64,000 nt of DNA from Deltaproteobacteria bacterium (GTDB lineage: Bacteria; Desulfobacterota; DSM-4660; Desulfatiglandales; Desulfatiglandaceae), in assembly GCA_021737785.1 (NCBI GenBank), contig JAIPDI010000026.1:1-64000 (forward strand). The letters run 5' to 3'. Positions 1-64,000 of this stretch are shown piece by piece. Positions within the stretch are counted from its first letter, which is position 1. Every line of letters starts with the position of its first letter. The notes under the pieces are model-generated. The model saw only the letters and a program-made list of their open reading frames with translations. It did not search any database and had not been told where the DNA came from. Both the position numbers and the translations under genes were made by a program.

Positions 1-161
1 GACCCAACGACAAAAAGCCGCCAGGGTCTTAATGGGGAGGTATACCCGAAAAATTGGCGATTTTTATCTGATTGAATTTACAACACTTTTTTGGGGACAA
101 CTTTTTTCTTGACAGGAATAATATAGGATGTCCCCATCTCCATACGTCCCGCAACCATATT

Positions 162-168
162 GTTAGGC
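162..168 (-). other. Possible attC core site (R'' type)
   Basis: GCCTAAC on the minus strand matches RYYYAAC and overlaps the stop codon of the 96-residue gene. A second match, ACCCAAC, stands at 2-8 on the plus strand, but the two arms pair poorly and the site would be long (about 167 bp), so only the core site is called. Confidence 0.3.
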
Positions 169-453
169 ATCTTGATCGCGATGGAACCCGAGTTTTCTGA
201 GCCTTCGCAACGCAGCGTCATACAAGCCGTAAATTTCCTTCAGGTTTCCTTCTTCCTCTGCCTGATCATCATCTCGCATTTTGTCGAACCATTCTTGCAC
301 CTCGGCTGGGCTTTCTGCGGAAATGTTTTGGTAGTAGTCCGGCACCTTGGCAAAGTACTTTTTGGCTTTCAGAGAATCAATTGCTGTTTGAAGAGCAATA
401 CAAACATCGCCAGTAGTTTTTGCACCGAAGATTGGGTCTAGATAGTCTTTCAC
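163..453 (-). CDS. Hypothetical protein, cassette-like gene
   Basis: Unrecognised 96-residue acidic, probably soluble and helical protein. I chose the GTG at 453 because an AAGGGGGT ribosome-binding site lies a few bases upstream. The longer TTG reading frame from 507 runs into a repeat that also occurs near 1834-1911 outside any gene. The stop codon at 163-165 lies inside GCCTAAC (minus strand), a typical first core site of an integron attC, which is where such a site sits relative to a cassette gene. No function can be assigned. Confidence 0.5.
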   Translation of the reverse strand: MKDYLDPIFGAKTTGDVCIALQTAIDSLKAKKYFAKVPDYYQNISAESPAEVQEWFDKMRDDDQAEEEGNLKEIYGLYDAALRRLRKLGFHRDQDA

Positions 454-486
454 AGAGCACCCCCTTTGCAGTATTACTGCCCAACC

Positions 487-794
487 GTAATTATATGGTT
501 TCTGCAACTCTTCCGCTGAAAAGCCGTTGACTAAAGAAGCTGGCTGTTTGCTATTTCTCTAAGGACTCTCCCCTCTCCACTGAAAATCCTATGTTAGCCA
601 AACTATCTCCAGTTCTTTGCAGATGTCGCATGAGATATACCCAATTCCAATTAAAGTTTTAGAGAGGATGTCCCCGCCTTGATATGATGTAATGCTCTGG
701 GAGCGTCTAATCGGGCTAATCTTGGCATAATTTCCCATCTATCATTTTCTGATTACCCTGTTAATCTTAATACGTTAAGGGCATCCCGCTGCCC
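487..794. repeat. Composite dispersed repeat, copy 1
   Basis: Two adjoining segments. Part one, about 487-562, matches 1834-1911. Part two, 563-794, matches 2745-2976 over the same length of 232 bp with scattered substitutions. Recognisable words are the shared ATGAGATATACCCAAT and GGGAGCGTCTAATCGGGCT. This stretch contains no convincing gene and fills the gap between the 96- and 65-residue genes. Confidence 0.75.
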
Positions 795-875
795 CATGTC
801 AAGTTAGTTATCTATTTATGCCCGTCCCCCATCTCCCCCCTATCATCTCATCCCGCACCTGGCAATCTCAAAACC

Positions 876-1073
876 TTAAAAACTAACAGCGTCCCCATCT
901 CCACAGAGTAGCGCCCCGATGTATTCGCCGAGGCTCGGCTTTATACCCCTATCAACAAAAGAACTCACTGGATGGCCTCTCATAAAGCCTTTTTGTGAGT
1001 TGGCAAAGTAATAGGCCAATCTATAAAATATACCGGCGTAGATTATGAGACCGATAGCGATATATTCTACCAT
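876..1073 (-). CDS. Hypothetical small membrane protein
   Basis: 65 residues. One N-terminal hydrophobic helix (about residues 3-22, rich in I, G, L and Y) is followed by a short polar tail. It has no recognisable family. It is on the same strand as its neighbours and follows the attC-like site at 1204-1266 in the reading direction, which fits a small cassette gene. Its short length makes it the least certain CDS here. Confidence 0.3.
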   Translation of the reverse strand: MVEYIAIGLIIYAGIFYRLAYYFANSQKGFMRGHPVSSFVDRGIKPSLGEYIGALLCGDGDAVSF

Positions 1074-1109
1074 TTCGATGCCTGTGTTATTTCAATTCTG
1101 AATCAAGTA

Positions 1110-1200
1110 AATAATTGGCACTTCTTGGGATCGACGCTCCTCTCTCCATTGAAAATTTAATGTTGGCCAAACGATCTCCAGTTCTTTCCAGGCGACGCAG
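1110..1200. repeat. Dispersed repeat, partial copy 3
   Basis: Matches the left portion of the 232-bp repeat: AATAATTGGC, then a CTCTCTCCA-like stretch, then TGTTGGCCAAACGATCTCCAG, compared with 2727-2800 and 563-620. It directly abuts the attC-like palindrome beginning at 1204. Confidence 0.55.
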
Positions 1201-1203
1201 TGC

Positions 1204-1266
1204 GCACAACGCTTGGGCTAACAGGAACCCGTCGTCTTTTCCGAGTCGTTAAGGCCGATGTTAGGC
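1204..1266 (-). other. attC-like recombination site A
   Basis: 63-bp imperfect palindrome. The plus-strand left arm is GCACAACGCTTGGGCTAAC; the right arm, read on the minus strand, is GCCTAACATCGGCCTTAAC. The arms pair with a few unpaired bases, as in integron attC sites. The core sites are GCCTAAC (perfect RYYYAAC) and GTTGTGC (one deviation from GTTRRRY). It lies just past the stop codon of the 163-residue gene, the expected place for the attC of that cassette. Confidence 0.6.
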
Positions 1267-1287
1267 CTATTTGGTATATAGATTGCT

Positions 1288-1779
1288 CTAAAATCTAAAT
1301 TCACTTAAAGCTTTGTCTAGATATTTTCCCAATGTGCTGAATAAAAGAGGATATACTATTTCATATTGATCCCCATCTGCATTAAAAACATTACTGAAAA
1401 CGCTATTAGTAATTGCTTCTAAGGTAGTTTTGGCGTCCATTTCACCAGTAATACCTTTGGCGACAATTTGAAATAATTCATTTTGTCTTTCCTCTAATGA
1501 TCCAGCAATCTCATATAGAGTTGGTTTCCCGGCCTGACTAAAGTGCTGAAATATCCCATCCAACTGCAATTGAGCGAATTTAGTTTGAGCTTCCTGCTCT
1601 ATTTTGTTTGTTAAAACGGCATAAAGGGCTAAAGTGAGACTTGAGAAAAAAAGGAATGCTTCTCTTTTATTGTAAATAAATACATTTGGTGAAAATATCT
1701 CTTTAAATTCCACACCAAGATCGTTATGAAAACTCAACAAGGCCAAATAGGGTTCTTTCCATTTGTTAAAAGGTGCCAT
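1288..1779 (-). CDS. Hypothetical protein, cassette-like gene
   Basis: 163 residues and unrecognised. One hydrophobic stretch near residues 42-58 could be a single membrane helix; the rest is amphipathic and helical. Base composition is AT-rich compared with genes after 8 kb. An attC-like site follows its stop within about 20 bp. The ATG at 1779 follows a GGAGAAATG stretch, a reasonable ribosome-binding site. Confidence 0.5.
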   Translation of the reverse strand: MAPFNKWKEPYLALLSFHNDLGVEFKEIFSPNVFIYNKREAFLFFSSLTLALYAVLTNKIEQEAQTKFAQLQLDGIFQHFSQAGKPTLYEIAGSLEERQNELFQIVAKGITGEMDAKTTLEAITNSVFSNVFNADGDQYEIVYPLLFSTLGKYLDKALSEFRF

Positions 1780-1833
1780 GAGGACATTTCTCCAATAAAC
1801 TATTCAAATCGTTGCTCTAGAGCAGCTAACACA

Positions 1834-2063
1834 AATAATTATGTGGTTTCTGTATAACTCTTCTGCTGAAAATCCGTTGATTAAAGATGCCGGCTGTTTT
1901 CCGAGTTCTCTGACTCCATAATACTACGGGATCGGGTGATAATCGGCGCTTCTTGCGATGGCTCTCTCCTCTCCACTGAAAAACTGACGCCGGCTAACCT
2001 CATCTCCAGTTGCTGCCAAGCGCCGTATGAGATATACCCAATTTCAATTTAATTTTTAAAGAG
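1834..2063. repeat. Composite dispersed repeat, copy 2 (diverged)
   Basis: 1834-1911 matches 487-560 (AATTATGTGGTTTCTG, then TGCTGAAAATCCGTTGATTAAAG). 1940-2063 matches part of the 232-bp repeat, including CGCCGTATGAGATATACCCA. The order of the two parts is the same as in copy 1. The right end overlaps the stop codon of the 193-residue gene. Confidence 0.6.
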
Positions 2064-2637
2064 CCTCCCGGTCCCATTCTATCCATATTTTTTTATCAAA
2101 GATCTGTGTATTCTCTGATATGTTGTCCTGGGGAATAACCAGTGTCTTTCTGTTCCCATCAAAGTCTATGAAAACATATCTCACAAATTCATATTTTTCA
2201 TCTTTTAGATGATCAAAGGAAAACGATAAGAATCCAACAATTGACTGGTCTTTTGGCAAGAGCGTCAACTGTAATAAATAATCCTTTGTTTCGATACTGA
2301 GCTTTCGTTGTACTTTGTGACCTTTCTCGTCAAAAGTAAAATAGAGATCTCTCCAGGTCCATAATGTGCACTTAAGCTCATCTTTCACATTTGGAAATTT
2401 CAGATATACTTCAATGTCTTTCAAATAGAAGTTCTTGTTTTTAGAATACAATGAAAGCTTCTGCAAAATGATCCCTGAATCACGGCCATTTGGAATTCTT
2501 GCAACATTGGAATACTGGCTTAAAATTTTGCCTTCAATCTTGTTCGATTTCAGCGAACCAAAAATGGTTGGCAGCCAAGCCAGTGCTCCTATTAGCGCCA
2601 AACCAGATGTTATCCAAAACTTTGCACTCTCATTCAT
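2056..2637 (-). CDS. Hypothetical membrane-anchored protein
   Basis: 193 residues. A single N-terminal membrane helix (about residues 7-27) is followed by a mostly beta-rich soluble domain. No known family recognised. It begins at an ATG at 2637 preceded by an AACGAGGATATAAA ribosome-binding region. A GCCCAAC core-site motif stands about 25 bp upstream at 2661-2667, consistent with insertion of this gene next to an attC-type site. AT-rich, same strand as the rest of the array. Confidence 0.5.
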   Translation of the reverse strand: MNESAKFWITSGLALIGALAWLPTIFGSLKSNKIEGKILSQYSNVARIPNGRDSGIILQKLSLYSKNKNFYLKDIEVYLKFPNVKDELKCTLWTWRDLYFTFDEKGHKVQRKLSIETKDYLLQLTLLPKDQSIVGFLSFSFDHLKDEKYEFVRYVFIDFDGNRKTLVIPQDNISENTQIFDKKIWIEWDREAL

Positions 2638-2660
2638 TTTATATCCTCGTTATACCAAAG

Positions 2661-2667
2661 GCCCAAC
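2661..2667 (-). other. Possible attC core site (GTTGGGC)
   Basis: Reads GTTGGGC on the minus strand, a perfect GTTRRRY match, just upstream of the 193-residue gene. I could not find a well-paired partner arm to the right before the 232-bp repeat begins, so the site may be truncated. Confidence 0.3.
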
Positions 2668-2744
2668 GCCTAGCTCGAGGGCAGCGGACCCTCTTTTATG
2701 ATTCAGTAACTTCTGGATCAATTGAATAATTGGCGTTCTTGCGA

Positions 2745-2976
2745 TGGGCTCTCCCTCTCCACAGAAAATCCGATGTTGGCCAGACTGCCTGCAGTTCTTT
2801 GCAAGCGCCGTATGAGATATACCCAATTTCAATTAAAGTTTCAAAGAGGATGTCCCCGTCTTGATATGGTGTAGTACTCCGGGAGCGTCTAATCGGGCTA
2901 ATCTTGGCACAATTTACCGTCTATCATTTTCTGATTACCCTGTTAATCTTGATATCTTAAGGAGGTTCCGCTGCCC
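2745..2976. repeat. Dispersed 232-bp repeat, second full copy
   Basis: Matches 563-794 end to end in the same orientation with substitutions but the same overall length. No convincing gene lies inside. It occupies most of the gap between the 193-residue gene and the DUF2158 gene. Confidence 0.75.
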
Positions 2977-2979
2977 ACA

Positions 2980-3060
2980 ACGTTCTTCACATTTCCACTT
3001 TATATAAGATCATAAAACTGTTCCCACTCAGCAAGCTAAATGTGTAAATGTGAAGAACGT
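2980..3060. repeat. 15-bp perfect inverted repeat
   Basis: ACGTTCTTCACATTT at 2980-2994 is matched by its exact reverse complement at 3046-3060, with a 51-bp loop. It lies directly after the 232-bp repeat and before the DUF2158 stop codon. The long loop and lack of a T-tract argue against a simple terminator. Confidence 0.7.
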
Positions 3061-3087
3061 CCCGCAACCACTTTTTATGGTATTAAT

Positions 3088-3300
3088 TTAGCCTCTATGG
3101 AGTCTGACAACTCCTATTGGAGCCTTGTAGAAGGCCAACTCTAATTCATCAAATTCAGCAACCTGCAAGTTTTTGTTTTTATCAAAAAAACGACAATGAA
3201 CTGTCTTGTATCCTCCTTCATCAATTATGTCCGTAACTGTCATTTGGGGACCGCCTGATTTCAGCTGCACGACATCTCCCTTTTTGATTTGGTCTGTCAT
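3088..3300 (-). CDS. DUF2158 (YodC-like) family protein
   Basis: 70 residues beginning MTDQIKKGDVVQLKSGGPQM, the signature start of DUF2158 proteins, which are small beta-barrel-like proteins of unknown role common on accessory DNA. The usual central cysteine/tryptophan region is replaced by VHCRFFDKNKNLQ. The start ATG at 3300 has an AGAGGTGATAA ribosome-binding region. It follows an attC-like palindrome (3352-3426) in the reading direction. Family assignment is secure from the N-terminus; function is unknown. Confidence 0.8.
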   Translation of the reverse strand: MTDQIKKGDVVQLKSGGPQMTVTDIIDEGGYKTVHCRFFDKNKNLQVAEFDELELAFYKAPIGVVRLHRG

Positions 3301-3351
3301 TTATCACCTCTTTTGATATCTAAAATTGATAAAATATTGCTTTATTCAACC

Positions 3352-3426
3352 ACATAACGGGTTGGTCACCTGCCGGTGTTGAGCGACTGCGAAACACCGG
3401 TCAGAGTGAAGCAGCGGTGTTGAGGC
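3352..3426 (-). other. attC-like recombination site C (weaker)
   Basis: Imperfect palindrome of about 75 bp between the 402-residue gene and the DUF2158 gene. Central CCGGTGTT and AACACCGG pair perfectly around an 11-bp loop, and the outer arms pair with gaps (plus-strand left end ACATAACGGGTTGG; right end GCGGTGTTGAGGC). The outer sites fit RYYYAAC/GTTRRRY only loosely. Confidence 0.45.
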
Positions 3427-3464
3427 AGCTAAATTGGTCTTTATATTATCTCACACTAAATATA

Positions 3465-4673
3465 TTATCTCACACTAAATTTGCTAAATTCATTAATTGA
3501 GGTTGCCTTAAATAGTTTGCTATCATTATCTTTAGGCCGATATAATAAGTTCAATATAATCTTGCCAAATTTTTGTTCAGAGTCTAATAAATCTAAAAAT
3601 TCTTGAAGAGGGGCGACATTGCCAGGTCCTCTTGCTATTTCTAAAACATGGATATAGATTTTTTTTTGACCTGGTTCAATTTCTACAACAGGATTAAATC
3701 CATCCTCAGTAATAACTGCCGTAACACTTCCAATATTTTTTACCTCATATTTTACTTTTGCATTAATATGTTCTCCCTCAATTTCAGCCTCTATAAAACG
3801 ACCGCTTTCTTCAAATTGGATTGGATTAACAATCAAATGTGGAAGCCCCGGAATTTTAGAATCATTCTGGATTATAGGAGTTCCTGCGATTGTTACTGAT
3901 CCATCTTCATTTTTTCTTTTCAGTATTGACGGCCCAGATTCCATAAACCAAGTATGCTCAGTCGCCGCTGTGAACTTGACGTCATTTCCTTTACTGTTCG
4001 GGGGTTTAAAAGACATTATTTCATCAATAATTTTTTGGTACCTATCATCATCATTTCTAAATTCAAAATCACTGTAGATTCTCTTGTTATAAGTAAAAAA
4101 ATACTCATCTAACCTAAAAGATTTCATATCAGCTTTTCGATAATAAATAATATTGACTGAATACACAGCGATAAGGTCTTTGCCATTAATCCCGATTGTT
4201 GGGTGCTCAATGTCAGAAAATGGTTCGAGCACCTTAGCTGAAACCGTGTGATCAAAACCCTTAAAACCTGTTTTGATTAATTCAGTGATCTTATTTTCTT
4301 TTGTATTGTAAACATAGATTTCAACTGTAGCTGAGAGCGAAGAAGCTGCAATGGGACCAGAATTCTGTATAATAATAGATGGGTTTCTCTTATTTCTATA
4401 TGTTTTTTCATTTTCTACCTTAATGGGGTATTCCATATGGCATGAAACACTCGGCTCAACGTCAGTTTCTGTTACCGCACTTATACTTTCCTGGTTTTTC
4501 CAAACTTCGTTTTGCCAAATAAGGAAACCAGTAAGCAGGCCGAAGACGAGTCCCCCAAATAAAGTCCAGATGAACCAGGTTTTATTAGAGGAATAAGAAA
4601 TTCCACAGAGGACAAAAAACACAGTGGAAATGAAACCTGATAAATAAATTATTGAATCAGCAATATGTTTCAT
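3465..4673 (-). CDS. Hypothetical two-helix membrane protein
   Basis: 402 residues. Two membrane helices near residues 9-27 and 32-53 are followed by a large soluble portion of about 340 residues with a mixed, beta-rich pattern. I recognise no family. It is markedly AT-rich compared with the rest of the window. It lies between two attC-like sites (3352-3426 and 4724-4791), which makes it the clearest single-gene cassette in the array. Confidence 0.6.
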   Translation of the reverse strand: MKHIADSIIYLSGFISTVFFVLCGISYSSNKTWFIWTLFGGLVFGLLTGFLIWQNEVWKNQESISAVTETDVEPSVSCHMEYPIKVENEKTYRNKRNPSIIIQNSGPIAASSLSATVEIYVYNTKENKITELIKTGFKGFDHTVSAKVLEPFSDIEHPTIGINGKDLIAVYSVNIIYYRKADMKSFRLDEYFFTYNKRIYSDFEFRNDDDRYQKIIDEIMSFKPPNSKGNDVKFTAATEHTWFMESGPSILKRKNEDGSVTIAGTPIIQNDSKIPGLPHLIVNPIQFEESGRFIEAEIEGEHINAKVKYEVKNIGSVTAVITEDGFNPVVEIEPGQKKIYIHVLEIARGPGNVAPLQEFLDLLDSEQKFGKIILNLLYRPKDNDSKLFKATSINEFSKFSVR

Positions 4674-4723
4674 TTGATTTGTTTTTTAGAACATTGGGCC
4701 ATTATTATAGGAATTCTCTTTTC

Positions 4724-4791
4724 GCCCCAACGGGCTGCTCAGTCGCGGTCCATGTCTTTTTGTGCCGTCAACTGCCGCAGCAATGTTGGGC
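4724..4791 (-). other. attC-like recombination site B
   Basis: 68-bp imperfect palindrome. The plus-strand left arm is GCCCCAACGGGCTGCTCAGT; the right arm, read on the minus strand, is GCCCAACATTGCTGCGGCAG. Shared blocks are CCAAC, GCTGC and CAGT.G.CGG, separated by single unpaired bases, which is the arrangement of an integron attC hairpin. The core sites are GCCCAAC (perfect) and GTTGGGG (last base deviates). It lies downstream of the 366-residue gene. Confidence 0.6.
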
Positions 4792-4858
4792 TCAAAATAG
4801 ATACAATAATAACTGCTTAATCAAAGAATAGAATTATCTAATTTGAGGGCTAACTTCC

Positions 4859-5959
4859 TTAGATATTATACAGCAATAATTCCGCAGGCCATTCCTCGTT
4901 TTCCATATCATCAAAGCCAAATCTATTCATTATTGCGAGGGCTGAGAAAACGTATTGTAAAAGCGCACCTGCTCCACAATCATATCTAACCATACCATCT
5001 AACATTATGGCTTGCAGTGGCCTTGCAACCTCCAAATCAACTTCCACCATCCCACTAGAAGCATCAAATGAGAAAACTCCGCCACTTATATTATCTACGT
5101 CTTCCGCAAATCGTTCATTAAAGTCTCTTTTTTGATCAGTGTATTCTTCGATGTCATTATCAGATAAATCATCTATTTCAGCTTCGTCATCGTCCAGATC
5201 GAAAGACTCTTCTTCAAGATAGAAATAGTAGTCTTTCGGGTAGTCGGGAAGCGCTGCATAAATATCTCTGACAAATCCATTTTCTTTTATTATATTTATA
5301 TCGAATTTTCTTCGTGATGTTAAAGTTACCTCCAAGACTATAGCTGAATAGATCGCGATTTCAGTTGGTGTGTACATCATTAGATCTGAGGAGGCCTTCG
5401 CATAAATAATATCATCATCTCTCAATATGGCCGATACAATAGAACTAATGCGAATGGAATTCAGCCTTAGGAAGGTGGCACTATATAATGGATCTATAAC
5501 TGTAGTATTTTCCGAAGTGGAAAAAGTCTTCTTTATTTGCCGAATCTTGTTTTTGTGCAGGTGACTGTCAGTGCACAAGAGGATGTAATAGTGGTCAAGC
5601 AAGGAATTGAATTCAGCTTTAGCCTCAAACCACTGAGATTTCAAATTCTTAAGGTAATTTGAAGAAATTATATCATCATAAGATTTTATTTGAAATGCAA
5701 TATATCTATTTATTGATTCACCATCTAGATTAACCTCATAACGTAACAGCACATCAGTGCCTCGATCATTAATCCCTTGTACATCATATGCGATACTGTG
5801 AAATTTCAGAAAACAGTCTAAAATTCTATTGGTTTGTCGTTCGAAAGCAGGGCATAAGTGGGCATTGTGCTTCAGTTTTGTGAAGACATTAGTTTGCTTT
5901 GCAGCACTTTGTCGATATTTTAGTAATTCATCTATTACTATGGGCAATTTGCCAGTCAT
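4859..5959 (-). CDS. Putative PD-(D/E)xK nuclease-like protein
   Basis: 366 residues. The N-terminal third carries a spaced E40, G67-T-D69 and Q90-I-K92 pattern between predicted beta strands, as in Mrr/DUF4365-like restriction-endonuclease folds. The nuclease call rests only on this motif. The central part (about residues 245-275) is very acidic, with runs of D and E. The C-terminal portion is unrecognised. It sits 74 bp downstream of the protease gene with no attC-like site between, so the two could be one two-gene cassette. A defence role is possible but only inferred. Confidence 0.5.
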   Translation of the reverse strand: MTGKLPIVIDELLKYRQSAAKQTNVFTKLKHNAHLCPAFERQTNRILDCFLKFHSIAYDVQGINDRGTDVLLRYEVNLDGESINRYIAFQIKSYDDIISSNYLKNLKSQWFEAKAEFNSLLDHYYILLCTDSHLHKNKIRQIKKTFSTSENTTVIDPLYSATFLRLNSIRISSIVSAILRDDDIIYAKASSDLMMYTPTEIAIYSAIVLEVTLTSRRKFDINIIKENGFVRDIYAALPDYPKDYYFYLEEESFDLDDDEAEIDDLSDNDIEEYTDQKRDFNERFAEDVDNISGGVFSFDASSGMVEVDLEVARPLQAIMLDGMVRYDCGAGALLQYVFSALAIMNRFGFDDMENEEWPAELLLYNI

Positions 5960-6033
5960 TCGGTTTCCAGTTTTGGAGTAAAATTGAATTACAAGCTAGG
6001 TTCGGGCAAAATCAGACGCAAGAAATTGCGCAG

Positions 6034-6945
6034 CTATTTCTTGTCGCCTGGATTTTCTGGTTGGCCTGTCGCTTTCTCTTTTTGTTGTAGAGTTTCGTGA
6101 GCCTGTCGAAGAGTGTCAACGACATACTTTGACGGTATGACAGCAGCAAACTTGCCGCCGGTCCTGTCGGAAATAGTACCATGGACAATTCCCAAGTAAT
6201 TGAATCCCTTGCGATACATGAAGGCACCACCTTTTATTACTGTACCAGGTTTTACGAAAACTGGTGCCCCACTGAATCCACCTACACTTGGATCCTCAAG
6301 AAGGAAGAAGGTGGCTTTCGTCTTCGTGTCGGCACGAGGTAAAGTTAGAAGCCCACTGGCAGCTCGAGAAGTCTTTGAGATTGGAGAAAACTTCCCTTCA
6401 ACTCCGAGATTGAGAGGAAAACCCAAGATCGTGAGATCAAACTCACGGTCGGGTGCCGACTCCTCTTTAACCAGAATTTCTATCCCAAGGAAATGCTTTG
6501 CGATTTTCCTCCGAACCTCGAGATTGGTTGTTGTAATCGGCAAAACGGCTACGTCAGCTTGGTTGTGGATTATCCAGTTCAGTTTGGTCTGTGGCGCGAT
6601 AAGATCTATAAATGTGATCGCAATAGGTGTGTCGTCCGTTCCCTTGATGATTATGAGGGCAGAAGGGGTCATCTTCTTACCAACATGACTTGCCGTGACA
6701 AGGTATGGCTGATTGTCAATGGCAATTAAGAGTCCGGTTCCTGAGCAAACATCGAAAAATGGTTTAGCCGTGTTTTGGTCTGGACGTTTGAGCCAGAGTT
6801 GATACTCCTGTCCATTCTGCTCGACGGTCTTAATGACATTCTGTTTAAGATAGACCACTGATACCTCAGAGGCGTCTTCTGCATGAGCATTAGGAGCCAC
6901 TAAGAAGAGAAAGGACAGCATCAGATATGTTTCAAGCTTCTTCAT
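6034..6945 (-). CDS. Secreted trypsin-like serine protease
   Basis: 303 residues with an N-terminal signal peptide (hydrophobic residues 5-17, cleavage likely after NAHA). The chymotrypsin-fold triad is visible as H87 in TASH, D131 in ADVAVLP and S225 in GGFSGAP. No PDZ domain follows, so it is not a full HtrA/DegP. The lysine- and glutamate-rich tail suggests a soluble periplasmic enzyme. It is upstream of, and probably cotranscribed with, the nuclease-like gene. Its start lies 15 bp from a GGCCAAC motif that could be the recombination point at the head of the array. Confidence 0.8.
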   Translation of the reverse strand: MKKLETYLMLSFLFLVAPNAHAEDASEVSVVYLKQNVIKTVEQNGQEYQLWLKRPDQNTAKPFFDVCSGTGLLIAIDNQPYLVTASHVGKKMTPSALIIIKGTDDTPIAITFIDLIAPQTKLNWIIHNQADVAVLPITTTNLEVRRKIAKHFLGIEILVKEESAPDREFDLTILGFPLNLGVEGKFSPISKTSRAASGLLTLPRADTKTKATFFLLEDPSVGGFSGAPVFVKPGTVIKGGAFMYRKGFNYLGIVHGTISDRTGGKFAAVIPSKYVVDTLRQAHETLQQKEKATGQPENPGDKK

Positions 6946-7288
6946 TCTGTTCTCCTATGAGGCCAACAGTTGGGATAGATGAAAAATTTTCCACCTATTG
7001 CCTATATATCATGGAAAAAAGTCCACCTATCATGATATTAAGACTGTAAACATGGAAAAAGCCCTGTCGGCTTTTCCATCTATTGCGCAATACACGTAAT
7101 AGCATGGAAAATTGAAGATCACCTCAATCCCGCTTGAACAGCGGAACCGGGAATCTCCCAAATTTAAGGAGGATGGAGGATTTTTCATTTTGAGTTCGTT
7201 GCTAATCCCGCTGCGGGACTGCAAGCAGCGGTGAATGCGCTCGCTATGAATTTTAAAAAAATCCCGCCCGGATCTTAAACTCACGCTC

Positions 7289-7392
7289 ATGGACAAGGTT
7301 CGACAGGTTCTGCAATATCGCCACCCACCGAACAAACCTACTGGAATTGGACTATGCGCTTACAAAAGAGGCCTCGATATCCTGTTGACTAA
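7289..7392 (+). pseudogene. Remnant of an integron-type tyrosine recombinase N-terminus
   Basis: From the ATG at 7289 one frame reads MDKVRQVLQYRH. After a small deletion and frame change the next frame (7327-7389) reads TEQTYWNWTMRLQKRPRYP and then stops. Together these resemble the SAM-like core-binding domain of IntI/XerC-type integrases, whose usual pattern is DxVRxxxRxKHYxxRTExxYxxWIxRFIxFHxKRHP. The catalytic domain is absent. It reads opposite to the cassette genes and at their 5-prime side, as intI does in an integron. The call rests on pattern recognition alone. Confidence 0.45.
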
Positions 7393-7514
7393 ACACGTGA
7401 AAAGATGTTTTGGTTGTCCGAAGCCCGCTAGACGCACTCGAGTGAATCGTTTTTCTCGACAATTTCCGATCCGCCTGTCCATCAATCGTACGATTAACCT
7501 ATGAGAATGGTTTT

Positions 7515-7539
7515 GGAACCGTGTCAGGTTCCGGTTTTT
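7515..7539 (+). terminator. Possible weak hairpin terminator
   Basis: GGAACC, a six-base loop, GGTTCC, then GG and five Ts. The stem is only 6 bp and there is no intact gene immediately upstream. Confidence 0.3.
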
Positions 7540-8042
7540 CATTTCACAATTTGGGATGATTATGATGATGAACTTTGCTCCCGACCGGCCGAAAAGGCTG
7601 TGTCAGGAGCCGGGTAGGATGTATCTGAGGGGGTACTCCATAAAACCTCTATTCAGAAGGCGTAAGGCGCCCCGCAAAAGGACGCGGGATCTTCGACAAG
7701 GCGCAAGTTATATGGCAGATGGCTCATGGAGCATGGAGCAGGGAGCAGGGAGCAGGGCCAATTTAAGGGCATACTATTGAAACCTATCGTAAAGTCAAGG
7801 AAAATTATTCTCATTTTGAGAAAGCCGACAGGAAGCGGACTGAGACAGAAAGTCCATGTATGGCCGGACCCGGGATGTCGGGGGGACGCCCGGTTGGACG
7901 GGGGCAGGCCGATGGTGCACGAAAAGCCTTTTTAAAAATGACGAAACACCCTATAATGCCGCTTCATCTGTTAAGACCCCGGATGAAGCGGCATCACACA
8001 ATTGCCGGCTGACCCTATATCCCAGATTTCATGGAGGAAATC

Positions 8043-9800
8043 ATGCATACGCCCCATCCCATCCGCCCGGAACCGGCGCATCGGACGCCCATCTATGCCC
8101 TCTGCATTTTTCTTGCCCTGGGGGCCTGGATCTTCGCGATCCATTCCGTGCCCGAGGCCCGTGCGGATGCAGACATCACCATCGGTCTGTTGGAAGAACC
8201 CAAGACCCTCAATGTGTGGCTGGCCTCGGATGCCTGGTCCGGCAAGGTCCTCTCCCAGATTTACCAGCCGTTGTACATCCGGGAGCCCAAGGATCTGAAA
8301 CTGGTGCCGTGGCTGGCCGCCGAGGATCCGGTGCTGGACGCGGACGCCCTCACCTATACGGTGAAACTCCGGCCTGCCAAGTGGTCGGACGGTACTGAGC
8401 TGACCTCCGAGGACGTGGCCTTTACGGGCAATCTCATCAGGGAGTTCAGGATTCCCCGATCTGTGTCCAACTGGGATTTCATCAGCAGGATCGAGACCCC
8501 GGACAAACACACCATCCGCTTTCACCTCAGGGAACCCAAGGCCATCTTCCTCTCCAGGACCCTCACCACGCCCATTGTTCAGAAAAAAAAATGGGCGCCC
8601 ATCGCCGAAAATGCAAGAAGGACGGAGAGACCGCTTCTGGCCCTCCTCAGGGAAAAGGTGACCGATCCGGTGAGCAGCGGGCCGTTTGTCCTGAAGGAAT
8701 GGCGCCAGGGGGCCTACCTCTATCTGGACAAAAACCCGCATTTCTTCGGACAGGGGAAAGAAATCTCCGGATATCTCCTGGGGCCCTATATCGACGGCAT
8801 CATATTCAAGTTTTTCGGGACGACGGATGCCGTGATCCTGGCCCTGCTGAAGGGGAGTATCGACATGTTCTGGTGGGGGCTGCAGCCGGGCTATCTGCAG
8901 GACCTGCAGGACGACGAGGATATCAGGGTTTTTACCAATGAGAAAAGCGGACTTTATTATCTGGGATTCAATCTCCGGAAAAAGCCCTTTGACGATATCC
9001 ATTTCAGGAAGGCGGTGGCCCTGTCCACGGACAAGCAGTTCATCACCACCAGGATCCTGCAGGGATACGCCACCAAGGCCGATTCCGTTGTGCCGTCCAG
9101 CAATACTTTCTGGCACAATCCGAACGTGGCCCGATACGGGGAAGGGCTTTCCAGGGATGAGCGCATCGTCAAGGCCTATGAGATCCTAAGCGAGGGCGGA
9201 TACACGTGGAAACGCTCGCCCGTCACCCTGGAGGGGAAGGTGGCCAACGGAGAAGAACTCCGCCTGCCCGACGGCAGCCCTGTGGAGCAATTCACCATCC
9301 TCACCCCGCCTGCGGACTATGATCCCCAGCGGGCCATGTTGGGGATCATGATCCAGGAGTGGCTCAAGATGCTGGGGATGTCCGTGACCTCCAAGCCGAT
9401 GCCGCTGGGGTCCCTTATCCAGCAGGTCAAGGCCCGCCGTCAATTCGATCTCTTTGTGCTGGGCTACGGCAACCTCTCCCTGGATCCGGACTATCTGAGA
9501 AATTTTTTCATCTCCAGGAATAACAAGCCCAACGGTTGGAACACCTGCGGCTACAACAACCTCCGCTTTGACAAAATAGCAGACGCCAGCGCCGGAACCA
9601 TGGATCTGGAGGAGCGGAAACGCCTCATCTGGGAGATGCAGAAGATGATCATGGACGATCTCCCCTGGTACCCCCTGTACAGCCCCAAACTGGCCGAGGC
9701 CGTCCGGACGGACAGGTTCAAAGGCTGGGTCCAGATGGAGGGGGGCATCGGAAACCGGTGGTCGTTCTGCACTCTGAAACCTGTGGGATTGAAGAATTGA
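8043..9800 (+). CDS. ABC transporter substrate-binding protein, family 5 (peptide type)
   Basis: 585 residues from the ATG at 8043, chosen because GGAGGA stands five bases before it; an ATG at 8031 overlaps that site. Residues 17-34 form a signal-peptide core, with cleavage probably after ARA. The rest is a typical DppA/OppA-like protein (SBP family 5), including the YTVKLRPAKWSDGTELTSED and the NFFISRNNKPNGWNTCGYNN-type regions. It would bind peptides or similar solutes in the periplasm. Unusually, no permease or ATPase genes adjoin it, so it either works with a transporter encoded elsewhere or acts as a sensor or chaperone. Confidence 0.9.
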   Translation: MHTPHPIRPEPAHRTPIYALCIFLALGAWIFAIHSVPEARADADITIGLLEEPKTLNVWLASDAWSGKVLSQIYQPLYIREPKDLKLVPWLAAEDPVLDADALTYTVKLRPAKWSDGTELTSEDVAFTGNLIREFRIPRSVSNWDFISRIETPDKHTIRFHLREPKAIFLSRTLTTPIVQKKKWAPIAENARRTERPLLALLREKVTDPVSSGPFVLKEWRQGAYLYLDKNPHFFGQGKEISGYLLGPYIDGIIFKFFGTTDAVILALLKGSIDMFWWGLQPGYLQDLQDDEDIRVFTNEKSGLYYLGFNLRKKPFDDIHFRKAVALSTDKQFITTRILQGYATKADSVVPSSNTFWHNPNVARYGEGLSRDERIVKAYEILSEGGYTWKRSPVTLEGKVANGEELRLPDGSPVEQFTILTPPADYDPQRAMLGIMIQEWLKMLGMSVTSKPMPLGSLIQQVKARRQFDLFVLGYGNLSLDPDYLRNFFISRNNKPNGWNTCGYNNLRFDKIADASAGTMDLEERKRLIWEMQKMIMDDLPWYPLYSPKLAEAVRTDRFKGWVQMEGGIGNRWSFCTLKPVGLKN

Positions 9801-10010
9801 GAATCTTAGGTTGCAACTTCTGCACAATTTACAGGGAAGTTCTGTTGAACCGCAAAGGCGCGAAGAGCGCGAAGAAGTTTTGATTGGTTCGTTCTGATCC
9901 TGTAAGAAAGATTCAGGATCAGAACTGACCAAGCCCTGACGGGCGGTAGTTCGTTATTCGTTAATAGCCTTCAGAAACCTCTCTGTGTCTCCGTGTCTCT
10001 GTGTGAGAAC
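9800..10010 (-). repeat. Intergenic repeat copy A (inverted, interrupted)
   Basis: Reverse-complement copy of the 146-bp repeat found at 10761-10906 and 10947-11092 (words such as CCGCAAAGGCGCGAAGAGCG and CTCTGTGTCTCCGTGTCTCTG). It is interrupted between TTCGTT and GTTCGTT by about 57 bp that contain a perfect 10-bp hairpin, TCTGATCCTG/CAGGATCAGA (9893-9923). Confidence 0.8.
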
Positions 10011-10024
10011 ATGCCGGATACCGG

Positions 10025-10759
10025 TCAGAGGTCAAACGGGATCTCGCGGTTGAGGGCGATCCCCTCGAGATCGATAGACACATCGTACGCCATGATCTCC
10101 ACCCCGTTTTGAAGCGCCCGCCTCAGTTCCTCTCCATATGCCGGATCGATCAGGTCCGCGGGCCGGAACAGACCGGCATCCATCCGCTGGATCAGATAGA
10201 ACATCACCGAACGATCTCCCGAGCGGACCTGGGCCTGGAGTTCCTTGAGGTGCTTGAGCCCCCTCGAGGTCACCGCATCCGGAAAAGAGGCCACGCCGTC
10301 CGTTACCAGGGTGCAGTTTTTCACCTCCACAAAACACCGCATGGAACCCTTTTCCAGCAGGAGGTCGATACGGGAATTGGTGCCGTACGCCACCTCGGAT
10401 CGGACCCGTTCATACCCGGTCAGCCCCTGTACGCGGCCCGATAGGATGGCGGCCCTGACCAGCCGGTTCGGGATCATGGTATTGGTGCCCACCAGGGAGG
10501 TGGGCATCTGGATCAGCTCCCAGGTATACCGGAGCCGTCGCTTGGGCGTGTTGTGCCGGGACAGATAGACGGTCCGGCCCGGTTCGGAACAGGCCAGCAT
10601 GCTCCCGGAATTGGGGCAGTGGGCCACCACCACATGCCCGTTTCTAAGCCTCACGTCCGCAAGAAAGCGTTTGTATCTCCGGATGAGGGTCCCCTGAACA
10701 AGACACGGCCAGGCCAACCGGCCGGACCCCGGGGGGTGCTGGGGGGTTTCAGATGCCAT
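10025..10759 (-). CDS. sfsA: SfsA family protein (sugar fermentation stimulation protein A)
   Basis: 244 residues from the ATG at 10759, matching the usual SfsA length. It has an N-terminal OB-like region with GHVVVAHCPNSGSM and a C-terminal restriction-endonuclease-like part with SRIDLLLE, CFVEVKNCTLV and FPDAVTSRGLKHLKEL. In E. coli SfsA is a DNA-binding protein linked to maltose use; nuclease-like function is suggested by fold only. The start codon is immediately adjacent to repeat copy B and the stop is 15 bp from copy A, so its upstream signals lie inside the repeat. A longer reading frame to 10822 simply translates the repeat. Confidence 0.9.
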   Translation of the reverse strand: MASETPQHPPGSGRLAWPCLVQGTLIRRYKRFLADVRLRNGHVVVAHCPNSGSMLACSEPGRTVYLSRHNTPKRRLRYTWELIQMPTSLVGTNTMIPNRLVRAAILSGRVQGLTGYERVRSEVAYGTNSRIDLLLEKGSMRCFVEVKNCTLVTDGVASFPDAVTSRGLKHLKELQAQVRSGDRSVMFYLIQRMDAGLFRPADLIDPAYGEELRRALQNGVEIMAYDVSIDLEGIALNREIPFDL

Positions 10760-10760
10760 T

Positions 10761-10906
10761 CTCACACAGAGCCACTGAGACACAGAGAGATTTTTGAAGG
10801 CTATTAACGAACAACGAACCAATCAAAACTTCTTCGCGCTCTTTGCGCCTTTGCGGTTCAATAGAACTTCTCTGCAGGGTGCAGAGAAGCTACAAGCAAA
10901 GATTCT
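10761..10906 (+). repeat. 146-bp intergenic repeat copy B
   Basis: Starts CTCACACAGAGCCACTGAGA and ends AAGCAAAGATTCT. It is nearly identical to copy C at 10947-11092, with copy A at 9800-10010 in the opposite orientation. Confidence 0.9.
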
Positions 10907-10946
10907 GAGGCGACCTGACGGCCGCAACCGATCCCGCCAGGCGGGA

Positions 10947-11092
10947 CTCACACAGAGCCACGGAGACACAGAGAGATTTTTGAATCCTATTAACGAATAA
11001 CGAACCCATCAAAACTTCTTCGCGTTCTTGGCGCCTTTGCGGTTCAATAGAACTTCTCTGCAGGGTGCAGAGAAGCTACAATCAAAGATTCT
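10947..11092 (+). repeat. 146-bp intergenic repeat copy C
   Basis: Direct repeat of copy B with about 40 bp of unique DNA between them. Its last bases run into the proC stop codon (11091-11093). Confidence 0.9.
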
Positions 11093-11909
11093 AATCCTTC
11101 TTTCCCAGTTCCCGTGACCGGGCCCATGCAGCGTTTACCGCCGCTGTGATCATCTCTTTCAGGCCCTTCTCCTCCAGCACGGCCAGGCCCGCGGCGGTGG
11201 TTCCGCCCGGGGAGGTCACCTTCCGGCGCAATTCAGAGAGGGAGTCGTCCGAGGTCTTTGCCAGATGGGCCGCACCCAGGAAGGTCTGGACCACCAGCTC
11301 GAGCGCCGTCTCCTCCTCCAGGCCGAGACCCGCTCCCGCCTCGACCATGCACTCCATGATCCTGAAGACATATCCCGGGCCGCTCCCTGACAGGGCCGTG
11401 ACCGCATCCATCAGGGTCTCTTTGACCTCAACGGTCTCACCCACGGCCTCGAAGATACGCCTGGCCGCCTCCATGTGGGCCGGCGTGGCCAGGTCCCCCG
11501 CGGCCAGGGCGCTGACCCCCTTCCGGACAAGGGCCGGCGTGTTGGGCATGACCCGGACCATGGGGATATCTCTTTCGATGGTGTCGCGGATCATTCGGAG
11601 CGGGATCCCCGCGGCAATGGAAATGAGGAGATGCTGATCAATAATGGCCCCTTTCATCTCCTTCAGGGCCGCCTGCATATGCTGGGGCTTTACGGAAAGC
11701 ACCACAATGGCGCTCTCCGACGTCACCCTGAGATTGGAGGGATGGCATGTTATGCCGAAATCCGCTGATATCCTCTCCAGGGCCTTTTCGTCCTTATCGG
11801 CCGCCAGAAGATGGTCCCTGTCGTAAACACCACTTTCAATGAGCCCCTTGATCAGGGCGGTTGCCATATTGCCGGCGCCGATAAAGCCCAGCGTTTGATG
11901 GTCTGACAT
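11091..11909 (-). CDS. proC: Pyrroline-5-carboxylate reductase
   Basis: 272 residues. Catalyses the last step of proline synthesis, NAD(P)H reduction of 1-pyrroline-5-carboxylate, in the cytoplasm. The N-terminal dinucleotide-binding motif GFIGAGNMA (about residues 8-16), the RVMPNTPA motif and the C-terminal DAVTALSGSGPGYVF dimerisation and substrate region are all present, and the length is normal. It stands alone; the other proline genes are not nearby. The stop codon touches repeat copy C. Confidence 0.96.
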   Translation of the reverse strand: MSDHQTLGFIGAGNMATALIKGLIESGVYDRDHLLAADKDEKALERISADFGITCHPSNLRVTSESAIVVLSVKPQHMQAALKEMKGAIIDQHLLISIAAGIPLRMIRDTIERDIPMVRVMPNTPALVRKGVSALAAGDLATPAHMEAARRIFEAVGETVEVKETLMDAVTALSGSGPGYVFRIMECMVEAGAGLGLEEETALELVVQTFLGAAHLAKTSDDSLSELRRKVTSPGGTTAAGLAVLEEKGLKEMITAAVNAAWARSRELGKKD

Positions 11910-12082
11910 GATATTACCTCGTGAAAATCTGGTTGCCGGTTGCTGGTCGGAGCATAGCGGAGATCCCGCAGCAGGTTGCCGGATGCCTGATACAGGGCAG
12001 AAGCATTTTGCACGACGTCCGGACCTGCTTACCTTTCAGCTTTGAGCTTTCAGCCGCTTTTGCCTCGCGCGGGCCTCGCACC

Positions 12083-12388
12083 TCACGTCTCATGCCTGGC
12101 GCCTTCAATCCTATATGTGGGGCTTTCGACATGCGTCTCCCGGCATTTCGGGCAGCGACCCGGACGGGTAAACCGCTTTCGGCCTTCGAAGACGAACCCG
12201 CATTTCAGGCACCGGGGGGGTTCCATCACCAGTTTTTTCCCCTGGGATATTGCAGAGCGTGCAATATGGGGGAGATGCTCATAGACCTCCTTCTCGCTGA
12301 TTCCCACTTCCTGGGAAAGATCGATGGCCGTCATTGTTGTCCCGGACAGGGCCTCCATCAGCTGCTGTCGAATGGTCTTCATCTCCAT
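12083..12388 (-). CDS. Small HTH plus zinc-ribbon transcriptional regulator (COG3357-like)
   Basis: 101 residues. A winged-helix-like N-terminal half (about residues 5-45, with MTAIDLSQEVGISEKEVYEHL) is followed by a zinc ribbon with C60-x2-C63 and C79-x2-C82. This domain order matches COG3357 predicted regulators, which are commoner in archaea and some anaerobic bacteria. It lies divergently upstream of fhs, about 320 bp away, so regulation of fhs or of itself is possible but not shown by any visible operator. Confidence 0.75.
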   Translation of the reverse strand: MEMKTIRQQLMEALSGTTMTAIDLSQEVGISEKEVYEHLPHIARSAISQGKKLVMEPPRCLKCGFVFEGRKRFTRPGRCPKCRETHVESPTYRIEGARHET

Positions 12389-12704
12389 ATTTCACCCCCC
12401 GGCAATGACCGGCGTCATTTCTGTTCTTGAGCGGCCCCAATGCGCCTCCCGGCGAACAGGAAGCCCCAAAAGAGGCTGAATACTGCCGGTCCGATGCGGG
12501 CGCTTTCAGAGATAATACCCGGCAGACCTGTTCCAGGCAAGAGAAAGTTCAAAATTTCACAAGATTGCTTGACGGCCTATTTTTTTTATGATAGGGAGGG
12601 CATTCATCTGAAATAGTGGCGGAAAAAGGTCTTTTTATATCAACATGGGGAGGAACGGGTTTCCGAACCAAAACACATCATTTCATTTAAGGAGGATGAA
12701 CACC
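12389..12704. other. Divergent intergenic region upstream of fhs
   Basis: 316 bp between the small HTH regulator and fhs. There is an AT-rich T-tract (about 12575-12590) but no convincing spaced promoter or operator that I can defend. The fhs ribosome-binding site AAGGAGG is at 12689-12695. Confidence 0.4.
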
Positions 12705-14468
12705 ATGGCTTACAATGCAGTAGAGATGGCGGACTGGCAGATCTCCGAGGCCGCAGAAAAAAACATGCCGACGCCCGATGAGTGGAGAGAAAAGCTGGGT
12801 CTGGAAAAGGATGAGATACTCCCGATGGGGAGGCTGGCCAAGCTTGATTTTCTTAAGATCAATGAAAGGTTAAAGAACAAACCGGACGGAAAATACATCG
12901 AGGTGACGGCCATTACCCCGACCCCCCTTGGGGAAGGCAAGAGCACCACCTCCTGCGGCCTTATGGAAGGGCTGGGAAAACGCGGCGTAAGCGTCGGCGG
13001 CGCCCTCAGACAGCCTTCGGGCGGCCCCACCATGAATGTCAAGGGAACAGCGGCCGGCGGCGGCAACTCCCTTCTGATCCCGATGACCGAGTTCTCCCTG
13101 GGACTCACCGGCGACATCAACGACATCATGAATGCCCACAACCTGGCCATGGTGGCCATGACCTCCCGCATGCAGCACGAGCGCAACTACAATGACGAAC
13201 AGCTCAAACGGCTCACCGGCATGCGCCGCCTCGACATCGATCCCACCCGGGTGGAACTGGGCTGGATCATGGACTTCTGCGCCCAGTCCCTCAGAAACAT
13301 CGTTATCGGGCTGGGGGGCCGCATGGACGGATTCACCATGCAGTCCAAATTCGGCATCGCCGTCGGTTCCGAGTGCATGGCCATTCTGGCCGTTATCCGG
13401 GACCTGGCAGACCTGAAGGAGCGGCTCAACAACATCACCGTGGCCTTTGACAAGTCCGGCAAGCCGGTGACCACCGGTGATCTGGAAGTCGGAAACGCCA
13501 TGACCGCGTTCATGCGGAACACCATCAACCCGACCTTGATGTGCACCGCCGAATACAACCCCTGCATGGTGCATGCCGGCCCCTTTGCCAACATCGCTGT
13601 GGGCCAGTCCTCCATTATCGCGGACAGGGTGGGGCTCAAGCTGTTCGACTACCATGTGACCGAGAGCGGATTTGCCGCGGATATCGGTTTTGAGAAATTC
13701 TGGAACGTGAAGTGCCGGTTCAGCGGGCTGAAACCCCATGTCTCGGTTCTGACCAGCACCATCCGGGCCCTCAAGATGCACGGCGGCGGCCCCAAGGTCG
13801 TGGCAGGCATTGCCCTTCCCGAAGAATATACCAAGGAAAATCTGGAACTGGTGGAAAAGGGCTGTGAAAACATGGTGCACATGATCGGCGTCATCCGCAA
13901 GGCCGGGATCAATCCGGTGGTCTGCATCAACCGGTTTTATACGGATACGGATGCCGAATGCGCCGTCGTACGGAAGGCGGCAGAGGCGGCAGGGGCCCGC
14001 TGTGCCGAATCCAAGCACTGGGAAAAGGGCGGCGACGGCGCACTGGAATTTGCCGATGCGGTGATCGACGCCTGTAACGAGGAAAACGATTTCAACTTCC
14101 TCTATCCCCTGGAGATGAAGCTGCGTGACCGGGTCGACCTGATCGCCAAAGAGGTCTACGGTGCGGACGGCGTTTCCTGGAGCCCGGAGGCCGAGACCAA
14201 GGCCAAGATGCTGGAGAACGATCCCAAGTATGCGGATTTCGCCACCATGATGGTCAAGACCCACCTCAGCCTTACCCACGATCCCGTAGTCAAGGGCGTT
14301 CCCAAGGGATGGACCCTCCCGATCCGCGACGTGTTGATCTACTCCGGCGCCAAGTTCCTCTGCCCGTGTGCAGGGACCATCAGCCTGATGCCGGGCACCG
14401 GATCCAACCCCGCTTTCAGGCGCGTGGATGTGGATGTGAACACCGGCAAGGTGAGCGGACTGTTCTAA
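12705..14468 (+). CDS. fhs: Formate-tetrahydrofolate ligase
   Basis: 587 residues. ATP-dependent formation of 10-formyl-tetrahydrofolate from formate, the entry step of the methyl branch of the Wood-Ljungdahl pathway and a general C1 source. The start is fixed by AAGGAGG nine bases upstream of ATGGCTTACAAT. The P-loop [10 protein letters not shown] is clear, followed by [34 protein letters not shown], and the C-terminal [20 protein letters not shown]. It is monofunctional and followed by a strong terminator, so it is a single-gene unit. Its presence fits a sulfate reducer or acetogen-like anaerobe. Confidence 0.97.
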
Positions 14469-14495
14469 ACAACATCATTGAACCATAAATAAAAA

Positions 14496-14529
14496 GGGGA
14501 GGCCTCCAATGTGAGGCCTCCCTTTTTTT
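14496..14529 (+). terminator. Rho-independent terminator of fhs
   Basis: Perfect 10-bp stem GGGAGGCCTC/GAGGCCTCCC with a six-base loop, followed by seven Ts, about 28 bp after the fhs stop codon. Confidence 0.92.
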
Positions 14530-14612
14530 GTGCCTGGCGGTTATCCCTTTGTGTCTCCGCCGGTCTTCGGTATTGCATCCGATCCTTTTTCCGCCTGAGG
14601 GGCAGTCATGAT

Positions 14613-16028
14613 CTATGGATATCCGTTTACGCATCCCATATAGGCGTCCTTGGACATGTTTCCGATGGCGCACCAGTATGCCGGCCAGTTGATATCGGTG
14701 ATGGGATTTCCCGCATCATGGCCTGAATAGTAGAACCGGCGGTAATTCATCCTCCGGGCCTCACTGACGGCCAGTTCCGGCACCAGTCGAATGAGGGCCG
14801 GGTTCAGCGGGCCGCCGAGACCGTATGCAGAGGAGAAGGCATAGTAGGTCTGAAAGGTCCCGTCCGGGATTTCAAGGGGATAGACGACCGATTGATAATC
14901 CTGAAGCGCCCAGTCTGCGGTGGAGAGGGTGAAGGCCTTGAACCCGGGGCTGTTTCCGAACTGGGGGCTCACGGCCGGAGAGATCAGGATGGGTTCCGAC
15001 GCGTCGCCGTCCCCATAAAACATGATTCGGTATTCGTCCATGTGCGTGTGCCCGGCGAAACAGGCCTCGATCATCTCTTCATAAGGCCGGATGATCTCCA
15101 GGAAACGCTCCTGATACTCGGTTTTCCACAACATGCGCGCATCAGAGATGCGGCCGGTGTCATCCATATAGCCGGATACGGTGGCGAATACATCCGCCCC
15201 GGGCGGCACATGCATGAGGATCCAGACCCTTTTCCCCTGGGCCCCGGCATGGGACAGGGTCTGCTCCAGCCAGTCCAGTTGTCTCATGGGCGCGTCCGCG
15301 GCCCCGTCCGAAGACCAGTGCACCGAAAAGAGCACGGTGCTGAGGCATATAAAGAGGACATGCGATCGGGAAGGCTGGGCCGTGTAGTACCCGCCCGCGG
15401 CGTAGGTCCTGTGAAAGGTTTCCGGATCCGCCCCGCCCAGAAGCAGTGTGGAATAGAACAGATCCGAGGTGTCGGCGAGAAACTCTCCTCCGGGGGTCAG
15501 ACGGTAATCCCCGGCATAGGCGTCATTATTGCCCAGCACAAACACTACCGGTGTTCCGGAGAGGTGCTCGCGGACCTGACCGGCAAAAAATGCGCAGGTC
15601 TTGTGGGCAAAGGACCTCACCGCGGCTTCGTCCTCCTCACCGTATAGCCGGAAAAAGGTCTCCCGGAACTTGTGTGACAGGATATCGCCCGGAAAGAGAA
15701 CCAGCGGAGACGATACAGACGCCTTCCGAACCGCCTGCAACATTCGCTCGAAAAGGGGATAATTGGTCTCTTTGCCCCACGACTGGGGCTCGGTGATGCT
15801 GGAGCCTTTGAAAATTCCGGCCCAGAGATCCGGAGAGGCATCCACCAGATCCCGGAAGATCTCCGGATCGTAGAAAGGCGTGAAGTGGACGTCCGAGAAA
15901 ACCACAATGGGTGCAGCGGCCTCGGGGGCGGCGGAATCATCGGCGCATCCGGCACACCAAAAGGCGATGATGCACAGGCACAAGATTAATAGGCGGCCTG
16001 ATCGGGACCGCTGGAACAGATCGTTCAT
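14613..16028 (-). CDS. Exported metallophosphoesterase (acid sphingomyelinase-like)
   Basis: 471 residues from the ATG at 16028, which has an AGGAGC ribosome-binding site. A hydrophobic N-terminus (residues 12-27) ends at C28 in CAGC, a plausible but imperfect lipobox. The calcineurin-like metal motifs appear in order: FSDVHF (D46, H48), FPGDILSH, LGNNDAY, LMHVPPG and FAGHTHMDEY. The layout with a long C-terminal region resembles acid sphingomyelinase-like phosphodiesterases. It would hydrolyse a phosphodiester in the envelope; the substrate is unknown. It lies 96 bp downstream of the V-ATPase operon, same strand, and may be read through from it. Confidence 0.85.
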   Translation of the reverse strand: MNDLFQRSRSGRLLILCLCIIAFWCAGCADDSAAPEAAAPIVVFSDVHFTPFYDPEIFRDLVDASPDLWAGIFKGSSITEPQSWGKETNYPLFERMLQAVRKASVSSPLVLFPGDILSHKFRETFFRLYGEEDEAAVRSFAHKTCAFFAGQVREHLSGTPVVFVLGNNDAYAGDYRLTPGGEFLADTSDLFYSTLLLGGADPETFHRTYAAGGYYTAQPSRSHVLFICLSTVLFSVHWSSDGAADAPMRQLDWLEQTLSHAGAQGKRVWILMHVPPGADVFATVSGYMDDTGRISDARMLWKTEYQERFLEIIRPYEEMIEACFAGHTHMDEYRIMFYGDGDASEPILISPAVSPQFGNSPGFKAFTLSTADWALQDYQSVVYPLEIPDGTFQTYYAFSSAYGLGGPLNPALIRLVPELAVSEARRMNYRRFYYSGHDAGNPITDINWPAYWCAIGNMSKDAYMGCVNGYP

Positions 16029-16124
16029 CTTTATGCTCCTTTCAGGAACCGGATATGCCTTCCGCCGCGGATGGCCGGGATTCCGGACCCACACCTCATC
16101 CCGGCAAACAGGTGAAAAAGGTCT

Positions 16125-16592
16125 CTACGGCAGCACCAGGAGGAGGAATACAAAGCCGAACAGCCCCACCGTCTCCACGATTCCCATGGCGATAATCATA
16201 AAGACCAGCCCCTTTCCCTCCCCCTCGGAAAGGGCGCGGCAGGCCCCTGCCCCGATCAGGCCCTGCATCCATGCGCTGAGCAGCTCGGCCAGGCCGCCGG
16301 CCAGGCCGATGCCGAAAAGGGTGCCCGCATGCCCGACGGTGGCGGGATCGTCTCCGATCACCAGGGGGGAGATCCCCACCAGCATCAGGATAAACCCGTA
16401 GATGGTTTGAGAAAGCGGCATGCCGATGAGAATGATATAGGAGAAGTTGAGCGGTTTTCCGGCCTGTGCCTCTTTGGCCCATGCCCCGGTGGCCGCCCTT
16501 GCCGCGGCCCCGATCCCCAGGACGCTCCCGGTGGCGGCGCCGGCCAGGACCAGGCCGATGGACATCTGCGCTGCAAATTCAAAAATGGTCAT
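16125..16592 (-). CDS. atpK: V-type ATPase subunit K (membrane rotor ring)
   Basis: 155 residues, four membrane helices formed by two fused hairpins, as in Enterococcus NtpK. The ion-binding carboxylate is E140 in IVETVGLFGF. S61-Q62 in MPLSQTIYGF and Q110 in SAWMQG match the positions of the Na+ ligands T64, Q65 and Q110 of NtpK. The start at 16592 overlaps the stop of subunit I (ATGA), pointing to translational coupling. It is the last gene of the V-ATPase operon. Confidence 0.93.
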   Translation of the reverse strand: MTIFEFAAQMSIGLVLAGAATGSVLGIGAAARAATGAWAKEAQAGKPLNFSYIILIGMPLSQTIYGFILMLVGISPLVIGDDPATVGHAGTLFGIGLAGGLAELLSAWMQGLIGAGACRALSEGEGKGLVFMIIAMGIVETVGLFGFVFLLLVLP

Positions 16593-18499
16593 GATCTTTT
16601 GTCTCCAGCGAAATCGGGTTTTCGCAGGGCAAAGGGGCGATAGGCATATCCGCTCCACTCTACCCCGGCATTATTGGAAAACTCCAGCATGTTCAACCGG
16701 ACCCCATGGGCAAAGATGGCGATCCCCGCGAGCCCCATGTTGAGCCCGTGGCCGAAAACAAGGACCGGCCCGGCCGCAAACCACGTGGCCCCGTCTGCGA
16801 TGCGGGCCCCCAGGAGGTTAAATGCCATGGCAATATAATAGCTGGCCATGCCCACCGCAAACAGCCGGAGATAGCTCATGGTGTCACTGAAGGTGCTCAC
16901 CAGGGGGAGGAGGGAGGATGCCAATCCGAAAGAGGCCCTTCTCCCCACCCCCTTTACCGGTCTTCCAAACCACACGGGCAACAGGAGCGCACCCAGGAGC
17001 ACCCACCATACCCCGGAAGGCAGTTGATCGGCACCGATAAAAAGGAGATACCAGATCAGTACCAGCATATCCCCCAGCACCACGATCCAGCCCAGTTCCG
17101 CCAGGGCCCGCTGGTCCGGGAACAGGGCCAGGAGCCTGCGGACATGGGCCGAAATGAGATGGAGGCATCCCACCACCAGGGATGCCTTGAGAATCAGGAA
17201 CCGGTGTGCTTCCGGATCCGGCCGCCACAGGAGAGCGGCCCACCCCATGATCTGCGCAATGCGGGCATACCCCCCCGTGCCCGAGGAGAGGGCCGGGTAA
17301 TCCACCGGGGCCCCGGCCCGGGAGGATTCTGTAAACCCGCCGGCCCTGGCCAGGGTTTCCGGGGTGATTCCGAAATAGTTGGCCGTCAGCACCCCCCATG
17401 CCAGTGTGGCCAGGCCGAAGGCCGCCAGGAGCCGGACAGTCTCTTTGCTGGACCGCCGGGAGATCTGTCTGGAAAAGAGGAGCGTTGTCAGGGTGATGCA
17501 GACCCCGTATCCGGCATCGCCGATGAGCATGGCGGCAAACAGGGGGAGGGCCGCCATGAAAAAGGGCGAAAGGTCCATTTCGCGGTACCCCGGAAGCGTC
17601 CCCAACAGATCGAACAGGGCCTTGACAGGCCTTGCCCAGAGGGGGTAGCGGATCAGGCTGGGCGGATGCTCCCCTTGCCGGGCGTCGCGTATTTCTACCG
17701 CCGCAGGGATCTGAACCTCCCGGAGCCCCGAGGCAAGGCCCTCGGCCCGATGGCTGGGAATCCATCCCTGAACCGCAAAGAGGTCTCCCAAAACCAGACC
17801 GCTTTGCCGCGCGATCTGGTATTCCAGATCCGCTGCCAATGCCGCTTGCGCCCTTTCAAGGGCGGTCATCTGACCCGCGAGGCGGGCCAGCCTTCGGGAA
17901 TCCGCCTTGATCTCCGCATCCACCTGCGCGGCCATGGCCAGGACAGACGGCCGGTCCTGCTGCGGAATCCGCATCAATTCGGCCTCTTCGGGCAGGGCGG
18001 CCGTCCCCTTCCGCCGGACCACGGCCACCAGCCGCCGACCGCCTTGCAGATCCCCGACGACCTCCACGCATTCGGCCTCTATGTCGGGTATCCGGGACTC
18101 GGGTACGGCAAAGAAGTGAACGATGATCCCCATATCCTTGAGCTGCAAAAGCTCCTGGCGCCGGACATTCCCCCACAGCGCCAATTCCCTGGCCTGTTGG
18201 TACAGGGCCTTGAGCCGGGACTCTTTTTCACGCAATCCGGCCTCCAACCGGATGACCCCCCGGGCCGTGTCCACAGGCCGCTGATCCGTTCCGGGGCCTT
18301 TTTGCGGGGGGATGGCGGACAGGATCTGTACGGCGCGGTTCAGGTCGGCCATTTCCTGAAGCGTCGCCGGTTCGGGAACGGCATTGTGAGGATCCACCGG
18401 TTCCACATGGAGAAGTCCCAGGCGGCCCAGGTGATCCAGCAACTGCTCCTGATCCCCCTTCCGGGCCACGATATGGGCGCGGGACATGGAGACGATCAT
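16589..18499 (-). CDS. atpI: V-type ATPase subunit I (membrane stator)
   Basis: 636 residues. The cytoplasmic N-terminal half has coiled-coil segments; the C-terminal half has about seven to eight membrane helices, including LIGDAGYGVCITL and the SYLRLFAVGMASYYIAMAFNLLG region in which the conserved arginine sits beside the proton or sodium channel. The length is normal for bacterial subunit I. The ATG at 18499 overlaps the stop of subunit D by four bases. Confidence 0.95.
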   Translation of the reverse strand: MIVSMSRAHIVARKGDQEQLLDHLGRLGLLHVEPVDPHNAVPEPATLQEMADLNRAVQILSAIPPQKGPGTDQRPVDTARGVIRLEAGLREKESRLKALYQQARELALWGNVRRQELLQLKDMGIIVHFFAVPESRIPDIEAECVEVVGDLQGGRRLVAVVRRKGTAALPEEAELMRIPQQDRPSVLAMAAQVDAEIKADSRRLARLAGQMTALERAQAALAADLEYQIARQSGLVLGDLFAVQGWIPSHRAEGLASGLREVQIPAAVEIRDARQGEHPPSLIRYPLWARPVKALFDLLGTLPGYREMDLSPFFMAALPLFAAMLIGDAGYGVCITLTTLLFSRQISRRSSKETVRLLAAFGLATLAWGVLTANYFGITPETLARAGGFTESSRAGAPVDYPALSSGTGGYARIAQIMGWAALLWRPDPEAHRFLILKASLVVGCLHLISAHVRRLLALFPDQRALAELGWIVVLGDMLVLIWYLLFIGADQLPSGVWWVLLGALLLPVWFGRPVKGVGRRASFGLASSLLPLVSTFSDTMSYLRLFAVGMASYYIAMAFNLLGARIADGATWFAAGPVLVFGHGLNMGLAGIAIFAHGVRLNMLEFSNNAGVEWSGYAYRPFALRKPDFAGDKRS

Positions 18500-19140
18500 G
18501 GGCGTCCCTCCTCCGACCGTCTTTGCACCTCCCGCGCGTTCAGCTTGGCCTTTGCGATCTTGGCCCGGGCCACCGCCGCGGTCATGGCATCCCCCAGGGC
18601 GATACGGATCCGCCGAATGTTCTCCTCTGTCTGCGGAATAATCATCTTTTCAAACAGGTTCACCCGCTGCATCACCTTCCTGAGTTCGGCCTCGATCAAT
18701 TCCTTCTGCTGTTCCACCACCTTCAGCCGGGACACCCGCCGGCCCTTCTCCCGCAGATCCTCCAAAGCCCTGTCCACCCAGGGGGGGGTTCCGAAGAGGC
18801 TGTATACGGCCTCGGGGAACGAGACAGACTCAAAGGCCGGCACACGCACCCCGGCCATGTTTTTCATCCCGGTGATGACGTGTTCGGGTTTAGCCATCTT
18901 CTCTATATTGACCCCTCCCCTGTCCCGAAACACCCCCTGATGCCCGCTGATCCTTGCTTCCACGGACGAAAGGGCGTCAAGGGCCTCCTCCTGTGCACGC
19001 AAAACCAGGCCCAGGGCCAGTTGAAGCTGCTGCTGTTTCAGCTGCAGCGTGGGCAGATAGAGTTCAAAGCGCCTCAGGGCATTTCGCTCTTCCTTGAGCG
19101 CGGCCCAGGTGAACTTGATCTTTTTTCTGGGCTTGGGCAT
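18496..19140 (-). CDS. atpD: V-type ATPase subunit D (central stalk)
   Basis: 214 residues, mostly two long helices with a coiled-coil pattern and the family stretch KLRLNPTKINLLKLKR-like replaced by KIKFTWAALKEERNALRRFE at the N-terminus. The C-terminal helix ends RRIRIALGDAMTAAVARAKIAKAK. It forms the rotating shaft inside the A3B3 head. It lies between B and I; a 120-bp gap separates it from B, while it overlaps I. Confidence 0.93.
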   Translation of the reverse strand: MPKPRKKIKFTWAALKEERNALRRFELYLPTLQLKQQQLQLALGLVLRAQEEALDALSSVEARISGHQGVFRDRGGVNIEKMAKPEHVITGMKNMAGVRVPAFESVSFPEAVYSLFGTPPWVDRALEDLREKGRRVSRLKVVEQQKELIEAELRKVMQRVNLFEKMIIPQTEENIRRIRIALGDAMTAAVARAKIAKAKLNAREVQRRSEEGRP

Positions 19141-19260
19141 TCGGTCTTCCCCTCAGCCAGGATACCGGTTTCTTAAAGGAAGTGAAACGATCCCCGGGGG
19201 ATTGCTGAAGGTCCGGAACTCAAGGCGTAAAGCTGAGACCCATTGAATCATTTCCCCTCC

Positions 19261-20556
19261 TCATCCCCCCGGCCAGTGCTGTTTAACAATGGTATTCCGA
19301 ATCCCGGTCTCTTCCGCGGTAAAACATTGCGCAAGGATCTCCCAGCACTGGTCCAGGGCATCGAACAGAGAAAGATTCACATGGAGATTCATCATTTTAC
19401 GTTCAAACAGATTCCCGTAGTCGAGGAGTTTCCTGTCCCATGCAGACATCTCAAATCCCATCTCCTGCTTTTCGCGGCTGTCGTCGCACTGGGCATACAG
19501 CTGGATACAGGCGTCCATGATGGCCCGATGATCGTCCCGGGTGGCGCCGTTCACCAGCTGCTTGAGCCGGGAGAGGGACCCGAACGGCTCGATCCGCCCG
19601 TTGCGCAGATAGAGCTGGCCTTCCGTGATATATCCGGTATTGTCCGGGACCGGGTGGGTCACATCGTCGCCGGGCATGGTCACGCAGGCCAGAACGGTCA
19701 TGGACCCTGCCCCGTCAAAATCAACGGCCTTTTCGTATCTCCGGGCCATCTGCGTATACAGATCGCCCGGATATCCCCGATTGGACGGGACCTGTTCCAT
19801 GGTAATGGCGATTTCCTTGAGGGCGTCTGCAAAGGCGGTCATATCCGTGAGAAGCACTAGGGCCCGCTTCCCCTCCAGCGCATACTGCTCTGCCACAGCC
19901 AGGCAGAGGTCCGGGACCAGGAGACACTCCACCACTGGATCCGCGGCCGTATGAATAAACATGATGGTCCGCTCCAGCACCCCCCCCTGCTCAAAGGTGC
20001 TGCGAAAGGTCAGATAATCATCATAGCGGAGCCCCATGCCGCCCAACAGGATCACATCCGCGTCCGCCTGGAGGCCCACCCGGGAGAGGAGGTCGTTGTA
20101 GGGTTCGCCGGCAACGGAAAATATGGGGAGTTTCTGCGATTCCACCAGGGTGTTGAAGACGTCGATCATCGGAATGCCCGTATGGATCATCCGGTCCGGC
20201 TGTCTCCGTTTCACCGGATTCACCGCCGGGGACCCGATATCGATCACTCCTTCCCGGATTTCCGGCCGGTTGTCCCGAGGTCTGCCGGACCCGTCGAACG
20301 CACGGCCCAGGAGGGATGAAGAAAATGAGACCTGCATGGGCCGCCCCAGAAACCGGACCCGGTCCCCGGTGGAAACCCCTTCCGTGCCCCCGAAGATCTG
20401 AAAGCTCACCTCATCCGCTTCCAGACGGATCACCTGGGCCAGGGACGGCCCAAAGGAGGTGTAAATAACCGCCAGTTCGTCATACCCCACGTCCCGGGCC
20501 CGGACCGTGGCCACGCTTCCGGCGATACGGGTAATTTCATCATAGTATTTTCGCAT
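19261..20556 (-). CDS. atpB: V-type ATPase subunit B
   Basis: 431 residues. The non-catalytic nucleotide-site subunit of the head. The P-loop position reads [14 protein letters not shown], degenerate as is normal for B subunits. Other family features are [31 protein letters not shown] and [16 protein letters not shown]. Normal length. It follows A by 39 bp. Confidence 0.97.
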
Positions 20557-20595
20557 GGCGTACTTCCAACCTGAATGCCGTATTTCTTTTCATGT

Positions 20596-22566
20596 CTATG
20601 ATCCGGACTCCTCCTCTTCCCAATCCGGGTATTCTCCTGTCAGCGTCTTCCTGCTCCGCGGCCTTCCATCTCCCCTCACCGACTTGACGCACTTGTGCAG
20701 CCCGCTGCGGTGATCCTCCTCTTCCTCCCCAGGCCCCCCTCCTCCCTCTATTTCACGCCCGGTATGTTCGAAGCGCCCTCCTTCCCGCTTCTCATCGGCC
20801 GCCCCCCCCATGGTGCGGATAAACCCGTCGATCTCTTCCAGCAGCCGCTTGAACTCCGAGTCCTGCCCCCGGCTTTCCGGGGCCTGGTCAGGAAGGAGGA
20901 CGCCGGGGTCCCATGCCAGGTAATTCCAGTTCCGAAACAGGCTGGTGATCCGAACCATCACTTCCCGGGCCTGGTCCTTATGCTTGAATTCAAAATGGAG
21001 ATGCAGGATTTCCAGGGCCTTGTCAAACACGAACTGCTGCCGCTCCCTGGGGGTGGCCCCGTCCACCGGGTCAAAGGCGTTCTGCTGGAGGTAGGCGGCG
21101 TCAAAAAAATCGGCCTTGAGCATGAGGGTGAAATCGTCCATCGGGGTCCCTTCTTCCCCCACCACGGCGATCATCTGGCGCACCTCTTCGCTGCGCCGCA
21201 AAAGGGACCGGACCCAGGCCGTCTTTTCCGGATCGATGATCCCCCGGTATTTGCTCCAACTGTCCGTCGGATCGATGGCCGGATACCGGCGGGCGTCGCT
21301 CCGTTCACGGCTGAGCCCGTGAAAGGCCCCCACCACCTTGAGGGTGGCCTGGGTGACCGGTTCGTCAAAATTTCCCCCGGCCGGACTCACCGTGCCGCCG
21401 ATGGTCACCGAGGCCTCCTTTCCGTTGCGCAGCCGGATCATCCCGGCCCGCTCATAGAATCCGGCGATGCGGCTCTCCAGATAGGCGGGAAAGGCCTCCT
21501 CTCCGGGGATCTCCTCCAGCCGCCCGGAGATCTCCCGCATGGCCTGGGCCCATCGGCTGGTGGAATCGGCCAGAAACAGGACGTGCAACCCGGCCTGGCG
21601 ATAATATTCCGCCAGGGTGATGCCGGTATAGACGGAGGCGTCCCGGGCAGCCACCGGCATGGCCGATGTATTGCACACGATGATGGTCCTTTCCATGAGG
21701 CTCCTGCCGGTGCGGGGATCTTCCAGTTTGGGGAATTCCCGGATGGTCTCCACTATCTCGCCGGCACGTTCCCCGCAGGCCGTAATGATGACGATATCCA
21801 CCTCTGCATTGCGGGAGGTGACCTGCTGAAGCACGGTCTTCCCTGCGCCGAAGGGTCCGGGAATGCAGTAGGTCCCCCCGCGGGCAATGGGAAACATGGA
21901 ATCGATAATGCGGATGCGGGTGACCAGCGGGTCGCTGGGCATCATCCGTTTTCCGGCCACGCAGAGGGGCCGCTTGACAGGCCAGGACTGCTGCATGGAA
22001 ACGGTCCGCTCATGTCCTTCAGGGTCCCCGAGCACGGCGACGGTATCGTCGATGGTATGGGTCCCCGCCTTTGTGACCTCCTCCACCGTAAACTCGCCGG
22101 TCCAGCCAAAGGGGACCATGATCGGATGATCGAAAATCCCTTCAGGCACGCTCCCCAGGGCATCCCCTGCCAGGACAATCTCTCCGGGGCGAACCCGGGG
22201 CGTCCATTCCCACTCACGTTCCGTGTCCAGGGCCGGCATATCGCTCCCCGGGGTCAGATAATACCCGTTCTTTTCCGCCAGCCGGGGCAGGGGCTTCTGA
22301 AGACCGTCGTAGATCTGGCCCAAGAGACCCGGTCCCAGGGTTGCCGAGAGCATCTCCGGTCTGAACTCCACCCGGTCTCCGATGCGCAGGCCCCGGGTCT
22401 CTTCAAAGACCTGCAGGTCCGCCCGGTTTCCACGGATGCGGATGATCTCACACAAAAGAGACACACCATCCCGGCGGTGGCATACGCCTACGGAATTCTT
22501 TGTGACCTCGCCTTCGGTCTCTGCAATGACCATATTACCGAATACAGCTATGATTCTGCCCCTCAC
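20596..22566 (-). CDS. atpA: V-type ATPase subunit A (catalytic), with unusual C-terminal tail
   Basis: 656 residues from a GTG at 22566 that overlaps the preceding stop as GTGA, with GGGAG just upstream; a TTG at 22611 would lie well inside the upstream gene. The catalytic P-loop GPFGAGKT is at about residues 237-244, followed by GERAGE and STSRWAQAMREISGRLEEIPGEEAFPAYL. The conserved part ends near FKRLLEEIDGFI. The last 60 or so residues are a charged, glycine- and glutamate-rich tail not usual for the family, possibly the product of an old frameshift near the natural stop. Confidence 0.95.
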   Translation of the reverse strand: MRGRIIAVFGNMVIAETEGEVTKNSVGVCHRRDGVSLLCEIIRIRGNRADLQVFEETRGLRIGDRVEFRPEMLSATLGPGLLGQIYDGLQKPLPRLAEKNGYYLTPGSDMPALDTEREWEWTPRVRPGEIVLAGDALGSVPEGIFDHPIMVPFGWTGEFTVEEVTKAGTHTIDDTVAVLGDPEGHERTVSMQQSWPVKRPLCVAGKRMMPSDPLVTRIRIIDSMFPIARGGTYCIPGPFGAGKTVLQQVTSRNAEVDIVIITACGERAGEIVETIREFPKLEDPRTGRSLMERTIIVCNTSAMPVAARDASVYTGITLAEYYRQAGLHVLFLADSTSRWAQAMREISGRLEEIPGEEAFPAYLESRIAGFYERAGMIRLRNGKEASVTIGGTVSPAGGNFDEPVTQATLKVVGAFHGLSRERSDARRYPAIDPTDSWSKYRGIIDPEKTAWVRSLLRRSEEVRQMIAVVGEEGTPMDDFTLMLKADFFDAAYLQQNAFDPVDGATPRERQQFVFDKALEILHLHFEFKHKDQAREVMVRITSLFRNWNYLAWDPGVLLPDQAPESRGQDSEFKRLLEEIDGFIRTMGGAADEKREGGRFEHTGREIEGGGGPGEEEEDHRSGLHKCVKSVRGDGRPRSRKTLTGEYPDWEEEESGS

Positions 22567-23282
22567 GACACTCCCTTTTCCCCATGTTCGTCCCGGAGTA
22601 TCCGGCGCCAACGAAGCAGCGACAGGAGCTTGGCCCCGTATGCGAGCACCTCGTCATCCCCGAAATCGTACCAGGGCGTCTGTTCCTCAAGCCATTGCCA
22701 GCGAACCCGCTCCAGGGCCTCGAGACCTGCCAGGGGGTCGGGCGCCCGTTTCCATGCCTCCAGTTCCCGGTGAAAAACCGCGCCGGGATTTCCCAGCTCC
22801 TCCGCCACCAGATAGGGCCGTGCATCCAGGCCCAGCGTGGCTGCACGCTCCCGGGCAAGGGCGTTTCTCAGGCCCACCTCATAGGCCACCCAGTCGCCCA
22901 GAAAGCGGCTCCCCAGGCGGTCGGCCATATTGGCGGCATAATGAAAATAGCGGCCCCACAGGATGTCCACGGAAAGGACCTCCCGGGAGACCTTTTCATC
23001 CTGCGGCCCCCTGGCGATCAGGAATTCCGGCAGGGGGCGGGCCCCGGAGGCCTGGGCCGCGGAAAGGACACTCAGGTCCACCTCATCTAGGTTTATCTCA
23101 CCGCTCAGGACCGCTTCCCGCTCAAGGAGATCATCCCCCAGCAGCAGCACTTCCACGGCAGATCCGGGCCCCCCGGAATCCCGCACCATGGTGAGAAATT
23201 CCGATTTCCCAAGGGGGGGAGCGCTTCCAAACTGCATAAGCGACGGAAGGGCGGTGAGGAGATAGTAGTGTTTTCGCCCCAT
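22563..23282 (-). CDS. DUF2764 family V-ATPase accessory subunit
   Basis: 239 residues, starting MGRKHYYLLTALPSL, the usual opening of DUF2764 proteins, which occupy this position in the V-ATPase operons of Bacteroidetes, spirochaetes and some deltaproteobacteria. No canonical subunit C gene is present, and this protein is thought to take a subunit C-like place linking head and membrane sector; that role is inferred from gene position. It is mostly helical with several tryptophans near the C-terminus. It is 10 bp after E and overlaps A. Confidence 0.8.
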   Translation of the reverse strand: MGRKHYYLLTALPSLMQFGSAPPLGKSEFLTMVRDSGGPGSAVEVLLLGDDLLEREAVLSGEINLDEVDLSVLSAAQASGARPLPEFLIARGPQDEKVSREVLSVDILWGRYFHYAANMADRLGSRFLGDWVAYEVGLRNALARERAATLGLDARPYLVAEELGNPGAVFHRELEAWKRAPDPLAGLEALERVRWQWLEEQTPWYDFGDDEVLAYGAKLLSLLRWRRILRDEHGEKGVS

Positions 23283-23292
23283 GGTCCGGATC

Positions 23293-23922
23293 TCACGCGG
23301 TCTCGCCTGTTAACGCCTCGCTGATGATCCCCTGCAGATTTGGATTCACCATCTCCAGCAGGGCCTCTGTCACCGACTCGGGGCTTACCTCAATGGTGGC
23401 GCCATCGACCCGGTAATCAAAGCCGGCCCTGGAGAGGACCGCCTTCACCCGGGTGTTATCCGGTTGATGAAGCTGGTGAGAGAGATCCTTCAGGACGTCC
23501 CGGACCCAGTCATCCGTCATATCCCTGGAGACCTGCACCTCCACCTGTCTCTCCCGGCCCGCATCCCCATGGGCATAGGCCGTGACCACGTCCCTGATGA
23601 TCTTCCTCAGATAGGAACCGTCTTCAAACCCTTCTTTGACCCTCTGCGCGATTACCGCGGACATGGCGCGGCCGAGGGATTCCCGAAGACGGAGCACGGT
23701 ATCCCTCACGGCCATCTTCAGCTCAGACCGGGCACGGGAGTGTTGTTGCGCTGCCTCCTCCCGGGCCTGTTGAACTATTTTTTCCGCCTCCTCACGGGCG
23801 CAGGCGAGGATCTCTTCGGCCCTTTCCTCGGCCTCTTTCCTCACCCTTTCAGCGGCCGCTTTGGCCGCATCGATCCCCTCTGATTGAAGCTTTTTCACAA
23901 AGGATTCAAGGTCTTCAGCCAT
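23293..23922 (-). CDS. atpE: V-type ATPase subunit E (peripheral stalk)
   Basis: 209 residues. The first 110 or so are a long charged alanine- and glutamate-rich coiled coil (AAERVRKEAEERAEEI and following), ending in a small globular domain, as in E/NtpE peripheral stalk subunits. It is the first gene of the operon, 48 bp downstream of a credible promoter -10 box. No separate subunit G or F gene is visible, the usual situation in this operon type. Confidence 0.88.
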   Translation of the reverse strand: MAEDLESFVKKLQSEGIDAAKAAAERVRKEAEERAEEILACAREEAEKIVQQAREEAAQQHSRARSELKMAVRDTVLRLRESLGRAMSAVIAQRVKEGFEDGSYLRKIIRDVVTAYAHGDAGRERQVEVQVSRDMTDDWVRDVLKDLSHQLHQPDNTRVKAVLSRAGFDYRVDGATIEVSPESVTEALLEMVNPNLQGIISEALTGETA

Positions 23923-23969
23923 AATCTGATTCCTCGTTGCCTGAAAAAGGGATTCACGATGTATGGGAA

Positions 23970-23999
23970 ATTATACCGACAAATCTGCACAATTTGCAA
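23970..23999 (-). promoter_or_regulatory. Sigma70-type promoter of the V-ATPase operon
   Basis: On the minus strand TTGCAA (23994-23999) and TATAAT (23970-23975) are separated by 18 bp. The -10 box is a perfect consensus and lies 47 bp upstream of the subunit E start codon. Confidence 0.65.
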
Positions 24000-24034
24000 A
24001 TTCCGATCATCAATTTAAATAATGTCTTCTATTC

Positions 24035-24240
24035 TTAACCCTACAACGAATGTTACCGAGATCACCCTATTTTGCATCCTGTCATGCCGGACTTGATCCC
24101 CGCAAGTACGGGATCTTCGACCGGCATCCAGGACTCCTTATATAAGCACCGAACCAAAAATAAGCCATCTTGCATCTCCCTCTGGCTGGATTCCGGCCTT
24201 CGCCGGAATGACGGAGTGGCAAGTTGCGTTGTAGGGTTAA
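24035..24240. repeat. MITE-like element with 14-bp terminal inverted repeats
   Basis: Bounded by perfect inverted repeats TTAACCCTACAACG (24035-24048) and CGTTGTAGGGTTAA (24227-24240). Inside are two nested palindromes: GTCATGCCGG with CCGGCAT, and GGATTCCGGC with GCCGGAATGACGG. No coding capacity. The 379-bp gap at 23923-24301 is mostly this element plus the operon promoter. Confidence 0.7.
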
Positions 24241-24301
24241 AAAATACCATGAACCGGATTATATTGCAAAAAGGGGACTCCGGTAAGAGATACGCGATAT
24301 T

Positions 24302-25357
24302 TTATTTGGTTACATACCCGCGGAGATGATTTGAAATGATATCAGCAGCGAACTGATTTCCGGCAATATTCCAATGGGTATCCCGCGGCTTATACAACCG
24401 GTTCTCTTCGGCCTCTTTGACAAAATGCGGATATAAATCCACATAATCGACCCCCATCTCTTTCAATCCGGCAGTCAGTATGTTGTTTGGAAGTTGTATA
24501 TTCCACCTGCTTTGATTTACTGAAAGCCGGTTGCGGACCTCCCTCTGGAGGACGTCGTTGATCTGGACTTCGTCCGGAATCAGCACCACAACCAGGTCAA
24601 TCCCGTTTTTTCGGCACACATCCCGGAGTTGCCTCAAGCAGTCCAGCGCCTCGTCAAAAGGGGGGGTATCCGCGTCCGCGGTCATATAGATGCGGCTTCG
24701 ATCTGATTCAATCTGCAGATAAAGTTCTGGAGCAAAGGTGGGACAGGTATCACAATACACATTTTTGCCGTGAATTATCCGGCCTTCGTATTTCGGCCGG
24801 ATTTTCACCATATAATGAATCAAGGACGCCACGTAAGAGTAGGAATACCATTTCCGGTCTCTGTGACTTTCGAGGATATCGTTGCCGATAAAAAACGACA
24901 ACAGCACCATATCCGGCCGGAGCTGAAGGCCTTCCCGTATCAGCAAGGAAAAGTAGTCTTTCGGCCCGATACTCGGAATCCCCATATTGAATACCTCGGC
25001 CCTCAGGCCTTCTTCCCTGAGTTGGGACTCGAGAAGGGTCAGATAATTGTATGCATATGGGACGACGCCATACGCAAACGAGTCTCCGATGCCCAAAATA
25101 CGATAGGCATCATCATCTTTTTGACCAAATTCCGTGTCCTTGAATCCTTGAGAGTTGAGCTTGAAATCCCAGTCATAGGAGAAGGGTCTCCCCCGAAACC
25201 GGTTATAGGAATCATCAAAAAAAATGAACAGGGGGTTAAAATAATGATAGGTACGTACGGTAATCTCACCCAACAGGAAGGAGATGCCCAGGATGAGGAG
25301 TCCCTGGAGCACCAGACGTGCAATCTTGGTTACATGTGACCTCATATTCATCATCAT
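24302..25357 (-). CDS. Membrane-anchored SGNH/GDSL hydrolase-like protein
   Basis: 351 residues from an ATG cluster at 25345-25357; a longer frame to 25564 only translates a palindromic repeat. One N-terminal membrane helix (about residues 13-31) is followed by an SGNH fold: GIGDSFAYG (nucleophile block I), FFIGNDI (block III) and RDTHWNIAGN (catalytic D and H, block V). Such proteins often deacetylate or acetylate cell-surface glycans. The substrate is unknown. It is a single gene, divergent from the molybdopterin enzyme. Confidence 0.75.
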   Translation of the reverse strand: MMMNMRSHVTKIARLVLQGLLILGISFLLGEITVRTYHYFNPLFIFFDDSYNRFRGRPFSYDWDFKLNSQGFKDTEFGQKDDDAYRILGIGDSFAYGVVPYAYNYLTLLESQLREEGLRAEVFNMGIPSIGPKDYFSLLIREGLQLRPDMVLLSFFIGNDILESHRDRKWYSYSYVASLIHYMVKIRPKYEGRIIHGKNVYCDTCPTFAPELYLQIESDRSRIYMTADADTPPFDEALDCLRQLRDVCRKNGIDLVVVLIPDEVQINDVLQREVRNRLSVNQSRWNIQLPNNILTAGLKEMGVDYVDLYPHFVKEAEENRLYKPRDTHWNIAGNQFAADIISNHLRGYVTK

Positions 25358-25645
25358 TTTGCTTGCCGAAGACCGTATCACCGGGCATATTAGTGGCTTA
25401 TTCCCTGGTCTTCTGTCATGAAAAACAAGAAAATATGGCCACCCTTCCACTGCACGCTTAGTGCTCTGGATCATAAATACGGTGACGTATTTCTCAATTG
25501 GATCGTATGTTGATACTCGCTTCTCTGGATTCCTGCCTCCGCAGGAATGACGGGCAATAATCACTTCTTGTCATCCCGGCGAAAGCCGGGATCCAAGGTG
25601 GCGAAGTGCGTCATCGTATTTATGACAACATGTACTTAGCATTCT

Positions 25646-25729
25646 GTCATTCCGGCACGATTCCAGCCGGAATCCAGAAGTACGGGGGACCGGATTCCGG
25701 CCAGGGACATGCCGGAATCACGGGACAGC
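25646..25729. repeat. Double-palindrome element, copy 1
   Basis: Two hairpins back to back: TCATTCCGGC..GCCGGAATCCAG then CCGGATTCCGGC..GCCGGAATCACGG. It matches the reverse complement of 40164-40243 closely over about 80 bp, including the asymmetric loop sequences CACGATTC and AGGGACAT. Confidence 0.75.
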
Positions 25730-25942
25730 ACACAGCCGTTTTGGTTGCGGCTATCCGCTTTCGAGTTCATCAGGCGACGGCGCACTGCCGGGAGTCGATG
25801 ACGCAGTGAGGGAACACACATCATGGCCCTTTATCCGGGAAAAGACGCCGCACCCGGGGCCGGACTGTTTTGATGGCCAAATTAGCGTATTTCAACCCCT
25901 TTCACAACTATTGATTTTTTGGGATTTTTGGGAAATAAAGAT

Positions 25943-26045
25943 TGATGCATTCGTAAAAAGTCGTCACCCCGTTGAAAAACGGGGTCCAGAGGTTTTGTAA
26001 CTGATTGACGAAAATGACATTTCCTGACTTTTTACGAGACCATCA
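25943..26045. repeat. MITE-like element, copy 1 (103 bp)
   Basis: Ends TGATGCATTCGTAAAAAGTC and GACTTTTTACGAGACCATCA are imperfect inverted repeats of each other. The inner part holds GTCACCCCGTTGAAAAACGGGGTC. A second copy lies at 43832-43966 with an extra 31-33 bp inside. Confidence 0.8.
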
Positions 26046-26111
26046 AGATTGAACCGGGCAGAGAAGCGGGTACCCCGCGTCCCATAACAGGGTGTCAGAG
26101 AGGAGGCGGAT

Positions 26112-28349
26112 ATGGTGGAATGGAAAAAGACATTTTGTGCGCTTTGCTATCACAATTGCGGCCTTGAAGTCCTCACAGAAGGCAACCGGATTGTGAAGGT
26201 GAGGCCCGATAAGGCCCATCCGAGGACAAAGGGGTATATCTGCCGAAAAGGGATGCGGATCGCGCATTATCAGGCCCATAAGGAGCGCCTGACCCATCCC
26301 CTGAAGCGGGACGGGGATGGATTTCGGAAGATCGGCTGGGACCAGGCCATCGCCGAAATCGCCGAAAGACTGGACACCATTGTCAGGACCCATGGTCCGC
26401 GGTCATTGGCGTATATGGGCGGCGGGGGTCAGGGGAGCCATATGGAGACCGCTTTCGGACGGACCCTCCTCACGTCATTGGGTTCCCAATATCACTACTC
26501 ACCCCTGGCCCAGGAATTAACCGGGCTTTTCTGGATCAACGGGAGGGCCTACGGAAGGCAGCACCTCCATCTGGTCCCTGATCTGGACCGGGCCAGGAAT
26601 TTTCTGGTGATCGGCTGGAACGGATATGTCAGCAATGCCGGCGTCAACCGGGCCAGAAACCGGATCACCGCGTTTGCAAAAGATCCGCAAAAACAGCTTA
26701 TTGTGGTGGACCCCTTGAGGAGCGAGACGGCCCAACGGGCGGACCAACACATCCAGATCCGGATCGGCACGGCCGCCCTCTTCCTGAAGTCCATGATCGC
26801 CATCATCCTTCAGGAGGGATGGGAAGACAGGACCTACATCGAAGACAATACCGTTGGATTCGACAGGATCTCATCGTGGTTCAAGGGGTGGGATGTGGCT
26901 GCCGCGCTCGAGGTCTGCGGCGTCACCGGCCACGCGGTCAGGGAGGTTGCCCGGATCTACGCCGCGGAGCCCACCGCCATGAGGACCGATCTGGGGCTCC
27001 TCATGGACAGGCAGAGCACCTTGAACTCGTATCTCGAGATGCTCCTCATGGCGGTCTGCGGCCGTATCGGCACGCCCGGAGGCAACGTGTTTGCGGGACA
27101 CCTGATGCCGATGGGGCCTCATTCCGATGAACGGGACCCGGGGACGTGGCGCACCATGGAAACCGGGATCCCCGCCATCATGGGATATTTTCCCCCCAAT
27201 GTGGTGCCGGAGGAAATCATGTCCCGGAATAAGGACCGTCTCAGGGCCATGATCATCAGCGGGTCCAATCCCTTAAGGTCCTACGCCGACACCTCGGCCT
27301 ACAACGAGGCGTTCAAGGCCCTCGATTTGCTGGTCACCATCGAGATCGCCCTGACAGAGACCGCGGCCATGAGTCACTATGTGCTTCCGGCCGCATCGGC
27401 CTTTGAAAAATGGGATGCCGCCTTTTTCAGCCTCACCTTTCCCGAGGTCTACTTCCAGCTCCGGCATCCCTCCTGCGAGGCACTGGGGGACCCTCTGGAG
27501 GAGGGGGAGATCTACCTGCGGCTGGCCAAAAAGCTGGGACTCATGCCGGACATCCCCCCGTCTCTGTATGAGGCTGCGCAGGGAGACAGAAAGGCCTTTG
27601 CCCTGGAACTCCTCAAGTTCACAGGGGGGGACAGGAAGGCCGCACGGATGCTCCCGCTTGTGGTGGCCGACACCCTGGGGCCGTCTCTTCATTCCGCCCA
27701 CCTGGCAGCGGTCTGGGGTCTGATGCTCATGTACCCCCCGCACGCGGTGGAGCCGTTGACCCGGGCCGGATATGAGGTAGCGCCGTTTCTGGGGGACGAT
27801 CTGTTTCAGGGTCTCCTGGATCACCCCGAAGGGATCCTGATCGGAAAATTGGACCCGGATCAAAACCTCGAGGAACTGAAGACCCCGGACAAGCGTATCC
27901 ACCTCTACATCGAGGAACTGGCCGGCTGGATGGAGGAGATCGCTCCGGAACCGGAGAGGGCCGCCCTCAAAAACGACGCTTTCCCGATGGTGCTGGTGGC
28001 AGGGCGGCATTTCCCCTATACCGCCAACAGCATCATGCGGGACCCTGCATGGAATGACCATGAGCCGGTCTGCACCCTTCTCATGAACCCGAAAGACGCA
28101 GGGGCCCTCAATATTCGGGACGGGGAAGCGGCATGGATCGTGACCGAGGCCTCCAGGGCCAGCCTGCCTGTGGAGATCTCGGACATTCCGGCCCCGGGTA
28201 CGGTCATGATCCCCCATGGATTCGGTCTTGAATACGACGGCAGGGTCTATGGGGTCAATGTCAATCAATTGACCCGCAATCACCACAGGGACCGGATCGC
28301 GGCCACGCCGCTGCACAGATATGTTCCCTGCAGGGTAGAACCGGCCTGA
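26112..28349 (+). CDS. Molybdopterin-dependent oxidoreductase, catalytic subunit
   Basis: 745 residues, no Tat signal, so cytoplasmic. The N-terminal 4Fe-4S site is C9-x2-C12-x3-C16-x27-C44, followed by the bis-MGD-binding domains of the DMSO reductase/formate dehydrogenase family, with a C-terminal MopB-binding domain from about residue 620 (VLVAGRHFPYTANSIM). Where many formate dehydrogenases carry C/U-H-x-P, this protein reads H128-Y-S-P, so the usual metal ligand is absent. No iron-sulfur or NADH-linked partner gene is nearby. The substrate cannot be told. The start is supported by GAGGAGG. Confidence 0.88.
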   Translation: MVEWKKTFCALCYHNCGLEVLTEGNRIVKVRPDKAHPRTKGYICRKGMRIAHYQAHKERLTHPLKRDGDGFRKIGWDQAIAEIAERLDTIVRTHGPRSLAYMGGGGQGSHMETAFGRTLLTSLGSQYHYSPLAQELTGLFWINGRAYGRQHLHLVPDLDRARNFLVIGWNGYVSNAGVNRARNRITAFAKDPQKQLIVVDPLRSETAQRADQHIQIRIGTAALFLKSMIAIILQEGWEDRTYIEDNTVGFDRISSWFKGWDVAAALEVCGVTGHAVREVARIYAAEPTAMRTDLGLLMDRQSTLNSYLEMLLMAVCGRIGTPGGNVFAGHLMPMGPHSDERDPGTWRTMETGIPAIMGYFPPNVVPEEIMSRNKDRLRAMIISGSNPLRSYADTSAYNEAFKALDLLVTIEIALTETAAMSHYVLPAASAFEKWDAAFFSLTFPEVYFQLRHPSCEALGDPLEEGEIYLRLAKKLGLMPDIPPSLYEAAQGDRKAFALELLKFTGGDRKAARMLPLVVADTLGPSLHSAHLAAVWGLMLMYPPHAVEPLTRAGYEVAPFLGDDLFQGLLDHPEGILIGKLDPDQNLEELKTPDKRIHLYIEELAGWMEEIAPEPERAALKNDAFPMVLVAGRHFPYTANSIMRDPAWNDHEPVCTLLMNPKDAGALNIRDGEAAWIVTEASRASLPVEISDIPAPGTVMIPHGFGLEYDGRVYGVNVNQLTRNHHRDRIAATPLHRYVPCRVEPA

Positions 28350-28357
28350 ACGGATGA

Positions 28358-29377
28358 ATGGACAGGGAAACCTCCGATATGGCCGGGATTGACGCGTTTC
28401 AGTTTCGGGACCTCCATCCCCTTTTGTTTTTGGGGACCGCCAGCGACCGGTATGCCGGCTGGCTGGGTCAGATCTATACCCGGGAACGGTATGCCGGGGG
28501 GATCACCCGGCGGACCAAGAAAGTGGGGGGGAAGACCTTTGTGGAAGAGGTCCTTCCCGTGGCCTCTGTCCGGGAATATTTTGAACACTTCAGGGCACTC
28601 GAACTGGATTTCACCTTTTATATGCCCCTGCGGGAAACGAACGGGGACCCCACCCGGGTCTTTCACCTCCTTGAAACCTATTGCCGGCACCTTCAGGACG
28701 GGGATCGGCTGGTCCTGAAGGCGCCCCAGGTCATTTTTGCGAAACACCTGTACCGGGGATCCGGCCGTGTTGAGAACGAATCCTATCTGAATCCCCATGT
28801 GTTTATCCGGCAGTTCTATGAACCGGCCGTAGCCCTTTTGAATCCCTGGCTCCATGCCATTGTCTTTGAGCAGGAATACCAGCGGAAGGACAGCCGGACC
28901 CCTCCCGGAGAAACGGCCGCCGCCCTGGAAACCTTTTTCAAGGCCATTCCAGAGGACGACCGGTACCACGTGGAGCTTCGCACCGAGGCCCTGCTGACCG
29001 GTCCTGTCTTTGAGGTCCTGAAAACATACGGGGTAGGGCAGGTCCTGTCCCACTGGACCTGGCTCCCGCCGCTCTCCAGACAGTTTTCCATGGGAGGGAA
29101 GCGGTTTTTTAATCAAAAAAGTGCAATGATCCGCCTGATGACCCCGAGGGAGTTGCGATACGAGGACGCCTATGCCCGGGCCCATCCCTTTAATGCGCTG
29201 ATCAAGGGGATGCAGACCCCCGGAATGGTGGAGGACACCCAACGGATGATCACCACGGCCATGGATGCAGGAACCCCCATCACGGTTATCGTCAACAACC
29301 GGGCCGCCGGAAACGCCCCCCTCCTGGCCCGCCAGATTGCCCACTGTCTGCAGGGGGCATCCCCCGAAGCCGGCTAA
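28358..29377 (+). CDS. DUF72 family protein
   Basis: 339 residues. A TIM-barrel-like DUF72 (COG1801) protein: LFLGTASDRYAGWLGQIYT near residue 25 is the family opening (GTSGWSYxxW in most members), then a YFRxF-like block and the late TVIVNNRAAGNAP, corresponding to the usual YxYFNN region. Function unknown; a nuclease role was proposed from its fold. It is 8 bp downstream of the molybdopterin gene and thus probably cotranscribed. It ends overlapping the convergent thioesterase gene by four bases. Confidence 0.8.
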   Translation: MDRETSDMAGIDAFQFRDLHPLLFLGTASDRYAGWLGQIYTRERYAGGITRRTKKVGGKTFVEEVLPVASVREYFEHFRALELDFTFYMPLRETNGDPTRVFHLLETYCRHLQDGDRLVLKAPQVIFAKHLYRGSGRVENESYLNPHVFIRQFYEPAVALLNPWLHAIVFEQEYQRKDSRTPPGETAAALETFFKAIPEDDRYHVELRTEALLTGPVFEVLKTYGVGQVLSHWTWLPPLSRQFSMGGKRFFNQKSAMIRLMTPRELRYEDAYARAHPFNALIKGMQTPGMVEDTQRMITTAMDAGTPITVIVNNRAAGNAPLLARQIAHCLQGASPEAG

Positions 29378-29838
29378 TCCAAAAACTTGGGCGGAAAACC
29401 GGACTGTCCCTGCAATTGCAGGGACTCCAGGACCATCATGGTGGCCGTTCCATGGGCCAGGAGCCGTTTCTTCTCATCCAAGATGGCCGCTTCGGCCAGG
29501 CAGATGGTCTTTCCGGTTTTAATCACTTTTCCCCTTGCCGTGAATATGCCGCCTGCTGCAGGGGCAAGGTAATTCAACTTCATCTCCACGGTGGTCAGTG
29601 CAAGAGGGTCTTCGATCTCCGTATAGCTGGCCCAGAAACCCGCGGCATCGATCATGGAGGAGTAGACCCCTCCGTGGACGATCCCGTAGGGCTGGAGATG
29701 CTTCTCTTGTACGTCTATCTTCAGCAGAGACGTGCCGGGGCCGAGGGTGATTATCTCCATGGAGAGGAGGCTGAAATAGGGACAGGCGTTGACGCGGCCG
29801 GCAACGGCCGCGATATGGTCGGGATTCAGTTTTCTCAT
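29374..29838 (-). CDS. PaaI-type hotdog thioesterase
   Basis: 154 residues with the hotdog motif GIVHGGVYSSMIDAAGFW (HGG and an acidic residue eight positions on), then KLNYLAPAAGG and ARGKVIKTGKTICLAEAAI. Family members hydrolyse acyl- or aromatic-CoA thioesters, often clearing dead-end CoA esters. Short, cytoplasmic, likely a tetramer. Convergent with the DUF72 gene; no substrate clue in the context. Confidence 0.88.
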   Translation of the reverse strand: MRKLNPDHIAAVAGRVNACPYFSLLSMEIITLGPGTSLLKIDVQEKHLQPYGIVHGGVYSSMIDAAGFWASYTEIEDPLALTTVEMKLNYLAPAAGGIFTARGKVIKTGKTICLAEAAILDEKKRLLAHGTATMMVLESLQLQGQSGFPPKFLD

Positions 29839-30037
29839 CAGGTCCTCGTGTTCTCGTTACTCGTTACTGGATGCTGGATACTGGATGATAGCTGATAGCG
29901 GATAGCTGATGGCTCATGTTTGCTGGTCACAGGTTGCACGTTTCCGGTTGCTTTCAAGTTTGCCCTTTCACCTTTTGGCGCATTGCTTATTGCCGTTCCT
30001 CAACTTTAGGCACTTTAGGCACTTTAGCTCACTTCAG
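29839..30037. repeat. Short-word tandem repeats between genes
   Basis: Imperfect short repeats, GGATACTGGATGATAGCTGATAG at about 29870-29915 and TTTAGGCACTTTAGGCACTTTAG at 30004-30028. No gene or defined hairpin. Confidence 0.5.
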
Positions 30038-31135
30038 TCACTTGGGATCACTTGACGCCGCATATGTCCCGGTCAGCTGGCCGCATGCGGCCAGGATGTC
30101 CCTCCCCTTGCTTTTTCGGATCATGGCCGTGAAATGGCGGCCGGCCAGGATCTCCTGGAACCGAAGGATCCGCTCCATCGGCGGCGGGGACATGTCGGCG
30201 CCCGATGAGGCGTTCAGCGGGATGAGATTGATCTTGGCCCGGAGCCCCGAAAGAAGTCCTGTCAGCCTCAGGGCATCCTCGTCCCGATCGTTGACGCCGT
30301 GGATCAGGATGTACTCAAAGGTGATCATCCGCCGATTGGGAAGGGGAAACTCCCTGCACGCCTGAATAAGACGGCCGATAGGGTATTTCCGGTTGACGGG
30401 CATCAGCCGGCTCCGGGTCGCATCGTCGGCCGCATTCAGGGAGACCGCCAGGTTGACCGTCGTATCCTGTCCCAGCCGCATGATCCCCGGGACCAGACCG
30501 CAGGTGGAGAGGGTTATCTTCTTGTGAGACAGATTCATCCCATCCGCGGCCACCATGTTTCCGATTGCCCTGATCACGGCATCATAATTGGCAAGGGGCT
30601 CTCCCATCCCCATGAGCACGATATTGGTCAACCGCTCCCGCAAGACCAGCGACCGTTTGATCAGGATAATCTGTTCAATGATCTCCGATGGCGCCAGGTC
30701 TCTCTTGAACCCCTGCTTCCCTGTGAGACAGAAACGGCACCCCATGGCACAGCCTGCCTGGGAAGAGATGCAGAGGGTAAGGTGGTCCCGCTCGGGGATA
30801 AGGACCGATTCGATCAGGTGGCCGTCCCGGAGCCTGAAGAGATATTTCCGGGTCCCGTCCTCAGAGATTAAGGTCTTCACCTCTTCGAGCGGCGCAATGA
30901 GGGCCTTTTCCATGACAAGGGCCCGGACGGGTTTCGGGAGGTTCTGCATCTCATCGCAGGATACGGCAAGCCGGTTCAGGAGCCAGTGCCGGATCTGCCT
31001 CCCCCGGTAGGGCGCAAGACCGTGTTCAACGGCCCATTGTTCTGTTTCAAGGGCGTTCAGCCCCTTCAGATCTGTTTTCAAGGTGTCCCCTGGAGGCTCT
31101 GCTGTCCTTAACCACAGAGCGGCCTTATTCGGCAT
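30038..31135 (-). CDS. rlmN: Dual-specificity RNA methyltransferase RlmN
   Basis: 365 residues from the ATG at 31135 (a second ATG at 31153 is possible). A radical SAM enzyme that methylates C2 of A2503 in 23S rRNA and of A37 in some tRNAs. The cluster motif CAMGCRFC is present, as are GMGEPLANYD, SLNA and the C-terminal resolving cysteine in AACGQL. The N-terminal helical domain with YRGRQI.HWL is typical. Single gene. Confidence 0.96.
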   Translation of the reverse strand: MPNKAALWLRTAEPPGDTLKTDLKGLNALETEQWAVEHGLAPYRGRQIRHWLLNRLAVSCDEMQNLPKPVRALVMEKALIAPLEEVKTLISEDGTRKYLFRLRDGHLIESVLIPERDHLTLCISSQAGCAMGCRFCLTGKQGFKRDLAPSEIIEQIILIKRSLVLRERLTNIVLMGMGEPLANYDAVIRAIGNMVAADGMNLSHKKITLSTCGLVPGIMRLGQDTTVNLAVSLNAADDATRSRLMPVNRKYPIGRLIQACREFPLPNRRMITFEYILIHGVNDRDEDALRLTGLLSGLRAKINLIPLNASSGADMSPPPMERILRFQEILAGRHFTAMIRKSKGRDILAACGQLTGTYAASSDPK

Positions 31136-31418
31136 GGATATTTCCAACGTCATTTTGGCGAAATCCGGAATCCGGTCTTGTTGCGGGATTCGCGTCACTC
31201 CGGACCCCCGGCCTCCGCCGGGGTGACGTCAAGGACACATCGAAGTGTTCTTGAACTAATGACATTGTTTCTCAACTCCCAACTCGTCACTCCGCATTCA
31301 GTGATCCGAGTGTATCCCGGAACCTGTTTTTTGTACAGAGGGATGAAAAATTAGATGAGGTTTATGGAAAAATGAGTTATAAAGTCTGGCAGGTTAACCC
31401 TTTGCAGGAGGAGAGACG

Positions 31419-31907
31419 ATGACCAAGAAGGACTTGATCAAGGGAAAACGGATCCTGATCGTGGATGATGAACCGGATGTCCTGGAAACCCTGGAGGATC
31501 TGCTGTCCACGGCCAAGATCACCACGGCCGGCACCTTTGAAGATGCAAAAAAGCTCATGGAGACGCAGCATTTCGACATCGCCGTCCTGGATATCATGGG
31601 GGTGAATGGATATGAGCTTCTGAAAATCGCCAACGAGAAACAAATTACGGCCATCATGCTGACGGCCCACGCCTTTACCCCTGAAGACACCATGAAGTCG
31701 CACCAGAAGGGAGCGGCCCTATATGTGCCCAAGGACAGGATGATCGACATCGTCACCTATCTGGATGATGTCCTGGAAGCGGAAGAGAAGGGAAAGACCA
31801 CCTGGTGGCGCTGGATCGACCGGTTCGCGGACCTTTATGACCAGAAGTTTGAAAAAGACTGGAGATATAAAGACAAGGACTTCTGGAAGGGATTTCCCTA
31901 CGCATGA
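31419..31907 (+). CDS. Stand-alone response regulator receiver protein
   Basis: 162 residues. Receiver domain with D16-D17 acidic pair, phospho-acceptor D58 in AVLDIMG, T82 and K105, followed by a short charged C-terminal tail (about residues 118-162) with no output domain seen. It would relay a phosphate from a histidine kinase not encoded here. A strong GCAGGAGGAGAG ribosome-binding site precedes the start. A hairpin follows the stop. Confidence 0.92.
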   Translation: MTKKDLIKGKRILIVDDEPDVLETLEDLLSTAKITTAGTFEDAKKLMETQHFDIAVLDIMGVNGYELLKIANEKQITAIMLTAHAFTPEDTMKSHQKGAALYVPKDRMIDIVTYLDDVLEAEEKGKTTWWRWIDRFADLYDQKFEKDWRYKDKDFWKGFPYA

Positions 31908-31908
31908 T

Positions 31909-31935
31909 GCGTTCCCCCGCAGGACGTGGGAACGC
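31909..31935 (+). terminator. Hairpin after the receiver gene
   Basis: GCGTTCCC and GGGAACGC pair around an 11-base loop, starting two bases after the stop codon. There is no T-tract, so termination is uncertain. Confidence 0.35.
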
Positions 31936-31998
31936 GGTGTATGAGCGTGGGGGAGAGAAGTTGGATGCGGGGATGAGGACTCCCCTCTATTCCAATTT

Positions 31999-32667
31999 CT
32001 ACCTTTCCATCTGCTGACGCCGCATCGTCCTCAGCTGGGCCAGTTCCCAGACATAATCGTACAGGTGAAGCCCCTTGCTGGCCGCGATGATCTCCCCGTC
32101 TTCCACGCCGATGCTGGCCGCCATATACTCCTTCAAGAGCTGGATGGCCCCCAGATTTGCCGGGAGACCGTTCCAGAGGTCCCACGATCTGAAATATACA
32201 ATGAAATGGAGTTTTCCCTCCTTGACCCGGGTATCGATCCCCCGGAGGCAGGGCGGATCGGCCAAATAAACGGCCCCTGGATCGCCCACTGTCATGTAGG
32301 CCTGGTTGGTTTCAAAACCGTCTTCCTGATACATGCGTATGACCTCGGCAATCTGCGGCTCAAGGTATTGGCCATAGGTATACTCCTCTCCCGGCTGCCT
32401 GGCCGATGTCATGAGGTAGGGGAGGTATTCCTCCAGGTATCCCTCGGCCACAGGATTGGGGATGCCGAGGGCCGGAGGGATATCGGGGATGAGCGGCCGC
32501 ACTCCGGGATACCGGATCTGAATGGTGACATAATCAAATTCAAGCCGCTTCTGGCCCACATAACTGCCCCGGTCGATCACATACTCCCTTCCGGTCTCGA
32601 GCAACCGGTAAACGCACTGAAACCAGGCATCCGGCAGGTCCCGCGCATCAATAAATTCCAGTTTCAT
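31999..32667 (-). CDS. Thymidylate synthase, archaeal-type
   Basis: 222 residues. It resembles the short archaeal thymidylate synthase family (MJ0511 type) rather than E. coli ThyA. Visible features are TNQAY at 120-124, the catalytic cysteine C140 in DPPCLR, FRSWDLW at 159-165 (R160, S161, D163), the PANL block with N171, and KGLHLYDY (H201, Y203) for dUMP binding. It would convert dUMP to dTMP with methylene-tetrahydrofolate. Located 15 bp downstream of xth, probably one operon. Confidence 0.78.
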   Translation of the reverse strand: MKLEFIDARDLPDAWFQCVYRLLETGREYVIDRGSYVGQKRLEFDYVTIQIRYPGVRPLIPDIPPALGIPNPVAEGYLEEYLPYLMTSARQPGEEYTYGQYLEPQIAEVIRMYQEDGFETNQAYMTVGDPGAVYLADPPCLRGIDTRVKEGKLHFIVYFRSWDLWNGLPANLGAIQLLKEYMAASIGVEDGEIIAASKGLHLYDYVWELAQLRTMRRQQMER

Positions 32668-32682
32668 GCAACTGTCGTCCTT

Positions 32683-33450
32683 TCAGTCAAATTCCGCCAC
32701 GAGAAAGGTGTGGTCAGAGGGTTTTTGCATGGCCCTTGCCTCCCTGTCGATCCAGACGGACCGGGATCGTTCGGCCAGAGGGGCCGTAGCCAGGATATAG
32801 TCGATCCGCCATCCCATGTTTCGTTTGAAGCCGTTCGGGATCCGATAATCCCAGAAGGTATAGTGATTCCCGCTGGTAATATGTCTGCGAAAGATATCCA
32901 CCAGGCCCCAGTCAAGAAGACCCTGGAGCATGGCCTGTTCATCCGGATGAAATCCCACCTGCCCCCATAACCCCTCAGGGTCGAAGACATCCATGGCCGA
33001 GTAGGCCACATTGAAATCCCCTGCCACCAGGAGCCGGGAAGACGGGGTATAATGAGCGGTAATATGATCCAGGAGATGCTCGAGCCACGCCAGCTTGAAC
33101 CGGAATTTGTCTGAGCCGGCCACAAATCCCTGGGGCACATATACGTTGATCACCTCAATATCCCCCAGGCCTCCGCTGATGAACCGCGCGTCGTCCATGC
33201 CTTGCACAGGGAGTCCGGTCTGCACGTCAGTCAACGGGGATCTGCTCAGAATAGCCACCCCGTTGTAGGATTTCTGCCCACGAAAGACCGCATGGTACCC
33301 GGCCCCTTTCACGGCTTCCACCGGAAAATCCCCATCCTGGACCTTGGTCTCCTGGAGAAAGAGGACATCCGGGGCCTCCCGCTCCAGCCAGCCCAGGACG
33401 ATGGGAAGTCTCGCGCGGATGGAATTGACATTGAATGTGGCGACCTTCAT
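32683..33450 (-). CDS. xth: Exodeoxyribonuclease III
   Basis: 255 residues. AP endonuclease/3-prime exonuclease of base excision repair. MKVATFNVNSIRARL at the start, E34 in FLQETK, the DARFI region, GDFNVAYSAMD with catalytic D and N, WRIDYIL, and SDHTFLVAEF at the end are all family landmarks. Normal length. First gene of a two-gene unit with the thymidylate synthase. Confidence 0.96.
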   Translation of the reverse strand: MKVATFNVNSIRARLPIVLGWLEREAPDVLFLQETKVQDGDFPVEAVKGAGYHAVFRGQKSYNGVAILSRSPLTDVQTGLPVQGMDDARFISGGLGDIEVINVYVPQGFVAGSDKFRFKLAWLEHLLDHITAHYTPSSRLLVAGDFNVAYSAMDVFDPEGLWGQVGFHPDEQAMLQGLLDWGLVDIFRRHITSGNHYTFWDYRIPNGFKRNMGWRIDYILATAPLAERSRSVWIDREARAMQKPSDHTFLVAEFD

Positions 33451-34139
33451 TTATTGCAGGACCTTTGGACGGTGAAGCGCAGGGGAGTTGTTTTCTCGCG
33501 GGGGCAATGGTCCGCGACCTCCTGAAACCATGCGCCGTCAGTCATGGGCTGTCCCATCTGCCCTCAATTTACAATTTGTATATCACGCTCAAATTTTCAT
33601 ATCAACGACAAAGGCGCTTTCGGCTTGCACGAACCCGCTTGATTTATGAGGGCCTGCTCCGTATACTCCCCAGATGCGTTCTTGACGCGGGCAGACTTTT
33701 TGGCAGGTTGCAGAGAATCAACAGACGAAGAGTCTAAGGCGGCCGGACGCCCGTGGGGGTATCTTTCCAAGAAGCTGCATTAAAATGGTTACATAACGCT
33801 CGGCGACACCCCCCGACTTTGAATATCATTTTGAATAGGCAGCAAGAACGACCGTTATTTGAAAGCCTGTTCTCGGGGCTGTAACGCGCCGCAGTTTAAA
33901 GCCCTGCTGCCGTCCCCGGGAGCTGTATCCGGTTTTTGCAGCTTCTTGGAAAGAGACCTCCACGGACAAACTTCTTCGCACGTTGCAGAGAAATTCAGGG
34001 CCCGTGGACGTGCGCCTGCGGAGAAGGCCCGCATGCCGCGGCCGGAGAAAACATCGCGAAATATCTCCACACTGGGAATCATATTTGGCATCGCCTGTTT
34101 CAGAATGCCGTTTTGAACTGACGGCCGGGGAACCGCATC
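33451..34139. other. Intergenic region without recognised features
   Basis: 689 bp. Short open frames here (around 33855-34460) lack ribosome-binding sites and family resemblance. I see no tRNA, hairpin terminator or repeat that I can defend. Confidence 0.45.
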
Positions 34140-34601
34140 ATGTGCAATATCCTGATTATCTATCACTCCCAATCCGGACATACCCGGCAGATGGCCGAGG
34201 CCGTGGCCGCCGGGGCCAGCGCCATTGAAGGGGTTACGGTCACCCTCAGGCAGGCGGTCGAGGCCGGCATCGACGATCTCCTCAACTGTGACGGTCTGGC
34301 CATCGGTTCGCCCGAGTACTTCGGGTATATGGCCGGGATGATCAAGGATTTTTTTGACCGGACCTATGAAAAGACCCGGGACAGAAAAGAGATCTTCAAG
34401 AAGCCCTATGTCGTCTTTGTGAGTGCAGGCAATGACGGGACCGGGGCCGTGAACCATATCGAGCGGATCTGCATCGGGTACCGGTTCAAGAAGGTATACG
34501 ATCCGGTGGTGGCCAGGGGGGAGATAGACGGAGAGATCCTCATTCAGTGTGACGAGCTGGGAAAGACGATTGCGGCCGGATGTAAGGAGGGGATCTATTA
34601 A
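34140..34601 (+). CDS. Flavodoxin-like NAD(P)H:FMN protein
   Basis: 153 residues. Flavodoxin fold: phosphate-binding loop HSQSGHTRQMAEAV at residues 9-22, then AIGSPEYFGYMAGMIKDFFDRTY, the region that stacks on FMN, and FVSAGNDGTGAVNHIERI. It would be an electron carrier or small quinone/nitro-reductase in the cytoplasm. Single gene, followed by a long hairpin. Confidence 0.88.
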   Translation: MCNILIIYHSQSGHTRQMAEAVAAGASAIEGVTVTLRQAVEAGIDDLLNCDGLAIGSPEYFGYMAGMIKDFFDRTYEKTRDRKEIFKKPYVVFVSAGNDGTGAVNHIERICIGYRFKKVYDPVVARGEIDGEILIQCDELGKTIAAGCKEGIY

Positions 34602-34604
34602 CCA

Positions 34605-34644
34605 GTGCCTGAACGAAAATCACGCCTTGGCGTGATTCAGGCAC
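34605..34644 (+). terminator. Hairpin after the flavodoxin gene
   Basis: Nested stem: GTGCCTGA..TCAGGCAC outside, ATCACGCC/GGCGTGAT inside, with TT at the tip. It begins three bases after the stop codon. There is no T-run, so it may protect the mRNA end rather than terminate. Confidence 0.5.
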
Positions 34645-34867
34645 AATTGCGAATTGAGGAATTGCGAATTCCGAATTGATGGAATAGAGTTGAAATTAAT
34701 AAAACCAAGTTTTCGATTCCAACCTTTTTGGATTTCCGGGTTTTCGTTCAGACATTAACTAATGGCGAAAATGGCTGACCCGCGGGACTGCCACAGCCGG
34801 CTTACCCTCATTAACCCGCGCCGAGAATGCCGGATTACCGCAGATAAGATGGTGTCATGTTTTTGGC

Positions 34868-34896
34868 TTGACATTATATGTAATACCATATTACAT
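34868..34896 (+). promoter_or_regulatory. Promoter with overlapping palindromic operator
   Basis: TTGACA (34868-34873) is a perfect -35 box; TTACAT at 34891-34896 is a fair -10 box with 17-bp spacing. The spacer and -10 form the palindrome ATGTAATA-CCA-TATTACAT (34878-34896), eight bases each side, where a dimeric repressor of GntR or TetR type could block RNA polymerase. The next gene downstream is the acyl-CoA dehydrogenase, about 315 bp on. The remaining parts of the 34602-35212 gap show only short AATTGCGAATT words. Confidence 0.6.
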
Positions 34897-35212
34897 GATA
34901 TCAGTTTTATCTAAAAAGAGTTTCGGGAATACCTGCAACCCTTCTTTATCGGGGAAATGCGTTTATGCTTACTGCCTCGTTCACTACAGCCCTGCACCTC
35001 GAATATTTCAGAGGCTGGCGCGAGGCACCCCTCTCGAGGGACGTGATTGATCAGCAATCCCTTTTTGCCGACGCATATCCTGGCACGCCATCTTCTTCAT
35101 TGGAAGGCTGAACCCGCCGGAACTCCCGAGAGATTTCTAAACCCGAGAGTAAGGCTTTTAACCAATTAGTTTCTTTGATATTTTTTTGAAGATCACTCCA
35201 GAGGCTGAGATT

Positions 35213-36358
35213 ATGGAACAGGGCATTTACACCCAAGAGCATCAGATATTTCGGGACACATTCAAAAAATTCGTCGCCAGGGAAATCACCCCCAATGTCC
35301 CCCAGTGGGAGGCGGATCGGGCCGTCCCCAGATCGCTATGGTCCAAGATGGGGGAACAGGGATTCCTCTGCCCCTGGCTTCCGGAAGAGTATGGCGGCCT
35401 GGGTCTCGGGTTTGAATATTCGGTTATCATCAACGAAGAATTGATCCGGGGAGACGGGTTTGGTGTGGGCGTCCCCCTCCACAGCGACGTGGTCACCCCC
35501 TATATTTATTCCTATGCCCGGCCTGAGATAAAGGAAAGGTGGCTTCCGGGTTGCGCAACGGGCGAGGTCATCACCGCCGTCGGGTTCACCGAGCCCAACG
35601 CCGGGTCTGATCTGGCCGCCATACGAACCAAGGGGGTACGGAAGGGCGATTCATACGCTATCAGCGGCCAGAAGACATTTATTACCAACGGGGCTTTCGC
35701 AGATCTGATTGTGGTGGCCGTAAAGACCGATTCCGATGCCGGCTACAGGGGGATCAGCCTGATCCTGGTGGACAAGGATGCCCCCGGCTTTTCGCGTGGA
35801 CGCAAGCTGGAAAAGATGGGGTATCATATGCAGGATACGTCCGAACTCTTCTTTGATGATTGCCGCGTCCCTGCATCCCATCTCCTGGGCGAGGTAGGCT
35901 CAGGGTTTAAATACATGATGGAAAAGCTCCAGCAGGAGAGGCTTGAGGTATGCATCAAATGTCAGGTCAATGCGGAGGAGGCATTAAAGGAGGCCATTGA
36001 TTATGCCAAGGTCCGTGAGGCCTTTGGCCGGCGCATCGGAGATCATCAGCAGATTGCCTTCAAGCTGGCTGAGATGGCCACTGAAGTGGAACTGGGCCGG
36101 ACCTTTCTGGATCGTCTCATCGAAGACCATATCCGCGGAAAAAATATTGTTCAGAGGGTTTCCATGGCCAAATACTGGCTTGGGGAGATGGTTAACCGTA
36201 TTGCCTATCAGGCGGTTCAGATACATGGGGGGTACGGCTACATGGAAGAATACCGTATCTGTCGCATATACCGGGACGTCAGGGCCTTATCCATTTTTGC
36301 CGGGACCAGCGAAATCATGAAGCTGATCATCAGCCGCAATCTGGGCCTGAAAGCCTGA
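35213..36358 (+). CDS. Acyl-CoA dehydrogenase (LCAD/IVD-type catalytic base)
   Basis: 381 residues from the ATG at 35213 (GAGG upstream). FAD enzyme introducing a 2,3 double bond into an acyl-CoA. Landmarks: GFTEPNAGSDLAAIRT, KTFITNGAFADL, AFGRRIGDHQ and IHGGYGYMEEY. The position that holds the catalytic glutamate in medium-chain enzymes (YEGT) reads FAGT, while E242 in QQERL matches the glutamate used by long-chain and isovaleryl-CoA dehydrogenases. It precedes a TRAP transporter gene set, suggesting use of an imported organic acid. Confidence 0.95.
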   Translation: MEQGIYTQEHQIFRDTFKKFVAREITPNVPQWEADRAVPRSLWSKMGEQGFLCPWLPEEYGGLGLGFEYSVIINEELIRGDGFGVGVPLHSDVVTPYIYSYARPEIKERWLPGCATGEVITAVGFTEPNAGSDLAAIRTKGVRKGDSYAISGQKTFITNGAFADLIVVAVKTDSDAGYRGISLILVDKDAPGFSRGRKLEKMGYHMQDTSELFFDDCRVPASHLLGEVGSGFKYMMEKLQQERLEVCIKCQVNAEEALKEAIDYAKVREAFGRRIGDHQQIAFKLAEMATEVELGRTFLDRLIEDHIRGKNIVQRVSMAKYWLGEMVNRIAYQAVQIHGGYGYMEEYRICRIYRDVRALSIFAGTSEIMKLIISRNLGLKA

Positions 36359-36487
36359 TCCGCGGGTGCAAAAAGTATCCGGGCAGAATATTCAATTGAA
36401 AGGGGGTGAATCCATAAGGCGGTTGGTTTAAGGGTTGAAGATATAACAACGAGTTGTTCCTTTACAGGCTTTTGAAAGGAGAATACT

Positions 36488-37513
36488 ATGCAAGCGAGAA
36501 GATGGGTCGTCCTTTTTTGTTTAGCGTCGGCGTTGTGCCTCTTTTTTGCCCCTCTTGGGAATGCAGCCTCAGACAAACCGATCGAGATCAGCTACGCAAA
36601 TTTTTTCCCACCCACCCACACCCAGTCCCAGTTGCCTGAAAGCTGGTGCAAAGAGGTGGAAAAACGCACCAACGGCAAGGTAAAGATCACCTATTATCCC
36701 GGTGGAACCCTCTTGACCGCCCCCAAAATCTTCAATGGCATCGTTGACGGGATCGCTGATATGGGGACTTCCGTATTGGGATACAGTCGCGGCATGTTCC
36801 CCGCCATGGAGGCAATCGATCTTCCCAACGGATATCCCAACGGCGTGGTCGCCACCCGGGTGATCAACGATTTCTACAATGAGTTCAAGCCGAAACCTTT
36901 TAAAAGAGTAAAGGTGATGTATTTTCACGCCCACGGGCCGGGCATCCTGCACAGCAAAAAGCCGGTGCGGACGCTCGAAGAGATCAAGGGGATGAAAGTG
37001 CGGTCTTACGGATTTAACGCCAAGATGACATCCGCCCTGGGCGCTGTGCCCGTGGCCCTGCCCCAATCCGGTGTTTACGAGGCCCTCCAGAAGGGCGTCG
37101 CCGACGCAACATTCGGACCCTCAGAGGTGCTGAAGGGATGGAAGCAGGGAGAGGTGGTCAAGGCCACCACGCTCTGTTACAGCGTTGGATACACTGCAGG
37201 GTTTTTTGTGGTCATGAACCTTGAAAAGTGGAACTCGCTTCCAAAAGACGTCCAGAAGGTGATTGAAGAAGTAAACAAGGAATGGGTGGTCAAATACGGA
37301 CCTGCCTGGGATAAGAGCGATGAAGCGGGTCTGGAATTTGCCAAGAGCCTGGGCAATGAAATTATCCCCCTCTCCGATGAAGAGAGCGCCAAATGGGCCG
37401 AGGCGGTGAGGCCTGTTCTGGATGATTATGTCAAGGATGCCGATAAAAAGGGGTTGCCGGGAAAGAAATACGTGGATTTCATACACGACCGGATTCAAGC
37501 ATATAGTAAATAA
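36488..37513 (+). CDS. dctP: TRAP transporter substrate-binding protein DctP
   Basis: 341 residues. Signal peptide over residues 1-27 (cleavage near GNAAS), then a DctP-family periplasmic binding protein: EVEKRTNGKVKITYYPGGTL, KVRSYGFNAKMTSALGAVPV with the arginine that binds the substrate carboxylate, and LPQSGVYEALQKGVADATF. It would capture an organic acid. The ribosome-binding site GAAAGGAG is strong. Followed by a stem-loop and then the rest of the operon. Confidence 0.94.
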   Translation: MQARRWVVLFCLASALCLFFAPLGNAASDKPIEISYANFFPPTHTQSQLPESWCKEVEKRTNGKVKITYYPGGTLLTAPKIFNGIVDGIADMGTSVLGYSRGMFPAMEAIDLPNGYPNGVVATRVINDFYNEFKPKPFKRVKVMYFHAHGPGILHSKKPVRTLEEIKGMKVRSYGFNAKMTSALGAVPVALPQSGVYEALQKGVADATFGPSEVLKGWKQGEVVKATTLCYSVGYTAGFFVVMNLEKWNSLPKDVQKVIEEVNKEWVVKYGPAWDKSDEAGLEFAKSLGNEIIPLSDEESAKWAEAVRPVLDDYVKDADKKGLPGKKYVDFIHDRIQAYSK

Positions 37514-37527
37514 TAAGGGGTGTAACA

Positions 37528-37562
37528 GATGAATCGCCCGTCGATCCGGCGGGCGATTCATC
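37528..37562 (+). promoter_or_regulatory. Stem-loop between dctP and the flavin reductase gene
   Basis: Perfect 13-bp stem GATGAATCGCCCG/CGGGCGATTCATC with a nine-base loop, 14 bp after the dctP stop. There is no T-tract, and the operon continues. Such hairpins often stabilise the upstream message so that the binding protein is made in excess. Confidence 0.65.
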
Positions 37563-37595
37563 CTCACCATATGAAGCCAGGGAGAGAAAGCGATC

Positions 37596-38261
37596 ATGTT
37601 CTATGAACCCCGGATGAATAATCATGGACTGCCCCACGATCCCTTTAAATCATGCGTGACCCCCCGGCCCATCGGCTGGATTTCCACCATCAGCGTGGAT
37701 GGCATATCCAACCTCGCCCCCTACAGCCAGTTCCAGAACCTCACCTTTGATCCTCCCTATGTCATGTTTGCAGCCAACCAGAACACTGCCGGCCGCCGGA
37801 AGGATTCGGTGGTCAACGCCGAACAGACCAGGGAATTCGTATACAATATGGCCACCTTCGATCTCCGGGAGGCCGTGAATATCTCCGCCCAGGAGGTTCC
37901 CCCGGACGTGGATGAATTTGAGATGGCAGGTGTGAGCAAGACACCCTCCAGGCTCGTGAAACCGTATCGGGTGGCTGAATCGCCCGTTCAGTTCGAATGC
38001 CGATATCACCAGACGCTGCGGCTTCCGGGCAACGGTAAGATGGGGACGACGGATGTGGTCATCGGGGAGGTATTGGGCATCCACATCAGGGACGAATTCA
38101 TCCTCCCCGATGGAAAGCTGGACATTCTCAAAATAAAACCCCTTGCCCGTCTCGGATATTATGACTACACAATTGTTGAATCCATTTTTGAAATGGTCAT
38201 CCCGGGGATCAACGAAGATCTGCGCGCCGGCATGGAGGGCGCATCAAAAAAAGTCCGATAG
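37596..38261 (+). CDS. Flavin reductase-like protein (flavoredoxin family)
   Basis: 221 residues. FMN-binding split-barrel of the flavin reductase/flavoredoxin type: PRPIGWISTISVDGISNLAPYSQFQ at residues 22-46 is the FMN-binding block, then FDPPYVMFAAN and KDSVVNAEQTREFVYNMAT. Likely an electron carrier or oxidoreductase for an aromatic or other organic substrate. Embedded between dctP and dctQM, an unusual spot that suggests it acts on the imported compound. Confidence 0.88.
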   Translation: MFYEPRMNNHGLPHDPFKSCVTPRPIGWISTISVDGISNLAPYSQFQNLTFDPPYVMFAANQNTAGRRKDSVVNAEQTREFVYNMATFDLREAVNISAQEVPPDVDEFEMAGVSKTPSRLVKPYRVAESPVQFECRYHQTLRLPGNGKMGTTDVVIGEVLGIHIRDEFILPDGKLDILKIKPLARLGYYDYTIVESIFEMVIPGINEDLRAGMEGASKKVR

Positions 38262-38291
38262 CAAAGAGATAATCCAAGAGGAAAGATCCAG

Positions 38292-38819
38292 ATGAGTTCT
38301 ATTGAAAGACCGGTCAAAACACTGGTCAGATACATGTATTATGTTGCGGGCGCAGCACTTGTCCTGATGATGGTGATCACCTGCGTGGATATTGTCTTGA
38401 GGCTGTCCGTAACCCTCTATGCAAGGTACGGATGGGAGGTCCTTTCTCCATTTCAGCCGTTACCCGGAACCTATGAATTGGTATGCTTTCTCGGCTCAAC
38501 AGCCGCTGCCTTTGCCATGGCCCACACCCTGGTGGAATCCGGCCATGTGGCTGTCAGCGTGTTGGTCCGGCTCTTTTCTGAAAAGACACAGGCCGTTTTC
38601 CAGATCGTCACCAGTTCAATGGCATTCATATTCTTCGGCCTGCTTTCCTGGCAGTCTGTTGTGTATGCACAGAAACTGAAGAAGTGGGGCGAGGTCTCCA
38701 TGACCCTGGAACTTCCCTACTATCCCTTTGTATACGGAATGGCCCTGTCGGCAGCTGCGGTGTGTCTGGTTCTCCTCGTGACGGTGATCAGTGAAGGCGG
38801 GAAGGTAGGTGGCAAATGA
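38292..38819 (+). CDS. dctQ: TRAP transporter small permease DctQ
   Basis: 175 residues with four membrane helices, the normal DctQ layout, and the central EVGCFLL-like region represented by TYELVCFLGSTAAAFAMAHT. It pairs with DctM and docks the binding protein. Its stop overlaps the DctM start (ATGA). Sodium- or proton-driven uptake is the family mechanism. Confidence 0.9.
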   Translation: MSSIERPVKTLVRYMYYVAGAALVLMMVITCVDIVLRLSVTLYARYGWEVLSPFQPLPGTYELVCFLGSTAAAFAMAHTLVESGHVAVSVLVRLFSEKTQAVFQIVTSSMAFIFFGLLSWQSVVYAQKLKKWGEVSMTLELPYYPFVYGMALSAAAVCLVLLVTVISEGGKVGGK

Positions 38820-40117
38820 GCGTAACGGCGATCGGCATCATCGGAATCCTTGTCCTTATTGTCTTTCTCTTTACCAACATGCCCGTCGGGTTCGTGATGG
38901 GGATCATCGGTTTTCTTGGATTCAGCTATATTAAGGGGGTGGGGCCGGGGTTGAGCATTATGGCCAAGGATTTCTTTGAAATCTTTTCCTCTTACGGATT
39001 AACCGTTGTCCCCTTATTTGTGTTCATGGGTCAGCTTTCCTTTTACTCCGGCATCAGCCGGCGTCTTTATGACTCGGCCTATGTGCTGTTTGGGAGTCGA
39101 AAAGGCGGCCTTGCCATGGCCACGGTAGGCGCCTGTGCAGGATTTTCAGCGATTTCCGGATCCACCAATGCCACGGCCGCCACCATGGCCACGGTCACTC
39201 TCCCGGAGATGAAACGATACGGGTATGACATGGGGCTGGCCACCGGCACGGTCGCCGCTGCAGGGAGCCTGGGAATACTGATTCCCCCCAGCGTCATCTT
39301 CATTGTCTACGGGATATTGACAGAGCAATCCATCGGGAAGCTCTTTGCCGCCGGAATTCTTCCCGGGATACTCCTTTCCTTCTTATTCCTCCTGGTTATC
39401 TATCTGCGAGTGCTTCATAACCCGGCCCTGGCCCCCCCCGGCCCCAAGACCAGTTTCAGAGAAAAGATAAGATCCTTTGCAGGTGTTGTGGAAACCTTCA
39501 TCATCTTCGGCATGGTCATGGGCGGCATCTTCTTCGGCATCTTCACCCCTACAGAGGCGGCAGCCGCGGGCGCGTTCCTGACCCTCGTATTGGCCCTTGT
39601 CAGAAAGCAGCTTTCATGGCAGGGGTTTCTCAAGTCGATCGCAGATACCACCCGGATAAGCTGTATGGTGATGGTGATTGTGGCCGGCGCCACGATTTTC
39701 GGTCATTTTATGGCCGTCACCCGCGTGCCCTTTGACATTTCCAATTGGGTAAGCAGTCTTCCCCTGCCCGGCTTTGCCATCATGATGGTGGTCATCGTCA
39801 TCTATCTCATCGGCGGGTTTTTCATGGACGCCTTTGCCCTGATCATGTTGACCATCCCCATCTTCTTCCCGGTGTCTCAGGCCCTTGGGTACGATCCCAT
39901 CTGGTTCGGCGTGGTCATCGTTCTGATCACCGAGATGGGCGTTATAACGCCGCCCGTGGGAATCAATGTCTATGTGGTTCACGGGGTGGCGAAAGATGTG
40001 CCCCTGGACGTGATATTCAAGGGGGTGCTTCCCATGCTTCTGGCATTACTCGTCTGCAATGCGTTGCTCATCATCTTCCCCCAGATCGCCCTCTATTTGC
40101 CGGGCCTGATGCGGTAG
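38816..40117 (+). CDS. dctM: TRAP transporter large permease DctM
   Basis: 433 residues with 12 or so membrane helices. Family motifs include FVFMGQLSFYSGISRRLYD, AGFSAISGSTNATAATMATVTLPEMKRYGYD, AAAGSLGILIPPSVIFIVYG and TEMGVITPPVGINVYVVHGVA. Forms the elevator-type translocation domain of the transporter. Last gene of the operon, followed by palindromic repeats rather than a clear terminator. Confidence 0.96.
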   Translation: MSVTAIGIIGILVLIVFLFTNMPVGFVMGIIGFLGFSYIKGVGPGLSIMAKDFFEIFSSYGLTVVPLFVFMGQLSFYSGISRRLYDSAYVLFGSRKGGLAMATVGACAGFSAISGSTNATAATMATVTLPEMKRYGYDMGLATGTVAAAGSLGILIPPSVIFIVYGILTEQSIGKLFAAGILPGILLSFLFLLVIYLRVLHNPALAPPGPKTSFREKIRSFAGVVETFIIFGMVMGGIFFGIFTPTEAAAAGAFLTLVLALVRKQLSWQGFLKSIADTTRISCMVMVIVAGATIFGHFMAVTRVPFDISNWVSSLPLPGFAIMMVVIVIYLIGGFFMDAFALIMLTIPIFFPVSQALGYDPIWFGVVIVLITEMGVITPPVGINVYVVHGVAKDVPLDVIFKGVLPMLLALLVCNALLIIFPQIALYLPGLMR

Positions 40118-40163
40118 AAAATGGCTAAAGCGGATAACCGCAACCAAAACGGCTGGTGCTGTC

Positions 40164-40243
40164 CCGTCATTCCGGCATGCCCTTAGCCGGAATCCAGTCC
40201 GCCGTATTTCTGGATTCCGGCTAGAATCGTGCCGGAATGACGG
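40164..40243. repeat. Double-palindrome element, copy 2
   Basis: CCGTCATTCCGGC..GCCGGAATCCAG then CTGGATTCCGGC..GCCGGAATGACGG, an 80-bp palindrome of palindromes. Its reverse complement matches 25646-25729. The rest of the 40118-40477 gap shows nothing further. Confidence 0.8.
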
Positions 40244-40477
40244 AGGCTAAGCGTGCAGTGGAAGGATGGCCATATTTTCTTGTTTTTTGTGACAGAAAAT
40301 TGGGCGATAAGGTGCTAAACGGCTAAGGACAGGCCTTCTAAAAAACAGAGAAAGGGGGTTCAGGTCCGGAGAATGAAACAAAGGCGGGGGCCGGATGAGG
40401 ATATGCATATCAAGGCCGACGCATGGCGGCAATGCTTTCCTTTATATGCCGTCACATGGGAGCAGACACAGAATCCT

Positions 40478-40795
40478 TTATTCACTTCGTTGCGGCAGCA
40501 CGATCTTCCGGTTTTCCGGGTCCTCCTGCGGACGGTAGAAGACCACCGTGTGTCCGATCATGCCGACGTTCTCCGCGCCTGTCTCTTTTTCGATTCCAAG
40601 GGAGATTTCTGTCTTTTGATCCTTTTCCTTGAAATCGTTGAACTTTACCTTAATGAGTTCGTGTCTTTCCAAGGCGTTTTGGGCCGACGACAGGACTTCA
40701 GGCGTCAGGCCTTTCTGGCCGATAAAAACCACCGGTTTCAGGCCGTGCGCCATCCCCCGCAGGTATTTCCGCTGAAACCCCTCTAATTTTTTCAT
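40478..40795 (-). CDS. yhbY: YhbY/CRS1 RNA-binding protein (ribosome assembly)
   Basis: 105 residues from the ATG at 40795, which follows GAGGACGGGAT. CRM domain: LEGFQRKYLRGMAHGLKPVVFIGQKGLTPEVLSS, with the GxxG loop represented by GQKG, and LERHELIKVKF and GMIGHTVVFYRP at the end. It binds pre-50S ribosomal particles. Single gene, about 120 bp downstream of the CGGC-like gene on the same strand. Confidence 0.93.
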   Translation of the reverse strand: MKKLEGFQRKYLRGMAHGLKPVVFIGQKGLTPEVLSSAQNALERHELIKVKFNDFKEKDQKTEISLGIEKETGAENVGMIGHTVVFYRPQEDPENRKIVLPQRSE

Positions 40796-40916
40796 ATCCC
40801 GTCCTCTGCTCAACCTTGAACCTTCCTGTCCATCGACCTGCTGCTGAACCCGGAAGGACGTCCCCGACCGAAAACCCCGGTCCGGAAGATCCGGAGCTCC
40901 CGGTCAGTCGCTGAAA

Positions 40917-41261
40917 TCAGTGATAGTCGTGGGTCCCTAAAACCACATCGATGCCCGTAGCGTTCTTCAGCATCCGGGCGAATTCCTCTGCTGTGCCGTA
41001 GGGACACCCGGGCTTGGCATTGGCGAGGCATGAACTGAGGTAAATCGCATCGGGCTTGATCTCGGAGAGCTTCATGGCCATGCCCAGATTGGAAACGAGG
41101 GTCCTTCCCGGGCATTCGCATTTGACAAATGCCGTCACCATGGACGGTTCGTCGAACTTCCCCTCCCCGAGGCCGGCCGCCTTCAGACATCGCCACTCCC
41201 CGGGGCACCCATATCCGCTGTCCATGTAAGCGCCGCAACCGACAACCGCTACCTTTTTCAC
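40917..41261 (-). CDS. CGGC-domain-like small cysteine-rich protein
   Basis: 114 residues starting from a GTG at 41261 preceded by AGAGGAGGAAAA. Resembles CGGC-domain putative metal-binding proteins, though the diagnostic CGGCPG reads CECPGR here. Other cysteines are in VVGCGAYMDSGYGCPGEWRC, LSSCLAN and PGCPYGT. Probably a cytoplasmic redox or metal-handling protein of unknown role. A longer frame covering 40810-41313 on the same strand but another frame is a shadow. Confidence 0.65.
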   Translation of the reverse strand: MKKVAVVGCGAYMDSGYGCPGEWRCLKAAGLGEGKFDEPSMVTAFVKCECPGRTLVSNLGMAMKLSEIKPDAIYLSSCLANAKPGCPYGTAEEFARMLKNATGIDVVLGTHDYH

Positions 41262-41599
41262 TGGCTTTTCCTCCTCTTTTCTGGTGGTATGGTTTTAATC
41301 CTTCCCGGCCCACATATCACACTCTCACGTAAGATGTCACCCAATTTCAAAAACAGCGGACCGAAAAGGGACCATCGGGCGTTCCTGGTTTTCCGGGTCT
41401 GAAAGATGCGCGTCGCCTCTGGCCGGCGACCACTCTTATCAGGAAGAAACTGCCCAAACGGACTTACACGTTTCAGGGGGAACCGGTAACGAGTACCCAT
41501 GGCCAAATTTTATAGGAGGACCCTGTGTCCACAGTCTGATCTGCAGGGATAGGGAGAAAGCGTCCATCCTGCCGGGGGAACGCATATCATTCGCCCCGG
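41262..41599. other. Intergenic region without recognised features
   Basis: 338 bp between the CGGC-like gene start and the VWA gene stop. I see no promoter, hairpin or repeat that stands out. Confidence 0.4.
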
Positions 41600-42793
41600 C
41601 TAATTCTCGCTCATCAGGTGGGCCACGGCCTTTTCCAGGCCGTCGATGGTCAGCTCGAACATGGGAAATATTTCGCGGATGGCATTGATTGTGCGGGTAT
41701 AGGGCCATTCAGCGGCCATCTTGGGGTTCAACCAGGCGGAGTGCCTGAAGGTATCGGCAATGAACCGGAGTCTCTCGTAGCTCGGCCGGGTCGATCTTTC
41801 TTCGATATGGATGGAGCCGTCGGTGGCCATCAGTTCATAGGGGGCCATGCTGGCATCGCCCACGATGATGAACCGGGTTTCCGGATCGCGACGGGCCAGA
41901 TCCTCAACCCGCACCGGCTTTTTGAACCGGGGGGGGTCCTCCCAGATGTGGTCATAGATGGTATTGTGAAAGAAATAGGTCTTCACTTCCTTGAACTGGG
42001 AGCGCGCATAATTGAACAGGGTCTGCACCATCTCGATGTAAGGGTCCATGGACCAGCCGCCGTTGTCGATGGCCAGGATGACCTTCAAGCGATCCTTGAG
42101 ACTTCTCTCGAAGATGATCTCTATCTCCCCGGCGTTCTTCATGGTCTGGTAGATGGTCTCATCGATGTTGACCACGTCCTTGGGGCCGGTGGGCACCATA
42201 TTCCGCAGCCGCTTCAGGGCCTCGCCGATCTGGGCCTGGGTGAGGGGACCTTCCTGGGAATAGTCCCGGTACCGCCGGTCCATGGCCACCTTGACCGCCG
42301 ATTTGTTTCGCGACATGCCGCCGACCCGCATCCCCCCCGGATGGTAGCCTGAATGCCCGACAGGAGAGGTGCCGCCGGTACCGATCCATTTGCTCCCCCC
42401 GTGATGCTCCTCTGTCTGCTCTTTCAACCGGTCCAGGAAGTACTGCAGCAGTTCTTCGGGGCTCAGCTTATTGAGGGCTTCCTTATCCATCCCCAATGCA
42501 TCCGCCACCGCCTCGGGATCTTTGAGCCATTCTTCCAACATGGCCCGGGCCACCTCGGAGAGTTCAAATTCCTCGGGCTCCTTCAGCTCGGCCCCTTCGA
42601 AACGATGGGCAAAGACCTGGTCGTACAGGTCAAAATATCTCTCGCTCTTCACCAGGATGGATCGGGCCGCGGTATAGAAATCTTCGATGGAGGTGATCAA
42701 CCCCATTTGAAGGGCCTTTTGAAGCCGCAGGAAGGACGTGGGGGATACCGGTATGCCCACCTGCCTCAAGAGATAAAAAAAACTCGTAAACAT
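41600..42793 (-). CDS. VWA domain protein (CoxE-like) with degenerate MIDAS
   Basis: 397 residues from the ATG at 42793, with GGAGAACACT before it. The N-terminal helical half opens with FYLLRQVGIPVSPTSFLRLQKAL. The C-terminal half is a von Willebrand A-like domain, but the metal site that should read DxSxS is DNGGWSMD. The RDPETRFIIVGDASMAPYEL block matches the CoxE/VWA family. Together with the adjacent MoxR ATPase it likely forms a chaperone pair that inserts a cofactor into, or remodels, a target enzyme not identified here. Confidence 0.82.
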   Translation of the reverse strand: MFTSFFYLLRQVGIPVSPTSFLRLQKALQMGLITSIEDFYTAARSILVKSERYFDLYDQVFAHRFEGAELKEPEEFELSEVARAMLEEWLKDPEAVADALGMDKEALNKLSPEELLQYFLDRLKEQTEEHHGGSKWIGTGGTSPVGHSGYHPGGMRVGGMSRNKSAVKVAMDRRYRDYSQEGPLTQAQIGEALKRLRNMVPTGPKDVVNIDETIYQTMKNAGEIEIIFERSLKDRLKVILAIDNGGWSMDPYIEMVQTLFNYARSQFKEVKTYFFHNTIYDHIWEDPPRFKKPVRVEDLARRDPETRFIIVGDASMAPYELMATDGSIHIEERSTRPSYERLRFIADTFRHSAWLNPKMAAEWPYTRTINAIREIFPMFELTIDGLEKAVAHLMSEN

Positions 42794-42807
42794 AGTGTTC
42801 TCCAGAT

Positions 42808-42875
42808 CGCATAGCGCAGAGCGCGCAGCGCAAAGCGACACCATATTTTATCCGCCGTGCCCTCTGCGCTATGCG
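42808..42875. repeat. 14-bp inverted repeat between moxR and the VWA gene
   Basis: CGCATAGCGCAGAG (42808-42821) pairs perfectly with CTCTGCGCTATGCG (42862-42875) around a 40-bp loop. The right arm continues into two more GCGCTATG units. Confidence 0.75.
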
Positions 42876-42894
42876 CTATGCGCTACCCATCGGG

Positions 42895-43749
42895 TCATAT
42901 CCTCATTCGCGTCGCCGCGTTTCGTGCCACCGCATAGTCAGGGCTCTTTTTGAACAGCACGCCCAGATAAGGGAGGTCTCCCTTGATAAGTTCCTTCACG
43001 TTGAAATCCGGATCGGCCTGAAGCGCGCGGATCCAGTTGATCAACTCCCGGGTGGCCGGCTTTTTCTCAATGCCCCTGAAATCCCTCACCTTGTAAAAGG
43101 CCCGAATCGAACTCTCCAGGAGGTCTTTGCTGATATCGGGGAAATGGACATTGAGGATCTCCCGCATCATATCAGGCTCCGGGAAGGCGATATGGTGGAA
43201 ATTGCAGCGTCCCAGAAAGGGGTCAGACAGGTCCTTCTTGGCATTGGATGTGATGATGATCACCGGCCGTCTCTTGGCGGTGACGGTCTTGTCGATTTCT
43301 ATGATGTCAAATTCCATCTGATCCAGGACGTCCAGCATGTCGTCCTGAAAGTCCGTATCGGCTTTATCGATCTCGTCGATCAGGAGCACCACCCGGTCCT
43401 CTGCTACGAAGGACTGGCCGATCTTCCCCATCTTGATATAGTCTTCAATATTGCTGACATTTCTGTTTGAATCGCCGAAGCGACTGTCATTGAGCCGGGT
43501 GAGGGTATCATACTGGTACAGGGCCTCTACCAGCTTCATGCTCGATTTGACATTCAGGACAATCAGCTTCATATTCAATGCCTCTGAAATCGCATGGGCC
43601 AACATGGTCTTGCCCGTTCCCGGCTCCCCCTTCAGGAGGAGGGGCATTTCCAGGGCCATCGAGATATTGACGATCTTGGCCAGTTCTTCGTCGAGGACAT
43701 ACTTGGAAGCGCCGCTGAACTTCCAACTTGCACTGCTTTCTGAATTCAT
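42895..43749 (-). CDS. MoxR-family AAA ATPase
   Basis: 284 residues from the ATG at 43749, with GGAGCAGACAT before it; a longer frame merely translates the repeat at 43832-43966. Walker A GEPGTGKT at 41-48, Walker B VVLLIDEIDKAD, sensor 1 ITSNAKKDL, and the GRC arginine-finger region follow in order. MoxR ATPases work with VWA proteins to activate metallo-enzymes or complexes; the partner VWA gene is next in the operon. Confidence 0.92.
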   Translation of the reverse strand: MNSESSASWKFSGASKYVLDEELAKIVNISMALEMPLLLKGEPGTGKTMLAHAISEALNMKLIVLNVKSSMKLVEALYQYDTLTRLNDSRFGDSNRNVSNIEDYIKMGKIGQSFVAEDRVVLLIDEIDKADTDFQDDMLDVLDQMEFDIIEIDKTVTAKRRPVIIITSNAKKDLSDPFLGRCNFHHIAFPEPDMMREILNVHFPDISKDLLESSIRAFYKVRDFRGIEKKPATRELINWIRALQADPDFNVKELIKGDLPYLGVLFKKSPDYAVARNAATRMRI

Positions 43750-43831
43750 ATGTCTGCTCCTTGCAAAAAATGGAATTTTATCATAGATCTTATGAAACAT
43801 AGGCTCCTTCTGATCTTCCGCCTTGCATACT

Positions 43832-43966
43832 TGATGGATTCGTAAAAAGTCGTCACCCCGTTGAAAAACGGGGTCCAGAGGTTTCGTAAATGATTGAATA
43901 TACTGGATTCCGGCTTTCGCCGGAATGACGAAAAATGACACTTCCTGACTTTTTACGAGACCATCA
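43832..43966. repeat. MITE-like element, copy 2 (135 bp) with nested palindrome
   Basis: Ends TGATGGATTCGTAAAAAGTC and GACTTTTTACGAGACCATCA are near-perfect inverted repeats. Compared with 25943-26045 it has an extra 31-33 bp after GATGATT-like sequence, containing CTGGATTCCGGC/GCCGGAATGACG, i.e. a second type of palindrome sitting inside the first. The remainder of the 43750-44157 gap shows nothing else. Confidence 0.85.
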
Positions 43967-44157
43967 TACTTAACTTTTAACATTAAGCATCTTTGGGCGC
44001 AGGTCAATACCGATCCAGGTTTTTCGGTTGCATGGCCGCTTATACAGGGCGAAAACAGGAGGTGACACAAGGCGAAATACTGGGCAGTAAGGAATAAGCA
44101 GTAGGCAGAAACGAGGAACCAGGAACCAGCACCCGATCTTATATGGAGAGGACCACC

Positions 44158-44745
44158 ATGCCATTAGCCTTTGATTCCATCAGCCACGGCACCATTGCCT
44201 TTGGTTTTTTCAACATCGATTCGGACATGCTGCTGCTGGATCGCTATTTCTTTTTCGCCACGGAATTTTGCAGTCGTATCAGAGACATCGCCCAGTCTGA
44301 CGGACCCGGACCATATGAGACATCATGGGAAGTCTATCATATTCCGGATCCTGCCGATATCGGAGATCTCATGGGGGCCATTCACGGGATCCATTATACC
44401 GGCTTCATCGGCGAGGTGTATCGCAGGTTCCCCTTCCCCCAAAGGCCTGAAGCATTCAAACAGAAACCCGAAGGGTATAGGACCCGGGACGATATGGTGG
44501 CGATCATCGAGGAATATGCACGGACCGTTGAAATTTCGTTCTCCATTGACCGAAAGGGAGGGGAGGTCTCCATCGGCCCCTACCGATTCACCGGGCCCGG
44601 GTTTCAGGAACTGATCCGATATGTCTGGCAGGGCGGATATCCCCGCTGGAGAGACGAGATCCGGCCCGACTATGTGATTGCCATGAAAGAGGCGATCCGC
44701 GGCAGCTCCTGTCAGGTATTGAGTGGCCTGGAGCTGGCGGATTGA
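44158..44745 (+). CDS. Conserved-looking hypothetical protein
   Basis: 195 residues from the ATG at 44158, with GGAGAGG seven bases upstream. No family recognised. It is rich in aromatic residues (HGTIAFGFFNIDSDMLLLDRYFFF near the start; LIRYVWQGGYPRWRDEIRPDYVI near the end), has no signal peptide and codon use like neighbouring genes, so it is probably a real cytoplasmic protein. Followed by tandem repeats. Confidence 0.65.
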   Translation: MPLAFDSISHGTIAFGFFNIDSDMLLLDRYFFFATEFCSRIRDIAQSDGPGPYETSWEVYHIPDPADIGDLMGAIHGIHYTGFIGEVYRRFPFPQRPEAFKQKPEGYRTRDDMVAIIEEYARTVEISFSIDRKGGEVSIGPYRFTGPGFQELIRYVWQGGYPRWRDEIRPDYVIAMKEAIRGSSCQVLSGLELAD

Positions 44746-44789
44746 CGGGCCCTGAGCGGGCATGTTTCAGAAGCACAGGAAACCTGTAA

Positions 44790-44857
44790 AAGCTCAAAGC
44801 TGAAAGGTGAAAGGTGAAAGCTGAAAGGTGAAAGGTGAAAGCTGAAAGGTGAAAGGC
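44790..44857 (+). repeat. Short tandem repeat (CTGAAAGGTGAAAGGTGAAAG)
   Basis: About 65 bp made of alternating CTGAAAGG and TGAAAGG units between the 195-residue gene and the exosortase gene. No spacers, so not a CRISPR. Confidence 0.8.
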
Positions 44858-44943
44858 TGCAAGCATGACAACGGGAAAGATATTCATGGAACAGCGGACA
44901 GGGCTTTGGGGCCTGGACCACGGAAAATCAACGGGAACCGCAG

Positions 44944-46362
44944 ATGAATAAAGAGAGCATCCGATGGGTTATTTTATTCATGGCGTTGATGGCCGGATTC
45001 TACTGGATCGACCAGAGCCAGTGGTTTCAGGAGATCTTATTGGACAGGCTCGCCCATGGGATCACGACCGTCACTATCCGGGCGCTGTCATTTTTCGGCG
45101 CCCATCTGAAGCAGGCGGGTTCGACGGTAATCACCGGAGCAGGCAGAATTGAGGTGGCCAGATCGTGCACAGGGAGTTTTGTCTTCATGATGTTTGCAGC
45201 CGCCGTCATCCCCTTTCCATCCCCATGGAAGTGGCGGGTTAAAGGTCTTTTCTTCGGCCTGGCTGCGCTTATGGTCCTGAACCTGTTTCGAACCTTCATG
45301 ATCGTGCTGGTGGGGTCCCGGTTCCCTAACGCCATACAGACCTTTCACGTCATTATCGGCCAGATCATTGTGATTGCGGGGATGACAACGGTCTTCCTGT
45401 GGTGGGCAAAGCACCCCCGGCAAGCTCCGCAGATCTCATTTTTCAGCAATAACAGACAGATCTTCCGTGCGGTAGTCCTCTTTTGCGTCGGCTACCTGTG
45501 TGGATTCTGGCTCTACCGGGCATTCCTCGAAAGCCCGGCCGGCCTTTTTGTCAAACATATGGTTGAGGTCCATACCTTCCGGATTCTCTCGCTCCTGAAC
45601 GAGACCTTTCTGCAGGGCCGCCTGTCACAGATTTCCGCCGCCCCGGTCAAACTCGTAGACGGCTGTCTATCGAGCCCGATGGTGGTGCTTTTTTTGGCCG
45701 TTGTCGTGGCCTGGCCGACCCGATGGTGGAAACGCGCCCTCATTATTCTCACTGGATTTATCCCCTTCTTCTATGGGTACCACTTGCTCCGGGCGATCCT
45801 GGTCTCTCTCAGCCTCGGCATCCAGTCAAAAGAGGTCAACTTCGCCTATAATTTTTATGGCCAGCTAATCCTTGTCATCGCCCTTTTCGCCTGGGCAGCC
45901 TACCTGTGGTGTTTCAGGTATAAATCGATTTCGTGCCGCAAATTCCTCACGCTTCTTGTGCCAAGTAGTCTCCTTGGCCTGTCACTCGCCCTGGGACTGG
46001 GGTGGCTGATGCGTTGTTTTTTGATCCCCTTTCTGACCATGCAGATTTCAGGCACACCGCTTCTCTCCCACGATCCGGAACAGATGGTCAGCCTCATGTT
46101 GGATCTCCAGGTTTTTATCTGGGTATCCCTGATCGGATCCACGCCAGGCCTTTCCCTGGCCAGAAAATGCTGGTTCGCCCTGTCGGGCATAACGGCCGCC
46201 TTCCTGCTTCTGGTGGTCGCCGTCCTGCTTATCGAGATTTTTCATTTATCGCCTCACAAGGGCATGTTCAAACTGGCGGTCGTTCTACTGCCGTTTGCGG
46301 CCTATTATATCTCCTTTCTATATCGCAGAGACACGGGTAACGATACGGCAGGCGACACGTGA
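44944..46362 (+). CDS. Exosortase-family protein with tandem exosortase modules
   Basis: 472 residues, about 12 or more membrane helices. Module 1 has the complete exosortase triad: C75 in RSCTGS, R116 in LNLFRTF and H135 in QTFHVIIGQ. Module 2 repeats the layout 167 residues on, with C241 in DGCLSSP, R283 in HLLRAIL and, at the histidine position, Y302 in AYNFYGQ. A third, triad-less module may occupy about 370-460. The N-terminus and spacing resemble exosortase H, the family associated with IPTL-CTERM targets, and an IPTL-CTERM gene lies 5 kb away. It would cleave and attach surface proteins at the inner membrane. Confidence 0.85.
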   Translation: MNKESIRWVILFMALMAGFYWIDQSQWFQEILLDRLAHGITTVTIRALSFFGAHLKQAGSTVITGAGRIEVARSCTGSFVFMMFAAAVIPFPSPWKWRVKGLFFGLAALMVLNLFRTFMIVLVGSRFPNAIQTFHVIIGQIIVIAGMTTVFLWWAKHPRQAPQISFFSNNRQIFRAVVLFCVGYLCGFWLYRAFLESPAGLFVKHMVEVHTFRILSLLNETFLQGRLSQISAAPVKLVDGCLSSPMVVLFLAVVVAWPTRWWKRALIILTGFIPFFYGYHLLRAILVSLSLGIQSKEVNFAYNFYGQLILVIALFAWAAYLWCFRYKSISCRKFLTLLVPSSLLGLSLALGLGWLMRCFLIPFLTMQISGTPLLSHDPEQMVSLMLDLQVFIWVSLIGSTPGLSLARKCWFALSGITAAFLLLVVAVLLIEIFHLSPHKGMFKLAVVLLPFAAYYISFLYRRDTGNDTAGDT

Positions 46363-46435
46363 CGTTTTATTGATATCCACATTTCTTCACCATGGCGGGT
46401 TTAGTGAAATCGGGCTTCAGTGCCAGGATAAAAAC

Positions 46436-48211
46436 ATGGGACAAAAGGCTCCTCCGCAACCCATCCCAGATGGCCTGAGGGCAAGCCGTTCCGCAATGCA
46501 AGAAGCAAAGGAACCCTGTGCCGGCAAGACGTTGCTGGTCATTTTTTTGCTGGCCCTGGCCCTTCTTGCACTTGCCGGTCAATCAAGCCTTTGGGATCGG
46601 GACGAACCGCTTTTTGCACGAACGGCCTGTGAAATGCTTCAATCGGGGGATTGGCGCTTACCTGCCGTAAACGGCGGGGTTCGTCCTCAAAAACCCCCCC
46701 TTGCCTTCTGGGCCATGGCCGGCAGCATGGCCCTGTTCGGCATAAACGCCTTGGCCGCGCGGTTGCCCGCGGTTATTTCACTGGCGGCAACAGGATGGCT
46801 GGTATTCCTGATGGGAAGACTCCTCTTTTCTCCCATGGTCGGTTTCTGGGCCTGCGTGATGCTCATGAGTTCCGCCATGTCCATGTTTCTGGGGAGCGCA
46901 GCCATGGTCGACGGTCCCCTTCTGGCCTTTATTAGTCTGGCCATGTACGCCCATCTCAAGGGACTTCACCAGCCAAAACGATGGTATGTGTACTGGCCGG
47001 TTTTGGCGACGGCCCTGGGGTGCGCCGAACTGACCAAACATCCGGTAGGCATGGCAACCGCAGCGCCGGCCATGCTCTGCAGCACCTGGCTGCTGCGTAA
47101 GGATATGAAAATCCCAAGGACTTACTGGCTGGGCCTTTTTCTCGCTTTTCTGGTGGGGTATGGTTTTCACCAGGCATGGTATATTCCGGTCCGTAACATG
47201 GCGCCCGGATTTGGGGAGGAAATGTATGGCCGCCAGATTTTTGATCGCATCTTTACAGCGATGGAAGGTCATGGGGTCGAAAGTCTGTTAGGCTACCTGC
47301 TCCTACTCCCTTTTTATGCCCCCATTCTATTGGTTGGGTTCGCCCCCTGGTCTACATTTCTTCCTGCCGGAATATCGGCATTTGTCCATCGCCATATAGG
47401 AAGTCGACCCGCCAGGATTTTCGTTATTTCATGGATTTTGCCCATTTTGGCGCTTTTCACCCTGGCTGTCACAAAACTGCCTCATTACATATTCCCGATA
47501 TTTCCTCCAGTAGCGCTAATAGTGGCGGGGCTACTGGAGGCCTGGCGGAAAGGTCAGCTAAACCAAAAGGACCGTTATTGGCTGAGGTTCGGGGCCTGGC
47601 TTTACGCCCCGCTTGTGTCTGGTTTTGGAGCAGCCCTTTGTGTGGCGTCCGTTCTGATGGGAGAGGGGATATGGCGGTTTGTGGGGGTTCTCCCGGGTTT
47701 GCTGATTGTGCCATCCTGCATATATGGATTTCGCCTGATTCGGGCGGAAAAACTGCAAAAAGCCGCGTGGTCTTTCCTCATGGGAACTCCTCTGCTTTTG
47801 TTGACAGCGGCCATGCTGACCCTGCCGGCTATCGAACCGATAATCAAGATCTCGCCGGTATTGGCCGAAACCATTCGGGCCAAGCGCTCGACGGATGAAC
47901 CGGTTGCCATGTGCGGATACATGGAACCCAGCTTCATTTTCTATATGGATCTTCCTGCGACCCAGTCAATTGCCGCGCTCAAGCCGGATCCCGAGGCCCT
48001 GCATGCCTGGGCTATAGGGCCTGGCGCGGGGTGGTTGGTGGTATACGATTCGCTCTGGAAAAAGATGATTGACCGCTTCGGCCCCGCTGAAAGGGTCCGA
48101 AGCCTGATGATTGTGCCGGTACTCAATCCCAATGACAGGGCCAGGGAGGACCACGTGCGGGTGGTTCACCGGCTGCCCCGACTGAACTCACCTATCAACC
48201 GGCCTCTTTAG
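46436..48211 (+). CDS. ArnT/PMT-like membrane glycosyltransferase
   Basis: 591 residues from the ATG at 46436, after AGGATAAAA. About 11-12 membrane helices. The catalytic acidic pair is in SLWDRDEPLFARTACEML near the first periplasmic loop, with RPQKPPLAFWAMA, and FTLAVTKLPHYIFPIFPP is the late family motif. Such enzymes take a sugar from an undecaprenyl carrier on the outer face of the inner membrane. It lies 73 bp after the exosortase gene, so glycosylation of the sorted protein or of a surface glycan is a reasonable guess. Confidence 0.85.
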   Translation: MGQKAPPQPIPDGLRASRSAMQEAKEPCAGKTLLVIFLLALALLALAGQSSLWDRDEPLFARTACEMLQSGDWRLPAVNGGVRPQKPPLAFWAMAGSMALFGINALAARLPAVISLAATGWLVFLMGRLLFSPMVGFWACVMLMSSAMSMFLGSAAMVDGPLLAFISLAMYAHLKGLHQPKRWYVYWPVLATALGCAELTKHPVGMATAAPAMLCSTWLLRKDMKIPRTYWLGLFLAFLVGYGFHQAWYIPVRNMAPGFGEEMYGRQIFDRIFTAMEGHGVESLLGYLLLLPFYAPILLVGFAPWSTFLPAGISAFVHRHIGSRPARIFVISWILPILALFTLAVTKLPHYIFPIFPPVALIVAGLLEAWRKGQLNQKDRYWLRFGAWLYAPLVSGFGAALCVASVLMGEGIWRFVGVLPGLLIVPSCIYGFRLIRAEKLQKAAWSFLMGTPLLLLTAAMLTLPAIEPIIKISPVLAETIRAKRSTDEPVAMCGYMEPSFIFYMDLPATQSIAALKPDPEALHAWAIGPGAGWLVVYDSLWKKMIDRFGPAERVRSLMIVPVLNPNDRAREDHVRVVHRLPRLNSPINRPL

Positions 48212-48235
48212 GACAGCAAAGGGAAGAAGACGTAA

Positions 48236-49801
48236 ATGTATTCAATTCACGCGCAGAGGAGGGCATTACCTCCCTGGAAAAGAGACGAGGTTTGGCTGCG
48301 GCGAACCCTCTGGCTGGTGGGCGGGTTGCTTCTCTGGCGCGCCTTTTACGTCTGCGTTGTTCCGCTGGACCTCATTTCCGATGAGGCCTACTACTGGGAT
48401 TGGTCGAGACGACTGGACTGGTGTTATTACAGCAAGCCGCCCATGGTCGCCTGGATCATCAACATGGCCACCCAGGTGGGCGGCCATACGCCGTGGGCTG
48501 TCCGGATGCCTGCGGTAATTTTGGGAACAACCGGGCCATTGTTCATATATGCGTTGGGCAGCCGGATTTATGGAGCGAGGACCGGTTTCTGGGCGACAGC
48601 CGCCGCGGCAGCCACACCGGGTAACAGTGCATTGAGCTTGATTATGACCATCGATGCCCCTTTCATGTTCTGCTGGGGTGCGGCGATTTATGCATTCTGG
48701 CGATTGCTGGAGCGGCGTCGCGGCACAATTTTATGGGCGGTTGTCACAGCATTTGCCGTGGGACTGGGGCTGCTGACCAAGCAGACCATGATTGCTTTCT
48801 TTCCGCTTGCAGGGCTCTTCTTGCTCCTCAGTCCCAACCATAGGGCGGAGCTGGCCAGGCCTCTGGTCTGGTTAACAGCCCTGGGCGCGCTGGCTTTTCT
48901 CATGCCGATAGTATGGTGGAACATGCATCACGGGTGGATTACCTTGCAGCATACGAGCGGGCATTTCATGGGAGTCGGGTTTTCGGCGACGTCACGGCTA
49001 CTGAACTCGGCCGAATATCTGGTGGGCCAGGGGGGCATCATCTCTCCAATCACCGGCTTGCTGGTTCTTGTTGTGGTCTCTTCCGGGTTGGTCACATTGA
49101 AACGGCTCAATACGCCGGAACAATATCTGGTTTGGTTCAGCGCCGTTCCCCTCGGCGGCGTGGTCATCCTGAGTCTGTTTCAACGAATAGAGCCGAATTG
49201 GCCAGGCCCTTTTTATGCATCAGGGATCGTTCTTCTGGCGGGATGGGCGACCGGAAAAGTCGATCTCGGCCGTCGTCAGGCTCCTCTGCGTCGGTACTTC
49301 CTGCCTGCGGTGATTGTTGGCGTGGTCTTCTGTATGATCACCTATGCCTTGCCCTTTGTGCTCCCCCTTCTTGGCCTTCAGGGGTCACGCCTTGACCCCA
49401 CGGGCCGTTTCAGGGGCTGGCGTCAGTTGGCGCAGGAGGTGGACGGGCAGATGGCGACATTTCCCAGACCGAAACAAACGGCCATAATTACAACAACAGG
49501 CAGAGGCACGGCCAGCGAGCTGGCATTCTATATGGAAGGCAACCCTTATGTGTTCCCTTATAATAATACCGGCCTCGTCAACTCCCAATATGATGTGTGG
49601 GGTTGGCCCAAAGACGTCTCAGGCAAAGACATCATGCTCATCACGTATGCACATGGAAAGATCCCGGAGCCTTTGAGGAAACGCTTCCAACATCTTGAGC
49701 AATCGGCTGTTTTGACCAGAACCCTGGGGCCTGACCGGGAATTTACCTACCAGATTTGGCGTGGGGTCGGTTTTCAGGGGCTACCCAATACCCAGGATTA
49801 A
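48236..49801 (+). CDS. Glycosyltransferase family 39/PMT_2-like membrane protein
   Basis: 521 residues with about 11 membrane helices. SDEAYYWDWSRRLDWCYYSKPPMVAW (residues about 42-67) is the PMT_2 acidic motif plus acceptor region; LLTKQTMIAFFPLAGL and a C-terminal soluble domain follow. Transfers a lipid-linked sugar on the periplasmic side. It is 24 bp downstream of the ArnT-like gene, third gene in the exosortase unit. Convergent with the following membrane protein gene. Confidence 0.85.
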   Translation: MYSIHAQRRALPPWKRDEVWLRRTLWLVGGLLLWRAFYVCVVPLDLISDEAYYWDWSRRLDWCYYSKPPMVAWIINMATQVGGHTPWAVRMPAVILGTTGPLFIYALGSRIYGARTGFWATAAAAATPGNSALSLIMTIDAPFMFCWGAAIYAFWRLLERRRGTILWAVVTAFAVGLGLLTKQTMIAFFPLAGLFLLLSPNHRAELARPLVWLTALGALAFLMPIVWWNMHHGWITLQHTSGHFMGVGFSATSRLLNSAEYLVGQGGIISPITGLLVLVVVSSGLVTLKRLNTPEQYLVWFSAVPLGGVVILSLFQRIEPNWPGPFYASGIVLLAGWATGKVDLGRRQAPLRRYFLPAVIVGVVFCMITYALPFVLPLLGLQGSRLDPTGRFRGWRQLAQEVDGQMATFPRPKQTAIITTTGRGTASELAFYMEGNPYVFPYNNTGLVNSQYDVWGWPKDVSGKDIMLITYAHGKIPEPLRKRFQHLEQSAVLTRTLGPDREFTYQIWRGVGFQGLPNTQD

Positions 49802-49869
49802 CAGATTGACCCTCATCGGATCTGCGCGTGAGCCACCGGGCGTGTTCTGTTGGCGGAGCTGCCCTCTCT

Positions 49870-51414
49870 TTACTTCTGAGCGGATGGGAGGGGGATTAAG
49901 AGAGCCAGAGAGGTGGTTGAAAAAGCCACCAGGCTGTAGGCAACCCAGGGCAACGGATCCATCGGATAGGCCCGCGTCAGCAGGGTGCAGAGGGCCATGA
50001 CCAGGATAGGCATGAGACATGCCTCGGCAGCAGCCCCGGCCAATCCGACGGTGTCTGCCGGATGGACAGGCCGCCGGACCTCCAGCAGAATAAAAGCTGA
50101 ACCGAGGGCGGCCATCATCCACTGTGCGTTCGGGAATCTGCCGATGCAGACGGCGCCGATGCCGCAGATCAGGGTCCCTCCCCCATAGACGCCTCTGAGG
50201 GTTTTACCAGGCCCATCTGACACTGTCGCCTTCAGGAGCACTCCTCCGAGTATGATGAGTTTAAGCCCGACCCAGACGGTGACCGCCGCACTGAAGGATT
50301 GGTTCTCCCACAGGTCTTGTGGAAAGGCAACTGCACAAAACAAGATGATCTCCGCCAGGAGGAGTGCGGAAAGAAAGGGCCGCCCCCTTGCCAGTCTGAA
50401 GATCATCCTCCAGTGGGCGCGAAGCGCATGGGCCCATCGAAGCCAAGAGGCCTGGACCAAGGGGATGAGTGCCAGGGGCAAAAGGGCCTTAAGGTTCCAA
50501 TCCCAATGCGGAAAGAAGAAAATCCGGAGAAGCACCGTTGCCGCAACGGCGCATATGGCCAAGACAGCCCACAGACCCATGAAGCCCGGATAATGTTTCA
50601 GGATCTGGCTGCCGGCAGAGGATATGTTCTCTTGATTCGGTTTTTGCTTCGTAAACAAAAAGAGGGCGGCCGTGAGCAGACTGGTTGCGGCCAGGGAAAG
50701 GAACGTGGCAATAATTTCGCGCCAAGGAGAGACCAGCACATCGAAAAGATAACCGTTTACCGCCAGGGCCATGGCGGCCACGAGAAAGAAGAGCTGGACC
50801 CAGCCCAGCATCATCCCGGCGAGTGGCCTTCTTCCGGCGAGGAGGCTTTGGGCCTTTCCGGCAAACCCGATAAAGAAAACCACCGTGAGGCCCAGGATCA
50901 CCATCTGTTTCAAGAGAAGAGACCATCCATCTGGCAACCATTGAAATAATACATTGAACCATGGATGTATTCCGTTGGTCCCCATCGCCGAAGCGACGCC
51001 GGCAAAAGGAAGAATAGCCATCCATGTTCGAAAGCCGGCACCGGGGAGAATCCGAATCAGAATGATCACTACTGCGAGGAGGGCTCCGAAAGCGGCTGTT
51101 CGAGCAACCATTTCGGTGAGGTCCGTCCCGGATCCCGGCCCCCAATACAAAAAGAGAAGGACCCCTTCGGCGCACCAGAGAAGGGCCGCCACCGGCCGGG
51201 AACATATCTGCCGCACTGCCCGTGCGCAATCTTTGAGATGGAAGGCGCCTGCCACCCATGCCAGGCCTGCGGCCTGCAGAAAGGGAACGGCAATATATTG
51301 AACGATTATCTCTAAGCGAAGGTCAACGGTACGCCAGACAAGGATGAAAAGGATGCCATGGGCCAAGGCAAAGAAAGCGGTGAGCAAAAGCCACAAGCGT
51401 GCCACTGTGTTCAT
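49870..51414 (-). CDS. Polytopic membrane protein of unknown function
   Basis: 514 residues, about 14 hydrophobic helices spread over the whole length and short loops. No recognised family; the few charged loop motifs (GTNGIHPWFNVLFQWLPDG and RIFFFPHWDWNLKALLP) are aromatic-rich like periplasmic loops of glycan or lipid enzymes. It lies 84 bp downstream of the IPTL-CTERM gene on the same strand, so it is probably cotranscribed with it and could serve its export, modification or anchoring. Confidence 0.75.
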   Translation of the reverse strand: MNTVARLWLLLTAFFALAHGILFILVWRTVDLRLEIIVQYIAVPFLQAAGLAWVAGAFHLKDCARAVRQICSRPVAALLWCAEGVLLFLYWGPGSGTDLTEMVARTAAFGALLAVVIILIRILPGAGFRTWMAILPFAGVASAMGTNGIHPWFNVLFQWLPDGWSLLLKQMVILGLTVVFFIGFAGKAQSLLAGRRPLAGMMLGWVQLFFLVAAMALAVNGYLFDVLVSPWREIIATFLSLAATSLLTAALFLFTKQKPNQENISSAGSQILKHYPGFMGLWAVLAICAVAATVLLRIFFFPHWDWNLKALLPLALIPLVQASWLRWAHALRAHWRMIFRLARGRPFLSALLLAEIILFCAVAFPQDLWENQSFSAAVTVWVGLKLIILGGVLLKATVSDGPGKTLRGVYGGGTLICGIGAVCIGRFPNAQWMMAALGSAFILLEVRRPVHPADTVGLAGAAAEACLMPILVMALCTLLTRAYPMDPLPWVAYSLVAFSTTSLALLIPLPSAQK

Positions 51415-51498
51415 GGGCAGGTGCTGAGGCAGGGAAAGATTCCCTGCCTCAGCGGAAGGGGCTTACAGAAAATAGATATCACCCACATGAAACTGGTA

Positions 51499-52308
51499 TC
51501 AGGCGGATGCAGGAGAGGCATTGTTGCGCAAGAAACGGAGTCCCACGATCAACAGGATCAAGGTCATGACGATCAATCCCCACTCGGTCAGTGTGGGAAT
51601 CGCCGGTGCAAGGGGGAGACCTGAGATCGGGGGCCCCTGCAGGAATTCCGGGTCCGGAATACCATCTCCGTTAATATCAAGAACAATCGCAGGTTGACCA
51701 TGGTCCCCCGTTCCCAGAGGGAGGAGGATCTGGGAATTGGCATCCGCGCCGCCACAGGTATTGATCACCCCAAGGGAAGCGAGGTTGGTTACGCCGATAT
51801 AGCCATCCCTTTCCGCCAGTGAGAGGATCACATCCACCGGACCTGAGCGTTTGGTACCGACCAAATGCACCTGGTCAAAGGTCGCCTGACCCGCAACCGA
51901 TTTTTCCAGCATCAGGGTACCCACCTCTCCAGGCTTAAACGGGTTTGCGTAGGTCCCTCCGATGGGGTATCCGCCTGAAAATTGATCAACTAAGAATGTC
52001 CGGCCCAGGCTCGAAAAACGATCGTATTTTCCCGCGACAGCGCCCGTCGATTGGGCCTGGATTGTTAATGACGCGGCTGGCTGGCAGTTAGACCATGGGC
52101 TTTGCAGATAGAAATTTGATCCACCCGCCGACTGCGGGTAGGCCTGCTGAGTCGCATCGCCCACATCCACCGAGCCCGGTATTGTGTTGGCATGCATGTT
52201 GGGAGGGCCCAAAAATGGGGGCGTCGCAGCCGATGCGGGCGACGCCATGAAGGCAAGGATAGCGAGAACTGCTGTTACCACACTCAAAGATCTGCCGATT
52301 TGTCTCAT
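51499..52308 (-). CDS. IPTL-CTERM surface protein (exosortase substrate)
   Basis: 269 residues from the ATG at 52308, eight bases after AGGAGG. Signal peptide over residues 1-27 (SPASA cleavage), then a secreted beta-rich domain containing a calcium-loop-like DINGDGIPD. The last 33 residues begin IPTLTEWG at 237, followed by a membrane helix and the basic RFLR cluster, which is the IPTL-CTERM sorting signal. The exosortase would cleave it at the inner membrane. Function of the mature domain is unknown. Confidence 0.9.
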   Translation of the reverse strand: MRQIGRSLSVVTAVLAILAFMASPASAATPPFLGPPNMHANTIPGSVDVGDATQQAYPQSAGGSNFYLQSPWSNCQPAASLTIQAQSTGAVAGKYDRFSSLGRTFLVDQFSGGYPIGGTYANPFKPGEVGTLMLEKSVAGQATFDQVHLVGTKRSGPVDVILSLAERDGYIGVTNLASLGVINTCGGADANSQILLPLGTGDHGQPAIVLDINGDGIPDPEFLQGPPISGLPLAPAIPTLTEWGLIVMTLILLIVGLRFLRNNASPASA

Positions 52309-52978
52309 GACCAAAACCTCCTGATTTAAGTGATTCAGCCTGAAAGTTGCGCAACACCCAAGACTAACCTTATATTTTAGGTCGAGAGCATGCCAAAAAG
52401 TCAGCCCGCTGTCAAGAAAATATGTCACGAGGCGATATTCCTATAAAATTGACCATTAGAAAGGCCGAAAGACGTTCCCCCGACGAGAGTCAACGTGTCC
52501 GAGACTTCACTTTTTCTCATTGACTTGCCAGAAAAACACAGTTATAAGAAACGATTATGTCAGATCTTCCGATTCGGTATTTTTGATATTTGGCACTGTA
52601 TCGGGCAACCGGAGATCGAAATGCGGGATCTCCACACATCTTAACCCAATTGTCTTAGCCAGCACACAGTGGTTTTGCCTGTCACCACCCTGAAAGACCA
52701 GTGTTTCATTAAGCATTCCTTTTTGCTTGGCTGATTTATGCTGCCATTTTGGCCTCATCCTTGTGTGCGTGAACCGGTTTCAGCAAAGGGGCGTCACACA
52801 AAGCGGTTGCTGGGCCAGCCCTTGCCGTACATTCAAATGGGGCATCCTGCGGCTGAATACGCTCCATCGTATTGACCCCATGCCCGATGATCCTAAATTG
52901 GCTGACGGCGCTCCAGCCTGGTTAGCCGTCGACACACGGATGACGTCCTGAAATGGACCGGACTTCCAGCGAAATGAC
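52309..52978. other. Divergent regulatory region
   Basis: 670 bp between the IPTL-CTERM gene and waaA. Apart from the IPTL gene promoter at 52387-52415, I see no gene: short frames around 52555-52980 lack ribosome-binding sites and family resemblance. Confidence 0.45.
52387..52415 (-). promoter_or_regulatory. Sigma70-type promoter of the IPTL-CTERM gene
   Basis: On the minus strand a perfect TTGACA (52410-52415) and CATGCT (52387-52392) are spaced by 17 bp, about 80 bp upstream of the start codon. Confidence 0.65.
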
Positions 52979-54235
52979 ATGACGGGATTGTTTCTTTTTT
53001 TCTATGATCTCCTGGGGATTATGCTCCTGCCACTGGCCTTGGCCGTTGTCCAGGTGCATCTGCTGTTCAGACCGAAACAGCGGCGGCCTCACCTGCAAAG
53101 GCTTTCCCTCATCCTTCCCCAAGAACACCCAAAAACCGGAAGAAGGGTGTGGCTTCATGCCGTGAGTGTTGGAGAGGTCCTCTCCTGTGAACCGTTGATC
53201 CGGCTCCTGAGGCATAGAAATCTCTCCGTCTACCTTTCCACCGGCACGGAAACCGGGTTTGAAACTGCAAAGAAGAAATTTGCCGGTATACCGTGCTTCT
53301 ATTTTCCATTCGATTCCCGGTTCGTCTGCAATCGTTTCCTCAAAAGGATAGACCCGGATGTGGTCCTCATCTGTGAAGTGGAGATATGGCCGTCCTTTAT
53401 ATGGTGTGTTCAAAGGCGCCGGATTCCTCTGTACCTTGTGAGCGGTCGAATGGCGGAAAAGGACTTCCGTCGCTACCGACGCTTCAAATGGTTTTTCAGC
53501 GGTGTCTTTTCCATGTTTTCCGGTCTGTTCATGCAGAACCACACCTATACGGAGCGGATGCAGTCCCTTTGCCGTCATCCCCGTCTCAAGACCCTCGGAA
53601 ACCTGAAGTTCGATGCGGTATGCGATCATCTGAACCCAACCGGGATCGCGGAGTTGATGCCGAAAGGGCTCACCATATGCGCCGCCTCCACCCATCGCGG
53701 CGATGAGCGGAAGATTATCCCTGTTTTTGAATCACTTCGGGCAAAATTTCCTCAGCTTAGACTGGTAATCGTGCCGAGGCACCCCGACCGAACAAGAGAA
53801 ATCACTCGACTTCTCGACACGCACCACATGCCCTACACCTTGCGGTCGGAACAAAACTATTGTAGAACGCCTGTGTTTGTTGTGGATACCATAGGCGAGT
53901 TGATGGAGGTTTACCAACACTGCGGAATCGTTATTATCGGGGGAAGCTTTTCCGGCGAGGTGGGCGGTCACAATATTATTGAGCCCGCCCTTTTCAAGAA
54001 GTGCATTCTGTGTGGAAAGCACATGGAAAATTTTGAAGACATCTATGCCCGTTTCAAACGGGAAGACGCTCTGATTACCACAACCTGGCGAGACCTGGCC
54101 CAGGATTTGAGTGGACTCATTCAGGACAGAGAAAGGGCTGCCCGCATGGGAGCAAGAGCCCTTGCCGTCGTCAGAAGGAACAGGGGAGTTTCTGGTCGGA
54201 TTGTGGCCGAGATCTTCGAATTCCCTTGCGGGTAG
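52979..54235 (+). CDS. waaA: 3-deoxy-D-manno-octulosonic acid (Kdo) transferase
   Basis: 418 residues. GT30 enzyme adding Kdo to lipid A precursor on the inner face of the inner membrane. N-terminal membrane anchor (residues 5-27), the catalytic base E66 in HAVSVGEVLSCEPLI, WPSFI and the C-terminal GGSFSGEVGGHNIIEPALF that binds CMP-Kdo. Normal length. It opens the lipid A/polysaccharide gene run and shows the cell makes lipopolysaccharide. Confidence 0.95.
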   Translation: MTGLFLFFYDLLGIMLLPLALAVVQVHLLFRPKQRRPHLQRLSLILPQEHPKTGRRVWLHAVSVGEVLSCEPLIRLLRHRNLSVYLSTGTETGFETAKKKFAGIPCFYFPFDSRFVCNRFLKRIDPDVVLICEVEIWPSFIWCVQRRRIPLYLVSGRMAEKDFRRYRRFKWFFSGVFSMFSGLFMQNHTYTERMQSLCRHPRLKTLGNLKFDAVCDHLNPTGIAELMPKGLTICAASTHRGDERKIIPVFESLRAKFPQLRLVIVPRHPDRTREITRLLDTHHMPYTLRSEQNYCRTPVFVVDTIGELMEVYQHCGIVIIGGSFSGEVGGHNIIEPALFKKCILCGKHMENFEDIYARFKREDALITTTWRDLAQDLSGLIQDRERAARMGARALAVVRRNRGVSGRIVAEIFEFPCG

Positions 54236-55248
54236 ACACCGAATTGTTCACTGATAATAAATCATGGTTGTCAAAAGCGGCTGGGAGTGTCTCCTTGAAT
54301 CGACATAGGGCTTCTCTTCTAAGGCGGATGGGTTTTGTTTTGGAAGCAACGGTTGTCATTCCCCTTGGAAACCTGGCCGCTCTCCTGCCCTGGAAAACGG
54401 GAAGAACGTTGGCCTCCATGATAGGCTTATTCATATTCCGGCTGAACACAAGCGGCAGGAAGCATGCCCATGTAAACCTGGATATCATCTATGGAGAAAA
54501 CGCATTATCCGAAAAGGAGAAGGACCACATCATAAAACGTCTTTTTATGAATATCGCTTCAAGCCTGTTTGAATACATGAAGCTTAAAAGCATAACCGAT
54601 TCAAATTATTTAAACTTTGTCTATATCCAAAATGGAGAGGCTTGCGACCGGGCGCTTGAGGAGGGGAAAGGGGTTCTGGCCATCAGCGCCCATATGGGGA
54701 ACTGGGAAATTCTCGGCAGCGTCGGCGCCATATTGTGGAAAAACATCGCTGCGGTCATAAACCGTCAGTTGAATCCATACACGGATAAGTGGTTGAGAAA
54801 AGTGAGAGAAAATAGGGGGAGAATCAAATGCCTTTATCATGATGCCAGGGGGCTGAACTACCGGATCGGATTTCATCTGAAACAGAATGGGACCATAGGG
54901 CTCCTGGCGGATCAAAGGGATCTTTCCTGCACTCTCATCGTCCCTTTTTTTGGCATGCCCTCTCTAACGGCCGATGGTGCTGCCAAGCTTCACCTCCTGT
55001 ATGGTTCACCCATAGTGATCTGTTTCGCAGTGAAACAAACCGATGGAAAATACCTCCTCACTTATGACGGGCCGCATCATTTTGATAGGAGCGGCAACCT
55101 GAAAAAAGATTGCGAAGTCATTATGACCTGGGTCAACTCCAAATATGAAGAAATGATCAGGAAGCACCCGGACCAGTGGTTTTCCCTGTTGACCCCGAGA
55201 TGGGAACGAAATCGGCCAGAGGACTTCAAGAACCGATTGTGGAGATAA
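54226..55248 (+). CDS. LpxL/HtrB-like lipid A acyltransferase
   Basis: 340 residues from a TTG at 54226 overlapping the end of waaA (an ATG at 54328 is the alternative). The acyltransferase motif HxxxxE is H156-MGNW-E161 (SAHMGNWE), followed by GLLADQRD and FFGMPSLTADGAAKLH. A hydrophobic stretch at about 37-55 anchors it to the membrane. It would add a secondary acyl chain to Kdo-lipid A. The adjoining fabF and acp genes suggest it draws on a special acyl-ACP. Confidence 0.88.
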   Translation: MRVDTELFTDNKSWLSKAAGSVSLNRHRASLLRRMGFVLEATVVIPLGNLAALLPWKTGRTLASMIGLFIFRLNTSGRKHAHVNLDIIYGENALSEKEKDHIIKRLFMNIASSLFEYMKLKSITDSNYLNFVYIQNGEACDRALEEGKGVLAISAHMGNWEILGSVGAILWKNIAAVINRQLNPYTDKWLRKVRENRGRIKCLYHDARGLNYRIGFHLKQNGTIGLLADQRDLSCTLIVPFFGMPSLTADGAAKLHLLYGSPIVICFAVKQTDGKYLLTYDGPHHFDRSGNLKKDCEVIMTWVNSKYEEMIRKHPDQWFSLLTPRWERNRPEDFKNRLWR

Positions 55249-55351
55249 TGGCCTTGATCATTTCAAAAGTTTTCTATAGAACGGATCTACTCCATCGGTA
55301 CTATTTCCATGCTGGGGCTGCCTGTTCGGCGCGGGTGTGAGGAAAGGCGAG

Positions 55352-56596
55352 ATGACAACAAGGCGGGTCGTTATTACAGGGCTGGGCGTGGTTGCGGCCA
55401 ATGGAATCGGCGTCTCCCACTTCTGGGAATCCAATATCTCCGGTCGGCCCGGAATCAACAGAATCACCTCTTTTGACGCCTCCCACTACCCGTCACAGGT
55501 GGCTGCTGAAGTGAGCGGCTTTGATCCGTTGCTGTACATGCCCGACAAAGTGGCGAAGAGAGTGGACCGATTCGTTCATTTCGGACTGGCCGCAGCAAAA
55601 ATGGCCCTGGATGACAGCGGATTGAATCTCGGATCAGAGGATCCGGAACGGATCGGTGTGATTATCGGTTCCGGTCTCGGCGGTGTTCTTTTCCATGAGG
55701 CCCAGATTATGGAGGCCTATGAAAAGGTATCCCATCGCTTCAACCCTCTCTGTGTCCCACGGATTACACCCAATGCCGTTGCAGCCCACATTGCCATTCA
55801 ATATGGATTGCTGGGGCCTAACTTCGTCATTTCAACGGCCTGTGCATCGGGAAATCATGGAATTGGCGAGGCCCATCGAAAGATCCAGCACGGGGAAGCG
55901 GATGTGGTTGTCGCCGGGGGTGCGGAGGCGCCCCTCACAGAGTTCACTTTCGGGGCTTATTGTGCCTTGCGCGGCGTCTTATCCAAAAAGAACGACCCGC
56001 CTCATGAGGCCAGCAGGCCTTTTGACAGGGATCGGGACGGTTTTGTCATGGGGGAGGGGGGGGCCGTTCTGATCCTGGAAGAACTGGGTCATGCGCTCAA
56101 AAGGGGCGCTCACATCTATGCTGAAATCGTGGGGTATGGTCTCACCAGCGGCGCCTATCACATTGCCATGCCCGAACCCGCGGGAGAAGACGCGGCCAGG
56201 ACCATCATGCTGGCGCTGTCGGAAGCCCATGCTCCGCCCGAGGAAGTTGACTATATCAATGCCCACGGCACCGGGACCACGGCCAATGATTGGGCCGAGA
56301 CAAAGGGCATCAAGCGGGCATTCGGAGATTTTGCCTACAGGATCCCCGTTTCTTCCACCAAGTCCATGATCGGCCACAGCATCGGGGCTGCCGGGGCCAT
56401 TGAAGGGGTGGTCTCCTGCCTGGCCATCGCGCATCAGATGATTCCGCCCACCATTAACCTCACCCATCCTGATCCGGAATGCGACCTGGATTATGTGCCC
56501 AACAAGGCAAGGGACGCGAAGATCGACCTTGTCCTGAGCAATTCCTTTGGATTCGGCAGCGTCAATGCCTGTCTGCTTTTCAAAAAATTTGACTGA
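55352..56596 (+). CDS. fabF: Beta-ketoacyl-ACP synthase II
   Basis: 414 residues from the ATG at 55352 with AGGAAAGG upstream. Thiolase-fold condensing enzyme with the C-H-H triad C164 (TACASG), H305 (NAHGTGT) and H342 (MIGHSIGAAG), plus K337. Elongates acyl-ACP chains. It is likely a dedicated copy, as it is not with the usual fab genes and is followed four bases later by an ACP gene. Its place after the acyltransferase points to tailoring of lipid A chains. Confidence 0.95.
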   Translation: MTTRRVVITGLGVVAANGIGVSHFWESNISGRPGINRITSFDASHYPSQVAAEVSGFDPLLYMPDKVAKRVDRFVHFGLAAAKMALDDSGLNLGSEDPERIGVIIGSGLGGVLFHEAQIMEAYEKVSHRFNPLCVPRITPNAVAAHIAIQYGLLGPNFVISTACASGNHGIGEAHRKIQHGEADVVVAGGAEAPLTEFTFGAYCALRGVLSKKNDPPHEASRPFDRDRDGFVMGEGGAVLILEELGHALKRGAHIYAEIVGYGLTSGAYHIAMPEPAGEDAARTIMLALSEAHAPPEEVDYINAHGTGTTANDWAETKGIKRAFGDFAYRIPVSSTKSMIGHSIGAAGAIEGVVSCLAIAHQMIPPTINLTHPDPECDLDYVPNKARDAKIDLVLSNSFGFGSVNACLLFKKFD

Positions 56597-56599
56597 GAA

Positions 56600-56857
56600 A
56601 TGAAACCCATGGATATAAAAGAGATTGAAGAAAAGGTCATGGAGGTCCTGGCGGACAGGGCCTCCATGGACGTGAAACAGGTTACGCTCCAATCAAGGCT
56701 GGTGGATGATCTGGGGCTGGACTCTCTGGACGCGGTGGAAATTGTGTTTCAATTCGAGGAGAACTACGGCATTGACATCCCGGACGATCAGATCCGTGAA
56801 TTCAAGACTGCCCAGGATATCGTGACCTACCTCTCCCTCACGCTTGCGGCGGGCTAA
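56600..56857 (+). CDS. Acyl carrier protein
   Basis: 85 residues. The phosphopantetheine attachment serine is S42 in GLDSLDAVEIVF, with the four-helix ACP layout and an acidic surface. The C-terminal half reads ENYGIDIPDDQIREFKT. It is a specialised ACP of the fabF/acyltransferase unit rather than the housekeeping AcpP. The upstream stop is three bases away, and an in-frame ATG at 56609 is a possible alternative start. Confidence 0.94.
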   Translation: MKPMDIKEIEEKVMEVLADRASMDVKQVTLQSRLVDDLGLDSLDAVEIVFQFEENYGIDIPDDQIREFKTAQDIVTYLSLTLAAG

Positions 56858-56905
56858 CATGACGGGGTGGATATTCCTTTCCCGGTTCCTACTCACTGAA
56901 CCGCG

Positions 56906-58588
56906 ATGACATCAACTGCCAGACTTTCTCATACGTTCCCGGACTTTGAACCGGCCTATTTCCAGGCACCGATGCGCTGGATCACCCGTTGGATTCCGGG
57001 CGTCATTGGCCGAGATCCTTCCCGGGCGGAGGGCGGATGGGGAGTGAATGGCTGGATATGGGCCGTGGCCGTCGCCGGCCTCATAACAGCCAAGTTCTGG
57101 TATTTGACTCGAACCTACATGTTTATGGATCCGGCCCAGTATCTCTACGCAGCCGAATTATGGTGGGACGGCGGATCGCTCTACCGGGATTTTGTAGATA
57201 CCAATCCACCCTTCGTCATCTTCTTCAGTTTGCCGCCTGTGCTCCTTTCAAGACTGACCTCCATGGCCGTTGATACGGCCCTTTGGATTTACTCTCTATC
57301 CTGGATCGTTCTCTCCCTGGCGATCCTTCGTGTTTTGCTGAATAGGGTGTGGTCAGTGGATTCTGCCCGGATTGTGCATATGTTCTGGTTCATTATGGCC
57401 CTGGTCATGCTGTCTCCCTCGGACGATGTCTTCGGACAGAGGGAGCATATGTCCCTGATCCTCCTCCTCCCCTATCTGACGGCAGCGGCGCTTCACGAAC
57501 AGGGCCAACCTCTCGGCCGTGGGTCTGCCGTATGGATCGGAATACTGGCCTCATGGGGAGTCCTGCTCAAGCCGTACCTGGCCGTCGTCCCCTGCGGTGT
57601 GGAAATCTATCTGGCTGTTGCACGTCGGGACTGGAAGAGCCTGTTTCGGCCGGAAAGCCTGACGATCGCCGCTTCCATAGCGGTCTACCTGGCCGTCGTG
57701 GTTCTGTACACACCGGACTACTTCCGCTATGCCGGCTATGCCGCGGAAACCCTATGGGCCTATAATTGGAAGGGAAATATGCCGGTTCGGGCACTTGAGA
57801 AGGCCATGCCTCTGGTCTTAGCGGCCGTGGCGGTCCTCATGCTTGGGGAACGGCGCGATGCGGCATTCTTGCGCCTCCTCTGGCTGGCGGCCCTCCTTTT
57901 CTATGTCCCGGTCGTGGTCTACGGCAAGTACTGGTGCCATCATCTATTTCCCCACACGACGCTTTGCTGGCTGATCTTGGGGATCGTCCTCCTCCGTCTG
58001 TGCGTAGGCTGCCGGCTTCCCTGGCAGTACTGGACCTTGCTTCCGGGGTTGGTCCTTATCGGAATCTGGGGGCTCGTCTCGCAGGAGATCAATCTGGCGA
58101 AGGGCAGAAATTTTGAGCATGTCAGGAACGAAAAGTTGATCCCCATCATTCAAAATGAAGCCGCGGGTCAGGTAATCTACTGCCTCACCGCGCACCTTGG
58201 CGGCTGTTTTCCGCTGGTGAACTACACCGAAACAAAACTGGGCGGCCGGTTTGCTTTCCTGTGGCCGGTCCCAGGCTATTTCTTACAGCGCTGGACCTCG
58301 TTGCCCCCGGCCGAACAATACCTTTCGCCGGAGGTTTTGGCTGCCGACAATCCCAATGAACGGCAGGTCTTGCGGGAGGTGGTTGCGGATCTTATTCGTC
58401 ATAAACCCTTGCTTATCCTGGTCCAAACGAATCGGTTCAAGGTCGGTGAGACATGGGTCCTGTTCGACCCACTGGAATACGTGGCACAAGATGAACAATT
58501 CGTGAACTTTTTTAGAGAATACCGCCTCTGGCGAAGAGTACTGGTGAGACAGAATCAGACCGACATTTATCGTCGGGAGAACCCGTGA
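56906..58588 (+). CDS. GT-C type membrane glycosyltransferase-like protein
   Basis: 560 residues with about 11 membrane helices. FMDPAQYLYAAELWWDGGSLYRDFVDTNPPFVIFF (about residues 73-107) is an acidic periplasmic-loop motif with the NPP acceptor region of GT-C lipid-linked-sugar transferases. The C-terminal third is soluble. No closer family can be named. Same strand as its neighbours and 48 bp after the ACP gene. Confidence 0.7.
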   Translation: MTSTARLSHTFPDFEPAYFQAPMRWITRWIPGVIGRDPSRAEGGWGVNGWIWAVAVAGLITAKFWYLTRTYMFMDPAQYLYAAELWWDGGSLYRDFVDTNPPFVIFFSLPPVLLSRLTSMAVDTALWIYSLSWIVLSLAILRVLLNRVWSVDSARIVHMFWFIMALVMLSPSDDVFGQREHMSLILLLPYLTAAALHEQGQPLGRGSAVWIGILASWGVLLKPYLAVVPCGVEIYLAVARRDWKSLFRPESLTIAASIAVYLAVVVLYTPDYFRYAGYAAETLWAYNWKGNMPVRALEKAMPLVLAAVAVLMLGERRDAAFLRLLWLAALLFYVPVVVYGKYWCHHLFPHTTLCWLILGIVLLRLCVGCRLPWQYWTLLPGLVLIGIWGLVSQEINLAKGRNFEHVRNEKLIPIIQNEAAGQVIYCLTAHLGGCFPLVNYTETKLGGRFAFLWPVPGYFLQRWTSLPPAEQYLSPEVLAADNPNERQVLREVVADLIRHKPLLILVQTNRFKVGETWVLFDPLEYVAQDEQFVNFFREYRLWRRVLVRQNQTDIYRRENP

Positions 58589-58699
58589 GAAGGCGGTTTC
58601 CCTTCTACACGGTGTGCATGGGCTTATACTTGGTGAAATCGGCAGTTTGTTTCCCTGAACTAACAGGCGCGCCATTATCAAAAAGGCGGTGTACACACT

Positions 58700-60322
58700 A
58701 TGCCGAAAGACGACATGGATAGACCCACAGCCTTGATCATCGGCGCCGGCCCCGCCGGCCTGACCGCGGCAGCCGAATTGCTGGCGAGGACGGATATCCA
58801 CCCCATTGTGGTCGAGATGAGCGGGGATATCGGTGGGATTTCCAAGACCGTCAATTTTAAGGGCAACCGGATCGACCTGGGGGGACACCGCTTCTTCTCC
58901 AAGTCGGACCGGGTGATGGCCTGGTGGCGGGAGGTTTTCGCCGTCCAGGGCGCTCCTTCCTGGGACGACCGTGTCCTGGGCCGCCGGATGCCCCTCTCGC
59001 GGCTTCCCCAGGCGCCGGACCCTGATCGGACCGATGAGGTGTTGCTGATCCGGCGTCGGTTTTCCAGGATTTACCATCTTGGAAAGTTCTTTGCCTACCC
59101 TGTCTCCTTGAGCCTCGACACCATCATGAACCTCGGCATGCGGCGCATGATCTCCGTGGGCCTGAGTTACGCATGGAGACAACTGCGCCCGATCCGGCCT
59201 GAAACAAGCCTGGAGGATTTTTTCATCAACCGGTTCGGTAGATCCCTGTATGAGACATTCTTTGAGCACTACACGGAGAAGGTGTGGGGCATCCCCTGCG
59301 ACCGGATCAAGCCCGAATGGGGGGCCCAGCGGGTCAAAGAGCTTTCCATCCGCAGGGCCGTCTGGCATGCGCTCAAGAAAACGGTCTCGCCGGATCGCTC
59401 CATAGCCCAGAAGGACACTGACACCTCCCTCATCGAGCAGTTCTACTACCCTAAATACGGTCCTGGCCAGCTCTGGAGCGCTGTGGCGGATCGCGTGCGC
59501 CGCAATGGGGGAGAGATTCGGATGAACTGCCGGGTGGCGGGTCTTGAATTCGACGGGAAACGCCTCTATTCTGCCGAGGTCCAGGAAGCTGACGGTTCCC
59601 GGCAAAAAGTGTCGGCCGACTGGTTCTTTTCCTCGATGCCGGTCAAGGACCTGATGGCCGCCTTCGGGCAACGGGCGCCGGAGCCGGCCGCCGGGATCGC
59701 TGCGGATCTCAGCTACCGGGATTTTATCACGGTGGGTCTATTACTGAGAAGACTGAAGGTAACCAACCGAACCTCCTATCCGACGATCAACAATATTGTC
59801 CCTGACAACTGGATTTACGTTCAGGAGCGAGATGTCAGGCTGGGTCGGATTCAGATCTTCAACAACTGGAGCCCCTATATGGTCAGGGACCGTGACACCG
59901 TGTGGGTTGGCCTCGAGTATTTTGCCAACGAAGGCGACGCCTTATGGAGTCTGAGCGACCGGGACCTGATTACCCTGGCCGGGCGGGAGCTGGCCGTCAT
60001 CGGTCTGGCCGACAAGGCCGATATGCTGGACGGAACCGTTATTCGTATGCCCAAGGCGTATCCGGGCTATTTCGGAAGCTACGACCGTTTCCAGACAGTG
60101 CGCGATTTTCTAGACAACATCGACAACCTCTGGCTGATCGGCCGCAACGGCATGCACCGCTACAACAACATGGACCATTCCATGCTCACCGCCATGACCG
60201 CGGTCGATAACATCATCAACGGAGTCACGTCCAAGGAAAACCTTTGGCAAGTGAACGCCGAAACGGACTATCATGAGGAAAAAAGACGGGAGATTCATTC
60301 TTCCGATGGAACTATTGAATAG
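58700..60322 (+). CDS. NAD(P)/FAD-dependent oxidoreductase
   Basis: 540 residues. N-terminal dinucleotide site [14 protein letters not shown] with the acidic end [10 protein letters not shown] and GGHRFFSK, as in the protoporphyrinogen-oxidase/UDP-galactopyranose mutase-like flavoproteins often found in polysaccharide loci. C-terminal FAD-binding block near [15 protein letters not shown]. Probably modifies a nucleotide-sugar or lipid intermediate; the substrate is unknown. Confidence 0.85.
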
Positions 60323-60357
60323 GGATGGTGTCGGTCAGAGTCTGAATCAGGCATTTT

Positions 60358-61737
60358 ATGAAAATGCAAAATACAGAGAGAGAGCGGCTGTGGGAGCGGC
60401 TGGAGAAGTGGAAATGGATCCCAATTGCCATCGGCGCCGGGTGGTTTCTATGGGAATGGGTGACGATTCTGGTTGGGGTGCGCGGCGACTTCCCCAACCA
60501 CTGGGAGCTTGGCCGCAGGATCGTTTCCGGAGAGTATATCTACGCGCACAACCTGAACTTCGTCTATCCTCCTTTCTGGGCCATGGCCCATGCCCCCCTG
60601 GTGATATTCGGTTCTCCCAAAGTGGCCCAACTGGTGGCATATCCCTTCATTGTTCTCTGGCTGGTCATCCTTTTTCAATCACTGATCCGACTCACCCGGC
60701 AACAGATGCCTCTTTCAGGCAAAGCGCTTTTCTGGGTGGTCACCGCGGCATTGGCTCTGGCCGGGCAGTTTGTCACGCGGGACCTGCCCGAGGCAGGGGT
60801 CAATACCATGCTGGTGGCGCTCTCGTGGCTGGCGGTGGCGCTATGGTCGGATCGGCGTGACATTGCGGCGGGGATCTTGCTGGGTTTTGCCACTGCGCTC
60901 AAATGCACGCCGCTTTTGTTCATCGCCTATTTTGCCCTCAAAAGGGAGTGGCGGGTCACCCTCTATGCTTTAGCAGCCTTGGCGGTTTTCAGTCTATCCC
61001 CCATCATCCTCATGGGACCGCAGGGATATCACGAGGCCGCAAGCAGTTGGGTCAGGGGGGTCATCCATGGCGTGTCGGACCCGGATCCTTCTCGAGGGGT
61101 CCTGGGAGAAGAAAAGGTCATCAATATTGCCTTGCGACCGGCCCTTGCCCGCTATCTCATGCATCTCCCCTACGGTCACCTGGGCCGGCCGGAAACATCG
61201 GATGTTCCTGGAAAGGCTCACCAACCCCCGAGCCGGTATTATGTGGATTTCCTGAATCTCAAACCCGCGGTCGCAGGGATGGTCGTCAAAGGCATGATGC
61301 TCGTGATGGTCCTGGCCATCGCGTGGGGGTTCAGGCGACGTCCTTTTTCCCGGGATGATCCCACCGTCGTCTGGGAGTGCGCCGTGGTTTCATTGCTGAT
61401 CCTGCTCATTTCGCCCATCACCTGGAAACAGCACTGCGTGGGCGTTTTACCTGCGCTCTATCTGGTCTGCGGCAGAATGGCCATAGACCCGAAGATCCCC
61501 CGCTGGATATGGCCGGCGATGGGCCTCTATACGATCCTGGCGGTGCTTATGAACAGGGAATTCCTGGGTAGGGATCTGATGTATTTGCTCGACAGTTACA
61601 AGGTCAAAACCGCAGCAATCCTGCTCCTGACAGGGCTTATGTTCTCCTGGCGTCCCAGTGCCCCGTCGCAACGGCAGCAAGGAATCGCCGCTATCCATAA
61701 TCATCCGCTCAAAGCGGAAACAAATATTCATGAATAG
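60358..61737 (+). CDS. GT87/DUF2029-type membrane mannosyltransferase-like protein
   Basis: 459 residues with about 10 membrane helices. GDFPNHWELGRRIVSGEYIY and NFVYPPFWAMAHAPL in the first periplasmic loop match the GT87 (DUF2029) pattern, and ATALKCTPLLFI is the mid-protein motif. Members are polyprenyl-phosphate-mannose-dependent transferases. Its end overlaps the start of the next glycosyltransferase by eight bases. Confidence 0.85.
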   Translation: MKMQNTERERLWERLEKWKWIPIAIGAGWFLWEWVTILVGVRGDFPNHWELGRRIVSGEYIYAHNLNFVYPPFWAMAHAPLVIFGSPKVAQLVAYPFIVLWLVILFQSLIRLTRQQMPLSGKALFWVVTAALALAGQFVTRDLPEAGVNTMLVALSWLAVALWSDRRDIAAGILLGFATALKCTPLLFIAYFALKREWRVTLYALAALAVFSLSPIILMGPQGYHEAASSWVRGVIHGVSDPDPSRGVLGEEKVINIALRPALARYLMHLPYGHLGRPETSDVPGKAHQPPSRYYVDFLNLKPAVAGMVVKGMMLVMVLAIAWGFRRRPFSRDDPTVVWECAVVSLLILLISPITWKQHCVGVLPALYLVCGRMAIDPKIPRWIWPAMGLYTILAVLMNREFLGRDLMYLLDSYKVKTAAILLLTGLMFSWRPSAPSQRQQGIAAIHNHPLKAETNIHE

Positions 61738-62773
61738 GGATGTGTCGAAAAAAATAGCTGTCCTTGTTGAAGGCATGGATCATGTCTGCTACCGTTACCG
61801 GCTTCAGGCGTTCGAGCCCTATTTGAAATCCAGGGGATGGACTGTGGAAGCCTATCCGATTCCGCGCGGGATTACCTCTGCCTTAAGGGTATTAGGGAGG
61901 GTCCGGGATGCAGATGTGGTATTCCTTCAAAGAAAGGCACCCGGTCGCCTTTACCTGGAGTTGCTCCGAAGAAATGCCAAAAGGCTGGTCTTTGATTTTG
62001 ACGACGCGGTGTTTAGGAGGGATTCATTCGCTCGAAAAGGCACGGGCCTGGAAAAGAAGCGTTTCAAGGGCATTGTAGGCGCATCCGACACCGTCATCGC
62101 AGGCAATGACTTCCTTGCCCAGTGCGCCCGGTATTTTTCGGAGCCGCATCATGTTGTAATGATCCCGACCTGTATCGAGACCAGGGCCTATGAAAGGGAT
62201 CTGGTCGCCGAAGGCCGGACTTCACCGTGTGACGCCATGGTCCTGACCTGGATCGGTAGTTCAAGCACCCTCCCTCTGCTGACAGGCCGAGCAGACATAC
62301 TCAACCGGATCGGTCGGGAGTTCTCCCAAATACGTTTAAAAGTTATTTGTGATGCTTTTCCATCATTTGAGCATATGCCGGTTCAACCGGTTCCCTGGTC
62401 GACTGAGACTGAAATCCCCGAGTTGGCTTCTTCCCACGTGGGCATCAGCTGGCTTCCGGAAGACGAGTGGGGAAAGGGGAAATGCGGACTCAAGGTCTTG
62501 CAGTATATGGCCGCGGGTTTGCCCGTGGTGGCCAATCCGTTCGGCGTCCACCTTCAGATGATTGAACATGGCAAAAGCGGCTTTCTGGCGGACACTCCGG
62601 AAGACTGGATTCGCGCCGTCAGGACCCTGCACGATGATCCGGCCCTGGCAAAACAGATGGGCGCGCGGGGAAAGGAGATGGTCCGTGCACGATACAGCGT
62701 GTCCGGTTGGGCGACCAAATTGCATAATGTATTGATTGACTTATGGAATGGCGATGCTGGCAATTGTCTGTGA
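61730..62773 (+). CDS. Glycosyltransferase, GT4-like
   Basis: 347 residues from the ATG at 61730, overlapping the GT87 gene. GT-B fold: the N-terminal VLVEGMDHVCYRYRLQAFEPYL is unlike most GT4s, but FDFDDAVFRR and the C-terminal GKGKCGLKVLQYMAAGLPVVANPFGVHLQMIEHGKSGFLA nucleotide-sugar region are typical. It adds a sugar in the cytoplasm. Its stop overlaps the next gene. Confidence 0.88.
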   Translation: MNRDVSKKIAVLVEGMDHVCYRYRLQAFEPYLKSRGWTVEAYPIPRGITSALRVLGRVRDADVVFLQRKAPGRLYLELLRRNAKRLVFDFDDAVFRRDSFARKGTGLEKKRFKGIVGASDTVIAGNDFLAQCARYFSEPHHVVMIPTCIETRAYERDLVAEGRTSPCDAMVLTWIGSSSTLPLLTGRADILNRIGREFSQIRLKVICDAFPSFEHMPVQPVPWSTETEIPELASSHVGISWLPEDEWGKGKCGLKVLQYMAAGLPVVANPFGVHLQMIEHGKSGFLADTPEDWIRAVRTLHDDPALAKQMGARGKEMVRARYSVSGWATKLHNVLIDLWNGDAGNCL

Positions 62774-63926
62774 CCGATGGGACATGGAAGGGGGCGGGGC
62801 CGAACACTACCTTGCGGACCTGGTTTCATTTGCATCCCTGGCAGGCATAGAAATCCGTGTCTACCCATCCCAGGTCCGTGGACAACAGCCCCCGGAAGAG
62901 ATCCATAACATTCCTCACACGGGTTGGCCCGGTGTTCTAAGCGATCGGCAATACTGTAAAAAGGTTGGGATAGAAATTGCCGGCATGGCGGGACCGACGG
63001 TCCTGGCCCTTCGGCCCTTTTCGAGGGCAACCCATTATCAACTCCACAGTGGACTCTATGCCGCTGCGTTTGAGGCCGAAAGAGAGTCGTTGCCTTCTCC
63101 TCTCCGCAGGCTTTTTTACCCCGCGGCGAACCGCCTGAATCTTAAACGGCAAAGGCTCCTGCGACTTCAGGAAAGGCTGCTGGATACCCCTGAAACGCCA
63201 TACGTCATGGCCTTCTCTCATTTTACAGCCCTTGACTTGCAGCGTCGCTGCAATACCCCTTTAGAAAAGATCACTATTCTTCCTCACGGTGTGAATCTGG
63301 CACGATTTCTTCCCAGCGCAACAAAGCGACATGGAACAATGAAAAACGGATCCAACGGGGAAAGGGAACCCGCCCTTCTTTTTGTCGCGCACAATTTCTT
63401 TCTGAAGGGTCTGCATTGTCTTCTGAAGGCCATCGGCCGCATTCGAAAATCCGGAGTTAAGATCCCATTGCGGGTGGTGGGTTCGGGTTCCAGAGCCTAT
63501 TTTCAGAAGCTGGCCACGAGGCATGGAATCGCTTCCCAGGTTGCGTTTCTGGGTTCCATATCTCAGGAGGAGCTTGTTCATCTGTACCGGAAAAGTGCGG
63601 CCCTTGTTCATCCCACCTTTTATGATCCCTGTTCGCTCGTTACCCTGGAGGCCCTGGCCTCGGGCTGCCCCGTGGTGACCACCCGGAGAAATGGCGCAGC
63701 CGAGCTTTTTGAGTCTGGCGGAGAGGGATTCATTCTGGACGATCCAAGGGATACGGATGCATTGGCGGACGTGTTGCTGACGCTCCGGGATCCCCGTATC
63801 GTGGACGAAATGAGCCAGGCTGCATCGGATCTTGCGCCGCACCTGGATATAAGAAGGCACATGGTGGAAGCGATCAGGTGGCTGAGACTATCCCCACGGC
63901 ATGCTGCCATAGTCCCACCACGTTAA
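62748..63926 (+). CDS. Glycosyltransferase family 4 protein
   Basis: 392 residues from an ATG at 62748 inside the end of the previous gene. It starts MAMLAIVCDRWDMEGGGAEH. GT-B fold with the donor-site block LYRKSAALVHPTFYDPCSLVTLEALASGCPVVTT; the E in SLVTLEAL is the usual catalytic-site glutamate. Likely acts on the same glycan as its neighbours. The gene is complete, with 74 bp of window left after it. Confidence 0.93.
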   Translation: MAMLAIVCDRWDMEGGGAEHYLADLVSFASLAGIEIRVYPSQVRGQQPPEEIHNIPHTGWPGVLSDRQYCKKVGIEIAGMAGPTVLALRPFSRATHYQLHSGLYAAAFEAERESLPSPLRRLFYPAANRLNLKRQRLLRLQERLLDTPETPYVMAFSHFTALDLQRRCNTPLEKITILPHGVNLARFLPSATKRHGTMKNGSNGEREPALLFVAHNFFLKGLHCLLKAIGRIRKSGVKIPLRVVGSGSRAYFQKLATRHGIASQVAFLGSISQEELVHLYRKSAALVHPTFYDPCSLVTLEALASGCPVVTTRRNGAAELFESGGEGFILDDPRDTDALADVLLTLRDPRIVDEMSQAASDLAPHLDIRRHMVEAIRWLRLSPRHAAIVPPR

Positions 63927-64000
63927 AGAGCGGTAAGGTTCTCGCCATTTGCTATTCGCATCGATCTTGAGTTCAAAATGTTGAGGTTGACGAACACACT

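Follow-up and report, generated by a model that had tools for sequence, protein, structure and literature searches.

A gene for a tandem-module exosortase lies in the 45 kb region of the window, by which we mean the whole stretch of 64,000 nucleotides that was analysed. Its product (P0001) falls into three parts, namely a first exosortase module with an intact triad, a second module in which the triad has changed and a C-terminal unit of four transmembrane (TM) helices (Table 1). Two PMT-type glycosyltransferase genes follow immediately downstream, a neighbourhood absent from the other tandem loci compared, and no gene neighbour is conserved with the tandem gene across those loci. Further along, on the opposite strand, lies a gene for a likely substrate of the enzyme.

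Table 1. Features at the tandem exosortase locus, in window coordinates; residues are numbered along the exosortase
Feature	Coordinates	Strand	Description
Tandem-module exosortase gene	44944..46362, stop included	+	472 aa, ATG start
Module 1	44944..45423	+	Residues 1-160; exosortase module, intact C75-R116-H135
Module 1 triad codons	45166..45348	+	C75 45166-45168; R116 45289-45291; H135 45346-45348
Module 2	45436..45948	+	Residues 165-335; second exosortase module, C241-R283-Y302, His lost
Second-site codons	45664..45849	+	C241 45664-45666; H280 45781-45783; R283 45790-45792; Y302 45847-45849
Third part	45949..46359	+	Residues 336-472; four-TM unit without triad residues
PMT-type glycosyltransferase genes	46295-48211; 48236-49801	+	
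Hydrophobic protein, probably a polytopic membrane protein	49870-51414	-	514 aa
Likely substrate	51499..52308	-	269 aa; signal-peptide-like N-terminus and C-terminal IPTL-CTERM signal; 5 kb from the exosortase gene
IPTL-CTERM signal	51502..51600	-	IPTLTEWG, hydrophobic helix, then RFLRNN

The protein is a bacterial membrane enzyme whose probable task is to cut and sort surface proteins. By its sequence it is assigned to the exosortase/archaeosortase superfamily, as it exceeds the curated cut-offs of both Pfam PF09721 (Exosortase_EpsH; 33.9 bits, cut-off 25.7) and the NCBIfam superfamily signature TIGR04178 (51 bits, cut-off 23). The best-scoring named family is exosortase H (XrtH, TIGR04177), whose model gives 71 bits for the whole protein, 57 for module 1 and 27 for module 2; these scores lie under the cut-off of 86, and the protein is therefore called XrtH-like here and is not filed as XrtH. 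The C-x-G, N-x-x-R and H-x-x-x-G motifs occur together in module 1 (C75-G77, N113-R116 and H135-G139).

An earlier note on this DNA, made from the letters alone, had proposed that the exosortase is duplicated internally and that its first module alone keeps the C-R-H triad, and this proposal held up. The two sets of positions that it paired, C75-R116-H135 and C241-R283-Y302, are spaced as described, with 41 and 42 residues from Cys to Arg, 19 in both modules from Arg to the third site and a GQ after both. Local alignment of residues 1-165 with 166-330 scores 85, against 33 +/- 6 for shuffled sequences, none of which scored as high in 1000 attempts. When each part is scanned alone with exosortase profiles, as the note had suggested, module 1 matches XrtH with E = 2.2e-15 and module 2 with E = 2.9e-6, and the third part matches no exosortase model. 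A profile of module 1 together with single XrtHs matches one of module 2 over 162 columns at P = 1.6e-13; with the columns reversed as a control, P is 0.43, and none of 100 block-shuffles reaches the score. Because of this profile match and its controls, module 2 is homologous to module 1 over its length, and chance likeness of the two modules is ruled out by the shuffles, reversed profiles and block-shuffles alike.

A frame artefact or an oddity of a single genome is likewise ruled out, since full-length relatives at 30-56% identity keep both the frame and the layout. The survey of homologues for the same duplication, also called for by the note, found the same layout, with the second His likewise missing, in genomes that belong to three families. 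All three parts are also present in G003, G012 and G060, members of the source genome's own family (f1); in family f47 the tandem gene occurs in 11 of 16 genomes, with those of G426 and G392 cut by a contig end, and tandem relatives in a third family (f11) come from G089 and G160. Neither f47 nor f11 is listed in the class of the source genome (G000), and f11 is the sole family of G089's class among the searched genomes; the families thus represent three classes, and the tandem layout is, as judged from the genes compared, conserved across three classes of one phylum. Such conservation makes it likely that the extra units, that is, module 2 and the third part, do a job. A single scan of the genome collection yielded just two members, which the whole-genome search had already brought to light, and no published description of tandem exosortases was found in the open-access literature.

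In a tree, the module 1 sequences form one clade and the module 2 sequences another, with a long branch leading to module 2. One clade per module fits a single ancient duplication or fusion, before the families split, as the origin of all the tandem genes. A recent tandem duplication in the source strain is ruled out, because the clades of both modules span three families. Two XrtH-like genes, at 114-665 and 1286-1810 on the minus strand of G047 contig 223 (L024), lie 0.6 kb apart with C-R-H intact in both and a 211-aa reading frame without a Pfam match between them; the idea that this pair represents the unfused ancestor is unsupported, as both fall among single XrtHs in the tree.

A third module lacking every triad residue had also been suggested. 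The lack of triad residues is correct, and the segment is better seen as a C-terminal four-TM unit common to extended XrtH-like enzymes. Direct sequence comparison with modules 1 and 2 gives no match, and comparison with the module 1 profile is borderline (P = 0.046, with 3 of 100 block-shuffles scoring as high). The profile of the C-terminal extension found in the longer one-module XrtH-like proteins L072, L061 and L012 matches the third part at P = 0.004, and this extension in turn matches the module 1 profile at P = 0.0055, a score that no block-shuffle equals. In AlphaFold2 models, the helices of the third part (331-369, 378-398, 405-433 and 439-464; 39, 21, 29 and 26 residues) have nearly the same lengths as those of the L072 extension (172-211, 221-241, 247-277 and 281-306; 40, 21, 31 and 26 residues). 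The third part is thus probably the same kind of unit as in these three enzymes, probably either a degenerate third repeat or an accessory unit, and the profile scores weakly suggest, with a helix pattern that is consistent, that it descends from an exosortase module. Besides, a 605-aa XrtH-like exosortase on G386 contig 114 (L077) has extra membrane helices and ends in an SPFH/Band 7 domain, all within a single frame.

The AlphaFold2 model of the tandem protein, built from 15 sequences, is weak and shallow (mean pLDDT 74, pTM 0.51) and is poorest around residues 225-243 and 290-302, that is, at the second site. Module 1 appears in it as four predicted TM helices, a periplasmic amphipathic helix and a beta-hairpin. 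Over the family, predicted cytoplasmic loops carry ~2-4 Lys or Arg per 8-21 positions, and predicted periplasmic segments carry fewer per length. Positive residues mark the predicted cytoplasmic loops of all three four-TM units, so the units are predicted to point the same way, which would put both sites on one and the same face. No relative turned up when PDB sequences were searched with the family profile; fold searches of the PDB and of viral models gave no match at E <= 0.001, a result made uninformative by the weak query models, and the Foldseek list contained only scores common for helical bundles, again from a weak query model.

The C, R and H of module 1 are invariant in every tandem relative that covers this module. 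As to module 2, the note had described a catalytic His-to-Tyr change that perhaps leaves a pseudo-active site. The histidine is indeed lost: in 17 sequences, which include two gene fragments (from G013 and G426) besides full-length proteins, the third site (302) is Tyr in 13, Arg in three and Phe in one, and a complete C-R-H triad is found in none. The term pseudo-active needs qualifying, since C241 and R283 are invariant in all intact copies and a histidine, H280, stands near R283. This residue, three positions before R283, occupies the place of the Asn in N-x-x-R; it is present in all 14 copies with Tyr or Phe at 302 and in none of the three with Arg (L089, G089 and G160), which represent two separate lineages. 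With two independent changes behind it, the covariation of positions 280 and 302 is a hint, not proof, that they belong to one pocket. The G013 fragments (L005 and L011, contig 21, 115-3305) belong to a tandem gene that is interrupted, where the second Cys motif begins, by an insertion that carries a DDE transposase (PF01609) and is flanked by the 12-bp direct repeat CTGGTGGAAGGA.

In EpsH proteins, six residues are invariant within the motifs C-x-G, N-x-x-R and H-x-x-x-G (Haft 2006, PMC1569441). Of these, the Cys and the Arg survive in module 2, as does the Gly of H-x-x-x-G in most copies; missing are the His, the Gly of C-x-G and, outside L089, the Asn of N-x-x-R. The invariance of its Cys and Arg, and the H280 that accompanies every Tyr or Phe at 302, speak against a simply dead module. 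Constrained at its two remaining active-site positions, module 2 would most likely contribute to the site for substrate or acceptor, paired with module 1 in a fixed pseudo-dimer.

The main rival to this pseudo-dimer, which we hold to be unlikely, is a second working site, rearranged as C241-H280-R283-Y302 or, where 302 is Arg, as C-R-R in the manner of archaeosortase A (ArtA), so that one chain would house two chemistries, with site 1 cleaving and site 2 transferring, for example. The invariance of C241 and R283 and the pairing of H280 with Tyr or Phe, against its absence from the two lineages with Arg, speak for it, as does the archaeal enzyme itself: ArtA requires Cys-Arg-Arg, as judged from mutants of C173, R214 and R253 (summarised in PMC9263693), and an Arg at the third site can thus be catalytic and need not mean that function is lost. 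However, the two EpsH-invariant residues of C-x-G and N-x-x-R that module 2 lacks, the Asn being retained only in L089, argue against a working site, and the covariation comprises only two independent changes. Rather unlikely, too, is an enzyme with two different active sites in the same orientation, in which C-R-H cleaves and C-H-R-Y or C-R-R transfers to or holds the acceptor; if true, such a two-site enzyme would be a built-in two-step machine for cleavage and transfer.

It is similarly doubtful that module 2 is a structural remnant which lost its His by drift and keeps Cys and Arg for packing only. The absence of a third-site His from 17 of 17 sequences covering it, the loss of three of the six EpsH invariants and the long branch to module 2 would all fit such a decay, but C241 and R283 stay the same in three classes, against variation at many other module 2 positions, and a strictly conserved Cys without a function would be unusual.

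The likely substrate encoded at the locus scores 20.7 bits against the IPTL-CTERM model TIGR04174 in the protein scan (cut-off 20.5) and 24.9 bits in the six-frame scan, and it also resembles NF033207 (midcut-by-XrtH), below that model's cut-off. Adjoining its gene, on the same strand, is the gene for the 514-aa membrane protein, which has no Pfam or NCBIfam match. Three matches to IPTL-CTERM, the XrtH target signal, exceed the cut-off in the source genome, where a second exosortase that might handle IPTL proteins was sought and only the tandem protein was detected. On contig 70 of this genome (L032), a repetitive protein with an open frame of 1852 aa, of which our reading covers the last ~510 aa, ends in an IPTL-CTERM signal and is likely a very large substrate.

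Across the relatives, the presence of IPTL-CTERM proteins follows that of an XrtH gene, whether tandem or single. Of 46 f1 genomes, 10 have IPTL proteins and an XrtH-like gene (tandem or single), two the XrtH-like gene alone, two IPTL proteins alone and 32 neither, so that IPTL proteins occur in 10 of 12 genomes with an XrtH-like gene against 2 of 34 without, and in f47 they occur in 9 of 11 genomes with the tandem gene against 1 of 5 without; these are raw counts that make no correction for common descent, and genes may be missed where a genome is incomplete. G012 has 27 IPTL matches and the tandem enzyme as its sole detected exosortase, and G465 (68% complete) has IPTL matches with no exosortase detected. 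Three of the five f47 genomes without the tandem gene have another exosortase and no detected IPTL protein, and two of these three exosortases are about as long as an XrtA-EpsI fusion. That the true substrates are other than IPTL-CTERM proteins, the co-occurrence being shared ancestry, seems improbable to us: the protein does score below the XrtH cut-off and no IPTL protein was detected beside the tandem genes of G003, G334 and G392, but G000, G012 and G060 have IPTL proteins with no exosortase detected besides the tandem one, and the f47 genomes with only another exosortase show none.

Taken together, we consider it reasonably probable that the protein is an IPTL-CTERM exosortase of the XrtH kind which forms an intramolecular pseudo-dimer, with module 1 catalytic and module 2 conserved but altered. 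The assignment of catalysis to module 1 draws on its conservation and on analogy with the work on EpsH and ArtA. An IPTL-CTERM protein would be exported and would then stay anchored in the inner membrane through its C-terminal helix; C75, assisted by R116 and H135, would attack at the motif from the periplasmic side to give an acyl-enzyme, and the product would be released or handed to an acceptor. Module 2, with Cys and Arg and no His, most likely would not cut alone and would act as a permanently attached partner, shaping or completing the site for substrate or acceptor, while the third unit would probably pack as a scaffold, as it may in extended one-module XrtH-like enzymes.

To our knowledge, target recognition by exosortases and the acceptors of transfer are largely unknown. 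A natural fused pair of one intact and one altered site fixes both stoichiometry and orientation, and thereby offers a direct way to ask if exosortases work as dimers and if the handling of substrate or acceptor falls to a second site; the protein's size makes it a reasonable cryo-EM target. The family also marks a gap in NCBIfam, which has no specific model for what is probably an IPTL-CTERM exosortase family present in three classes.

Among known systems, exosortase A/EpsH (PF09721, TIGR02602), with at least eight TM helices (PMC1569441), shares with module 1 the catalytic motifs C-x-G, N-x-x-R and H-x-x-x-G. Its extra helices precede the catalytic part, whereas those of the tandem protein come after it, and the Pfam match of the latter begins at profile position 118 of 254. 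ArtA, of the same superfamily, has the Cys-Arg-Arg seen in module 2 of L089, G089 and G160, but it is archaeal and recognises another target signal, and the tandem protein scores far below the ArtA cut-off. XrtH (TIGR04177), with its IPTL-CTERM targets (TIGR04174), resembles the tandem enzyme in the C-R-H triad of module 1 and in the IPTL-CTERM proteins of the genome; its model describes one module of 158 positions, to which the tandem protein adds an altered second module and a third four-TM unit. The extended XrtH-like enzymes (L072, L061 and L012, and L077 with its SPFH domain) likewise have a catalytic module followed by a C-terminal four-TM unit, and what sets the tandem enzyme apart from them is the second, Cys-bearing exosortase module.
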